Shown one piece after another: positions 1-64,000 of a DNA stretch of 64,000 nucleotides. The stretch spans positions 18,283,019 through 18,347,018 of the forward strand of contig CM049306.1 in NCBI GenBank assembly GCA_026874595.1. Direction: 5' to 3'. Made by a program: the position numbers and the translations under genes. Positions within the stretch are counted from its first letter, which is position 1. Each line of letters starts with the position of its first letter. This DNA comes from Sipunculus nudus. Its lineage: Eukaryota > Annelida > Sipuncula > Golfingiida > Sipunculidae. The notes beneath the pieces are model-generated. The model did not search any database. It saw only the letters and a list, made by a program, of their open reading frames with translations, and had not been told where the DNA came from.

Positions 1-1060
1 TTTTAGTGTGGATCCGCCATATTATCCGGGTCCAGGAACGTCATCAATAAATATTCACAAATGTACAGTCACTTTTGTACGAATGAACCTGGGAATATGG
101 ACCGAACAGGTTAATGAAAACACGGGTTTGGAGAACTTCTGCACGACTGAAACTGTGAGTATGGGCCGAATAAGGGAAGGCAAACATGTTTTAGGGAGCA
201 TACTACATATAAGGACCACCCACATAGGGGAGGCTTGCATTCCTTAGAATGCAGATTTCTAGTTTCATTTGCATTTGAAATAGTTCGGGGATGGAAGTGG
301 GGGCGGGGGGGGGGGGGGGGCGTGGTTGTTACAACATGAGGCTGAACCCTGACTCTTTTTTTCCAAATTTATTGTTATTAGGATAAATAATTCTGAAGTC
401 ACCAATGTACTATTTTTGTTATTCTTAGAGTGTGCAGAACTCTTGAATAGTACAATGGCTAGTGACTGGACATGTGGAATCGTACTCCCAGCCAAGTATG
501 GTTTATCATTGTTATGTCTGATATATTCAAGTTCATGTTTATACCCAGTTCATGTTTGTACTCCTATTAGTGTTGGAGCAGATATTTTTAGAAGCAAGTG
601 GCTGGTCCTTTCTCAAGAGGGCCTGGTGGTAATATTACTTAATTTGTTTGATTTTGAGCATTATCCCAGTTATACAATTGTTTTAATGGAGACCGACATA
701 CTTTCTGAACCTAACTTTATGTGTATGATTTATTTCATATAAGTATTTCGAAAAGATTAAGAACGTCAGTATATATTCCTTGAAAAAATCACAAAATAAA
801 ATGTAATAAATATATACTAATGTAATAAATATATACTATATGTTCTCTATCAGAGTATGTCATATTTAGTTTGGGATCACTTTCTTTTTCCCTTTCAGCA
901 CAAACAAATATCTTGAAATCTCTAGGAATTTCTAGAAGCCTCTAAATAACTTATTTCGCCGAGCTGAGTATAGAAAATGAGCTACTATTTTCATGTGCTT
1001 TGTAAAGTTATATTTAATATTCCACATTTAGGTCTGGATTGTTAAAAATATCCCTTAACA
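1..1060. other. AT-rich intergenic stretch
   Basis: No coding exon supported. It holds a 16-base G run at 305-320. The longest open frame (416-742, +) has no recognisable domain and only a weak acceptor-like CTTAG in front of it. Around 800-840 a short direct repeat of TAATAAATATATACTA is visible. Confidence 0.5.
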
Positions 1061-1062
1061 CG

Positions 1063-1200
1063 GATTTTATTTTATTTTCATTTATATATTTATATATCTT
1101 TATTCAGAGTGGCTTGTTCAGAATATACTGATCTTCCACAAGGCCCTGATAGTAAGTGAAATTTCGTACATATATAAACAAATAACATGACAGTATTATA
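1063..1200 (-). mobile_element. 3'-end fragment of a non-LTR retrotransposon (5'-truncated copy)
   Basis: Read on the minus strand, this ends in an A/T-rich tail of AAATAAAATAAA type. It shares the block (plus strand) GTGGCTTGTTCAGAATATA...CTTCCACAAGGCCCTG with the 3' end of the LINE remnant near 26.0 kb (GTAGCCTGTTCAGTAATATA...CTTCCGAAGGGCCCTG). The shared block is followed on both copies by AT-rich sequence. This is inferred to be a short, diverged 3' fragment of the same or a sister family. Confidence 0.5.
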
Positions 1201-1380
1201 TATCATGCGAGTAAATATAAATGTATAGGATTTCGTATATTGTTAGTTCCTGCACTAGTATGACTGTTATTAAGAGTTTTTTAAAGAATATTATTCAGGA
1301 ATTCGTAAGGTACACATTAATCCCCCACTAGGTATGTTTGTCTTGGTGTGGATTCAAATAAAAAATATCAGTAGCGGATT

Positions 1381-1795
1381 CGATGACTGACTGATTGTTG
1401 GAGATATCATGTGGACAGGCACTTGATGATTGATTACTCGTTGGAGTTATTATGTGGACAAACCCTCAATGATTGGTTACTTGTTGGAGATATTATGTGG
1501 ATAAACCCTCGATGATTGAATAATTGTTGAATTATTGTGTGGACAAACACTCGATGCATGATTGAGTAATCGTTAGGGATATTGTTTGGACAAGTACTCG
1601 ATGTTTGATTAATTGTTGGAGATATTGTGTGGACATACCTTCGATGATTGATTAATCGTTGGAGATATTGTGTGGACAAAAACTCGATGATTGAGTAATT
1701 GCCGAGGTATTGTGGGGACAAACTCTCGATAATTTAATAAGTGTTGGAAATATTGTGTGGACAAACATTCGATGGTTGAATAAGACTATCACAGA
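1381..1795. repeat. ~43-bp minisatellite, about nine degenerate copies
   Basis: A motif of the form GATTGATTAAT-GTTGGAGATATT-GTGTGGACAAACACTC recurs about every 42-47 bases; the core TGGACA is seen near 1412, 1454, 1540, 1588, 1632, 1674, 1716 and 1758 (TGGATA near 1498). Copies differ by substitutions and 1-4 base indels. The minus-strand open frame through it is a repeat translation and not a gene, because the period is not a constant multiple of three. Confidence 0.85.
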
Positions 1796-3300
1796 AACCA
1801 GGACGTCTGGAAGGGGTACAGAAATTTGTGACTTCATATACAAAGTTTATATCAGCATTTAGAGCTAACTGAATTTAAATATGAAAGCAAACGCATGGGT
1901 GAACTATAACCGAAAACCTGGAATATCCAGTATAATGTGTTTTAAATAAAGATATTTATATTTCACACAGACATGGACTTTAGTTCTAAAAGACTCTGAC
2001 TCGCAGGCGATGTACTTGGACTCGAACCTAACAGACTCGAACTTTGACTCGAATGATTGAGACTCGGTCTTTCACTTGACTTGGATAGTGTGGACACGAC
2101 TACAACACCAGTGGTCAAAACCACACATACCCTTTAACAAGCAGCCCACGGGAATGACTGTAACACTCAGCACCTTAGCTGTATAGTAGAGCTGGCTGCA
2201 CATGATAGGATTATGAGGGTCCTTCTCGTTTATTGTCAGACTTGTTTGTGACTTTCTGGGGGTCACAAGGTGGCATCAATTCAGAACAAAGCCGTATTGA
2301 CAAATAGAGACAGCTTGTTTATGCTGAAGTGCCTGGGACCCTGATGAAACTGATGTCACCACAGCAAAGCCAGGTTCAGCCAGGTTCAAAGACGACCTGT
2401 TGGCATGTTATCACCGCTTGTCTGTCACCTGAGCACCGTCATCAGAAGCACAATCCACGTGCCTGGGACCAAGTGACCACATCATAACAACAGGAATAGA
2501 AACCACTTAAATTCATTTTTCATCAGAGTCCCAAACGCGATACACAATCTGATAACGGACTGCGGAACTCCACATCCAGCACCAGAAGAACCCGTACACC
2601 CCAGCATGTACACGTGATCTCAAAGCGAGATGTGGGTTATGTGATATTGTACGAACAAGTGTCATATTACCGGGGAGGTTTTGATATATTATACCTTTAT
2701 TTTGTAACCTTTTGTATACTAAACACTAAGAAAAGTATAACAAAAACCACACAGGAACGTACACTCACACAAACATATATAGCCACTGCAGCACGCATAG
2801 CCACTATGTATACAGCAACAAGAACAGGCATACAGCAACAGGGACGAATTCAAGACACACGAACACATACATATACGCACATATAGAGACAAAAAAAGCA
2901 AAAACATGTAGCAACACAGTTTCAGCAATCACTGGTGTGAGGGACATGTTCGAATGAACACTCACACATTCCTTCACACATGCACGAGGCCATAATTTCG
3001 GGAGGAAGACATTATAACATACATAAAGACACAAACAAAGACGCACACGGATTTGATAATATAAATGTGATAAATGTAATCATATCTTATAATACTGCAT
3101 TTTAAAAAGGATCGTGTCGGACTAGCCTTTGCTTGCATTTGTCTGTATGACGTCATGTTTGACATATGTGCATCATGGTGTCTGATGAGAATTATCACTT
3201 TTGTGTCACCCCAGGTATGATAAGAGCTGGATATTAAACCGAACATTGAGTGACACAGAAACTCGATTTAGATGGCGTCATCAAGACAGACGTTAATCTC
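1796..3300. other. Intergenic, short GACTCGAA-type repeats only
   Basis: A short cluster of degenerate GACTCGAA/GACTTG words lies at about 1,990-2,085. Between 2,750 and 3,050 there is an A/C-rich stretch of CACA and ACATACA words on the plus strand. No supported exon or RNA gene. Confidence 0.5.
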
Positions 3301-3360
3301 GTTTAAATCGCTGTAACATTGAACATCCTAATTCCTGTTCATGTACATATAACATATAAT

Positions 3361-3411
3361 TCTGAAAAAAAATTGTCGATAAAATTCCTAGCGCATCTTG
3401 TTAACTTGAGT

Positions 3412-3482
<71 letters not shown>
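3361..3482. repeat. (TC)n-(AC)n compound microsatellite with a conserved left flank
   Basis: About 25 TC units (3,415-3,464) followed by about nine AC units (3,465-3,482). The left flank, containing TTGTCGATAAAATTCC and CTTGTTAACTT, is nearly identical to the left flank of the CT array at 21.3 kb. This suggests a mobile or dispersed repeat that carries the microsatellite. Confidence 0.85.
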
Positions 3483-3483
<1 letters not shown>

Positions 3484-4936
3484 TGCACATTCTCCGTCTG
3501 CCGATTAATTTTCTTTAGATGGGTTGGCTTATACGGATAAATGGCAACGTGAAGTATTTTTACTCTTAAATGACTACTTTAGTTATCTAAATTATTCTTT
3601 GAATTAAATTAATCATTTCACAGGTCTAGGACAATCACTAACATGTCATATCTGAATAAAAAATGGTATTTCTGCTTACCCAAATGCTACATTTGTGATA
3701 TACTGATATTAAAACCAATTTGCTTTATTAGTTATAATATACATGTTTTTCAAATATGAATTTTGTACCGGGAAATCTGTTTAGGAATGTGTTAATCAAT
3801 GTAAATTTCTTGTAAATTTGATGAAGAAAGATAGCTTTCTCTTACGGGACATTAACCGAAATTTAATATCCTGCTTACGTCATCATGTAATGCGGGTATA
3901 TGAAGAATCAAAAGGTGTGATAATAAAACAATGTGCAAGAGATGATCCACATCATAATGATGTATCCCAACGTAGTTTCTTCGCGGGGGCTGTTCCGAAA
4001 TGCTAGATAAATGCCAGTATTTTACCTGGCGCGGTTCAGTCGGAGAAAGATATTTAGGAACTTACATGTACTAGTATAATTATCCCAGGCCCGACGCCTG
4101 AAATTTAATAAGGGACGTTAGATAAACAATTCTTGCGGTTTGACTTATATTCGGCCTCGCACAAAGAGAGTTATTTCGTTGAAGAGTTGAATGAAGCGAG
4201 CTGAAACTTGGATCATAAATCAATGTCATATATAGTGTTTCATTGTTACTGCCTGGCAAAGAACAGATAAAATTTCAATGACCGGAATATTGGCAAGGAT
4301 CAAGTGAAAAAATGGGGGCACATTGTAGAGTTATAAACATGTGATCACAAAAAAATGTACTTCCACATGACTGTGTTACTCTCGGGGACTGATTCTATGT
4401 TAATAATAGCGTCAAGCGATATGCCTTAACGATGTGCCGCAATATATAGTACTTCAGCCAGACCCAAAAATTTGGATCATCGGTACCATTTTGGTGACAA
4501 AGTTTCACCATGTGTGCTTGATAGGTATACATGTGTAGAAATGCCTGATAGCAGAATGAAAGTGGTAGCTTTCAGTGAATAATTGGATGTTTTATGTCGG
4601 ATGACGTATATATTTTTTTTCATCTCAAGGACACCTACTTCAGAGTGGTTATAAGCCCCATACTACTAAATATGCGTAACGTATCCAGTCAAATTTGGTC
4701 TCAAATGATAGCTTAAACCATACGCCTCAGTATGACATGCCATTTATGGCCACTGGGTGTATATAAAGCTTAAGTAACACATTCTTATAGTAACACTCAC
4801 TCCTAAGAAAAACGACACAGGAGTGGTTATATAAATAAATTTACTTCATACAACTTTATATGCCAAACTTATATCAAGCAAAATAATCTTTTTAACTCTA
4901 GGTAAACACCTACAGTTAAACTTTCTTATACCCCCA
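3483..4936. other. Intergenic, nothing recognised
   Basis: AT-rich sequence with no supported exon. The short open frame at 3,818-4,006 lacks any splice or domain support. Confidence 0.5.
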
Positions 4937-5120
4937 CAGGGGCAGATCCAGCTTTTAAAATGGAGGGGCCCACGCCAGGACTGATGGCAAAGTTGTAAAA
5001 TAGGTCCAAAGGTCCGAAAAAAAGGAGGGGGGGGGGGGTTACAGGACACAAAACTTTGACTTAAACCTTTAAAAAGGTTGTGGCGACTGAAAGGGGGGGG
5101 GGGGGGGGAGCCCGCTTCTG
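4937..5120. mobile_element. G-rich MITE, CAGGGGCGGATCC family, degenerate copy
   Basis: The left end reads CAGGGGCAGATCCAG and the right end GCCCGCTTCTG, imperfect inverted ends of the same type as the better preserved copy at 54.49-54.69 kb. Internal blocks are shared with that copy: AGGTCC..GAAAA followed by a long G run, and ACAAAACTTTGACTTAAACC against AAAATTTTGTCTGAAGCCC. Two G runs (about 5,027-5,038 and 5,093-5,108) create a spurious proline-rich minus-strand frame. No clear target-site duplication. Transposase class not determined. Confidence 0.6.
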
Positions 5121-8100
5121 CCTCTCCATATATAGAATACGTCAACAGATATAACGTTATGTCGGTAACCGAAAACAGCAGGACCTGCCGCAACTGTCAT
5201 CACCAAGTTCCGTGGTAATATTGATCACTGGACTGGTATTTTGTTTGTAAGCTATAGGTTGTCATAACTTGTGCAAGCAAAAAATATAACTCATTTCATT
5301 CCATGGCTTATTCACTGGAGATGATCAAAAGATGACTAAATAAGTATGAGTTGTGCTGAATTATTATAAGATTCGTCTCTACTCTATTTTAACTTTGCTC
5401 ATCACAAGTGTTTGTATTCATAATGTTATGACCAATACCCAGCATATTGGTCCCATGAATGGTATGTCAGTGTTAGTTGCAATTATCGTCACTTATGTTA
5501 ACTTGAGTCAAAATGATCTTTTTCAGTTCTTCCTACTCTAGTTAGGAAATAAAAAGTTTTTGTTAGGGATAGCGTAAACTTACATTCGCTTATTGTTGTA
5601 TTTCAATTTTTATTTTACCTACGATTTGTAATGTGCTTTACCAAACACTGATCATGAGACTTTTACGAGTATATAAATTACAGATGGAACCATTTATGTT
5701 TACCTATCTTCTGCGAGCAAAACCGGTACATTTCCAGTTTTTTTCTGAATTGTAAGAAAAAATAAATCTATATATAGCTTACCGATTATAATGGACTAGA
5801 GCTGAAATGGTATTTCTTAGTTTCACTCTCTGTAGTTCTATCATTATTCGCAATTATGAACAATGCAAAAAGTAAGACTTGTTTTTTTTTTCTTTTTGTG
5901 ATGACAGACTGCAATTATCAGTGAGATATATATCAAGGCACAATTCGTAATCGCTAGACCTGGGATGTTCAGACGTTGTGTATACAGGTTCTCTTAAACT
6001 CTCCTTAGTCGATAAGAATTAGATCCCTGACCAATATTAGATTTAGCTGAGCATTATGACCAGCGGGGCACTTAGTAAAGTTTAACATTTAAAATCAACA
6101 GAAGAGGTAACAGGTTATTATGTATCTAAGATCAAGAATTTGTTTACTTATGTAAACATGTACTTATGTTCAGCGTGAACGTTCGCTGTGTGATAAAGAC
6201 TCTTTAAAGAATTGTTTGTTATATTATTTCCCCACTAGGTCCTTGTGTATTTTAAACTTTCATATTCCAAAATAAAACTAAGTAATATCCAATGTTAGTT
6301 TAAAGGGAAAATAAGCAATATCAGTTTATAAGTTCATAATCATATAAATATGCTATCGCTTTCTGACAGAAAAATATCAAATCTGATGAGTTCTGTTTTG
6401 CATGGTTGGAAAGATAACACCGAGTGGAATATGAAAATCATTTCGTCATTTTTATTTTGGATAATCACCGGGGCTTTTATAAGTCTATTATATCTTATGG
6501 TTATTTCAAGCCTTACTGTCTTCCCAAATCAAATCATAAGAAAGTTAGCACTTGCAAGGAATTAAAATACAAAATCACCAGGAGAATGACAAATCAGTTA
6601 CTTTCATGTTTATTATCATGTGTGTTTCTACTGAAATGTTTAAATAAAAAGTAAATAATGTAAAAACAAAATTGTTTTAGAATATGTATCTACATTGTGT
6701 GATCTTGCAGTAACAATTATATCCTACTAAGCGAGAGATGATATTCTCTTAAGGGCAAAACCAAAAACCCCATTGATATTATAATTGTTCTGCCAGTACA
6801 ACAGTCAATGATTAATATGATCTCCCTCAAACCTGGGGAATAACAGGGACACTTGTTGTTTTGACTGTTCATTGAAAAATTGCATTTTAAAGATTAAAAC
6901 AAAATGATCTTAATGGCACTCTCTGGTGCAATTACATAGCCCAAGGCGAACCATGTATGTCTTCCAATCCGGTAAAGTTAGTTATAACTGAATTGCTAGG
7001 GTTTTGTTTGAAACATAATCCCTGAACTCCTGAGTCAAAGCAGGTTAGAAATAAATTAGATTTGTTCAACTTCACAACTGATTTTATTAATTTGGGCTTA
7101 TCACTTGCATTTACTGGACTTTGTTTTAACATCAAACAACAGGATGAGTTATTGCACTTGCTGGCTATATAGCAAACTGGTATATATTCTCGTTAAAACA
7201 TTGTTTGCCCCACGATTCAAATAAACATCTGGTTTCCGTTATAGAAAATAATATTTATTTAGAAATCTCTTTCCTGTCAGAAATGTTAACAGTATAAAAC
7301 ATGGGCAACTCGGAATGAATAACTTACCGCTCTGCTTCACAATTAGTCCTGACACAAAGGCAAACTGCAAAATCGATCTTTTATTTATGGTGCCACCCAA
7401 GCAAAATGTTGTAGGTACATTTACTGCTCTTGCCTTGATTTTATATGTTAATTTTGTTGGAAATATTTACATGGAAATATTTCAGCAGACAACATAGCCC
7501 TGTCTCAGCCAAATGCTCTTTTATATTTCGTGTAAGAAAGCGAATTTGGCCGGAAGTGCAGATACGGCGGCCTAGTTTGTACGATATCACAAGTGACCTA
7601 GGCACCAATATAACAAAAAAAAATACAAATAAAAACATACTGCTTAAAATGACTTGTCGCCCTTTTCTTTTTTTTCAACCGGAGACATGCAAAAAAAAAC
7701 ATATATTCAAACAAATAGCCGAGTACCCGTGCCTGCATACATGTCATGTGTGATATTCGGCTTGCGACATCCGAGTTTAAGTCTATACATCGGCCCCCGA
7801 TAGCAGCCACGTGGAATATATGGGAGGATTAACCAATCAGGATTCAATAAGTGCGTTGGTACGCGACACAAAAGTACTCAAAAACATCAACCAGGCATTA
7901 ATTTTTTTCTGCGAACAGTTGGTGGCTATGGAACATGTATACCGGCTAACTGAAGAACGGAATAACACCTTTCTGTGACCACGCTCAAATCCACAAATTG
8001 TAATTGGGTGCCAGACATGTTTTTTTTTCAGCTAAAAGACTTCAGAATTTATTAACAACTTTTTAAAACCAAACTGGTCACGGTTTGTCTTATCAGAAAT

Positions 8101-8420
8101 ACACCCAGTGTTTTTTAACTTGTTTTAAAACAGGCATTATATAAGATGTTATAACTAAACAATATTTATATATAACTGTTTCTCGCAAAATTGCAATTTC
8201 GGTGCAAGTACATTTCAAAACAGGCTGATATTTTACAGAAAGCTATATCATTGATAGCAATTGTCACCTGTTTGGTACCGATGAACTCTCTGGCTGGTGT
8301 ACTAATACATGTTACGGTGTCTCGGGTGATTATAAAAGGTTCGATATATATCATATTTCAATATGTGCTAAAGAAAAAGTTATATGTTATCTTAAACACT
8401 GATGTTGTCTTTTTGTTACC
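5121..8420. other. Intergenic, nothing recognised
   Basis: Uniformly AT-rich with scattered homopolymer A and T runs. Several open frames of 60-100 codons are present on both strands, but none has a domain signature or convincing paired splice sites. Confidence 0.45.
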
Positions 8421-8429
8421 GAAGGTATC

Positions 8430-8765
8430 AAAATCTCGATTTTTTTGCGAAAGGAGAGCAAAAATTAAACCTTCGTGAGTAAGAGGTCCCGTCAAACTTG
8501 ACAAGTAAAAAGTCAACATTATGAATAAAAGTAGATCGTGTATGTCCAAAGATTATAAATTATACCAGATATAATTAATGAACAATATTTTGGTTATGAA
8601 TTCTGTGCATATAAAGTCTATACAATTATTTCACGTAATAATCGTTATACTCTGTGTATAGGTCTTTTTTTGTGTCAGATCGCTAAAACGGAACCCTCGC
8701 GAAACAATGAAAAGGTGAAAATCGCGAAAATTTAACCTCGCGAATATGAAGTCAACCACAATATA
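8430..8765. repeat. Degenerate TCGCGAA / TTTAACC repeat pair
   Basis: Two neighbouring stretches carry the same words: TTTTTTGCGAAAGGAGAG...TTAAACCTTCGTGAG near 8,440-8,480, and TCGCGAAAATTTAACCTCGCGAA near 8,720-8,745, the latter a near-palindrome. CpG density is raised against a CpG-poor background. Probably fragments of one dispersed repeat. Confidence 0.4.
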
Positions 8766-8769
8766 TGCC

Positions 8770-11720
8770 CGTCTTAAAGGCACCGAGCTCCCCTCAGCAC
8801 ACCACAAGCTATATGGTAAAGACAAATAAGTCGAAGTTTGACATTTAAATCGTGCACATAATAATTTCATTTTCACGATTCCATGCAAATAACAAATTAC
8901 TTAATGCGATGAAATTTCAATGACCAATATATATGAAATATACAAAAGAAATGTGTATACATGTTTTTATTTGTTTTCTTAACTTGTCAAAAGTACAATT
9001 CAAGGGAGTAAGATTAATATAGTTGGAATAATCGATTGGAAAATTTATCGGTGACGAGGTAGAGGTGGGGTGAATCTCTGCCAGGAACCGGTTCCACACT
9101 GGTAGAATAAAAGGAACTATCGTTTATGGTTGTACATAGTCGTACAAGTCATGTTGACTTAGCGTCAACGAATTCACGTTCGGCTCTACAAATAATATAC
9201 ATACATTAAAGCCATGCCACCATCTATCACAGGTGGCTCTAATAGACAGGGCAAACAGTGTAAAACATACCTTAGATAACGCAAACAAGCATTTATCATA
9301 CTAATATGAACAAATAATAATTACACCGTCTCTGACATACTCTCATACACACAAGGGGCCCGTTACAGGAATACCCTAGGTCCATATCCTTTATCGGTGT
9401 CTGAGCTGGACAGAATAGAATAAAAAACAGCTCCTGTTGTACGATAAATCCTACAATAAATAAATAAATGTAAAGATAAATAAATTAAAACAGTATTGAA
9501 GTTTATATTCCGGGAAGGCCCGATTTATAACATATAAATGTCCGTATCTCAAGTTATTTTTGACACATGAACAACTGATTATATAATAGATTTCGTTTGA
9601 TACATATGCCCGATTGTTTTAGAAATAAGCGTTAAACTTAAGTAACTGAACAGCACCTTGTACTTTATAATTTATTTTGGTTTTGTAATATGAGGATATA
9701 GTATTACTTATTTGCTTTCTAGCCATAAGGCTACTCCAAGAAGGTTCTCTGTACTCATGTTGTACATTTGTAACTTTAAAAATCAAACTAATTTAACATT
9801 AAGAGCGAAATGCAAATACCAACAAAACTAATCTGAATGAGAGAGAAAAAATCAGGATGCATCCATAGTCTGTGTGGTTCCTTGCAGGACCACCAAGGGT
9901 TTGAATTCAGAACGCGGTTAACTCACTCTGGACATGGTATAAATATTCAGAAATGCTCCCTTCGACCCTTGAGGCTTGACCAACCTAGACAAGGTAATGG
10001 TCAGGCAACAAGTATAGTCACGTGTCAAGCACTATCGGTCTGACATAGGCCATCAATATTCACTCCACATTATCTCTAGTAAATCTGGTTGTTTTCATGA
10101 TATCATCAGGATTTATGGATGGGATCAAATTGAGTTAAAGGAGGGCATTAGCCACGAAACGGTTATTATTTTTTAAATGATCTTGATAGAGATGGAAATG
10201 TGTCGGATCTTTTGCTCATTGTCTGTTTGTCAGTTTTTTTTACCATGTCAACAACTGGTACTGGTTCGACACCTTGTGGGGGAATTTTTTATTATTGTTT
10301 CCGAGGCGATACATATAAATCAAAACATAGCTTGCGGAGGTACGGACTGTCTGGGTGGTGTAGGTCTGGCTTAATCCTTATTATAGTATGTATTATACAA
10401 ATATATGAAGAAATATCTCAAGAACACAGATTACCTTTACCGACTAAGTAGATTTAACTGAAATTGATACTGCTTAAACCTGTGCACTTGTTTTCCGTAC
10501 ACATTGTGGTGTGGGCTAACCACAACAACGTCCACGTGTACGGAATCTGTGCCACGCAAACCCTGAGTAAACAAACATGCATTTTCCTGATCAGATATTT
10601 CACTGTTTGGTTATCGGACAGTACTGGGTCATATGCACATCCTTCCTCTTGCCCAAGAATCAAAACCCGGAGGTCCGTCACTGGAATCCGTTTACTTGAT
10701 GGGAACAATAAAAATTACTATCCGCATGTGATTAACTCTGCAATAACAATGACACACTAAAGATGTAGCTTTAATTACCAAAGGTTGTCATATGTAAACA
10801 TAAAACAAGATTAACGGAGCCTTGGCTTCAATAAGTTAATAGAAGAGGCAGCACAATGTCAACCCATTAACAATAGTGGAGCAGTTATTTATAAAAATGA
10901 TAATATACATCACACTGAACGGCGTTTACAAACAGTGATAACACAAAGTATATATCAACATGTGAAATTATCAAATTGTGCGTGTGTGTGTTCATTTTGT
11001 ATCTTATTGCTCGATCAATTTACAGTAGTATACCTCATATGTTATTGATGACGTGTTAAACAGACTTTCTTTATCAATCATAATACTGCACCTCACCCAA
11101 GGAAAGCAAAATCAACAAACGCTGTAAGTAGGGTCTGGGCTACTCTGATTATCACATGGTAACAACGTAGAAATCGCCAAAGCCAATATGCAGCCTCACT
11201 CTACAGAGCTGGCCTCTTGAGATCCAGACATGTTTCTTCTGAACTTCATTCTGGATCTCTAGCTTTTCTGCATGTATTAATTATCCCTATAATATATTTA
11301 ATAGTATATCAGCGATCCATCTAGTTACCATTCCATTTTGAACTGCGTTATAATGGTTTTACTCAAATGTTACTGCAGGAAACCGTCCAAACCACAGCTT
11401 TTTTATCACTAAGACTTTTGTTGCAGTCCAGGTCGTTATATCATCAATAACAGAAATGTCTAAAGATAAATAAAATTGAAATGTAAATACCTCCTAACCA
11501 GAGTACAGCTTTATTAAATTTTGACAAGTTAAATTTTTGCATCTCATGGTACTTCTAATATTTAGATCCTCTGTCACAATATCGCCAGATGACTACAGTT
11601 TTAACGCAGTATTTACAAAGAAACTTATCAAAGACATAGAAAGATATTAAACATAGGAGGGTGGTCAAAATTCCAAATGACATAATTTTATAAATCTGGA
11701 ATCAGATATACGCGTGAAGA
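8770..11720. other. Intergenic with possible faint SINE/LINE debris
   Basis: An (AATA)n tail-like stretch sits at about 9,455-9,490. A B-box-like GGGTTTGAATTC lies near 9,898. Neither is enough to name an element. No supported exon. Confidence 0.35.
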
Positions 11721-11726
11721 ATAATT

Positions 11727-11728
<2 letters not shown>

Positions 11729-11769
<41 letters not shown>

Positions 11770-11904
11770 TTATATATATATATATAATCAGTGCTACTAT
11801 AAGGAGCTGTAATGTTTTAATACAGTTTAGGTCTTTAACCTACATTTATTTTACAACTTTGTTTCGGAAGGACCTCACATCTTTACTTCCTCGCTCATTG
11901 GAAA

Positions 11905-11965
<61 letters not shown>
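11729..11965. repeat. Two long (TA)n arrays flanking a ~120-bp insert
   Basis: TA arrays at about 11,729-11,786 (interrupted) and 11,907-11,965 bracket a unique segment of about 120 bases. The layout resembles the elements at 49.0 and 52.5 kb, but I see no terminal inverted repeats on this insert. Confidence 0.8.
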
Positions 11966-11967
<2 letters not shown>

Positions 11968-14040
11968 GCAATAACACCAAGCTTGCACATAGTACTTTGT
12001 CAATACCTTCTTATAGGCATTTTATAATAATTTAAAATATTTTATTTAAAGTACACTGTACATTAATGGAAAAATTATTTTTTAATCCTTTTCAAAATAT
12101 TTTAAGATTACAGTTAGGTGTGTTTTCATAACCATTAATGCAGATCTACACTGTATATAAAATGTGTCCCTTGCAAATATGCATATACAAGAATAAGCAT
12201 TGTGTTTTTTTCTGTTGAACATGTTTCTGTAATGAACTGCCTTAGTTTATCTGGATCTTATCATTCCTGCTTGGCAGTGTGTTTACCGATGTGATAAACA
12301 TGTCAGTTTGGAACAGGAAATTCATATTTAGCTGTTGATGGACTGCGTTTCACCAGATCCCGTCTCAGACTGCGTCGTCTTGTATGATATTCCACGAACT
12401 GTCGTATTGGCTGTCGCTTGCTTACTGGGATGACGAAAGTCGAGGCTTCCGGTTTGCGGTTTGAGACACTTGCAGCATGGCATGCATTTATAAACCGACT
12501 TCATGTATGCTACCCTGGAAGGTAGAAACCATATAAAACAGGTTAACATGATTATAATATTGAATAATGAACATCTATCATGGAAACATTCGAAGGAAAA
12601 CGAAATTGACTCTCACTTTAACACTCAATCTCTCTATGAATTTATAGTAATACATCAGGAACGGGAGGATTTTAAATATTCCAATAAGAACCGACTAACC
12701 ATGTAAAAATTTAGAAGTTAGGTTCTGAAAAGAAAACATAAGAAAGCATAAAAATGATTTAAAGGTCGCCCTTATTATTCAGGAACATCCACAGAACAAG
12801 AGAATCCCAGTTCCACCCCGTCTAGATTACCTAAAGTGGAAAATCGCGGCAAAACATAGAGTCAATAATTGTTCTTGGATCATGAATATTTTTTGTATTC
12901 TAGTGAAGCCCCTGAAGTTTACCTAGCCTATCTTTATGGGCAAAATGGAAAGTCAGCAGACGGTTCATTACATTCGAGAGACACGTTTGGCTGATTATTT
13001 GCGCTAAAATATTGTGTGGAGGCGGCGATGGTTCTAGGTGTTACATTGCAATGGCGGCTGCTTTACAAACCGGGTTATCATTAAAAGGGGTATCTGATAT
13101 CGCGGTATACTATCTAGTGACAGGCGCACGGGCTATTTTTTCTCTGAAAATAAGAGTGTAGTAACCAGAGATGATACATGTAAATATTATACATAAGTGA
13201 CACCAGTAACCCGTCATTATGATATATCCGTGTAATGTATGAGTATATTAATCGTGTCAAATAGTGACTAGTGATTGATTTTTTTCTTTTTTTTTTGGTG
13301 TAAAATTGAAATCATCTTCATTTTCATAAAACATAAAGCACTAACTAGTCTAATACAGTGGTTCTAATTTTGAAAGGATCATATACCTTGATGAGTCTGA
13401 TAGCAAAACATATTCAGGAACATTCGGAGAGCGCATTATCCCGGATACACCGGAAGAGGGTATCCTGGCGCCGACGGAAATGAGTGAGCAGGCGCTATTA
13501 AATTAGGTACATGGAGACTGTTTGATTAATGTTCTTTGCTCAATGGGTGATCGTCAGGGTTTATCGAGACTGTTCTGTGCAGCGCTCTCAGTCCACTTCA
13601 AGATCAAGCATGCTATAAAAAACTGGAACACATCTGAGGACGAGGGTCTTGATGAAACCACTGGGCAGGGCAAGGAGGTGTAGGAACCCATACTTGTTTA
13701 CTCAATAAAAAACACTATTTTCCCATTCGGTCTTACAAGTGTTGTTATGGGTGGGCCAATCTGAAGCAAGTATTTATTTTTAGAGTGCCAGGTTTGACAT
13801 AATTAGCGCTATACTTTAAATGAAGAAATGTGAAATGAGAAAAATCTGTTATATTGAGCAAAATTAAATTGAAACCACAGGAAACAGGGTTGCCAATTAT
13901 TGTATGCAGATGTACTTTTTTTTTAATTATATGTACCATTCACCTAAGGCAAAGGTAATCGTGATTTTTATTGCAATATCATGTTCGGGTCACCATTAAT
14001 GTAAATATAATATGTCGCACGGTGGTGACCCCTTCTAAAT
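11966..14040. other. Intergenic, nothing recognised
   Basis: No supported exon. The 13,010-13,700 interval is less AT-rich and contains words such as AATGGCGGC, but no open frame or splice pair stands out. Confidence 0.4.
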
Positions 14041-14045
14041 GTCCC

Positions 14046-14047
<2 letters not shown>

Positions 14048-14085
<38 letters not shown>
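14048..14085. repeat. (TA)n microsatellite
   Basis: About 19 uninterrupted TA units. Confidence 0.9.
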
Positions 14086-14088
<3 letters not shown>

Positions 14089-14415
14089 CATAAATAAACA
14101 TATAAACAATGTTCTAATGTACAGTATATTCCTTTATCTTTGCAAAGTGACAGGGACATGTGAGTTTAACATTACTCCTGTAATGTCTCATTTAAAATAA
14201 ACAAAATGAAGAAAAATAATGTAGATAGGGCATTAAGATATCCAAAATGAATAAGAGCCCCTCGTCTCAAAGCAGTTAAGGAAGCGATACCTAATTAACT
14301 TACAATGCCCTTTTCGTAAGATCCTTTGGAACTTTGATGCAACTTTTGAAATAAAAAGAGCTGGTAGCACTTATCACCATTGAAATTTATGTGATGACAG
14401 TAGTTCGGGACATTT

Positions 14416-14484
14416 TAATAATAATAATAATAATAATAATAATATTAATAATTATTATTATTATTATTAATATTATTATTTTTA

Positions 14485-14515
<31 letters not shown>

Positions 14516-14528
14516 TATAATTTATTAT
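14416..14528. repeat. (TAA)n / (ATT)n microsatellite
   Basis: TAA units run into ATT units (reverse-complement phase), giving a palindromic AT trinucleotide array able to fold back on itself. It produces a spurious poly-isoleucine frame. Confidence 0.9.
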
Positions 14529-16025
14529 ATTCCGTTTAAGATTTTTATCCAGCAAAGTGAAACACTAAGTCTGACGTTCAAGGTGGCCACAAGGGATTTA
14601 TGACCATGTTGCTTGTAGAACATAACCTGTTAACGGACGAACAGATAGCCATGCCAACAGCTGAGATAATCATCGGTAAGCCGAGTTAAAATAGTCTGCT
14701 GAAGTGGCGATCACTTTATTCTATTGCCATATATATTGGTTGTATTGTATATTTGATAACAAGAAAAAGGCCATTTTCAGCATTTGTCACTATCACCCTC
14801 GGGAAGAACCTGATCTGTAAACACTTATAGAGTGCTTTAGGAGTATATTCTGGAACCATCTAAAACGTTTATTTATATATTTGAGCTATATGTTCTGTGT
14901 TTACAATACATGTCGCTATAAATCACTTTTGTCCAATTTTTCTATTTCTCTGTTGCTGCAGTTGTGCTCTGTTTTTGCTCTGTCGTATCCAAAGTTTTGA
15001 AAGCCGAAACGCAGCAGTGATATATACTGTTTTTATGTGGTTGCCAGACATGTAATGCTACAATCTTTCTTTATGAATAAATGCTGGTATCATATGCAGC
15101 CTGCTATGTTTTAACTTAATAATTCGGGAGAGGAATGCAGTCAATGTAAACTGTATAATGATATAATAACCAACCAGCCAGCCGGCTACACTATATAAAG
15201 CCAGGTAGTAATCATCCACCAAACCCCGGAGATGAAACATCAGGCAAAATGGTCTGTATTTATTAACATATTTAAGCAGTAAAATCCCGCCCGACCGGCT
15301 GCTGTGGTCAAGGGGTAGAGCGCAAGATTCGTGCAAAGCCATGATATCGAAATGGAAATCTTCAAAGTACATAATACTTAATCAATTATTAAAAAGTGGA
15401 GGCGGTTGCCTCCAGCAAAAAAAAAAAAACCCAAGAACAACAGTTTTATATGTATATCTTCTACATCCATCAAGCAGACAATTTCACGAGAAGGCAGTAT
15501 GAGGTCAGGCAGTATTTATCTGTATACTTAAATATAAACCAGCATGTGCCTTATGCAGATATAAAGGCTGGGTTATGTATAAGATAATAGATGCATGATT
15601 AAATTTAGTTCAGATATATTATGAATGTTAATTCTGAGGGCGTGTTGTTATGTTTAAACAGTCATGACTGTAGACATTTAAATGATTTATTTTGGGTTCT
15701 ATGTGTGCTTTAAATTGTCTGTGATACCCCTGTGTGACACCTATTAATATTATTCCGAATGGATTTTAAGCCTCGCCTTTATAGGGCAAAATATGATTCA
15801 TAAATTTATTCATATTGATTTTGTGAGCTTCGTATAGGCCAAATATTGATATTCCTGTAACAGTTTTACCTAGGTATTTAGGCAAAGAAAATTATATATA
15901 TTACCTCATTCTCCCAGGATCTTTCATATTAAGTTTTTTTTAGTTTTTTTGAGGGTTTAATATATAAACTTAATTTATTTTACAAGGATGGGGCAAATAG
16001 TTATTAAATTTAATCTATCACTCTG
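14529..16025. other. Intergenic with a faint tRNA-like SINE head near 15.3 kb
   Basis: At about 15,303-15,345 the plus strand reads TGGTCAAGGGGTAGAGCGCA, which resembles a tRNA D-arm/A-box. The downstream B box is lost or degenerate. Nothing else supported. Confidence 0.3.
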
Positions 16026-16059
16026 TATGGCTCAGGTGGTTGCATTCGGAAGTGTCTAG

Positions 16060-16190
16060 AGGTGGAGGGAACCTAAAACCCGGAGAAAACCACCTGCCTT
16101 GGATGGGCCACTATACTCACTCTCTTAGCCATGCCGGGATCGAACCCTGGTCGCCAGCGGAGAGCCGAGTGTTTAACCCCTCAGTTTGTT
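16060..16190 (-). mobile_element. tRNA-derived SINE (conserved GGTTTTCTCCGGGT core)
   Basis: On the minus strand there is a degenerate tRNA-like head (CTGAGGGGTTAAACACTCGG), then a perfect pol III B box GGTTCGATCC (plus 16,137-16,146), then the core GGTGGTTTTCTCCGGGT (plus about 16,078-16,094) and a T/C-rich continuation. The same order of blocks occurs in the copy at 29.49-29.64 kb. SINEs of this layout are known in molluscs and other metazoans; I cannot name the family with certainty. A second A-box-like word (TGGCTCAGGTGG) lies just outside, at 16,028-16,040 on the plus strand. Confidence 0.7.
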
Positions 16191-17040
16191 ACATGAACCT
16201 TTATTGTTTTAGATAAAACCACACTGAGAAAATCAAGTAGGTGTGATAAAACAGTTCCTCGGAGTTCTTTTTGAGAACCAGATGGTTTTATATGGAATAT
16301 CTCTTTCTTCTGCAAACATTTTCACATTTAAGCGGGTTCTTGTTATCATATCGTAAGTTCCTGCTTGGACTTCCGTTGGGTTAAAAAAATCCCGACATAC
16401 CATTAAAAAGCCCGGATGTTACCCCTGCGCATATATAGAAATATGATACTTTTCACATAGAAAACCAAAGCTTATGCTTTATTGTCGATAAAGTTTAATG
16501 AAGAGGCCTGACAGGAAGCCTATAAATGAACTCCAATGGTTTCACGTCAGAGAACCCTAAGGAGTTCTACCTATCACCAAAGTTTTCATAGAATGAATGT
16601 GCCCAAGAACATAATGGTTTCAACTTGGAGACTTGAGTTCCGTATTCCAATTCCCAAATAAAAATGCATTAATGAATACTAATATATAAATAATATATAA
16701 ATATATGAAAGACGTAGATATTATACTGCCACAAGCTGATATTATAAAAGAGTCATATTAGTCATATCCCTGAACACTCAATTTAAAAAGCCTTTGGCTT
16801 TCATCAAGAGATTCTTGAGGCATTCCATTTTAAAGGTATACAGATTTTTGGTCGCTATTCAAATTTGGTTTTTATCTCCTTATGTGAGGTTATAAATCAA
16901 TATGCCGAATTTAAGAACTGATCTCAATTGATAAGGAAGGTCTCAATTTTAGCCAATGGATAACATTTATTTTATCCAGCTATGGCTGTTTACACAAATT
17001 AAATAATCAAGAATAAAAGCGAAACTAAGCTAATCCTTGC
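16191..17040. other. Region downstream of the GPCR exon (its intron or 3' part)
   Basis: Transcriptionally downstream of the receptor exon on the minus strand. If the donor at 17,044 is used, this is intron and the final receptor exon lies here or further left. I could not identify it. Confidence 0.4.
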
Positions 17041-17044
17041 TTAC

Positions 17045-17979
17045 CTGAATGTGCGATGCAGCAAGCCATATATCATTGCGTTACTTCCGGTAGCCGCACA
17101 GTAAAAGAATGTAAACAACATGTACCAACCTCTGTGCAAATGACCACTTAAATCCAGAGCTTTCAAAAATGCAAATGGCGCATACCCAAGGAGATTTACA
17201 AGACTGCACACAGCAGTAGTTCTGGCAAGGGACACCTGTCTTTTCTTGAACTGTTTTCTAGCATGGGTCAAAGAGGCATCGCCAGTCTGACGTTTTATGA
17301 CGTTTCTGCTGACCTTAGAATTCATGCGGAAGATGCTGCCGTAACAAAAGCTCATGACACCACAGGGGATCACAGTATAGAAGCAATAAATGTACATTTG
17401 AATATGACCTAACCCTGGGTAAAAGAGACAGTCCAATCCGACATCTATGTCCTCCTGTCCTGTCACTTCATTCACAAAGGTAGGTATCAGAAGAGATATG
17501 GCGATGAACCAACAAACAAAGACGCTCACCACGTTAGCAGTTCTTGTTATCAGAATTCTCGAGTCCTGGACTATTATCATGTATTTCTGCATTGAAATAC
17601 ACATCTGATGTGCCACAGAGCTCGCAAAACAGGTACAACTTGAGTACATGTAGATTTTACATCCTAAAATCCCGAACTCCCATTTGCTTGTCAAATGTGT
17701 CCAAAACAAAATGGGAGAAGCCACGGAAAGAAATATTATATCAGGAACCACTAAAAAACCAACCACAAAATTACTGCGGTTGAATAGTTTCTTGTCCGTT
17801 AGCAGAGCGACAATGATAAGACTGCTGCCGACAAGGCATTGTAGAAACGTGATCGGTATCACAATCAAAGACGAAAGTCTCGTACCAAAATCTAACTTAT
17901 TATTGTCAGTAACTGAAGAAAAATTCATCTTGATCTCAAAAACGGGTTCGCCTGACAAACTGTTGAAAATAGGACTCAT
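17045..17979 (-). CDS. Class A (rhodopsin-type) GPCR, orphan, melatonin-receptor-like helix 7; 3' end spliced
   Basis: A seven-transmembrane receptor in the plasma membrane, expected to signal through heterotrimeric G proteins; ligand unknown. Visible: N-terminal sequon NFS (19-21); TM1 about 36-60; TM2 about 71-93 with D80; the WxFG motif of loop 1 (W100) and C107, which pairs in this family with C184 of loop 2; TM3 with MQKY (130-133) in place of DRY; TM4 about 150-170; TM5 about 194-217 with a proline; basic loop 3 (RKQFKKRQ); TM6 about 253-275 (LGYAP in place of CWxP); TM7 about 285-307 ending NAMIY, where most class A receptors have NPxxY. NAxxY followed by GLL..FR is typical of melatonin-type receptors, so that group is a fair guess. 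The apparent stop after FR is intronic: the exon ends TTCAG|GTAAGC (donor at 17,043-17,044), leaving a two-base codon remainder for a short tail exon. Start is the first ATG; M18 has the better -3 A context. Confidence 0.85.
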
Positions 17980-20669
17980 ATAGTCGGTCGTTCTTACTGC
18001 AGTATATGGTACGCGTATTTTTTTTTATTAAAACCTATGTCCTCTGTGCAGTTTTTTCTACATTCCTAATTCGTCAGATTTCATTCCGTGATGTAAGCGG
18101 CTGTGATGTTTGCTAATCTGCTGTAAAACCGCTGTAATCCCGGGAGCCAATTCTAGTTAATCCTTGACGCGAGGTTCAGCTGAGTCGTGCATTAGTGTCG
18201 TGGTGATGGTGATCATCATCATAATCATCATTTCAGCTTAACTTGTTATTTTAACTGTTAGTTGACACTTCTTTAACCATTTTCAGTTGTCGTCGATCTT
18301 GCGGCACGTTCCGCACCTAACCCCAAGTCTTACCTGCGACTGTCTGAGGTGCGATGTGGTGTGGACGGAATCGATTTGCTCCGGCTAAAATACCTGTTAC
18401 ACCGGAGAGCATCAGTTTTAATGTGTCTCTGCGGTTAATTGTTCAGATGGGAGAACGTGACGCAACAGATACATGAATGTCACGTTTTAAGTATTACAGA
18501 CATCCTTCTGGGTGACAGACGTGCGACCTTAGGCAGTGTTCACCTACAGTGCCCTTACAGGACGGACCTGATGGATTTCGCTATAGGTGTTTTAGCAAAC
18601 TCTCCCGGGATAGAGATTCCGGTCCGGTTCTGATGATCAGCCTAAATATAACATGGGATCCTTTTTAGAGAATCAACATATTAACGTATCTTGCGATCTA
18701 GAGAGGGTATCACTAGCTCCGCTCCCCAGCAGCGGTCTGCCAGAGCTGCTAATTATATTTGTCAAGTAATCATGGCGGGGCAAAATTCCAGGCTGCAGCC
18801 GGGTGCAAAAAAACATCTCACCTGAGTCCGTACACATTAGATACATATCAGCGTTTGCATTACCTAGCTATTGTGTGTGCTGAACTAAGTAAATAACTGA
18901 GCAGGAGTAGATGCAGTGTGAGAGTTCGTGACTGAACTGTAAGAAGTGAATCAACTTGCGTCAAGTCCCAGTGTTTGAAGTAATCCGACCCGTCCGTCCA
19001 TTAACACCTGTACATTAATGTAATGGGTTTATATATTATTAAGCCAATATTAGGTATGAGCGTTTGGACCTTGAGAGTTGATTAATTTCACCTACTATTA
19101 AAACGGATGCTTATCAATATCGATGAATTTTATTAAAACTAGCAAGAATTATGAGGTACTTGTTTGACTGTTTTACTGGATTAATCTTCAGCACATACTC
19201 ACATGTGAAAACTTAATTAAATATAAAATTTGATAAGAGATCATAATAATCGATCACAAAGTCAAACAATATTGCCCACCAGTCCAGAAAAATGGAAATT
19301 CTTGATGTCAATTCTTTTCTGATGCCGTTAAGGATTTTTTCCAAATTATTTTAACTGAGGGTAGTATCTACAACAAACGGCCTGACATATAAAGCTTTAT
19401 ATTCGATTTTTTTAATGTATGCATATGTGCGCAACAAATTTCATCGTGTTATTACCAGAATATTCTATTCAAAATTTTCTCTGATACCAAGACTGTGACC
19501 GTCAGATCATATATGTTTAAATAGCCTCATATAATTACATGTAACAAATTCATTAAACGCCATGACTTTAGAATTCAAATAACAAGAACAAAAATCAGCT
19601 TTATATAAGCACTCATAATATACACAAAAGACTCTTGGTGCTAAGTATTTCTCTTTTATAATTGGGATAAGAATTAACGGTTTCGATATTGATACAGGTT
19701 ATTACGAGGAATTTATCACAACACATTTTGCAAGTTTGTATTTTCATCCATCTGAAAACTTATTTTATAGCTTTATTTTTATGAATTATTATTATATAAG
19801 AATTCAATAAAATATTTTTATTACCTTCCAGTTAATTGACCAAATGGGGGGGGGGGGGGGTCTTTTAAGACCTCTAGTTAAAATTTCCCTTTAGTCTTTT
19901 TTACTGAACACACGTTTGTACAGCACTGGACAGGTCATAAACTGATCATTCCACCAATATGATGATGAACTCTAAACTGTATTAGTTCGGCTGATTGGAT
20001 TTTACTATAGTTTCCTCAGATATGCAACATAGGGACCCTCAGTTTTCTTTACCTGCTTTTGAATAATCGAAAACCAAAATAAAATAATATTATTATGATT
20101 ATCAAATATAAGTTTTGTTTAATCCAGGAAAAGATAGCCTCAGCCTTTAAACTAGAAGAGCACTCAGAGAGCGCAGATCTCCGCCATTTCCGCTTATTAC
20201 CCACATATAACATTGTCTGAAATGAAGCATTTTCCGTTAAAAAAATTCCTGACTCCAGATGGAGATTGTTCCTTGTATCATTTCCGAGAAAGGTCCATCA
20301 AATTACGTTTATAATTATTAATTCATCTAAATACAAACAGGTATATTTCCAGGTTATAATTTTTTTCTATATGAACTTGCTACTTAAATGGTCTTATGCA
20401 CGCGATAATTCATTAGTTATCAGATAATTGATCGGGTTATTGGAGAGCATTTTTTTCTATGCTGATTGAATTGGTCAAAATGGGGAGTGATTACTATGGC
20501 TTGTCACCAGGCAACCCAAGAACACTATTACTGATGACGTGACGCTAGGTTTGTTTGATATCCTTTTGTGTAAATATAATAGCGTGGCAGTGAACAGCGG
20601 GTTGATAACGACCGAATCAGTTACAATGTTAGATAAATAAGGCATCATATCATACAGATAGGCGTTGTA

Positions 20670-20670
<1 letters not shown>
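17980..20670. other. 5' flank of the GPCR and intergenic
   Basis: 18.06-18.65 kb is richer in CpG and GC than its surroundings and would be the upstream region of the minus-strand receptor; it could hold its promoter or a 5' UTR exon. No TATA box is evident. A G run of about 14 bases sits near 19,846-19,860. The rest is AT-rich with no supported exon. Confidence 0.4.

Positions 20671-20672
<2 letters not shown>

Positions 20673-20725
<53 letters not shown>
20673..20725. repeat. (TA)n microsatellite
   Basis: About 26 uninterrupted TA units. Confidence 0.9.
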
Positions 20726-20729
<4 letters not shown>

Positions 20730-21249
20730 CAAGTAGTACAGCTGATCAAACAGAAATTAATGGCGTTTTGCTTGCACCTCAGAAATTTACATTTACACAC
20801 AATTATTGTGGATTGTAACGTCCCACTCGCATTTTATATAAAATTTGGTAAAGATTTATTTGAAAATTAATATTATGAAGATCTAGATTACCTCCAAACC
20901 TTAACAGATTGCTCCAAACCTCAAGCATTAATATACCTATCCTGACCGAAATCTTTATGAGAGTAGGATGGAGTGGCGCAGACAAGGGGCGCGTAATATG
21001 GCGTGATGGCGTCCCTCAGTGGGTTTAATCAATAAAACAAAGCAGTAATTATTGTGTCAATAGATACGCCATTAAAAAAACGTGGGAGATTAGATTTGAA
21101 GGCAGGATTCTGACGGGAGCTCAGGGTTCACGCTAGTACTGTGCACTCAAAACGTGGTACAAGGATTTAACCGCACACGGAAAGGTACACGCTTATCTCA
21201 TGTCAACCAACTCGCTTCATATATTTCATTATCATACAAAAATGTAAAA

Positions 21250-21318
21250 AAAAATAGTTGTCGATAAAATTCCAAGCGCACCTTGTTAACTTCAGTAGTA
21301 TTTCTCTCTGTCTGTCTG

Positions 21319-21349
<31 letters not shown>
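21250..21349. repeat. CT/CTGT microsatellite with the same left flank as the 3.4-kb array
   Basis: The left flank contains TTGTCGATAAAATTCC and CCTTGTTAACTT, matching that at 3.38-3.41 kb. The array starts as mixed CTGT/CT and becomes pure CT. A second copy of the same microsatellite-bearing repeat. Confidence 0.75.
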
Positions 21350-22686
21350 TCAAGAACAGTTTCGGTCAAATACACTGGGTCTCAGTCAAAGAAAATTACA
21401 TTTGGGCTAATGCAGTACAGCTTTAAATCTTATTATTGTAAAAAAGTTAATATGTCTACCTGAACACATAATATGATTATAGGCTTTTCCTGCCACACCA
21501 TCGACACCTGTTTTCAGCATCTAATTACTGGGTGTTCCAACCCCTAATATCAAATATTTTGTTATATGCTAAAATATAAAAGTTAACAAAAATCTAATCT
21601 GTACACTTATTGCCTATCCTGTGCTCGATTTGAAATGGCATATCCGTAAATTACTGACCCACTTGGCCCGAACACAGCAGAGGGTTATAGCGCGCACTGC
21701 GCATGCTCGTGGAAACTTTTTTTTTATACTTGTATTCCCATTGCCGTCCTTTGTGATCGGCTCTATAGTGAGCCAGCAGCTGTCTTGGCTGTAAAGCTTG
21801 GCTTTTCTACTTTAATCGTTGGAGCTATAACAAATATGGTCTTCTTTTGTCGAACCCGAACACTGAGTGTCGCTTATCGCCATCAGATGACGCTAGTGTA
21901 GTGGGAAAGACATTTCATCTCATATTGTGAGAATATTTTGCATATCAGCAAAATCAATTTTCCTTTGAGTTTTAGATACCCGTTGATGGGTCAATTTATG
22001 TTTCTTAAGGCCAGCATACAACACCAATAACATATAGATCATTAGGACTGATCAGCACGTACCAGGTACCCCGCAAGGCAACATTAGAGAGTGCAGAACA
22101 TTTGAACAGCTGCATAATGGATGCCAAGATGCATACCTTTATTATCTTAAGATTACGGTCACCCGTAACCGTACAATCTTTTATAACTTTTATAACTGTA
22201 TAACTTGGGGCTTTGCGTCAGCCCTTTCGACCTGGAGTGCAATTTTCAGATGAATACTATCACCGGGTCTGTGTAAATACCTACTCTCTTTCAGAAATAA
22301 GGGCGTGATGCCAACAGATGGTAGTACATACTTATTGTTTCTGCAGTTCTTAAGTACGGTTATAAAAAATAATTGAAAAGTGGAGGTGAGAAACACCACT
22401 GGATATAATGTGTAAACGCTAAGCCTGCACGGGCATTACATTTCCGATCTACACCTAACCGAATAACTGAAATATACCTAAGAAATCTACATGGACAAGA
22501 CAGATACATTTATGTTCCAAGCATTTCTATTATCTAAAGAAAGATGAAGAACTAAAGACATTTTTAGTGGATTCAGAATGCCCTGAAACATTATACATAG
22601 GCAAAACATTGTTGATATACGATACTGAGAGACCGAAGTCTAATTTTTGGGCCTGTCATAAATGCTCATACCTGACGGTTGCAGAA
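21350..22686. other. Intergenic, nothing recognised
   Basis: No supported exon or element. A CpG-containing patch lies at 21,660-21,720. Confidence 0.4.
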
Positions 22687-22770
22687 TAGTTTAGGTGGTA
22701 AAATACATATCTATAGCATTATAGATGCAATACCGTCATTGCAGGTCTCAGGTTCAAGCTACTCTGAACA
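22687..22770 (+). repeat. tRNA-like repeat, copy 1 of a local duplication
   Basis: Begins TAGTTTAGGTGG (A-box-like) and contains GGTTCAAGCTAC (B-box-like) about 55 bases later, followed by ACTCTGAAC. The outer words AGAATAG and CTACTCT could pair at six of seven positions like an acceptor stem, but the internal arms do not fold as a tRNA. Copy 2 starts about 227 bases downstream. Confidence 0.6.
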
Positions 22771-22911
22771 CAATAAGAATTTCGGGAAGGTAATGACCTG
22801 TTTTGCGCTGTGTTGCAGTAATATATTGTGTATGTAGTTAATAAAAACACTGATTCGTGAGATAGAAAAAAAATATATCCTTAGATATACCGGTATAATA
22901 CAATATTGTCT

Positions 22912-22996
22912 GAACTTTAGGTAGGAAAATATATAGCTACAGCATTATAGATGTAATACCGTCATTGGAGGTCTCAGGTTCAAACTACTCTGAAAT
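22912..22996 (+). repeat. tRNA-like repeat, copy 2 of a local duplication
   Basis: Shares with copy 1 the blocks AGCATTATAGATG.AATACCGTCATTG and AGGTCTCAGGTTCAA.CTACTCTGAA, differing at about ten positions. The B-box-like GGTTCAAACTAC is retained while the A-box-like part has decayed (TTTAGGTAGG). Divergence implies an old duplication or two insertions of one SINE head. Confidence 0.6.
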
Positions 22997-25970
22997 GGTC
23001 CGTCACCAGAGAGCAGTATATGATACATCTGTGACAAACAAAATTAAATCAAGGGTCATATTTGATGTTTAACAACATGTCAACTTAGTAAATTCTGTGA
23101 AATTGAATTTTACTTTGAATTTGATAACCTTGTGGATTTCCGGCTCACCAGGAAACTTTTTTTGTCTGTCATTAGGCCATGCATACATCCAAAGCCTTAT
23201 CGTCAAACTCTACGAGCGGTCGAGGAAAATTGTGAAAACTTGAAACGAAATTTCGATAGAACAATAATGTGTGTTATACAAAGTATTTCGGTATTCTGTC
23301 AATTTTACTCTGAAAACCGCAAGGTAAAATATCACTTGATCATCATAATTCTCTAAAGTTAGCGACATATATATGGCCCACGGAGATGGGTCATACAATA
23401 AAGAATAAGGCAATGGTTTTGTTGGCACTGATTACAGAGCGAGGTGGAAAGTAACTAAATGATAATACGCTAGGATTAACTAACTGTACAATTTAAGGCA
23501 TCGGGACAGAGCTCCGAAATGCTGCTGATAAAGGCTACCCACTCCTTTTTTTGGTGTTTTGACATAAAAAAAGCATGGCCACCAGTTACGAAAACTTCTA
23601 TTGGCAAAATGTATCGATCATAATCTCCAAAAACTACTCAAAGAACGGAAAACTGAGAGGGGGACCAGTCTATATAAATATCATTAGAGGTAAGAACATG
23701 GCGCACTTAGAGGGGACGCTGGCGGCATGGCTTGGTAATTCTCCAGACAGAAGATCAAACAAACACTTCTTTTCCTCGAAGTAGTGCAGCAGGCGGAGTT
23801 ACTGTCACAAGCAGCCAAACATTCTTATTAAAGAACTGGTTAAACACGCCGAATTCGGCGGAGAATGGCCCGGTGGCGTCAATACAGGTCTAGGAGATAA
23901 TCTGGTAAAGCTAACACAGGTGAAAGAAGGTTGTCGAGTTACAAAGCAACATTTTAATGGAGGTTAACTCCATGTGATCATTGAATTTGTGTCGGAGAGT
24001 GTATACCATACCAAACGGGCGAATTCACTGAATCGCACAGCCCACGTTTGATAAAATAAAACTTGCACCTGGTCTGAATAGTCCTTTCAGTTGTTACATT
24101 GGAGCTCCCTGCCAGAGTTTATTTGAAAGGCCAATCCTCTTGTCATATTATGAACCGAATAAATAAAATTTTCTCGTCAATGGCACGTACTTGTCGACTT
24201 GGCCCTCGCTATGCCACGGTAGGTCAAAGGTCGGATCTTTGTGTAAGCTCGCGGCGGAGATAAGGGCCTCGTCTAAATGGACCGATACATGCTCTTTAGA
24301 TGTACCCACGTTATTATATGCTGTAAGTGATGTTTACATACGTGCCTAAAATATACGTCATATAACGGTTTTAATACCCGACTGTCATTTGTTTTGGTAA
24401 ATCAGTCAGAACAGAGACATTATTACCAACAGCGGTATGCACGGATCACGTGTATTTTATCAGGAACGTGTACAAGACGACTGAGTACAGAAAACTGGTG
24501 CCGTTATTTCAATTTATTTTACAGAAAAGATGACTTGCACAATATATTTGTGCGATTACACATCATGAACGCAAGCTAATTGTTTCTCTAGGATTGTTTG
24601 ACAACTATATAGATTTGTCATAATGAATTTGGAAAATTTACCTATTAAAGAGTTCTAGTCATTTTTTCGAAATTGTCATATGAACGGAAATTGGCAATCG
24701 TCTCGGTCCAGCCATTCAAAGAAGATACGTCATTTTGGTTCTAGGAGATGAGAGAGCGCCTGGGTTTCAAAAATGATAACGAAGCGGCACAGTTTCCATC
24801 ACATATCTCTCCCAAGGTTAAATACCTACACGAAACAGGTAAGCCTTACAACAACACTTGGAACACTCTTTATACATCAATAGTCGGCGCATAATAAAAC
24901 GATAACACATACTGTAGACCCAGCCGTTTGTTAACCAATCGGTTTTGGTTAAGCTCATCTTGTACCAAATATACAACTTTATTAAGTTCAAATCACTGGT
25001 TCTACTGAAATATTATTACTCGTTTCATTGGAATAGTTATTAGTGTTTATTGGCCTAGATAAAACTTACGTGCCCTTACAATAAGTAAAATCGGAATTAA
25101 TCGTTTTATTACACACAAAAATTTCAGTAGTGGTAATATTATCACAAACGTATTGACAACAAAACTAATAAAGTGCCTGACTAGGGATACAGCAGGTATC
25201 ATTTTTGCAGCTTTTAGAAGAGAAAATTAAGTAACCGCTAAGACAGAAGGGGTTCTTTAGGATTCTTTATAGAACATATTATTTAAATAGTTCCAGTAAA
25301 GTTTTTGTTGTGGTCAGACATTCTTAAAAAAAAGTACACATGGAAGGTTATTATACCATTGTTGATAATTTGGGCATTTGAAGTGCAATAGTTGGCGGTG
25401 TTTATGTGTCCCCTTGATAACAGCAAGAGAGGTCAGTTTGTAAAGTGTCATTGAGAGGATAAGTTTTAGTAAAATTGAAGTGGGGGATCATTGTTGGTTT
25501 GTTTTATAATGTTAATGATAGAATGAGATATGGTGTAAAAAGCAGCATATTTATGCTAGTACCAGTTAATTCATCATTAATAGCTATTAACTGCTTTATT
25601 TTTAGTATGTAATCAAATTAGTAGGCCTACCTGTCATGAATAACTCGCTATAGCCTTATTGCAAACAACATTTGTAGGAATAACACATGTAGATACAAAT
25701 GTATCAACACCCTTAAACATGATGTACTAGTCGGACACTTTTGCATTGGCTAATGATCACTACTACTACTACCACATCTTTCACTACTCCTTCTATTACT
25801 TCTACTACTACTGTTATCTCTACTGCTGCCACTATTATTAACCCTACTTATTTTAATCCTTATTATATTTTTCGGATGAGGACGCGGTCATCCTTAGCGC
25901 GTTCCTCTGGCTTAAAATAGGAAAATCTTCGCAGATAGATTACCACCATAAGACTGTTTTCGAAGTACTT
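22997..25970. other. Intergenic; one DR1-like motif
   Basis: Contains AGGTCAAAGGTCG at 24,221-24,233, one base off a DR1 nuclear-receptor half-site pair. Around 25,760-25,860 there is a degenerate ACTACTACT/CTACTTCTAC trinucleotide stretch. No supported exon. Confidence 0.4.
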
Positions 25971-25971
25971 C

Positions 25972-26930
25972 CTATTATTTTATTTTATTTCAGTATATTT
26001 ATACAGGGTAGCCTGTTCAGTAATATAGTTCTTCCGAAGGGCCCTGTAACCTTAAAACATGATATAATAATATCTGGTACAAAGATTATAAAATACACTG
26101 TATGCATATGTTACACAATATATGAATCATCAAAGATACTTGTACATAAATATTATATACATGACAAGTAAGTCAGTCATGATATGCAACAATACTTAAA
26201 ACGCTACAATAGGTCAAATTCACTTTATGCGTGAACAACATAGTCGTATATAAAATTATGTAATACATTTCATGGGTAATGTATGTAAGAAAACGAGTAA
26301 AATGCACTATAATCGTAAAAACTAGTAAAGACGTGGTTATAAAATACATTAAAGACAGGTATTGACAATGCATATTAGGAAATAACATTGTCTTTAGGTT
26401 GTAATGCTAAGACTTTAAAAGAAACGCTTTGGTCTTTTGTTTAAAAGCATTTAAAGATTTTATAGACCTGATCTCGTATGGTAAGGTATTCCATACTGAA
26501 GGGCCTCTGTATAAGAAGCTATTTTTGAAGAATTCATTTTTTCGGTTTTGGCAATAACAGAAGGCCACTTTTAGCGGATCTGGTAGAATGATCATGCGTA
26601 TCATTGAACCATATGAACTGTTTTGGATTATGGATATTCATTTGATTGACATATTTATGCATCAGGATACATATGAAATACTCACAACGTTTAGAGACTG
26701 TTAGCCATTGTAGCTGTTGTATCAGAGTGGCGCTTGGAATTCATAATCATAGCAGCTGGTTTCAATACGTGCAGCACAATTTTGAATTTTTTGCAGTTTT
26801 CTGTGGCAAATTGAGGTTTTCGTTTTGTCCCATACACTCATGGCATAGTCGATATGTGGCTAAATCATGGTATTATAGACTGTTATAAATGTATTTATGG
26901 ATAGTACTTTACTTTATTCCTTGTGGTATT
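25972..26930 (-). mobile_element. Decayed, 5'-truncated non-LTR retrotransposon (LINE) with RT C-terminal remnant
   Basis: The minus-strand frame at 26,407-26,604 ends with FLYRGPSVWNTLPYEIRS followed by LNAFKQKTKAFL, the standard C-terminal signature of LINE reverse transcriptases (R..F...GP.VWN.LP..IR.S.S...FK). Upstream (26,605-26,885) the same homology continues in broken frames: YNTMI-stop-PHIDYAMSVW, then LQKIQNCAARI, both typical of the RT region after the palm domain. Stops and frameshifts show it is dead. The 3' end carries GGGTAGCCTGTTCAG (plus orientation) and an AAATAAAATAAAA tail at about 25,974-25,990. Similarity is lost beyond about 26,900, consistent with 5' truncation on insertion. 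Clade (CR1/Jockey-like group) not resolved. Confidence 0.85.
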
Positions 26931-27210
26931 TGTTGTTGCCCTGATCAAACCCTGACCTCGCAAAAATTTCGTCAAGGCCCATGGGGGCTGTCATTTCGCG
27001 TACAGACTAAAACCTGGATGTCGCAGGTCACATGTCGGAATTCAGGGTATACCGCTAGTAATAAATAACAACAAGAATTTCTAATGAAGCCTGATTCCAA
27101 TGTAACTCCATATCAGGCATGAGACACCTCATTGTCAGAAACCAGAAACCCAAAACTTAGACCAATTTTTCATAAACGGGTATACTTTCATTTATTTCTA
27201 AACATTGCAG

Positions 27211-27918
27211 CTCACAAAGTGCCAACAGATATCTGAACGACTGGCTCTGGATCGGGCTAAAACCCAGGTGGAATTGAAAAGGGATCATTATGATAGTTCA
27301 TTGAGTAACAAAATGCACGACTTCAGAAGATACCTGACCACTTCCGCCCCAGCCCACAGAGCCGTGAGAAAACATGAAAAGAAACTGATACAGAAGATCC
27401 GTGAAAAACATGCGCCAGTCGTTCAGGAGAAGAAAGAGAAACCAAAAGAGAAGAAACCGGTGAAAATCACAACTGGGATGTTGTGTGACTTATTGGTTCA
27501 ACGAGGGTGTGGTGACCCAAGGGAAAACTTTGGAAAGCACATCCGTGAACCAGACAGTCATGTGTTACTAAGGATACAACGAAGGCAGGCATTAATGTCA
27601 AGGACGCCGTTTATCAGAACAAAGCTTGCTGGAAAGGCGAGAGCTGAGTGTAATCAAGTAAATGCGCGCGCAACCGCCTTTTGCGAACAACAAAAACTTT
27701 TCCAAATGAGGACAGCGTCTGCCCATTCCAGAAGCCGTTTCCATGGTAATATTGTCCATCAAGGGGATGAGTCTCTAACTGAGAATAGCGGCGAGTTTTA
27801 CGAAGAAGATGATGAGTCACATGATAAACCGAAATTTGTAAACATGGATATGTATCGACGGATAAGACATTGGCTTGTCAGCTGTCGTCATGCAACTGGC
27901 ATCCCGCAAACAACATAG
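27211..27918 (+). CDS. Terminal exon of an unrecognised basic protein (235 codons)
   Basis: I do not recognise the protein. The exon starts after a good acceptor (pyrimidine-rich TTTATTTC, then CATTGCAG ending at 27,210); an in-frame stop sits at 27,199-27,201, so the frame must be entered by splicing. Codons begin in phase 0 (L-T-K-C-Q-Q). Features in order: an N-terminal basic helical part; a strongly lysine/glutamate-rich segment (EKKEKPKEKKPVK); a central conserved-looking block ITTGMLCDLLVQRGCGDP; RIQRRQALMSRTPF and CNQVNARATAFCEQQ; an acidic stretch EFYEEDDES; and a C terminus YRRIRHWLVSCRH before TAG. Composition suggests a soluble nuclear or cytoskeletal protein. An ATTAAA hexamer at 28,070-28,075 may be the polyadenylation signal. 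Upstream exons were not found. Confidence 0.7.
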   Translation, partial: LTKCQQISERLALDRAKTQVELKRDHYDSSLSNKMHDFRRYLTTSAPAHRAVRKHEKKLIQKIREKHAPVVQEKKEKPKEKKPVKITTGMLCDLLVQRGCGDPRENFGKHIREPDSHVLLRIQRRQALMSRTPFIRTKLAGKARAECNQVNARATAFCEQQKLFQMRTASAHSRSRFHGNIVHQGDESLTENSGEFYEEDDESHDKPKFVNMDMYRRIRHWLVSCRHATGIPQTT

Positions 27919-28069
27919 GCGTTACCATCTTAAAAAATGGTATAAGTACCCACCAGAATGTATAGCATTTACCGTAATTTTCTGTTTATTTCATATTTTC
28001 GGATCATAATGTATGTATAAGTTCGATTTTTTTTGGATGACTCTTTATTATATGTTCTGTGTACCATGG

Positions 28070-28075
28070 ATTAAA
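28070..28075 (+). terminator. Candidate polyadenylation signal ATTAAA
   Basis: The common variant hexamer, about 150 bases after the stop codon of the terminal exon, in T/A-rich sequence. Position is compatible with a short 3' UTR. Confidence 0.35.
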
Positions 28076-28080
28076 TATTT

Positions 28081-29480
28081 AAGTTTATACATAACAACCT
28101 GCGCTTAATCTAAGTAAATAGCTCAGTTAAAATCTCAGCGATCGAACTAAAGACAGCCATTGATTTTCAACCGAGCAAGAAGTGTTTTCTGCTCTACAGG
28201 AAAGAGCATGTCTGACTTGTAGCGCACTCGGCTCCAGTCGTTCCCGCCGCGTACAATACTCGTAAGATATTCCCACATTTTCGTATTGGATTAGAAGATG
28301 TTAAATTTCTTGGCATAAACCCGGCAGCATGTGGTGCTCGGGATAACTCGAAACCCAATGCGCCATGGTTTGAGAGGACCTTTATTGTCATTTTTTGAGC
28401 TGTCGGCGGACTAAACAACAGCGCCACTATCGGACATCACCTTATACCCGGCTCTCCTCGGCTACAAAAAGTTGTACAACTCCATAACGCATTGATCCCA
28501 GCTTAGAATAAACATAATTATAGGTATTTTGAACTAGAGTTGTCTGGGTACTCTAAAATGTTTAATACGAGTTGTTACGAACTAACTGAGCCATCACTTG
28601 AACTATTTAGGTACAGTGAACTGATAGCGGTGAGTCAGCCCTTCTCGGCACCTAACTCGCTGTTGTGTTACAGGGATCGACAAATCGTAAGGTTATCATA
28701 CGACTTTAATCCAACATTCGCAGGTCATGTGATCGGGGACCTTTACTGATATACGAACTATAAATACCTCTATAGAGAGCAGCTTCACATATTCAATATG
28801 AATAACCTAATATATTACTTGCCAATTTAATATTTTATACAATGATAAAGTTTAATAACTGCAAGAAAATGACACTATACCTCGTTTTAAAAATAAAAAA
28901 AAAATGACCGGTTTCACTTGGTTGTTTTTTTTTTGTCGTAAGTGTCATGATCTGGGGCAAGTATATTCCATACAATTGCAAACAACATAAAATATGTTCT
29001 TAACAACTGCAAACACCATAAAATGGTATAAGTTATATAGTCGGAAAAGGAACGAAATGAATCAGATGTATCAGCATGTTTGACAGCCATGTTTTTCGCC
29101 TGAAGCCCATGTTATACACACAGAAAAACAATAATAAAAAAAGAAAAAAGAACCAGTTAAAAAGAGCATGCATGATAAATCTTTAATTTATGCAAAGGCA
29201 TAGCATATGTTTCCTAACACATACCACGCAATGGCACACCAAAAATCAGTTATTTTATACAGAGTCGCCGCTCTCTTTTTTTCTTAAAAAAGGCCCAGGT
29301 CCTCGATAATGTTGCTAATTTAGTTTCTTGCCTTGATTCCTGAAAAAGAAAAATCAAAAGTATGGAAGTGAAATAATCCTGTGTTAATTATATACGACAT
29401 TTAATTAAATAAGGTAGTTTGGGTTTCCAGGGCAATCCTACAAAATTCTTGTGTCTCGACCGTAAATAGAGGCCTCGACA
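28081..29480. other. Intergenic, nothing firmly recognised
   Basis: 28.2-28.4 kb is less AT-rich and contains GTAGCGCACTCGGCT, reminiscent of a SINE tRNA head, but no B box follows. No supported exon. Confidence 0.35.
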
Positions 29481-29485
29481 GTCGA

Positions 29486-29645
29486 GGGGAAAAAACTCTC
29501 GGCTCTTTTCGCTGTCGACCCGGGTTCTATTCATCGGCGTGGCTATGAGAGTCGATTACAGTTGCCTGTCCAAGGCCGGTGGTTTTCTCCGGGTCCTCAG
29601 GTTTCCTACACCTTTACAGTCTACCAAATGCCACAGTCTGGGCCA
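29486..29645 (+). mobile_element. tRNA-derived SINE, second copy (GGTTTTCTCCGGGT core)
   Basis: Same block order as the 16.1-kb copy: TCGAGGGGAAAAAACTCTCG head, degenerate B box GGGTTCTATTC, GGCGTGGCTATGAGAGT, CCAAGGCCGGTGGTTTTCT (core about 29,572-29,595) and GGTTTCCTACACC. It is more diverged in the promoter than the 16.1-kb copy. A still weaker partial match (GTTTTCTCCGGGTTTT, minus) occurs near 44.48 kb. Confidence 0.65.
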
Positions 29646-30629
29646 TGGAGAGTGCCGCGATTAGTTATAATAACTATTTGTACAATCCATGTAAATAAGT
29701 TTATATTTTTTTTATATAATTAAAAAAATCGCTCGCTCGCACCTTTTTTTTACTACGCACAGTCCCTGGGCTATAAAAGGTGACTTCGTTTGCTTGGCCT
29801 GAGTGTCAAATATTACATCATTTATAACATACAACGGTTACATGTAAAGTGAAAGTGCAGCCATAAATTAATACAGACCTGTGTAATCCTTGGACCATTG
29901 TTCCTGAACAAAAGAGTCCGGGTTAATAATGTACAACAAAAAGTATATTAACTTAGTTTGGATATTCGATTTACCGATGTGCATGGTTTACATTTTTAGT
30001 ACTTTTAACAAAAGTTTATGTTTTGACAAATCTGCGATCATGCAAGTAGGCGATAGTTGTTTATGTAGGTGCTACGTTTATGTACGTGTATGAGAAACCA
30101 GTAAACCAGTAGGGATAGCATGTACCAACTTTTTTTACACGATGCATCAGTTCCATAACCAGCCATCTTTTTTAATACATTGTCCTTAGGAAGCAAATTC
30201 CTTTTTTTTTATTATTAAACTGACTTGATGAACTGAGAAAAAAGAATAATAAATACAAACATTCTCATGATCTTTTCATTTTGACTTATTTTTTGCAAAC
30301 GTTTACTTTAACATTGTAATAAAGTGGGTTGATGGGGTTGTCATGATCAAGATTTGATAAAAAAAAGTTGTATCACTTGTTTATCCCAAGGTAAATTTCC
30401 TTAACAAATGAAACTATATATCTGAAAATCTGATAATGCAGCAAAGATGGACCTTCCTTGTATATCTGTTTTTGTAAAATTTCTAGTGTAACTGGCTTTC
30501 GATTTCCTGGTACCTTGCGGATTAAATATTGTCTATTGATGGGTGGTCTCGCCATCATTACCTCTGTATACAGGGGTGGAAGGGGGGGGGGGGTGTTTTA
30601 TTATTCCCGGGTCCAACGAAACCATGAGT

Positions 30630-30875
30630 AGAGGCGGATATCAGGGGGGCCCAGCGGGCGCCTCCTCTTTTGCGACCTAAAAATCTTGACATGGAATAAT
30701 ATACGCTTATTATCGAAAAGGAGTACTAATTATTTCGTCTGACACCGTCTTTTTTCCTATATTTTATCACGTGAGAGATATGTATAATGGTTACAAGCAG
30801 TCCAGGCACACTTGATTACCTGTGCCAAACTATTGAGCCCCCCCCCCCTGTTTCTGAACCCTGAATGCGCCCCTG
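30630..30875. mobile_element. G-rich MITE with 6-bp target-site duplication ATGAGT
   Basis: Left end AGAGGCGGATATCAGG and right end CCTGAATGCGCCCCTG (plus strand) are imperfect inverted repeats of the CAGGGGCGGATCC type. ATGAGT directly precedes the left end (30,624-30,629) and directly follows the right end (30,876-30,881), a convincing duplication. Internal G-rich (left) and C-rich (30,838-30,848) runs lie just inside the ends. No coding capacity. Confidence 0.7.
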
Positions 30876-31058
30876 ATGAGTCTAGCTTGGTCTTGGTTTT
30901 TTCTTCGGCCCATGGGGAAATCAATTTATCTTCAAGCATGTAGGCATGACTCGCACATATATATATATATACACTTTATATTGTCCGTGTAACACATTTC
31001 AAAAATGTTACTGTAAGTTTAAGTTTTTAAAGTTTCCAATATATAATAATTCTAAACC

Positions 31059-31063
<5 letters not shown>

Positions 31064-31110
<47 letters not shown>
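31064..31110. repeat. (TA)n microsatellite
   Basis: About 23 TA units. A C run follows at about 31,202-31,215, then GCGCCCCTGC-like words resembling another fragment of the G-rich MITE family. Confidence 0.85.
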
Positions 31111-31113
<3 letters not shown>

Positions 31114-31215
31114 ATTATAAACTCCGAAATGGAACCAAAGTCTATAATTCATTTCTAATATATAAATATTATTCTCTGAATATCAGGAGGATTACATTAA
31201 CACCCCCCCCCCCCC

Positions 31216-33320
31216 TCTGCTAAAAAGTGGGGGAGGGGGATTTATACCCTCCGATCCCCTCCTGCATTGACGCCCCTGCGGGAAACCAAGGACCCGATCC
31301 TCGCCTGCCTGACTGAATGTGGCTCAGTCACTCCCATGTCTAGCTGTCATGCATTCTTACACCATGTCGCTTTACTCCTGACCTGACGCGGACCGCAAGA
31401 CTAAAATAACTAAATAAAGAACCTTCACGTCCAGATCTTGAGGACGCATCACGAGCGGTTTACTCTAGCTCTTATTGTACTTCACCAATTTCTTTAATTC
31501 AAATATTTTATATCTTATCTTCTTCTCTGCAAAATTAATTGTAAAAAAAATATTTCATTCTTCGAGACATGGACCCCAATTCAAGTAGATAAACTTGAAT
31601 CCCCTGTATTTTTAGCAAAATTAAACTTTGTTTATAGTGTTAAACAGACAAGTAGCTGCCTTTTCAAGTACGTGGAAATACATTATTTATCTTCTTATCG
31701 GAAAAAAGTAACTGATAGGAAATATGAAAAATGGGAAACTTCTTTGCTGCTTGGAAATTCTTTGGCCTATTTTGCCATTTGGGGTTAATAAAGTGTGATT
31801 GTTGGTGAGGTGAGGGATGTTCCTCCGATACCTACACCTTTCCATGAATTGACCCCGCCCAAGATTACTAAAAATGTAAAGATAAGTCTGCTACCGTTCT
31901 TGTGATATTTTTAACGTACTTTCGGTCATGGAGAGAAGTCTTTTTTTAAAGGTGGAGGGAAATGTATTTTATTCATAGATATACATGAGGTTATGTACCA
32001 TGTCCTCCCCCACACGAACTATCAGTAGGTAGTCAGAGACCACATAAATACAGGAAATATGTGAATCCGGGCCCAATTTGTACGATGGTTCTACAGCTCA
32101 TGGTTGCATCAAAGTTCTGTTCTTAACCCAGAATGAGTAAGCGCCATATCGGCTGGGATAAACATATAGTTTTGTCTGACAATGGAAATGAATAAAAATA
32201 CTCTGGTGATCCAGATTTCCTACATATAAGTGGATGTCCCTTTGAATGTCAGCCTAATGTGGGCGTGGATTTGTGCGCATACGTATATGTAGATGGCGTC
32301 GATTCGTTTACTCATCCTCCGACAAAAAAAATAAATTTTCATTCATTAGTACCCTTCATATAAAAAAGATATGAGTGAGAAATATATATCTAACGAACCC
32401 AGGTTCTTATTCAAGGTTGCTATTCATTTCATGTGTTACCGAGGTTACATTGGATCTCGGTAGATGAGCACTGTAATATATAACGCAATAGGTATTAAAT
32501 TACCAATATTAAACAAAGTGTACATATGACAAAATTAAAATATAACCAGATCGTGTGTGTGATGAGAATCTACGAGCAGCTGGCGGAGTGGCAGTAAAAC
32601 CATAACTAGGACTAGGATGAACCTCCGTAACATATATTGCATAATTTCTAACGACCCTAAACTTGTGCAAACTAGAAAGTACTCGCAGAGCGCATACCTT
32701 CAGCCACACCTGTATCTGAATCCAGATCTGCCTAAAAATTTAACCAACCTATATCCCGACAATTCTAGTTTGACTTACTGAAATTCATTGAAAACATTAG
32801 TTGTTATTTGGTACGTTTTGGGATCCTGAGTTGTGAAAAAATAACAAAGATCTCAAGCGTCTTTCGTGTTGTTCACTCTCTGACTGATGATGCGTTGATG
32901 ATGAACTTAGATAACGAGTGGGTGCGATGAATGTGACGTTACCGGGGGAGGGGATGCTCAGAACAACAGATGCTTAATGCTGTAAATGCCACAATTATTT
33001 TCCAAGATTGCACCTAGCAAAATAAAAAAAATATGTATGCATCTTGGGAGGGGAAAACCATTTATGTTCTGGTGTAATGTTCGAGTGAAGTCGCAGAAAC
33101 CAAGCAGACAATTTCTACAATACGATACATTATTATTGCTTGCCGGAAATCAAAGATTTCTGCAAGCATGTTGGTCAGTTGCGTATGTTTGTTTGTTTGT
33201 CACGATTAGTGTTTGTGTTTGTCCCCACTCTACTGTCCACAGTTTTATAGCAATCGATCTGAAACTTACAGAGTTGATTGAAACCCAAAAGTCTGGGTAA
33301 CCTTTTTTTTTTTGGTCAAT
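31216..33320. other. Intergenic, nothing firmly recognised
   Basis: GACGCCCCTG near 31,270 looks like one end of the G-rich MITE family without a partner. No supported exon in this interval. Confidence 0.35.
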
Positions 33321-33322
33321 AT

Positions 33323-33335
33323 AGGTCAAAGGTCA
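33323..33335 (+). promoter_or_regulatory. Perfect DR1 nuclear-receptor-type motif
   Basis: AGGTCA-A-AGGTCA, a direct repeat of the half-site with one-base spacing, as bound by RXR, HNF4 and related receptors. It lies just upstream of the tandem-repeat block, and may be part of a dispersed repeat instead of a functional element. Confidence 0.3.
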
Positions 33336-33801
33336 TGGTCGAAAAACGTCAAGATTTGATTTTCTTCATAACTTCGTCAATTTTAGTCCTATATCGTCAC
33401 ATACTTAGGCTCAATTTCTTCCTCTGGGTCTTCTCAATTACCTGGTCTAGTCAATCTGTCAGTATGTCTGTCTGTTTGTCAGTTGTCCTCAATTTCGTCT
33501 GTTTGCTGGGTCTTGCATCATACAATTAGCAATCTATAGGCCAAATCTACATAAACTATAGCTCATTTTGTTCTTCTTAACCTTCTCCGTTAGCTGATTT
33601 AGTCATCTGTTATCTCAGATGTCTCACCTTGTCAGTATGTCTGTCTGTTTGTCAGTTGTCCCCAATATCAGCTGCCTGCTTGTTCTTGCTATTACGATAA
33701 GCATTCTAAAAGTCACAGTGTTGGAGGAATCCTTTTAAAACTGATACATGGTTTGTCTAACACTAATAGCTCGAAAGGAATTTCTTATGTTCGTAGAGTA
33801 A

Positions 33802-33818
33802 CCGCTAGGGGGCGCTGC
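33802..33818 (+). promoter_or_regulatory. CTCF-like motif 1 (forward)
   Basis: CCGCTAGGGGGCGCTGC matches the 15-base CTCF core consensus CCASYAGRKGGCRSY at every position but the third. CTCF and its motif are conserved across bilaterians; binding here is inference. Confidence 0.45.
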
Positions 33819-34229
33819 TGGCGAATAAAACATATTATTTTTTGGCTATATCCCCAAAACTATTAACTTAACTACGCTCCCGAGGCAGCGGAAATCTTGC
33901 GCTTCTAAAGAAGCTACTTACGATATAGGTAGTAGGCCTATAGGCAAAGCGCTGTGTAAAGAGCGTATAACTTAATCTACACAAATTATAGCTGATTTTG
34001 TTTCTCTTATCCTTCTCCATAAGCTTATTTAGTAATCTCTTATCCCAGATGTGTAACTTTGTAAGTATGTCTATTTGTCAGTAGTTCTCAATAACGGTTG
34101 CCTCCTGGTTCTTGCTCTTACAATTAGCATTCTAGAAGACACAGTTTTGCAGGAATTCTTTGAAAATGATACATCTTATTTCTTACAATCATACCTCTAA
34201 AGGATTTTTTTTTAAATTTCGGAAAGTAG

Positions 34230-34246
34230 CCGCTAGGGGGCGCTGC
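34230..34246 (+). promoter_or_regulatory. CTCF-like motif 2 (forward)
   Basis: Identical 17-base word to motif 1, 428 bases downstream, at the end of the next repeat unit. Confidence 0.45.
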
Positions 34247-34518
34247 ACTCGAAACACTTCAACATCTTTTTTTACCATAGCTTCAAAACTGAAATTCTTA
34301 CCAACGTACACTGTTGCTCATTTTGTTCTTCTTAATTTTTTCCATAAGCTTATTTAGTTATCTGATTTCTCAGATGTGTCACTTTATGCCTTTTTTTACA
34401 GACTTTCTGTCTGTCTGTTTGTCAGTAGTCCTCATTTTTGGCGGCTTGCTGGTTCATGCATCTTAAAATTTGCTTTCTACAGGCCGCAGTTTTGCAGAAA
34501 TCCTTTTGAAACTGGTTA

Positions 34519-34522
<4 letters not shown>

Positions 34523-34579
<57 letters not shown>
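34523..34579. repeat. (TA)n microsatellite inside the last tandem unit
   Basis: About 28 TA units inserted between CTTA and TCGAAAG, where the other units have a short AT-rich segment (for example CTAATAGCTCGAAAG). Confidence 0.9.
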
Positions 34580-34582
<3 letters not shown>

Positions 34583-34609
34583 AAGTGGTTTTTGATTTTC
34601 GGAAAACAG

Positions 34610-34626
34610 ACGCTAGGGGGCGCTGC
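34610..34626 (+). promoter_or_regulatory. CTCF-like motif 3 (forward)
   Basis: ACGCTAGGGGGCGCTGC, 380 bases after motif 2. The 15 bases after ACGCTAGGGGGCGCTGC are almost identical to those following motif 2 (ACTCGAAACACTT). Confidence 0.45.
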
Positions 34627-34725
34627 ACTCGAAACACTTAAACATATCACTCAATGGCCTTATCATGGGAAAGTTACGAAATAACGTGTAGGTGTGCTTG
34701 CATGAAGCCTTAATATGTGTATTAC

Positions 34726-35081
34726 CCCATTCACACGGCAAATTCAAATTGTTCTGAATGCGAATTGAGCGTTCACATAGCAATCCAGTGCTTTCTCCAA
34801 CCGTTTTATCCAAATCAGTTTCAAACCCAATCGAATTATCCGCTCCGCTAATTTGTCGTGTGAACGCTCAATTCGCATTCAAAACGGTTCAGAAGCAGCA
34901 ACTGAATCACAGCACATGCGCGAATGCTTGTGTCAGCATGTTGTCAGATTGATCCACATGTGAAATGTACACCTCATGCATTGGTGCCAGATGTCTGTGT
35001 GAACGCACAATACGGTTTGAAACCGATTTGACCAATTTGCTTTGTGCAAAACGTTTTAAAACCAGTTTGTGTGTGAAAGGG
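34726..35081. mobile_element. ~356-bp MITE-like element with subterminal inverted repeats
   Basis: Ends CCCATTCACAC and GTGTGAAAGGG are imperfect terminal inverted repeats. Inside, a 22-base perfect inverted repeat occurs at 34,756-34,777 and 34,859-34,880 (core GCGAATTGAGCGTTCACA), and related words (GTGTGAACGCACAAT, GGTTTGAAACCG) recur toward the right. No open frame for a transposase. A target-site duplication is not clear, so the superfamily is left open. Confidence 0.6.
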
Positions 35082-35389
35082 TTTCTATGATTATTCATAA
35101 CTTTTACAAAGTTTGTGAAAGAAAGAACGAATCTCTTTTTGTCAAATGTATTCCGATAATCTTATCCTAATATCGAAGTCAATCTAATAGAAGATGATTG
35201 GGAAACTGAAGAACTTGTAGGGACATAATCAGGAGCAATATTATTCCTATTCTTTCACACTATTATTTCAGTTTTGCATAAAACAAAAGTTTCCCATCCT
35301 AGCACACAGTTTCATTTTCTTCGCATACGACTGTTTAACACCTTGTTCCAGCCCTTCGTGTTGGTAAACACAGTCTGTTTACCATAACA

Positions 35390-35620
35390 AGGCCGCGTGA
35401 CCGGAGGTCTGATTAAGAGGGGTAACACGCGGTGTTTCAGCGAGCGGGAACAAGTATTACATTTTTTTGGGCCAAGTGAGTCAGGGCATCTCCTGATTGG
35501 CACGTGTTGTGGCTTCGCGCAGCATACGGCCCGACGCACTGTGTTTATGTTGACAATTGCGATCGCGCCCGGTTCACTGTTTTTAACACTCGGTCACGGG
35601 AGTAAGCAAACGGTTTCAAG
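35390..35620. promoter_or_regulatory. CpG-rich segment with AP-1, CCAAT and E-box motifs
   Basis: About 20 CpG in some 230 bases against a CpG-poor background (ATACGGCCCGACGCAC, GCGATCGCGCCCGG). It contains TGAGTCA (35,477-35,483, AP-1 consensus), ATTGG (35,496-35,500, inverted CCAAT) directly joined to CACGTG (35,501-35,506, E-box). Looks like a promoter or enhancer, but no coding exon was recognised beside it. It lies between forward and reverse CTCF-like motifs. Confidence 0.4.
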
Positions 35621-36203
35621 GCAATATTTTTGCTGGTACAGTTTAAAGGAAAACAGCTATTTTTCGTGTTAACTCAAAATGCTTTATAGGTTATTAGGCC
35701 CCTTTAACATTGTAGCTTTTAAATAATAGATTACCAATATTTTTCATTTTGCTTTGCTTATTTGACATGAAAGTAGTAAATCATTTTACAGCTACTACTA
35801 GTTAGGGTAATCACTAAGCTGACTGATGTATGTCTCTGAAATTTATAATTGAAACACCGATGTACTTTTGTTATGGCTATATGTTCAGTTTAAATAAATA
35901 AAGATTGACTTGTTAGTATGTGCTTCTTCAAGTTAAAAAGGTGTATAGACATTTAAGTTGTGCAGTATATATGTTAAGGCGAATGAACTATGCGCGAGGC
36001 GCAGCACTGCTGTCAGAAGCGATAGACGAATAAAACTGGTGATTAATTTTGCATTTCTCTATACAGTGTCAAATATTTATGAATGACTATTCAAGGTGTT
36101 TGAAATAAATTCCTCACCGCCACTTAAATTATTTTTGACAGACTGGGCCAAAAAATGTCAGAATAATATGGTATACTCCATAGTTAAGACGGTCATCTCT
36201 GAA

Positions 36204-36218
36204 AGCGCCCCCTGGTAG
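36204..36218 (-). promoter_or_regulatory. CTCF-like motif 4 (reverse orientation)
   Basis: The plus strand reads AGCGCCCCCTGGTAG; its complement, CTACCAGGGGGCGCT, matches the CTCF core at 14 of 15 positions. Convergent with the three forward motifs 1.6-2.4 kb to the left. Confidence 0.45.
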
Positions 36219-36330
36219 AGCTCGGCCCCTCTGATATTTTTAGTTAGCACTGCAGTTGTCATATTCAACGTTATATCCACCCTGTATTTGTATATTTTGT
36301 ACATTAACAAATAACCAACAAATTTTATCC

Positions 36331-36332
<2 letters not shown>

Positions 36333-36371
<39 letters not shown>
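36333..36371. repeat. (GA)n microsatellite
   Basis: About 19 AG units. Confidence 0.9.
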
Positions 36372-36376
<5 letters not shown>

Positions 36377-37500
36377 CACTCAACCATTGTCACCGCCCGA
36401 AATGCGGACCTGTTCCAGCTCGAGGAGGGATGATGCATTTGCATTGAGACCTGTGTATATGGTACTTTCTCATTGATAATATAAGTAATGATTTCTTTGA
36501 AGGCACTTTGTGGTTAATCACCAAACAACTGATCCGTAAAAACAGAAGCGTTAATTCTTAATATTAATTATATTTAGGTGACCCTTTTTATTGTTTATAC
36601 ATGTTTATTTTGTATAAACTCATCAAGGGTTGACGGTATGTCTAGTATTTCCCTTTGATCTGTTGCAAATCAAAGTCATGGATTGGTATAAAAGTGCCTG
36701 TTAAAGTCTAATATGAGGACTTCATTTGGTCAGAATACGGGTCAGATTTGAGAGAACCAGGGATACACTCGAGTTCCCACTCCATGCTCTTGTTATCTTG
36801 CTCCAGTATTTTTTATATCATTTATTTAGTTATATAGAACTGTTCAAAAGAGACCCTAACTTCAATGAGGCTTCTCTAAATGTTTGACAGACATAAATAC
36901 TTTCGCGTAACATGCCCGCATGTTCCATGTGGTGCCACCTGTTGTCCATTACTGTAACGAGTGTTAATTACCTATGATGATAAATGTGATGCTCTTATAG
37001 TGCACCACATTAAACTAATAAACACAGTTTAGGAGTAGATAAAAATCCTTTATCAATATACAAATGTATATTTTATCAAATTTGAAATATTTCTTAAAAA
37101 TAAAGATGGGAAAGACGTTAGTTGGTCGTTCAAGGCCGTGGGCACCATTTCAGTGTACATATTTACACTTTTGACTCATCATTTTTCAGGTCTTTTAAAT
37201 CCTCAGTAGGTTGAGACCACCGAGCACGTTTCCGCCATCTTCCTGAGATCCAGGTATCTTTTTTTCGTTCCGCAGAGACCTAGCTTTATCGGGTCCCCCG
37301 ACCTTCAAGGTCACAATCAGAGGAAAGGTCGGGACCCTAGATTAATTAGGCTATATTGATCGATATAATATAAGTACATGTATAATTAACAGAAACCCAA
37401 CAGAAGTAAAGTAGTATTTGAGTTAAACACTTTCCACTGTTGTTGACTTCTAGCGATAGGAGGATTAAACTGCACATACACGGATAAACAAATTCTGTGT
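36372..37500. other. Intergenic, nothing recognised
   Basis: Contains an inverted pair around CCGACCTTCAAGGTCA / AAAGGTCGGGACC near 37,290-37,335. No exon supported. Confidence 0.4.
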
Positions 37501-37530
37501 ACGAGATAAAGCTACCGCTCTAGAGATATG

Positions 37531-38420
37531 TGTGATTTTACCACAGAATAGACGAACGGGAGGATAACGCAAATGTAGGTGGCACCACCAGTCATTTATA
37601 TGAGATTAAGCTATTCAAGAACTATGGACATGCATAATATCAGGTAAATACATCCAGTCACTTCTTAGGTAAGTATTTTTCACCCAATATAGACTCGTAG
37701 TTGGACACCAAAAAAACTATGGGTGGCGCCATTGGTCTTGTATGCGAGACAAGGCTTCTCCAGTTCTCATCGTATGTGATATCTCAGCCCAGTGCACTAA
37801 ACATCTCATGAGATACTTGTGATTTTCATCCCTAATGAACGAAGGGATGGACGCCGCGCAAAGAAGGTTGTGACAATTTGCGCAGACTCGGATTCACAAG
37901 AGCACGAATCTGCCGTTTAGGGAGTGTTAAAGTCAAAATCTACCCCCAAAGTTAACCGGGGCTTCTAAATAGACCAGCGGCGTAGGTATAAATGTACTGA
38001 ATAGGACAATACAGTCCGTTCAAGTGTGTTGGATACGAATTGTTTCAAGGCAAATTACATAATCACGGTTGTTTTGGTAAGGAATTTACGATATAAGTAA
38101 TATTTTGTAAGCATACGCATGTGAAATCTAAACAGAATGTGTTTCCTAGAAACAAATTTTGATTTTAAAATTTGACGGTTGAGATAAGTGGTCTTACAGT
38201 GCCCAAATTAAAGATATTCGTTAAGAGTAGAAACGACACCAGGCGGGAGGGTACGGTTGTGAGTGACGCGACCAGTCTTAGTAGATGAAGTAATGCAGAA
38301 CCTATTTACAAGCGCAGATGTCATAACAACACATCCAGTCACTACTGCATAAAGTGATTTTCACCAAAATAGAGAGATGGACGGGTGGACGTAATGCACA
38401 ATGGAAAGGTCACAGGTCAC
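37531..38420. repeat. Degenerate ~145-bp tandem repeat region (pearl/BIV160-like?)
   Basis: Recurring blocks: TGTGATTTTACC.CA..ATAGACGAACGG (about 37,531), TATTTTTCACCCAATATAGAC (37,673), GTGATTTTCATCCCTAATGAAC (37,819) and GTGATTTTCACCAAAATAGAG (38,356), each followed by GGATGGACG-type words; GGTGGCACCACCAGTC / GGTGGCGCCATTGGTC / GTGACGCGACCAGTC; and ACATCCAGTCAC. The first units are spaced about 140-145 bases apart and the last is separated by about 400 bases of eroded sequence. Bivalve BIV160/pearl elements have core repeats of roughly this length, but identity with them is a guess. Confidence 0.5.
38407..38419 (+). promoter_or_regulatory. Perfect DR1 nuclear-receptor-type motif
   Basis: AGGTCA-C-AGGTCA, the second perfect DR1 of the window, inside or at the edge of the ~145-bp repeat region. 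Confidence 0.3.
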
Positions 38421-41300
38421 CCCGGACAAAATGCACCAGTTCACATGTAGCCCAACAATGATGCCAAGTTATGGAAACTTATATTGAGGCCTTTTCTAAA
38501 AGTTCTGCTGAAAGGAAAACGGCGATGGGGGCGGCGGAACCCGGCTGTAACACATGGCAAGAAATTATTTTTTCCGGCGGAAAAGACAGTATTTGTCACG
38601 CTGTATTGAGATAAGTTTTTAAAGTGGTTATCCGGTCAAACCAACCGTCAAACCACAGTTAAGGGCCACCTCAGACCATTGGGTAGTCTCAGGGTCTCAT
38701 GTGATTCACTCATCTATTAAATTAAGCTAAACGGTGCAGCACTTTATTATGTGAAGTACACTTTTTGCTCAGTGTAGCATGTTTGGGGCAGGGACAAGTC
38801 TGCCCCGGACGGGAAATAGGGGCTAGTCTACACGGAACGTTGAGGCGACGCAGTTGTGAACCAGAAGACGGGTTTGGGAAACGAAGGCGACTACAGACAG
38901 ACTGTTTTGGTGAACTTGTGTAGTGCTGTAGACGACATAGCAGGCCGTTGTTTAGTAGCTGTATGCTTGATAAGCTAAGTACTAAGCTGTTAAGTTATTG
39001 CTACAGCTGATCTGTATTAGTTGTTTCTGCTCTCGCCAGGAAACCTCCCTCCTAATTTCGTACGAGACCGGTTATCACTCAGTTAGAAAGCTTTCGGGGC
39101 ATGTTTACCTCCCCGGAAATTAAAGAATAGACTTTGGAAGTCGGTAAAACGGTACACTCACTTAATGCGATGCCTTTACCAGTTTGTTATCTTGTTGAAA
39201 CAACGCCTTCTTTTAACTTATAAGTCTTATTTACGACATTGTTCTAAAAGTCATGCCAGAGGTGTATTTATGACTGATGGAAAATTGTCATGCCTCTAAC
39301 TAGTAAAATACATTATTATAAATTTAGTTTTCTTTTTGTCTCAAAAAGCAGACAGATGGTACAATGAGTGAAAAAAACACAAGAGTTGGTAAAAGAAAGT
39401 TAACAATAGGCATAAGAATGATTACAAACAACAGATAACCGTGTTTTCATCTATAGATAGCAGCATTTTATGTGGCAGCAGTTGCCTCCTTTAGGTTGGG
39501 CAGCTCGGCCCAGTCTCAAAGGAAATTGAGAACTGCTCTTAATGCCTTCGATGGCGTCACAGCCAACCGTTATCTGGATTTCTTTACTTCAGTGGCTATT
39601 ATTATATAACAGAATAAAAACTAGAAATGTAGTCAGAGATAATATAATCACCTCCACCAGGATTCATATAAAACTTTGGGAAAAAACACAGAAATCATAC
39701 AATGAAAAGTATCCATTAAAAACATAATATTATTTCAAGTGACCTCCAGAGTTTATTGACTCAGTAATTTTCATGATAATCCAATCATTACCTCTAAGTA
39801 AAATTTCTGACGAAGCAACCAACTAACTTAATATCCGAGCAAGTAACCAAATAACCAACCATCCAGCAACGATAAAAACATAATATCTATTGGTGAAGAT
39901 AAAATAATAACAATATATAAACGTACAGGTGCTATATCTTGGACCATAGGAGAGGTTATGGTTGGCTACCGTTAGATGGCGCATATGTGAAGCGACAATG
40001 ATATATCAATACCGGAGTAGAGAGTGCTTTAGCCGGGTTATTGTTTTGGATGTCTTATACTTCTCAGGCACGGACTCCACGTGAGGCCACGTCTGTTTTA
40101 TATGTGAGCTCATTCATCATGATCTTGATCATTTGTCTTGGTATTATCAACTTACCAGCTAACCTCTTTGCGGGAAGTATGTAAAGGGCTCTAAACTAGC
40201 AGGAAGACAAACACAGGTGCGTCGGGAGTTGAATGATCACACTCACTACTTTTTGGGGTCTGTTCGGTAACGTAAGTGCACTTGTTGTAGATCGTTTACG
40301 TCACAAGGTATTACACTTGTGATAAGAATTTGACACTATCTCTTGTGTCACTACAGTACCCGGAAGGGCTGACATGTTGATAGAGATTTTAAAAAGTTGA
40401 GTGAATAAGACTTTAGAGAAATGGGGCGCGGGGAGGGAGGGCGATCAGCTTGGAAATTAAGACTTTATTTATTATTATCAGACTTAGTTATTGAATAAGT
40501 ATGTAAACAATATAATATTTCGATAATCTTCTCAAATAATCACTGAAATAACTAATGAACCTTTTGAGATAATGTGTGGGCAATCGTGGGCAGAACGAGA
40601 TACTAACGAGATTTAATCGAATCTCAAAAAAGAAATTTATTCATTCCTCTCTTAGCAGTGACTCATCCTTTCACAATATGCAACAACAATTATTTAGGGT
40701 AATTTGGTAGAAAAGAAGCAGAAAACGGATAAATGGTTAACAGGGAAGATGACATAATTTTTTTTATTAAGATCTCAATTTCGTACTTCATAGTGATTTA
40801 GATTCCATTATTTATTCTTTTATTTTAACGGTTGATCAGGGTTGAATTAAACCAGCCCAGGAACACGATGCCGATAAGCAAAAAGGAAAGTCATTTGAAA
40901 GTCAATATTTAATGTGTGTCGAGTCCATGTCAAAATAACAATAACAACTGTGTTTACACCCTTTTCATTGGTTGTTATCCAGTCGAACGTGCCAAAAACA
41001 TAACTGTTGTCGTGCAAAATATACCCTCAAAATGTTTTATTGCACCAATATGGTTCAATTCATCAATAAATGCCTTTAGGGAGACGGAGACGAACGTTTG
41101 CAAACTTTCAGTAGGGGGACGTTAACTACATTCAAGTTGAGATGGGGGGGGGGGGGGGGGGGTTATTAATCAATGATACTCCTCCACCAATAATAATAAT
41201 AACAATGCTTGGTTTAAACAGCATAAACGTTATAAGAGATTTGATGAGTACTCTTCAGACACGCGCCCCACCCCCTTCTCTCGTCCATGCGGTCCCCCGG
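38420..41300. other. Intergenic, nothing recognised
   Basis: No supported exon. A 20-base G run lies at about 41,142-41,162. The 38.5-39.1 kb part is the least AT-rich but shows no open frame of note. Confidence 0.4.
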
Positions 41301-41390
41301 AATGTACCGCGGTAATTGAGGCGGTTGTATTATGGCCGTTCTATGGCAATTTGTATAGGTAGCTTATCGACTTTTGAAGGGGAGACCGTT

Positions 41391-41696
41391 ATGACACGCT
41401 CGCTCAGATTGTATCGCACCAGTGTAGCCACTCTGATATTGCTGTCACTTATTCTGTTCACGCCGATGTATTCTTATCAAACGCAGTTAATCTGCAAATG
41501 TAAATATAGGCTCGTATTGAATGTATCCCTGTCAGAAAGACGTGAACAACACAATAAAACAATTGATCAGGTGCAACCAGAAGAAATCCAGTCCTGGATG
41601 CATTACACCGTGCCGCTTTATGTTCATGGTGGCTTTGTATTGGGCACAGATTCAGGTATACGATTTCATTATTTTGGTGTGGTGTTTGCTGAACAG
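41391..41696 (+). CDS. First coding exon of a putative type II membrane protein (Golgi-enzyme-like)
   Basis: 102 codons from ATG 41,391 to a strong donor GAACAG|GTAAGG (GT at 41,697), ending in phase 0. The start has a short basic cytosolic tail (MTRSLRLYRT), then a 16-18 residue hydrophobic anchor (VATLILLSLILFTPMY, about 12-27). A presumed lumenal part follows with two N-glycosylation sequons, NVS (44-46) and NKT (55-57). The positive-inside tail, single anchor and lumenal sequons fit a type II topology as in Golgi glycosyltransferases and sulfotransferases, but no catalytic motif is in this exon, so function is not assigned. An in-frame upstream ATG exists at 41,343; the 41,391 start gives the better topology. 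An alternative donor (TTCAG|GTATAC) is at 41,656. The longer minus-strand frame across this locus is taken as a shadow. Confidence 0.5.
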
Positions 41697-41699
41697 GTA

Positions 41700-44600
41700 A
41701 GGGTTGAACTAAGTGAGAAAAGCGAACGTCATGCCGGAGGGGACGATGGATCCCAGGTGCAAATACCTTTATTGTTGAGCAGCAAAACCTAAGTAAATGG
41801 CGAAATATTGACATTTCTGTGTTGTCAGCTCGCTGTGACTGAGGTGTATGTCTAAGTTCGTGTGTCGGAATGATTATGGAGCACGGATCATATCCCGTTA
41901 GTAAAACAACACAACAAGGGCCCCCACAAGATGAAATCATTCAGGCCAATGTCTTTTACTGATACGGTGGCGTGTAGCGGGATTTGTCGCGAGCACGACC
42001 CTTGAGTTAGACCTGTGGCATTTACCATCTTGGCCGGCTCTACAAGTTTCTATCAGCTCGTATCGAGTGTTCAAGGTACCCCTGAGTGGTTTCCACTCAC
42101 TACTTTGATCGATAGATTGGTACACACAGCGTGAATAACTGGACGGTCTGTAAACGAAACGGACTCTCCTAATTCAAATGGACCTGAATACAGGAGCCCT
42201 GGTGTCGTTGGTCCAACCACGTGAGGGGCACTAGGGTCAAACACAGTGGCTACCGATTGCCGTTTTGTATATGTGTATAGGAGCTGATATGGTGAGTATT
42301 TTGATTAAGTATTAATGAAATACGTAATATTGTTGTATAAGGTAGAGAAACTGGGGCACAGATAATTGTTAACAAGGTCTAAGGTCAGTGTTTGTCACCC
42401 ACAGGGAAATGGCGATCGATCGCAAGACCTTATTTATATAAATGAACATAATAATACAAACTACACGTATTGTAATGGTGGTACTTAAAATGATACAAGC
42501 ATATGCGTATATACTGTGAAAAAATTACTGACTCTATTGGGGCACTTTACCCCCATTAACATATAGGAAGATGCCAGCTCATGCAGCCGCCCGGCTTCAC
42601 AAAGTTGCTTGACTTGAGGGCCTTGAGAGAAACTGTTGTTCCGTTCTACCTGTCCACCTTTTAATAATACACCCTGCTCTGACCTCCGTGAGTTGCCTCG
42701 ACATTATTACTTTACCAATATGTGCAATATAGTGATCAGAGGTTATTAATCTCCTTCATAGGATGTAACTCATTACAAGCCAATAATCCTGCGCGTTATC
42801 TCGACCTACATATATATATAACCTCATATCAAAGCAGGCCTCAATAAAAATAGAAATCATTTTAAAATATAATTAATATTCATTTTACACCGGAACCAAT
42901 GGCGCTGAAATATATATATGCTCAGTTAAAGAAAAAAAAAAAACAATCCGGTCAAATGTATCTGGTCAAAGAGAGGGAACATTGTCTCTAACCACCAATA
43001 ATAATGTCATTAATGGTAAAAAAAGTAGATTGCATATAGAAAACATTAGGTAAACATTGAATGGAATGTCCGACTGTCACACATGTCAGAGAACAAAGAC
43101 TGAGTTCCAACTGAGTAAACACCATGCAGCTATATGACACTTATATAGATCACGGCAAGAATATCACATTTAACAGTATTCATTAGATTTCGCATGTTAA
43201 GATGATCTTCAATATTGCGTAATACATGTTACACCACTTAGGCCAAAAAAAAAAAATAAGGTGTGGTTCACAGGCACTTTTTTTCAGAAATCAGTGCGGG
43301 CGGGCGGTATTTTATTTTTGACCTTTTTTTGAGTGTCTCCATAAAAATATCATATGACCAGGGAAAAGTATGAAAATAACAATTTTTTTTTGCAAAACAG
43401 GGAAAAGCACTACATAAATTGTAATATTCATCTTCTTGAAAGATAAAAATCAAAATAAAAATTGTTGATGCGGGGGGTAAAAATTGACGCGGGCGGTGCC
43501 TGAGAACCATACCTTTTATTTTTTTTGGCCTTAAGATGTGAACGGCCAGGTTCTTTTAACTGTCAAACCAGCTGGCTGAAACTCATACATACGTAAACTC
43601 CAAAGGACGAATAAGACAAAAACAAATCTATATATTAAAGAAAGAAGACACATTTCTCTGGAGATTTGCTCCATATATACAAGTACTGAAGATCAAAAAG
43701 CGTCCGATAATAACACAGATAAATCACTTAGTCCGTTAACCACACAACTGAGAGTAGTCCCTTGTTTACACTTCTCCTGTCACATGACCATCGCGCACAC
43801 GGGACATCGGAATATTGCGCTGCTCGCAGTTTGCTCGAGCTGTGTACGCAATACAATCAGTCTACCTAAAGATAAACGGAGTTCCGACCACTTACAGTCC
43901 CTTGCTGGAGTACTGGTTTGCCTCTCGAGACTCAGTTCTAAACAGCACTTACTAATTAGCGCGCAGACTATTCTATCTGGACTCAGAATCAATGTCTTTC
44001 ACAGCTGATGCCTCCTGGAATCATCCAGCTCTAGGTAATCGAATATGCTTCCACACAGCGATATCCAGTACCTCTACAGTAACGGGTTTGAATTATGTCC
44101 TTTATCTGTTACTGGAAGCGCTCACAAAAGGTGTTAATTAATCGCTAGATTACCAGTCCGTCGGCAAAATGTGATACTCGGTCTGAAGTCCGTTACAGAG
44201 TAATCACCGTGACCTTCCTCAGGCACCGAATAAATCACGAAGAATATCTTCGCTTACAGACATCATCTCCCAGCTGTCTAAAATCTTGTTGCACGCAGAC
44301 CTGCCCCATGACTGCTGATATCATCAGACTACACAGAACTGGCGTGCCGATCGGGCGATTGTAGCGAATATCTTCTTAATAACGACGTCACAAGTCCTGG
44401 CCGATCACCATTCCCTATAATACCGACTGCCAATTATTACATGAATTTTAATATAGACACGCCTACAGAGATAAAAAACCCGGAGAAAACCAAACTAAAT
44501 AGGTGCTCATCTACAGCACACATTCGTTACTTTGGAAATCTCCAAACAGAGACGGCTCACACGGAATTAAACTGTACTGGAATTAACATAATAAGAGACA

Positions 44601-44903
44601 CGTGTGCTCTCTAACCAAAGTTCTCACGCTAATATCGAAACATGACACTCTAAATTAATGTACAACGAATTATTGATACAAGCATCAGGTTATACTCCCT
44701 ACTTGAACATGCAATATTATAACTAAGTCACAGTCCTCTGGTGACAATACGTGAGATATTGCTATAGCAGGAATAAAGGTTAGTCATGCGATCATAAAGT
44801 CGTATTATATTCAGTCATATGTCGGTATTATCGTGAAACAAAGGACCAAACTGATTAAATTTATAAACTCTTGAAATTATAATTTTCTGTCGAACAATTT
44901 CAG
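41700..44903. other. Possible intron(s) of the 41.4-kb gene; repeats
   Basis: No confident exon. 43.77-44.4 kb is CpG-richer than its surroundings. A partial SINE core (minus) lies near 44,478-44,494. Confidence 0.4.
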
Positions 44904-44973
44904 GAAACACGAATTTCTTAAAAGGAGAAACAGTTGTTGTTATTGAAGAGTTATTACAGGGTTACTACTGTAC
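44904..44973 (+). CDS. Small exon candidate
   Basis: A good acceptor (TTTTCTGTCG...CAATTTCAG) precedes an open frame that reads, after a two-base codon remainder, NTNFLKGETVVVIEELLQG and a few more residues up to a donor-like ACG|GTAAAG. The FLKGETVVVIEE..GYY pattern looks like the first strands of an SH3-type fold, but it is far too short to decide. It could belong to the gene starting at 41,391, though it is not in the phase of that exon, so another exon would be needed between them. Confidence 0.25.
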
Positions 44974-45538
44974 GGTAAAGACCAAAAGAAGAGCAAGAAC
45001 CTGAGGGTTTGGATTTAGATTCTGACCTTTGCTCCAGTAAACATGACTTCAGTTCCATCTATATTAATTTTCAAGGCTGGTGCCATGAGCGTTTGCTAGC
45101 TATGCAAGGACCAGTTACTGGTAGCCACACTGGTCAATACAATAATTGACTGACCACCGTCTGAACTAACAGCGATGAATAGCCCGGACCACTCATAAAC
45201 CAACAACATCGGCGAGCACACACTCTGATCGTTTACCTTCCCGTTCATTGTATCGGCGGCAAACAATTTATTTGTTTATGTGTTCACTGTTGTTAGGGAA
45301 AAGTCACTTATTGCCACTACACATCTGACATTGGCGGGATTGACAACACGTAATAGCGGAATGACACTCTCGTCAGGTGGCCGCATCCTAGCAACCAATC
45401 AAGTAGGGTTAATGTACACCAATGTAAAAAGTAACAGAACATTGCACATACCCGGTTCAGGGATTTAATTATTCACAAGTACAGCATAAACAGATCATGT
45501 TTTTTGTCTTACTCTGGTTCATTTTTCTGGATTTCAGG
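44974..45538. other. Intergenic or intronic; CCAAT-containing
   Basis: AGCAACCAATCAAGTA near 45,394 is a CCAAT-type box, about 430 bases before the gene at 45,830. Nothing else supported. Confidence 0.3.
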
Positions 45539-45610
45539 TGATGGCGCATGTTATAATCGTGTTCCTGACATGCAGAGGCACACACCTCACACTACCATGA
45601 ATCAAGATTG
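45539..45610 (+). CDS. Small terminal-exon candidate
   Basis: Preceded by a strong acceptor (TTTTTCTGGATTTCAG). After a two-base codon remainder it reads DGACYNRVPDMQRHTPHTTM and ends NQD-stop at 45,610. Plausible as the end of a gene running from the left, but too short for recognition and possibly chance. Confidence 0.2.
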
Positions 45611-45829
45611 AAGTGTTGGGATTAACGAACACTTGTATACAGGCTACCTTTATAAAGACGTGATATGATTGATCACAAGCAGCGCAAAGGTATACTCACT
45701 GCCAGAATAAGATTCAGCCGGATTACCATCAATGTGAATTTATGGTATACGTTAAGAAAACTTTAAATTATCACTGAAAGTGATTTTGATTGGCTACATT
45801 AACGTCAAGCGTTGGATTTGATGTTAATA

Positions 45830-46771
45830 ATGGCCGCTGAAAGTGCTACAATTTCAAGGGAATTACCTATAAATAAATTAGACTCCCGACCACACACAGA
45901 TTGTACGGTCAGTCGACCGTCAGGGACTTCCCACGGAAAAAGAAAGAGGGCAGTAGCTAGGAAGTTATTGTCGACTTCCGTACAAGACCGGAAATTACCG
46001 ATTGCTTTACGATGGACGAGGAGTCTCACGGAGGTGAAAATACCCCGATACAAAGAGCAGTGTCGTTATATTGGGAAATCTAACTTGCTTGGGACGCAGA
46101 ACTCGCGAGCTGAGCAGGAAGACAACTCACGCGGTAACCATGACAACAGTTACGTTCATCATGATAGCGAGGACAACTTGTTGACGTTACCGACCATTAC
46201 ATCAACTACTTCAACCTTGCTAACAGTCAACAGCCAAAACGGGCGGAAATCACGTGATTCTTACGACGAGGTCAAATTACGTGACCTTTACAGTGTGCTT
46301 TATGATAACAGACCGCATACAAATGGAGGAATAAATAGGAAACTTCGAATATCAATACATTCTCAAAAAGGCATAAATGGCCCAAGAGTACGGGTTTCGG
46401 TGAAGTCCAGTAGAAATCAAACCAGTGAAATTTTTCAAACGAACACAGAAACACCTGATACTAAACTACCGGAAATGGCACGACCGTCTGCTTCCGGTTG
46501 TGTTCACTCGCGTGAGGACGCTGTCAGTTCGAACAGGGGAAGGATCAATGGTGAAAATATCCCCGTTCCAAGTTTACTTCAGAGATTAGATCGTGCTAGA
46601 CTTTCTACAGCTGAAAAGACCAGGCGTTGGCTGTTGATTAATCCTATTGGTTTGTCAGAGACGGCGCGTGAACCAACACCTGATGTAACTCATTTCCATC
46701 GTGCTCAAAAACAACTTAAACACGTCCGATTCGAAGAGCCAGACTCGTCTGAGGAAGAGTTTTCTCTGTGA
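45830..46771 (+). CDS. Basic, probably disordered protein with C-terminal PP1-docking-type motif (313 aa)
   Basis: An uninterrupted frame starting at ATG 45,830 (ATAATGG, with G at +4); another ATG lies three codons upstream. I do not recognise a family. The protein is rich in R, K, S, T and N and has almost no hydrophobic core. A bipartite-like basic cluster KRKR (37-40) with ARK after it could act as a nuclear signal. Next comes a Ser/Thr-rich part (LPTITSTTSTLL), then KLRDLYSVLYD and SLLQRLDRARLSTAEKTRRW, possible short helices. The tail has KHVRF (297-301), which fits the RVxF docking consensus for protein phosphatase 1, followed by acidic EEPDSSEEE. This suggests a PP1-binding scaffold or regulator (inference). 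It looks intronless; AATAAA hexamers lie 294 and 629 bases past the stop. It could instead be a terminal exon. Confidence 0.65.
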   Translation: MAAESATISRELPINKLDSRPHTDCTVSRPSGTSHGKRKRAVARKLLSTSVQDRKLPIALRWTRSLTEVKIPRYKEQCRYIGKSNLLGTQNSRAEQEDNSRGNHDNSYVHHDSEDNLLTLPTITSTTSTLLTVNSQNGRKSRDSYDEVKLRDLYSVLYDNRPHTNGGINRKLRISIHSQKGINGPRVRVSVKSSRNQTSEIFQTNTETPDTKLPEMARPSASGCVHSREDAVSSNRGRINGENIPVPSLLQRLDRARLSTAEKTRRWLLINPIGLSETAREPTPDVTHFHRAQKQLKHVRFEEPDSSEEEFSL

Positions 46772-47064
46772 TTCCGAACTAAGTGTTTCTTGATGATTGT
46801 ACGGACAGGCTAACCTTATCGTGAATGACTGATGCAGCTTTGAAAGCTTCCTTTTATGGAGAATATTTTTTGCTCTTTAGATGTCGTACTTGAAATCGTA
46901 ACTGAAAGATAAATACATACGTCTGGAGTAGATTGGATTCATATTTTTTTATATACGATACATTATACCATACATGTATATGATTTTACGACCAGCTGTC
47001 ACTAACGCCCCTTTTGCTATACATGTTCATTGAAAGTTAAATCTTTCATTTTCCCTTGTACCGA

Positions 47065-47070
47065 AATAAA
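47065..47070 (+). terminator. AATAAA polyadenylation signal (proximal)
   Basis: Canonical hexamer in CCGAAATAAACG, about 300 bases after the stop at 46,771. Confidence 0.4.
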
Positions 47071-47399
47071 CGTATCTCAGGTAAAGGAAACACTAGTATT
47101 ATCATGATCTCAATTAAGTTACTGATTATTATCAGTATTAATGATTCTTTGTATATACCTACTTCCATATACCTAATTATTCTGTATACGAGGATTCTCA
47201 TGTATTTATATGCGCATTAGGACGATTCGCTAAGATCCTGAACATTTGCAAGCTAAATATGTGTATATTCACTTGGGATCATGCCTTTGTCAACAACATT
47301 AGTACTTAAACATATGTCGGATATATACCTTTTGTATGTCTTTCTTTTAAATACTTAATACATTAATATGATATCCTTAGGTATGAGATATGCATGTAC

Positions 47400-47405
47400 A
47401 ATAAA
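47400..47405 (+). terminator. AATAAA polyadenylation signal (distal)
   Basis: Canonical hexamer in TGTACAATAAAGTTTCTGAC, with a T-rich downstream stretch (CTGGTTCCTTTTACTTATTTG), the better of the two candidates. Confidence 0.5.
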
Positions 47406-48621
47406 GTTTCTGACATGACTTATCCCTGGTTCCTTTTACTTATTTGTTAGAAAAATTCAGGGGGCATTTTAGTAGAGGACAAGGGGGGGGGGCACACTTA
47501 TTGAACCTTTGGGGACATTACAGGGGGGAAATCTCCCACATTTTGGAAAAATAATGTAATTTTGCCATTAAAAATATGATGTTATTTCAATCCCTGTAAG
47601 ATATGAGAGATTAAACAAACATACGTCATAGTTTCACAAAGTCTCTCAAACATTAATATGAAATACCAAAACGACTGATAATATGATATTGATATCACAT
47701 TTCCAAAATCATTGTGAAACCCAGTTATTTATTAATTAATTACTTCATGCAGGTTTACGAATTAAAATCAGAACTTAATTGTAATTGCGAAACAACTAGT
47801 GAGAGATCCAAGGGATGCACAAGGGTCAAAGGGTTTTACTTGTTGTTGGTTTCTAAATTCTACTTCCTATTTTCCACCAATATTGTTTCTATATTGCTTA
47901 AATTTTGAATGAAAAGATTTTGTAAAAAATAATTGAAAGGCACCCTCAGCAGATACACACCCTGGACAGTCGAGCATCTCTGAAAATATTTGCCCCCCCC
48001 CCCTCCGCGCCATAAAATAGTTTCTGATAACACCACTGATAATATTATACATGATTTTATTCAGAAAATGTATGTTCAATGTGGTATACAAATATATTTA
48101 ATATGTTACAAGGGCTTATGTATTCAATATATAGAATATTCTATGTATATTTTTTTCGTGATTTGGAGGACGGCGCACACTAAAGATACAGTTTCAAATG
48201 TAAAAATAAGCTAACCGTGTTTATGTAAATAATTCAGGAGAACTTATGTAAAATATGAAAAATTTGATCAGGCTAGTGGATTCTATTTGATTCGTGATTC
48301 TGGACGGTTTGAATTCAGTAAGCTCAAGGATATAGTTAATGATTTCCAAAACTGATATTTGTTTATTCTCGGTCTGCTTGGCCATAAGAATTTAGGCCAT
48401 CCACGTTTGTTGCATATACCTTTGGAATATACGGATACTTGAGCCAGACTTCCCCCTCTGTTGCATTGGCGTGGTCAGCAAATAACATGAAAATAGGCAA
48501 TAGGCACCGCACGTATGTTATATTTGTGTTTAGGAACCACGCCCAGACTGGCAAAAATGTTGACAGTTTGATCTCTTACTATTTTGTTTTCGGTGTCACA
48601 ACAGATTTTGTATTTTGAATT
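47406..48621. other. Intergenic; G/C-run fragments
   Basis: G run near 47,483 and C run near 47,993-48,002 followed by TCCGCGCCAT look like opposite ends of a ~530-base inserted G-rich element (AAAATTCAGGGGGCATTT / TTTGCCCCCCCC), but its inverted ends are too degenerate to call. Confidence 0.3.
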
Positions 48622-48849
48622 TTGCAAATTCTTATACCTGGGTACCTCCCAGGATTTGTCATTTATTCTCTTGGTGAAGACCCTCGCAAGGACAAGGCTA
48701 TCATTATCTGCAGTTATTCCCTTTATTATTCACATGGCAGCAACGAACGGACTTTTCATTCGGCCGAGTTTTATCGGGAGTTAATTCGCTATTGTGATTT
48801 GGGGGCACACTTTGATATGACTGATCCGGGAATAAGAATGATTGGATGA
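48622..48849 (+). CDS. Possible terminal exon, unrecognised
   Basis: The open frame through 48,849 reads PGFVIYSLGEDPRKDKAIII, then SHGSNERTFHSAEFYRELIR, then CDLGAHFDMTDPGIRMIG-stop. Composition is more protein-like than neighbouring random frames. There is no ATG start; a modest acceptor (GTACCTCCCAG, ending 48,654) could lead into it. The order hydrophobic strand - ERT..SA..Y.EL - DLG faintly recalls the start of a caspase-type p20 fold, but the catalytic residues are not in this piece. Treat as a candidate only. Confidence 0.22.
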   Translation: MQILIPGYLPGFVIYSLGEDPRKDKAIIICSYSLYYSHGSNERTFHSAEFYRELIRYCDLGAHFDMTDPGIRMIG

Positions 48850-48979
48850 GAACATATTTGTAGATAAGTGATAATTTTCAATGGCACAACATTCACAGGC
48901 AGTTTGTCAGTCTCCAGATTTTTCATAAAAGAAAAATGATAATTAAGAGGATTAAGTTTTTTAGCTTATAAATGCGATA

Positions 48980-48981
<2 letters not shown>

Positions 48982-49042
<61 letters not shown>
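48982..49042. repeat. (TA)n array, left flank of a TIR element
   Basis: About 30 TA units directly abutting the left end of the element at 49,043. Confidence 0.9.
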
Positions 49043-49045
<3 letters not shown>

Positions 49046-49226
49046 TGAAACCTCGTTGTGTCAAAGTCGAAGGGACCCTCAGAAAACTTCGACACATCCG
49101 AGGTTCGACACAAGCGGGTTTAATTTGGTTATAATTTAACTAGAGTTGTCCGGAATATCGAGTCTGTAACTTCGACATAAGCAGGGTATTCGACTTAAGC
49201 GAGTTCGACACAACGAGGTTTCACTG
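49043..49226. mobile_element. 184-bp Tc1/mariner- or pogo-type MITE with perfect TIRs and TA target
   Basis: Left end CAGTGAAACCTCGTTGTGTC and right end GACACAACGAGGTTTCACTG are perfect 20-base inverted repeats, with TA on both sides (49,041-49,042 and 49,227-49,228). Subterminal TCGACACATCCGAGGTTCGACACAAGCGGG and TTCGACTTAAGCGAG words echo the ends. There is no coding capacity, so it is non-autonomous. Ends of this kind (CAGT.AAACCTCG) are typical of pogo/Tc1-mariner derivatives. Confidence 0.85.

Positions 49227-49228
<2 letters not shown>

Positions 49229-49295
<67 letters not shown>
49229..49295. repeat. (TA)n-(TG)n compound microsatellite
   Basis: About 16 TA then about 16 TG units, the right flank of the MITE. 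Confidence 0.9.
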
Positions 49296-49299
<4 letters not shown>

Positions 49300-51596
49300 A
49301 TATATTTGTTTATCGTCACGTTATACGTGGATCTTCATACTCTCAAGTCTCTGACTACACTGTCACATACCTTGCTTCAGTGAGTCGCACTGGTGTCTAT
49401 TTCATGAAAAATGAAATGTTGCAAGTGTTCGGGCCTAAATAACTGCTAGTTAAATCTGAACAAAATATAAACAATACACGTCTGAACAAGAACATATATA
49501 CCAGAATCGGGACATATGGCTTTATTTAATGTTTGAATCTAGATGCCTTACAGATACCGGTAAAGCAAATGTTTGATTGAACAATCGTACCAGACGTCCA
49601 CGCAGAGCAGGTGTACGCGAGTCATTTCAGTGGTTCAGTTGCCAGTGCAGTTCGATGTATCAAGGTCTGTAAAAGCGTAGCTTATTACCTACATTACAAA
49701 GTGTAGACAGGACTAATTAAGGCAATGGACTAAGGAAATCTGATCAGAATATATTGAAAGATTAATTCCATGATGGTACAATATCATTCTTGTCATCTTT
49801 TTACCTTCGCCCTCGTTAAAGATATTTTGTCATGGGACCCGGCGCTATGGGCTACGGGCCAGAGTTGAAAAATACATGTTTGAAAAATGTGTTTTATCAT
49901 TTAACTACGCGTTCCTTGTTTGTCGAGAGATTTCACTTAGACTAATGGCGCACAGCATGTGATACACTCTCCGTATTTCCTTAGGTGTAGCTGATACAAT
50001 GATGCCTACATATATTTAGCTTTCTTTTGTTTTAGCTTTTCTATTGTTCTATCAGAACACATCGTTGCTACGTAACATCACTACCGGGTCCTAATATTGG
50101 TATTGCCCGCGGTTTGGAACAGCTCAGCGCCTCATCTGCAAACAACAGACCGCAGACTCGGGGGGAAAAAAGTAATTGTCTCGTTACTGAAGCGGTCCGT
50201 CAATACGCCTGTCACACGAGCCATAGATCGAAGTGACATTATCAATACTCGGAGGTTGCTATAGCTTATTTTTTACATCCTATGAGGTTTTACCTGTGAC
50301 GTCATCACCGGAAGCGAGAAACAACTCTCTTAAGCTCAATCACGTGCCGACCATGTTCTGGAGTTGTGTTCGCCATCGATTTCTCTTGTTAAATGCGACA
50401 TGTAAAACGTTAACAAATGTCTCGTAAAATGACTTTCATCGGATATATCGCTCACGTTCTGGTTATTGTAACACCATCGTTGAACATTTGTGACTTGATA
50501 AAACCCGGGCTTTTATATCCCCAGGACGTTATTTTCGTGCTTTATTTCTGCAGCTTTATTAGCGTTTGTCCCATATAGTTTTATGTATGTTTTTTTTTAT
50601 TGTATCGCTCATAGATTAAGCCAGACAGAATGCCCACGGAGACTTATGGATCAGCCAAACAAGAAGATCGTGTTTCCTTTCAGTGTCTGGTTTTGAGTGT
50701 TACTGGTGGGAGGTTTTCCTTTTGCACAACCTGCTGAATTATTCATGATATTCGAATGTATTAATCTGTCTCATACTGGCTCGTTATGTCAGATCACGTT
50801 ATAAACGTGTGGAGCCACTCATAAAGTAAAAATTAGAGTACCAGTCTAGGATCGGCTGGTACTCATATACGCTATACCGTAAACACCCTACGTATACTGG
50901 CTTTTATCTCTGTCCTCTCCCAACTTTGCTTTCTAATCTTTATTTAAAATCCATGTAGGCGTTTGACCAAACGCGCCAAAATCAAGCTTCTAATCAAACC
51001 ATCTGCATAAACAACATTTCTTATCGGATGATTTTGATAATAAATTGAAAAGTTTTCAGTATCAATGGTAAATGGAATATAAGATCATACGCAAACACAT
51101 TACAGTCGAATATATTTATGGGCACCGAGTGGATATTCGAAAACTCTGGACAAATTTTAAAAAAAAAACGCACGTTTAATATTTCCCGGTTTTTGGTTCA
51201 AAACAAAAACAGAAATTAGTGCAGGAGAATTAGATCAAAATCGGATATTTTTTTTTTAAATAAGCAGAAACTAATTGAGACCATTTAATAGCTGTTATAA
51301 CCTGTGGGAAATGTTAAGTTTATGTCATAAAGTATCATCATTGGTATCATAATAGGTGGTGTCAGTAACGCTGAGTAGGCCTAATAGTATGTTTGTAATA
51401 GCAGGTCAATCGTCCTTAAACATGTAATTTGTTTTCTCCCAAAGTCCTTGAACTCGACAACCTTCGCAATCTATGAAATAAAAAAACACTCGAATAATTC
51501 TGACCCAACAGTACATTGTTAAGGAACCTAATATAAACAGATCACGTATGCGTGATGAACACAAATTTTGTATTGGAGATAAAAAAAATCAGATTC
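49296..51596. other. Intergenic, nothing recognised
   Basis: 50.1-50.45 kb is less AT-rich with words such as TGACGTCATCACCGG (CRE-like, about 50,297-50,304), but no gene follows convincingly on either strand. Confidence 0.4.
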
Positions 51597-52279
51597 TGTA
51601 ACACTAGGCAGCGTGAAATGTCTAGGGGAATGAATAAAGAAGTCAGTGGTTTTTTGTTAACAAATAACTATAATTTATTCTTTAAACAACCCTAACAATA
51701 CAATACACTAAATCAATAAAATTATACAGTAAAACAGCGTTATAGCAACAAGTCAATACAATCACACAGAAAGATAATGGTACAGTACCTCGATACCAAC
51801 ACCATCACAACGATAAGTCCTTTGAATGTAAACTCTCGGAGAATGACAGTCCAGTGGAAAGTTCTTGCAACAACACAGAAAGTAATCTGAAGTCCAAATG
51901 TATAAAATCCAGTAGAAAGTTCTTGAAAATCTATAATTGCCGCATTCGTCCGATAAGGTCCTGACACACGCTTCTGCGTCCGCTGGAATCTGCTCTGCTG
52001 TCTGCCCCCTGGTTCAAAACAACAGCCCCTTTATATACCTTCACACCCCAAGCCGGGAAATTTCCACTTCTCGAACAGTCTATAAGGACCCTACTCAACA
52101 GTAAACACGCGTTTCAGGAATTCTCTAGAAAGACATAGCCGTGTGTCTCTACACATACCAGGCTCATCACTCGACCCACGACCAGGCGTGAAAATCCAAG
52201 GCTCACATGACAACGAGAGTTCAACCAGTACGGATTAAACATAAAATGTAACAACAACACGAGTTACGCCCGTGTCACA
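51597..52279 (-). mobile_element. LTR-like sequence with TATA promoter and poly(A) signal
   Basis: On the minus strand the segment starts TGTGACACGGGCG (52,279) and ends TGTTACA (51,597), matching the TG...CA rule of LTRs. It carries a consensus TATA box (TATATAAAGGGG, plus 52,026-52,037) about 240 bases in and AATAAA (plus 51,674-51,679) about 355 bases further, the U3-R-U5 order. Just upstream of the TATA box are paired GAAnnTTC and TTCnnGAA words like a heat-shock element (52,057-52,075). A 16-base motif (CCAGTRGAAAGTTCTT) is repeated at 51,851 and 51,909. No primer-binding site, polypurine tract or matching 5-base duplication was seen, so a solo LTR or a host promoter plus first exon are both possible. 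Confidence 0.4.
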
Positions 52280-52467
52280 CAATAAAAGAGCACCTTTAAC
52301 AACATCATAGACACTATAGTAGACGCATTTTGATTTTATAATTATGCTTCATGTAATGGTAAAAATTTTTCTGTTTGGTAATTATGCTTTGCAGGTTTTA
52401 TTAAAGAAGGCATTTGTCCACTTTGTTTGGCACGTTCAAACACTAAAACATACATACACAAGCATCT

Positions 52468-52468
52468 A

Positions 52469-52522
<54 letters not shown>

Positions 52523-52530
52523 ATATATAT
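52468..52530. repeat. (CT)n-(TA)n compound microsatellite
   Basis: About ten CT units, then TA units with one TT interruption, directly abutting the element at 52,531. Confidence 0.9.
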
Positions 52531-52682
52531 TGTTACGAAGACAAATTGTTCAGGGGAAAATATCGGGCCGATCCCGGATTCGAACCAGTGTCGGTGGCGC
52601 ACAAGTCCGGCGTACCAACCGCCTCGCTAGCAAGGCAAGCTTCCTTAGCGAGACAGTTTGGTCCGCTTTTATGACACCCCGT

Positions 52683-52686
<4 letters not shown>
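52531..52686 (-). mobile_element. 156-bp element: TGTTACG...CGTAACA ends around a tRNA-like pol III promoter
   Basis: Both ends are inverted copies of TGTTACG and both abut (TA)n. Read on the minus strand, the inside has a hairpin (CTCGCTA...TAGCGAG around AGG/CCT), then an A-box-like TAGCGAGGCGGTTGG and, about 45 bases later, a perfect B box GGTTCGAATCC. The tRNA-like part therefore overlaps the hairpin. No open frame. It could be a tRNA-derived SINE captured by a TIR element, a very short LTR (ends TG...CA), or a MITE of its own type. Confidence 0.65.

Positions 52687-52731
<45 letters not shown>
52687..52731. repeat. (TA)n array, right flank of the 156-bp element
   Basis: About 22 TA units. 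Confidence 0.9.
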
Positions 52732-52736
<5 letters not shown>

Positions 52737-53804
52737 ATATAATAAACACATTGGTGAAACGTAAAGTGAGTTGTATCCCTTAATACAATCATTTAAATAT
52801 CTAACCCAAGGGCTCAGACATTTGAAACATATACAAACATATGGTGATACGATTCTGTTTGTTCTTGCTTAAGAATTGTGTCAGTCTCACTAAAAAGTCC
52901 GAATAACCATATGGTTTTCGTTACAATATACTCACCCGTCAAGGGCTCGACCTTATAAGACTGCCCGAGGCTTCACTTTGATAGAGACATAAAGAACGAT
53001 TTGATGTGTTTCACTTGATATATAAGTGGCCTAATGGGGGGTAAATGGATAAATAGCCATTCTTGTGAAGTAGTATATGCAAACATGGACACTTGACACT
53101 TACATGCAACACACACGCAATTATATCAAAAGAAAATGCAGCTTCTTTATGTTGTGTTATTATTTACTCTGAAGATTTTCATTCCTTTCTCTTGTGTAGC
53201 TGTATAGAAACCACATGTGACATAACTTAAAGGACATGACACCTTACATGGTCATCTAAGACCATCTTATATCCATGATAATAACATATATAGCAATTCA
53301 TACACACAAAGACGCACATGTCTGCAAGAAAAATAGTCCTCCATCGAAAGGGTAAAAACTACTTAACCTCCTAGAGACCACTTATACTGGCAGCTTTTTT
53401 ATAAGATACATGTCATGAACATTTAAGGGAGCTTATTCCAATATAGTTTGTCTATTACCTAAAGATAATCATTTTATAGAAATAGGCAGAATAAAGCCTA
53501 TCCCACCACACACAGGCTGTCTGTTTTTGTTATATCCAGGTATTTATAACAAGTGGAGGGCCCGCCAAAATAATCAAAACACATTCAACCACGACATCTG
53601 GCGGGGAGTCAGACAAACCATAGTTTTGCAAAGGGCGTTTTGCTAATAATTACTGTTCAACATATGTAGATATGCAACCAACCGCCTTAGATTACACGGT
53701 TTTCCTGTCTGTTAACATTGCTGCGTTTACTAACAGCTTGTAAATGATCAAGCTCATATTTCCTTCACAGAGGCCTGATAAGAACTTTTCTTAACAGGAA
53801 GTAC
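52732..53804. other. Intergenic, nothing recognised
   Basis: AT-rich; no supported exon or element. Confidence 0.4.
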
Positions 53805-54302
53805 CTAGAGTTCATTACAATATACGCCGAGTAAAATATAAATCACATGAAGTTTATAGAAAAGTTCGATGAATAGCGGACTCTTAATTACATGTGCCCC
53901 GAACATCAAAGGAAGGCGATTCCTTGATTGACAACTGTAATACCAGGAAAATAACAACCAGTTTGCATATACAATCCGAAAAGCCGTAACTGCAGCAAAA
54001 TGTGTACTTTGCTGTACCACTAGGCATGTTTTATAGGGAAATATTTCGGAAACAATGCCAACAGTGTTAGAGTAGGCAAAAATTCCGTTTCTAATGGAAA
54101 CCGATTCCGATGTAGAAAATGGAGCAAAAGTCAGCTCCCTTGCTATCTTTGCATTATATGGTATCTGATAACATTTCTGCATCTGAGGCGGTCGGTATGA
54201 ATCGATGATACTTTGTATAAGGGGCTGTCTCTGTACATCAAGTGATTTGATAAGAACAACAACATGTCGATAGAGATTATTATCTAATCTTCTAAGAGTC
54301 AC
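53805..54302 (-). CDS. Possible exon, unrecognised (up to 165 codons open)
   Basis: Long for a chance frame in this AT-rich region. It is entered near 54,302 after an acceptor-like CTTTACCGTCTAG and has no ATG start. The first half is protein-like: LRRLDNNLYRHVVVLIKSLD, then PLIQSIIDSYRPPQMQKC and FSTSESVSIRNGIFAYSNTV. The second half (AVTAFRIVYANWLLFSWYYS and after) looks like unselected AT-rich translation, so a real exon, if any, probably ends near 54,020-54,050. No family recognised. Confidence 0.25.
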   Translation of the reverse strand: MTLRRLDNNLYRHVVVLIKSLDVQRQPLIQSIIDSYRPPQMQKCYQIPYNAKIARELTFAPFSTSESVSIRNGIFAYSNTVGIVSEIFPYKTCLVVQQSTHFAAVTAFRIVYANWLLFSWYYSCQSRNRLPLMFGAHVIKSPLFIELFYKLHVIYILLGVYCNEL

Positions 54303-54492
54303 GCTAGACGGTAAAGTTTATAAGTTACTCTACTCCAGCCATTATAGGTAACACATACGACAGGTACTGCCACCTGGCGGCAAACAAATAACTAATTTAT
54401 CTTAGCGTCGTGCAATGCTAGTTTGTTTGAGAGGAAGCACAGAACGTCCGGACTAATGTATTTCTATTGAGACAGAGAATTACTTTGTACTT

Positions 54493-54690
54493 CAGGGGCG
54501 GATCCAGGATTTAGGAAAAGGGGGGGTTCAACCCAGGAGGACAAAAGAAAACCCTAAAAAAAGGTTCCCAGGTCTGGAAAAGGGGGGGTCCAAGCCGCAA
54601 AATTTTGTCTGAAGCCCTTAAAAAAACGTTATTCCTGATGGAAAAGGGGGGGTCCGGACCCCCTGGACCCCTCCCCTGGATCCGCTTCTG
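54493..54690. mobile_element. G-rich MITE, CAGGGGCGGATCC family, best preserved copy, TSD TACTT
   Basis: Left end CAGGGGCGGATCCAGG and right end CCTGGATCCGCTTCTG are inverted at 14 of 16 positions. TACTT precedes (54,488-54,492) and follows (54,691-54,695) the element. Inside, GGAAAAGGGGGGGTYC occurs three times, so the element is internally tandem. No transposase. Sister copies: 4,937-5,120 and 30,630-30,875. Confidence 0.8.
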
Positions 54691-54695
54691 TACTT

Positions 54696-56333
54696 TACAC
54701 ATGTAAGTGGAGTTGGTGTTCTCATGACTCCTGTTTTGATATATTTTGAATGATTTAAAATGAAATTCACGAGTCTTTATTTTAACAGCTTTCTCTTTGC
54801 CTCGGAGCTCAAACTATCTGCTTAGAAATCTTGAAAAATAGTCGAACTCACCATAAGCAACATTTCGTTCAGAGTGATTTTTAATAAAGATAATAATTTA
54901 AGTATAACTGTTACTCGGACCGGGTTTTCTTACTCGAAGATTGACTATATTCCGTTTCATCCCCTCATGTCGACCTGTTTTTTGCTATGAACATTTTTAT
55001 TAGTTACATTTAAAGGGAAACAATTATAGTGGAGAGTAGAGGTTAAAAGGACCTTTTTTCAACAGGGTAAATAAATACCTACCTTCTACCTTATTTAAGA
55101 AACAAAATTATTAGAAAATATGAGAAATCAGTCTACATTTTACAACATATCAGACCCACTTATGGCGGTCAAGGTCATTGGTCACATGCAAAAACAGCCT
55201 CAACTGACAGGTGCTGATTGGATGATCTCATGTAAACACTCTAAAAAATATAACCAGCTAAAACAAAGATGGCTACTTATGAAGGGACACATCATATCTG
55301 CCAGATCATGGTGAAGTGACCTAAATGTTGTGAAACATAAACGTGGGATTTATTATAAAATTCTTAATTGCAATATTAGGTTGTCACCTCCATATGTAGT
55401 TTTCTAGGAAATAATTGAAAAATATAAACTTTTTAGAAAATTATCTACAAAAGCAGGTGGACAGCAAGTAATGAAACAGACTATAGTACTTGCATCTAAT
55501 GAACTCAAACTGACCTGTACATCATACTTTAACATTGTTGAAAAATTAAAAATATGGTGAAAATATCTGTCTGATCAACATTATCTTTAAATTTACAATA
55601 TGTCTATAAAAGAGTGCATTCTCCAGTGCATTACAAAATATACATTGGCTGCAGGTTGAGATGAGGCAGGATAAATCTTCTTCCATTCCTACAGATACAT
55701 TTCAGTTTTTTAGTTTTTTTTTGTTCCATTCCTTTAGGGCATTCTGATTGTACCTATGACGGGATGATTGAAGTGACGGAATAGAATACATAGGACGTCA
55801 TGATTAAATAAACTGAACAAAATGTTCAATCACTTTGCCTTCGCCAAACTAGCAAAAGAGACATATGTTAACTCAGAGAGCCATCTGGCGGAGATCGTCG
55901 AATTTACTCTATGAATATCTTCTTGCGCCATCAGCTTAGACAGCTGTCTTACCATAACACCACAAACTTGACCATTCACATAATATATCATAAAATGTAA
56001 TAAAATATTGCTTTTTTGTCTATATGTGTGATTGCTCAGTTATATAAATACTTCGTTCATTTTTGTTGCGTGAGTAAACCCAGTTCAGGAACTAATCAAA
56101 TGATCAAACATGGGTTGGGAGTTTTATAAATTCTGCTATAACATCCGCTAGGTGATCTATTTGGTTCTACGAAAATATCATATGTAGCATTTGCTATCCT
56201 TTAAGCGAATAAGTGTATAATGGCCACCCTGATCACCTAGATAACTTTATCAGAGGCGTGGGAAGCAGATCAAAAGTGGAGGGGCCAAATTGATATTTAT
56301 GATTTATAAAGATGATGGTGGATGTATATGTAC

Positions 56334-56411
<78 letters not shown>

Positions 56412-57990
56412 ACTATGAAAATATTTTAAAAAGGGGGCGAAACCAAATATTCAAATGGGGGGGGGGGGGGTCTATAGTAGAAGAGGTTTTGCAGCTGACG
56501 TCACAGGTCATGCGATCCCTTGTTTTCAGCCATATTGGACGGCCTTGCCTTCTGACTCGGAGACCATTGTATTTGTCCAGGCTGGATGTCAAATTAACAC
56601 CATGGTGTTTGACTGTGATGCTGTTGTATGTACAAACTGACAAGGGAAGGTCCCTAGTTTATCGTTTTCTTGTTTCCCAGCTGAGAGATAGAGTATAGGG
56701 TTAACAATGGACAGCAGGTGTCAAACTGCAAAGGCTGGAGCCCACGGATACCTTATGCTGGGCAGTGTCACTTCAGTAGCTGTACATGTTAGCTGTATAT
56801 CACTAGCATGGACCTGCCTTTAGGACACGTGGCTGTACTTTTTCTCCAATATAACATCTATAAAACACCTGAGCTTTAGGCCTCTTTTAAATAATTTTCA
56901 AAATAAATTCTGATTAAAATTTTTTTTTACCTGAGAATTTTTTGTTTTTTAGTCTAACTAGACCAAGAAAATGGGGGTTTGTGTATCTCCCTTTTTAACC
57001 ATCCTGGCCTAATGCAGTGAAGCTCAAAATACCTCTCCAAGCAGGCCCAAACAAACATGTCTTTGATTGGCCACAGATTTATAAAAAAAAATTAACCAAT
57101 ACTGTCAATTTTATTACAGATTATGCTTAACATACTTAAAAATCAAACAATGTGGTGTTTTTGATGCTCCATCACAAGATGGCTAGAACCAACCAGAGAA
57201 AGCCAGGCCATTCACTACTCTCCTTCAGGTTCAGGGCTTGGTGACCCCAGCTAGGTCATGTAGACAAATAGGACCACGTGAACTTTACTGGACATAAGGT
57301 TGCCTTCGGTGTCCAGCTAAAATTAACAATAGTTGCAGGTTGCAAAGTCAAGTATAACAATTAAAAGTTCTCAACTATATTCCTTGAATTTGTCAACTGC
57401 GCATTCAAAGGTGGGCGTACAGGCACTGGTATACGGTGTTTCATCTGTAAATCCTAGTGTCACAAGACACAATATGAGGAGAGGCCACAGTAATAATATG
57501 TATAGACAAAATACCACACAGCAAAACATTCACAACATACACAAAGTTTAACATTAGTTATGTATAAGCCTTGATAGCCATAATAACATACCTTTTTGAA
57601 ACAATAATTGTTACATTTAAAGAAAACTTTGGAAACAAACAAATGATATAATGCACAATGGAAATTTAGACATATATCTTGTAATTAAAACAGACAATTG
57701 TTATAGCAAGGCTGTATTTAAGAGAAGATAAATGTTACAACATTCCTCTCTCACCAGATCATGTCCCCCAATTGTTCGGCCAGGCGAGTTCTCCTTAAGA
57801 GAGGGGGCCATGGAAAATCTTGGGAGGGGGCAGAATGTAGAGAGAGGACATTTAACAGAAAAAAAGAACACCACTTGTGGATGATTAAGTCTAGCTCTGA
57901 CTTGTGGTCAGAGAACAAGAACTAAACAGCACCGTGACATGCAGACCCGTTTACAGCAGCATTTTTGAAGTCATAGATAATTTTTTGCAG
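54696..57990. other. Intergenic; one TA array and G-rich MITE debris
   Basis: At 56,252-56,290 AGAGGCGTGGGAAGCAGATC and GTGGAGGGGCC resemble a left end of the G-rich family; AAAGGGGGCGAAACC and a 13-base G run near 56,457 may be its interior. An open frame at 55,120-55,314 has an ATG start but no domain. No supported gene. Confidence 0.4.
56335..56411. repeat. (TA)n microsatellite, interrupted
   Basis: About 37 TA units with one AA/TAATA interruption near 56,384. Confidence 0.9.
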
Positions 57991-58280
57991 GAAGCACCAG
58001 AATGAATTTAAACGAATGGCATGGACTCTCTAGAACAAAGTGTCTGTCAAAGTGCCAGGATCTCTCAGGAGAAAATGTAACAGCCGGCTTAAAATGGAAT
58101 GATTATGAGTCAGAAGATAATGGCGCTAAAGTCAAATATTACACAGAGAATATTGATCATCATATTATCTCTGTAAAGCCTCACTCACACGAACTTGAAA
58201 TCATGACAGGATTCCAGCAAATACTGTGGACCCTTATACAGTCAAGGCTCAACTTCTCCGAATGTTCAATAGTTTCCTAA
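57991..58280 (+). CDS. Possible terminal exon, unrecognised (~95 codons)
   Basis: A consensus-like acceptor (GATAATTTTTTGCAG, ending 57,990) leads, in phase with a two-base remainder, into STRMNLNEWHGLSRTKCLSK and on through KWNDYESEDNGAKVKYY and HIISVKPHSHELEIMTGFQQ to TAA at 58,280. The sequence is hydrophilic, contains four cysteines and a sequon (NVT), and reads like protein. AATAAAG follows about 100 bases after the stop (58,383). It may also start at its own ATG (58,002) as a small protein. No family recognised. Confidence 0.35.
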
Positions 58281-58382
58281 ATGCATTTCAATTTTACATC
58301 TCTTTATAATCATAATCATTGAATGATAATGTGATTTATATGCAAGGAACAAATCATTCTTCCTCTTTAAAACACACAATAC

Positions 58383-58388
58383 AATAAA
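58383..58388 (+). terminator. Candidate AATAAA polyadenylation signal
   Basis: In ATACAATAAAGTGCAATAG, about 100 bases after the candidate exon's stop codon. Confidence 0.35.
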
Positions 58389-59515
58389 GTGCAATAGCAC
58401 CATGCACAAGGGGCAGTTAAATATCTTAATACTCAAGAAGAAAGGGATAGAATAATCAATAAATTTCTCACAGGAACCTCATTTTTTGAGCACATTTAAT
58501 TTAGGAGATTGTGTATAAGTAAATAGAGGGCTTTGCATATATTACAAGTAAAGGTAAAACACTGAGCATGCTGGATGTTAACAGAGCCGTTAAATAGTTG
58601 CGGTTGAAAATATAAGGGGGGGGGGGGGGGTAGGCAAAAGTGACATGTTTCAGGGTATACAATCCCAATAACAAGAAAATTTCAAAACTACAGTATGATT
58701 TATCTAATAACTGTAGATAAAATGGTATATGTAATTTGACTAAGGCAACAGAATTTGTTGTGCCCTTTTTATAAATAACTAATTAAATCCTATCTCCATT
58801 GTTGCTAGACAAATCATTATGTGAATATTTTTTTTTTCAAAATGAGACTTGGTTGGCTTTAGTCTTTGAGAAAAGTACACCTAAAGATAATTTTAACCTA
58901 AGTCTACCGCTTTAAGTTAACTGTAAATATATTGATTAACTGATTGATGAAAGGTATTTTTATTTACTTTCTATACAATAGAATTATGAAAGATTATTTG
59001 GGGTAACAAGAACACCTTTTTCTTTACCATATACCAGTTTAACAAATCAAGCAGAAAATGCCCTTACACTTACAGGTCATATGGAATAGAACCTAAATAG
59101 TGTACAGCCTAACAGATCAGTTTACGTAACTAAATGAGCTGTAATTATTTCAGTAGTTTGGTGTAGAGGTAGGGATCAGAATGGTTACAGAGCATGCCAC
59201 AAAGTGCTTGTCAGCCTCTCAACTTCAGCAGGTCTTCAGGGACTGTCATGAGAACACTTGACTGGGACTGTTTCAAGTTCGGCATTTGTGTAAGTCTACG
59301 TATGCTGCTGGTACAGCAATCAGGGCTGTTCTCTTGTTGGGCTGCATAAAATATGGATCTAAATCATCACAAAATCATTTTTTCTTAAGTGTGACCTAAG
59401 GCTACCGACCCTTAACTTATCTGTCTACTTTGACAGTTTTATACTCAGGGAGTACCCCTCTGGCTTGACCTGTGGTCTGCTGACAAGCTAAGGCCGTCCA
59501 AGATGGCAGCATAAA
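58389..59515. other. Intergenic, nothing recognised
   Basis: G run at about 58,617-58,630. AT-rich; no supported exon. Confidence 0.4.
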
Positions 59516-59519
59516 CAAA

Positions 59520-59660
59520 CTCCACGTGCTGTCTGTGACGTCAGTGCCAAACCTACTCCAAGTGCTGGTGCAGGCGTCTGTTGGAGAGACTACTCGTCTC
59601 TATGATTGGCTGAGAGCAGCGGGGGCCATAATATAGCGGGGAACCAGTCTACCCTGCACC
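59520..59660 (+). promoter_or_regulatory. Promoter-like cluster: E-box, CRE, CCAAT, AT-rich box
   Basis: In order on the plus strand: CACGTG (59,523-59,528), the full CRE TGACGTCA (59,536-59,543), an inverted CCAAT box in GATTGGCTGAG (ATTGG 59,605-59,609) and a TATA-like CATAATATAG (59,629-59,637) followed by GGGG. This spacing is that of a strong pol II core promoter, placing a start near 59,660. Downstream, ATGGACTCTACGT is followed by GTAAGG (a donor), and a second donor-like AAG|GTGATT lies at 59,768, so a first exon of a gene running rightwards is possible. CRE and CCAAT would indicate cAMP/stress or housekeeping control. Confidence 0.45.
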
Positions 59661-59769
59661 TAGCATCGTTTCAAGCCCACTTTGCGCAAAAAAAAACAAC
59701 AGAGCTACATGGACTCTACGTGTAAGGATGTTTACACGTTTTAACTGGTTTTCTCGCTTCGAAACAAGG

Positions 59770-61234
59770 TGATTTATACTCGTCAGTTGATGTTGAATTT
59801 ACGAAAAACGCTTTAAATGTAGTGTCATAATTATGACAAAATGGGACTTTCTGAATAGTTTCTAAAAAAAATAAGCACATTAAAAGCGGTTTCTAAACCA
59901 TCAAAAACAACGTTAGGACGCTGGGCCTTCCATGGAACTTTAATTGACAAATTTACCCATGTCTGACGTCTGCGAAGTTCCTTTTGCGGCATTTATATAT
60001 GCTGAGATGCACTTCAAAAGATAAATAAGGTAAATCTATATATTAATAGCGTGACGCGATCTTTGAGATTTTCCGTATCTCCTCTGATACCATAGTACAG
60101 ATTGCCTTGCTTTTCGACATACATTTGCTCCGGGTTTGTCCGAAGAGATTCCATCCACTTTTATTTGCAATATTTGCGTATTACGTGCATAATTAATAAT
60201 TTAAATATTTGCCCCCACGGGCGCCTTTTTTCTTTGAGCATTCGGGCCACGTAACACAACGGCCATGGAGTGTGTGATGCCGGTACTTTATCCGGATGCT
60301 CAATGTGGGGTTTCGTGCATTTCGCGGTCACTGGCCTGTAATAATCCCCATCGGTGACCCCTTTTCAAAAGCAACCTCCGCGCAGGGATAAGGTCTATTG
60401 TGCACAAGGAATCCCTTCATAGACGAGATCTCGCAATAAGAGAATGCTCAAAAGTCATAATTACCCGTCTGAACGGTAGTGAATGTAGTGATTGTCTCAC
60501 CGGATAACTTTGGCTCAGCTTTCAAACAGGAATGGTCTTTGGGAGTGCGTGAAATTTAAAGAAATAAACAACCATAAATGTACCATATATACTAAAATAC
60601 TACCTGAACTTTTGCGCAGCCGGATTGCCCGATCATTTGAGTGCTAAGTTTTTGTGTGTGATAATGGGAATGCAATTATCGAGAACATATTTGTCCATGA
60701 CATCTAGACTCAGACACAAGCTCAACTCAAAGACAGAACACTAACACCAAATGTCGTCTTCAAAGAGATCTTATGACGGTAACATTGTACAACCAAGAAA
60801 TTCAACTATGGAAGACTATTTGACATCAGAACTTACTGTTCGCCCCAAACCGTGCGTAGCACGGGTAATTGCTAGTTACTATAATTAGCGGAATTACCCA
60901 TGGAACTGATATTTTTGTTATACCACAGAGGATCAATTTATAAAGCATTGACATCCGTGCATTTATCTATGATGGGTTTTTACGTTTATTATCATGTACT
61001 GCTATACCTGTGATTCTAAGGGAGCTCGAGTGAATGTGTTACTGATTTCAAGAGCTGAATAATGGAAAACTGTTAACGCCAGTCTGGTGAAATCCAGTTT
61101 TCCCCTAAAAAAACTTTCAATTAAATTTGGGGCCAAATCATATGTTAGTACCTACCCACTTTTTAAAGTGCCCCCCCCTCCCTTCCCACGCCACTGACTT
61201 TAATATCCACACCTCACATGCAATTGTAACCTGT

Positions 61235-61276
<42 letters not shown>

Positions 61277-63528
61277 TATATGTATGTATATAAGGTTGCA
61301 CCTGGTCGTAATATGTTTCATATTTGTCAACTCTTAGTTGTGCATCATGGAGACAGGGGCATAGGGCAAACTTCCTCCCACTAGAATATCCGACCGACGG
61401 AATTTTTGCTAATGAAAATTGTAAGTTTGTAATGTGATGATTATTGTCAAATTAAAGTACTGATTTAACTTTTGCTTATATATCATTACATAGGGCTGTG
61501 AATTATTATTTATTTAAAAAATGGCATTATACGAAACTCCCACTTATAACACAGAACCACAAATACATAACTAAGGAGCATATATTCTTGTTGTTAAGTG
61601 GTTAGATTCATATCAGAAAATTTGTTGAAGCTATTATAAGGCCGGGTGGTGTATTGGTCTGACGATTAGAAGGGTCTTCAGGATAAGACGATTCAAAAGA
61701 TTACTGGGAGAAACAATGGGACAAATACGTCATGAATGATGAATCCGTCATCATTGAATCTGCATGATAGCATCCACATAGAATAGATGTATTTTAATGA
61801 GAACAAGACATAAAGTTTTCAAATAGTGGGCCGTAAAAAGAAGTCGATAACCATGGTAAGACTATTTTCACTGAAACAAAAGGCCTGTTTTTGAATAAAG
61901 GATGATCAAATATCTTAATCCTCCAAATCCTCAAATTCTTAAGAAAAACCCAAATCGTGCATGTCTTTCTAGCAGGGTAGGTTTGGTACTCGGCAATCGG
62001 ACTTCTTCCTTAAGAAGAATACCTCGCGCCAAGTATACGTAGCTTTATGCAAAATAAATATTAACCAGAAACTTCGATAGGGACCACACCGTTAAAAATA
62101 AAGAAGATTTATGACGTTTAAAATATTAGGCACAACAATATATTATTTTTCTCGTCGATACAAGAGACCCGAACGCTTATCGTCTGTCGTCGAAGGAAGG
62201 TGTCGCTGGTCTGTTGGAAAAGGTCTGTTGCCTGAATTTAATGTAATACATAAAAAAGGAATATCACATAATAATCGCTAATTCTACAAATGCATTATCT
62301 TTCTTCTTAATGGGTATACGTACGGTGAGTATATTGTTAAGAGAACGATATTTAAAACTTTCCTCGTTTTACATATCAGGTAGACCGGATGCGTTAATCA
62401 ATTTTTATATATATACCATGTCCACTTTTTAGAAATAATACCCGAGAATCACACCCATTAACTATTCCGATGCATGGTTAAACCCATATGGCAGATCTTT
62501 GCCTAAGGCACCAGTCTATATATGAACAACGCTCGCTGTTCAGGCGCGTGTATTCTACATAAATCGGTGACAGGATGGGAAAAGTTATCGGTATAGCCTT
62601 ATCCTGGGACTACATGTTTCAAGATATTCTGAATTTTTCTTTGACTCACCACTCAGTCAACGGCAAAAACCCCGATCCCTGTTTTCAACAGCACGTAAAA
62701 CAAGACAGGGACGTACCTGTGTAAAGAAGTTTCAGGTAGCAAACTTGTCAGACAGACTTTAAAATCCTTGCCATAAAAGGCACTTCTCAGTTTCAAGGCT
62801 TTATACCTAAAAGCTTATTGATTACTGCTGAGAGGTCTCTTTCTTAAAACGTGTCATTTCCCGACGAAAAGGTACATATGTCCTAACGAGAAAATGTAAC
62901 AAAAACCCATGATCCCGCACACAGCTCAAAGGACGTCATTGTTTGTTTTGAAAGTCACACGGTCTTTGATTTGTACACAGAGCTCATAGTCGGCAGGAAG
63001 ATAAGCCATGTTGTTGTGACATGAAGAGTTGATCCACTAAAGCCTTGTAAACGAGGATCATACAGGTACTGGATCATTGTAGCCCAACTCTGAATCCTTT
63101 TACTTGCTTCAACAAGTTTCCCGTTTTATAAACGAGGGATTATCATTAAACAGCTGTATCGACTGACAGCTTAAACTGGAAATATTTCAAAGTTTACCTT
63201 AATAAAATAAAACCAGAAAATTATATTTTATCATATAAAGACATTATCGACCAATCCGTGACGGCATACACATTACGCTTTGAAGCCAAGATTATAAATC
63301 GTACGCGTACCATGTCCAAAAGGCATCATATCAATGGAGAATAAACCCTTTTTTGGCTTTTGGTTTCAGAGAACCATGACTGGTGAGCGAGAGCACTTTG
63401 GAGTAACCAAGGTTTATTAAATTCTGTAATACTTGTGGGAATCACCATAAAACCGGCATTAGTCTATCGGTGGAACAGAGTAACAGTCAAGATTTAATTT
63501 GGCATTATTGAATCAAATTATAGCAAAT
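59770..63528. other. Intergenic or intronic; one TA array, MITE debris
   Basis: 60.2-60.4 kb is GC-richer (CCCCCACGGGCGCC, GGTCAC...GGTGACC stem), with no RNA family recognised. CCCCCCCCTCCCTTCCCACGCC near 61,170-61,190 is a reverse end of the G-rich MITE type. TA array at 61,238-61,273. A clear acceptor (TTTTTTGGCTTTTGGTTTCAG, about 63,350-63,370) sits 160 bases before the PAN-gene ATG and may start its 5' UTR exon. Confidence 0.4.
61238..61273. repeat. (TA)n microsatellite
   Basis: About 17 TA units. Confidence 0.9.
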
Positions 63529-63861
63529 ATGAAAACATGCTACATATTTTCTGGTTTGTTAATCCTTTTGCCTCAAATACTTGTGTGCTCAACTTCGACC
63601 ATACATGAGACAAAATGGCGCAGACCAAGTTTCACCACAATCAACAAGGCGTTTCGGAACTATACATTTGCGGTCTTTCGTACAAGGGGAATGTTCCAGT
63701 GTTCATCATTTTGTTCCAATGACGTTCGTTGTTACTCTTTCAACTACGGGCCTCGGGATGTGGAGAATAACTGTGAGCTGAATGATCGACTGTCCGATTC
63801 TTATGGTCAATGGCTGGTCAACGCACCTGGGTTCCGCTATTTTGAAATGAGGTCTATTCAG
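63529..63861 (+). CDS. First coding exon of a secreted or type I protein with signal peptide and PAN/apple domain
   Basis: 111 codons in phase 0 from ATG 63,529 to the donor ATTCAG|GTAACT (GT at 63,862); the frame's stop a few codons later is intronic. Residues 1-22 form a signal peptide (MKTCYIFSGLLILLPQILVC). The mature part fits a PAN/apple-type module: a sequon in RNYTF (N44), cysteines at 58, 62, 68 and 82, and the family hallmark C..FC..D..C.SFNYG followed by NCELN. PAN modules mediate protein or carbohydrate binding outside the cell; in molluscs they commonly head longer secreted or receptor proteins with lectin, fibrinogen or EGF modules (family knowledge, not visible here). The gene continues beyond the right edge of the window. 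The ATG is chosen because it starts the hydrophobic leader exactly. Confidence 0.8.
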
Positions 63862-64000
63862 GTAACTTGTAATGTTTAGTTCCCTTTCAAACTTCAGAGT
63901 GTAGAACAAATTTATTATTAAGGCTGTGTGTGTGTGAGGAGGGCAAATGAGAGTAAACTACTTAAGGGAGCTAGAATATCAGCAGAAGCTGACAAAAGCC

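Follow-up and report, generated by a model that had tools for sequence, protein, structure and literature searches.

Mammalian SINEs (rodent B2, for example) spread CTCF sites, and the CTCF occupancy of such sites has been measured. The element analysed in this work resembles them in that a transposon multiplies CTCF-type words through the genome, and differs from them in being of the rolling-circle type, in having several words per copy and in being known here from sequence alone.

The HINEs, which are non-autonomous Helentrons, often have satellite-like central repeats, according to two reports (PMC7492417, PMC4067079). One of them, Cg_HINE of Crassostrea gigas, is described (PMC7492417) with a 5' subterminal repeat and its inverted partner, a 3' subterminal repeat with a palindrome, a left part that resembles a microsatellite (GTCY-type), central repeats in tandem, genome-wide dispersal and a partner element still to be assigned. 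All of these find a counterpart here (a likeness of description), whereas the units of about 330 bp with a CTCF-like word set the present element apart, and the term "CTCF" is absent from the main text of that report. The DINE-1/HINE elements of Drosophila and mites (PMC4067079) are similar, also by description, in their terminal anatomy and their preference for T-rich insertion sites, and are different in that autonomous partners have been shown for them. Among the papers listed for CTCF with Helitrons, transposable elements or satellites, no title or abstract opening mentions CTCF words carried by Helitrons or Helentrons.

It is an open question in two reports (PMC13317027, PMC10658181) whether, beyond the vertebrates, CTCF anchors loops in an orientation-dependent way. 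A genome that combines a CTCF orthologue, CTCF-type words strongly enriched outside the present element and a transposon supplying thousands of further words is a natural place to examine CTCF looping. The window analysed here is the whole 64,000-nucleotide stretch C1:18283019-18347018 of the Sipunculus nudus genome (1.43 Gb in 153 contigs). In this window, exact motifs within a diverged repeat resembled selection, and the sobering result for the locus is that relatives collected blindly to the motif show ordinary decay. Our best reading is that a repeat unit with a CTCF-like word (TGGCCGCTAGGGGGCGCTG), belonging to a known kind of transposon, would be the source of thousands of CTCF-like sites that are now decaying; there is no sign of the words being kept by the host, nor of the locus being a loop anchor.

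CTCF-like words in the window

The sequence-only reading of this stretch had described three CTCF-like words in the same direction, and these are real and beyond chance. The core 15-mer CGCTAGGGGGCGCTG occurs exactly at 33803, 34231 and 34611, always on the + strand, and a search of the whole window with up to three mismatches returns these three matches alone (0.21 expected). With a degenerate CTCF consensus and at most one mismatch, six sites are found where 0.18 are expected, namely the trio and three sites on the - strand, two of which (54366 and 55877) had previously gone unnamed. Scoring was also done with a human CTCF matrix, with a maximum of 31 bits; against this matrix the trio reaches 20-25 bits and thus matches above chance, about 0.026 sites scoring at least 20 being expected per 64 kb of random sequence. 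The sites are the following:

33802..33817, + strand: CTCF-like word CCGCTAGGGGGCGCTG of unit 1 (consensus; matrix 23.2)
34230..34245, + strand: CTCF-like word CCGCTAGGGGGCGCTG of unit 2 (consensus; matrix 24.7)
34610..34625, + strand: CTCF-like word ACGCTAGGGGGCGCTG of unit 3 (consensus; matrix 20.2)
36204..36218, - strand: reverse site CTACCAGGGGGCGCT (one consensus mismatch; poor matrix score; single-copy surroundings)
36930, - strand: CTCF-like site outside the element (matrix 19.4)
54366..54380, - strand: isolated CTCF-like site CCGCCAGGTGGCAGT outside the HINE element (strong, matrix 22.6; consensus)
55877..55891, - strand: CTCF-like site outside the element (consensus, at most one mismatch)

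The reverse site at 36204, to which the convergent partnership had been assigned, stands above chance by consensus, but is close to chance by matrix: its score (at 36203/36204) is only 12.9, because a T replaces a near-invariant C, and about 1.7 sites scoring at least 12 are expected per window. The other sites on the - strand (54366, 55877 and 36930) have a matrix strength at least equal to that of 36204.

The words lie in a probable non-autonomous Helentron

The exact core CGCTAGGGGGCGCTG is present 4,916 times in the genome (2,666 + 2,250), and its letter-reversed control 0 times, which bears out, at the level of sequence, the earlier proposal that a repeat multiplies CTCF-like words. In 20 loci around listed core matches, the words are typically 327-331 bp apart, within common stretches of about 1.9-2.0 kb. 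The copies have their ends in common: on the left, a repeat of 14 nt together with its inverted partner, plus GTCT/GTTT tracts; on the right, the complementary 14-nt repeat, a hairpin and a CTAG ahead of T-rich DNA. An 18-mer of the 3' end has 2,509 genome matches with up to one mismatch, and one form of the left end has 76 with up to two mismatches (control 0 in both cases). The motif-bearing repeat was rightly described as having diverged flanks (449 of 655 flank positions identical to the nearest subfamily consensus), but it is not a local tandem repeat: it forms a transposon family that occurs throughout the genome and whose units measure about 330 bp. The parts of the copy in the window are:

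33138..33151, + strand: 5' subterminal repeat GCTTGCCGGAAATC, taken as the left end of the element from comparison with family left ends (perfect complement of the family 3' 14 nt)
33155..33167, + strand: inverted partner to the 5' subterminal repeat at a distance of 3 nt, with one gap in the pairing (from the sequence)
33187..33201, + strand: short GTTT tract (from the sequence), like the left part of published HINEs (PMC7492417)
33226..33453, + strand: diverged first unit without a CTCF-like word, containing AGGTCAAAGGTCA at 33323-33335 (unit profile 37 bits)
33637..33958, + strand: unit 1, with word (unit profile 201 bits)
34062..34387, + strand: unit 2, with word (unit profile 228 bits)
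34406..34754, + strand: unit 3, with word, split by a TA tract at 34523-34579, with no recognisable 3' end beyond (unit profile 184 bits)

Based on this anatomy, the locus very probably represents a non-autonomous rolling-circle transposon of the Helentron type (HINE), in an old copy that lacks a recognisable 3' end. The subterminal inverted repeats of HINEs (about 11-15 bp) are represented in family copies by the 14-nt GCTTGCCGGAAATC on the left and its complement on the right, of which the window copy retains the left one alone. The inverted partner near the 5' subterminal repeat is found in the window itself (33155-33167), and the short 3' palindrome is found in the family as CGACC-TAT-GGTCG (a 5-bp hairpin, z -2.6); the window scan gave neither palindrome nor 3'-end match for the local copy. 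HINEs insert into T-rich DNA and leave no target-site duplication; T runs are seen at several ends of family copies. Helitron-type Rep domains are present in the genome (143 matches among the 150 of 195 candidates that were scored), and six Rep loci of 3.4-3.6 kb, too short to reach the element ends, contained no partner with the same ends. Rep domains of this type were also seen within open reading frames as long as 2,426 aa (C13:66180677 and C11:50385293, for instance). The AGGTCAAAGGTCA of the word-less first unit, which is also found in family left parts, consists of tandem AGGTCA-type half-sites, which we take to resemble nuclear-receptor sites.

The element body is built of head-to-tail units of about 330 bp, most of them with one CTCF-like 19-mer in fixed orientation, and in the mechanism that we propose the spread of the element would have put thousands of words in the genome (the dispersal and the common ends are observed, and the mechanism is read from the anatomy). 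Inserted copies decay without visible protection of the word, the CpGs being lost fastest, and the three intact words of the window would be survivors within a very large family. Copies that are still intact may bind CTCF, since the animal has this protein.

Decay of the word and of its flanks

When compared to the nearest subfamily consensus, the window words are identical at 54 of 57 positions (18/19, 19/19 and 17/19 in units 1-3), against 449 of 655 in the flanks (144/217, 164/217 and 141/221). To judge this difference we used three samples of units that were collected without reference to the motif. Sample 1 (40 units chosen by an exact block outside the motif, chromosome C1 only) gave a motif identity to consensus of 0.867, against 0.837 elsewhere, which places the motif at rank 72 of 200 windows; half of the units (20/40) score at least 18, and the exact core is kept in 4/40. 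Judged by the CTCF matrix, the substitutions in this sample do less harm than random ones (mean score 18.7 vs 16.5, with 2 of 400 simulations as high, in the 35 of 40 units that are ungapped), and the 28 distinct words average 18.3 vs 16.3-16.5 simulated. In sample 2 (40 units chosen by a downstream block, again chromosome C1 only), 33 of 40 words score at least 18; the sample comes mostly from one young subfamily, 22 of its 40 units having one common 19-mer.

On a tree of the 73 unique units among the 80 of samples 1 and 2, the motif has 4.9 changes per column and the flanks 5.0, which puts the motif core at rank 32 among 83 windows. CpG columns change alike in motif and flank (11.0 vs 10.5 changes per column), and the CpGs of the word are therefore unprotected. 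The 15 non-CpG columns of the motif show 3.3 changes vs 4.4 in flank non-CpG columns (p 0.085), and those of the 16-bp core 2.8 vs 4.4 (p 0.024), a slowing which is a weak remnant signal.

The third sample is the window's own subfamily. Using the stretch that separates word 2 from word 3 (words excluded) as a genome query, and scoring 40 of 1,071 candidates, we took 20 relatives with 72-77% identity. At the two motif positions of these relatives, the exact core is present at 3 of 40 sites and a score of at least 18 at 7 of 40. Relative to their own majority consensus, the flanks diverge by 13.6%, motif 2 by 13.3% and motif 3 by 20.0%, which corresponds to ranks 210 and 318 of 390 windows, and the mean matrix score is 12.4, against 14.9 in simulations with random substitution (28 of 40 sites ungapped). 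Neither the slow non-CpG core nor the milder substitutions are seen in this subfamily. The proposal that selection holds the motif thus finds no support in the three motif-blind samples, in which the word decays approximately as its flanks, and the divergence inside and outside the motif, the comparison on which the sequence-only reading had rested its own refutation, comes out against it. Conservation above the flanks among copies, the mark of a functional site, is not found, with the non-CpG core columns as a weak exception. At about 14% divergence per copy, the probability of keeping 15 of 15 letters is about 0.10 per unit and about 0.001 for three units, and in a family of thousands three intact words would be unsurprising.

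Two other comparisons depend on how the units were collected. Among the consensus sequences of 16 unit groups, a set mostly fetched by the motif itself, the motif differs by 0.24 and the flanks by 0.35 (rank 20 of 222). A conservation count over 129 units was set aside as biased, its loci having been fetched by the motif; even among these units the block GAATCCTTTTGAAACT (0.936) exceeded the motif (0.931). The exact block AATCCTTTTGAAACT occurs 3,623 times in the genome (control 8), and the exact counts of this block and of the motif (4,916) cannot be used as rates, because the consensus variants differ between unit types.

Convergent geometry and the CpG-rich segment

The loop-anchor geometry proposed for the locus finds no support. 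The three words have the same direction because the units are arranged head-to-tail; the supposed partner at 36204 is weak and its surroundings are single-copy (one genome match, itself); and the segment in between is a repeat:

35340..35650, no strand: CpG-rich segment, a dispersed repeat by its copies and not part of the HINE (CpG o/e 1.10)

Among the 40 scored of 4,414 candidates, this segment has 39 other copies at 88-91% identity. A unique promoter at this place is ruled out by its dispersal, and the segment, noted earlier for its AP-1, CCAAT and E-box motifs, is a copy of another repeat. The reverse sites at 36930 and 54366 outscore 36204, which gives a convergent arrangement on paper. 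Nevertheless, the geometry cannot by itself carry a loop claim, because the orientation of the element is a coin toss and because echinoderm data show no motif-orientation pattern at TAD boundaries (PMC13317027).

CTCF of the host and CTCF-type words elsewhere

The presence of a CTCF orthologue in the host was confirmed. A search with CTCF fingers gave as best match a single long open reading frame, located on C11 (56% over 200 aa, top of 397 matches). An inspection of its translation by eye counts 11 C2H2 zinc fingers. Among solved structures it is closest to human CTCF (E 1.3e-113), and its SVYDF aligns with the human SVYDF, the YDF-type N-terminal motif through which the orthologue would contact cohesin. 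The finger region (C11:67037824-67038417) lies in one intron-less open frame.

Another CTCF-type form, CCRCCAGRTGGCRST, occurs 1,117 times in the genome (control 5), HINE-like arrays included. The 100 matches listed all fall on C1; 33 of them are located below 63.3 Mb, the others being crowded at 63-66 Mb, partly within HINE-like arrays. Of 16 single CCRCCAGRTGGCRST sites, 15 have no match to the unit profile, and these 15 have at most 49 bp in common around the site; one of them, 54366 in the window, additionally matches other places over 33-35 bp. Such isolated sites may be candidate host CTCF sites.

The crowded part of C1 (63-66 Mb, frequently at 65-66 Mb), together with C1:45.03 Mb, contains a second HINE-like family, with units of about 203-213 bp and CCGCCAGATGGCGCTG at the profile-homologous place; its homology to the first family is confined to the surroundings of the word. 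The repeat-dense stretch of C1 that is rich in this family is perhaps pericentromeric. The position of CCGCCAGATGGCGCTG at the homologous place is suggestive only, given that the family came from a CTCF-like search. Beside it there is a third unit type with TAGCCACCAGGGGGCGTGG (score 22.5), which was not sought by its motif.

Weighing the explanations

The possibility that the repeat multiplies sites which the host keeps by selection as loop anchors, here facing a convergent partner, draws on the orthologue with its 11 fingers and SVYDF, on a trio that is intact inside a diverged copy, and on the reverse CTCF-like sites at 36204, 54366, 55877 and 36930. We find it hardly credible: in the relatives of the element the word decays as the flanks do (3/40 exact, 7/40 at 18 or more), its CpGs are unprotected, the matrix gives the partner at 36204 a low score and the intervening segment is a repeat. 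A function for the element itself, in which HINE source copies would need a CTCF-bound word for their chromatin state, replication or expression, so that the word would be retained in active source lineages and lost after insertion, appears rather unlikely to us. The slow non-CpG core columns, the mild substitutions of sample 1, the 33 of 40 words of sample 2 scoring at least 18, the lower motif divergence between unit types (0.24 vs 0.35) and the fact that a distant HINE-like family has CCGCCAGATGGCGCTG at the homologous place and the third unit type has TAGCCACCAGGGGGCGTGG are all consistent with such a function. Other unit blocks, however, are equally or more conserved, the old relatives lack a matrix-shaped pattern (12.4 vs 14.9 simulated), the first unit of the element has no word, and the between-type consensus set and the CCGCCAGATGGCGCTG family were both found through the motif.

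That the CTCF-like word arose in the unit by chance, CTCF playing no part in the life of the element, is in our view somewhat probable. About 0.4 sites scoring at least 20 are expected per Mb of repeat consensus, and one family among many could hold one; the neutral decay in the 73-unit tree and in the 20 relatives agrees with this, whereas the slow non-CpG core, the milder substitutions and the CTCF-like words of the distant homologous family speak against it. The reading that we prefer, a HINE whose words decay after insertion, is itself met by some opposing observations: the window words are kept at 54/57 against 449/655 in the flanks; the non-CpG core is slow, the substitutions of sample 1 are milder, and the motif differs less than its flanks between types (0.24 vs 0.35); a distant family, which itself came from a CTCF-like search, carries such a word at the homologous position; and the six short loci searched yielded no autonomous partner sharing the element's ends. 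A more far-reaching idea, which we hold to be improbable, is that CTCF would bind young intact copies in the germline or embryo, and that a Helentron lineage of at least two diverged branches, both with a CTCF-compatible word, would seed arrays of same-direction CTCF sites, some of which would now be boundaries.

Additional observations

At C1:43541600-43542300, an array of a 55-bp repeat (10.6 copies) has a CTCF-like word in each unit, all in one direction and in varied states of decay; the HINE unit profile has no match in this array. Open frames of the window at 17041-17979 (- strand) and 63499-63879 (+ strand) encode, respectively, a receptor domain of the rhodopsin type and a PAN domain.
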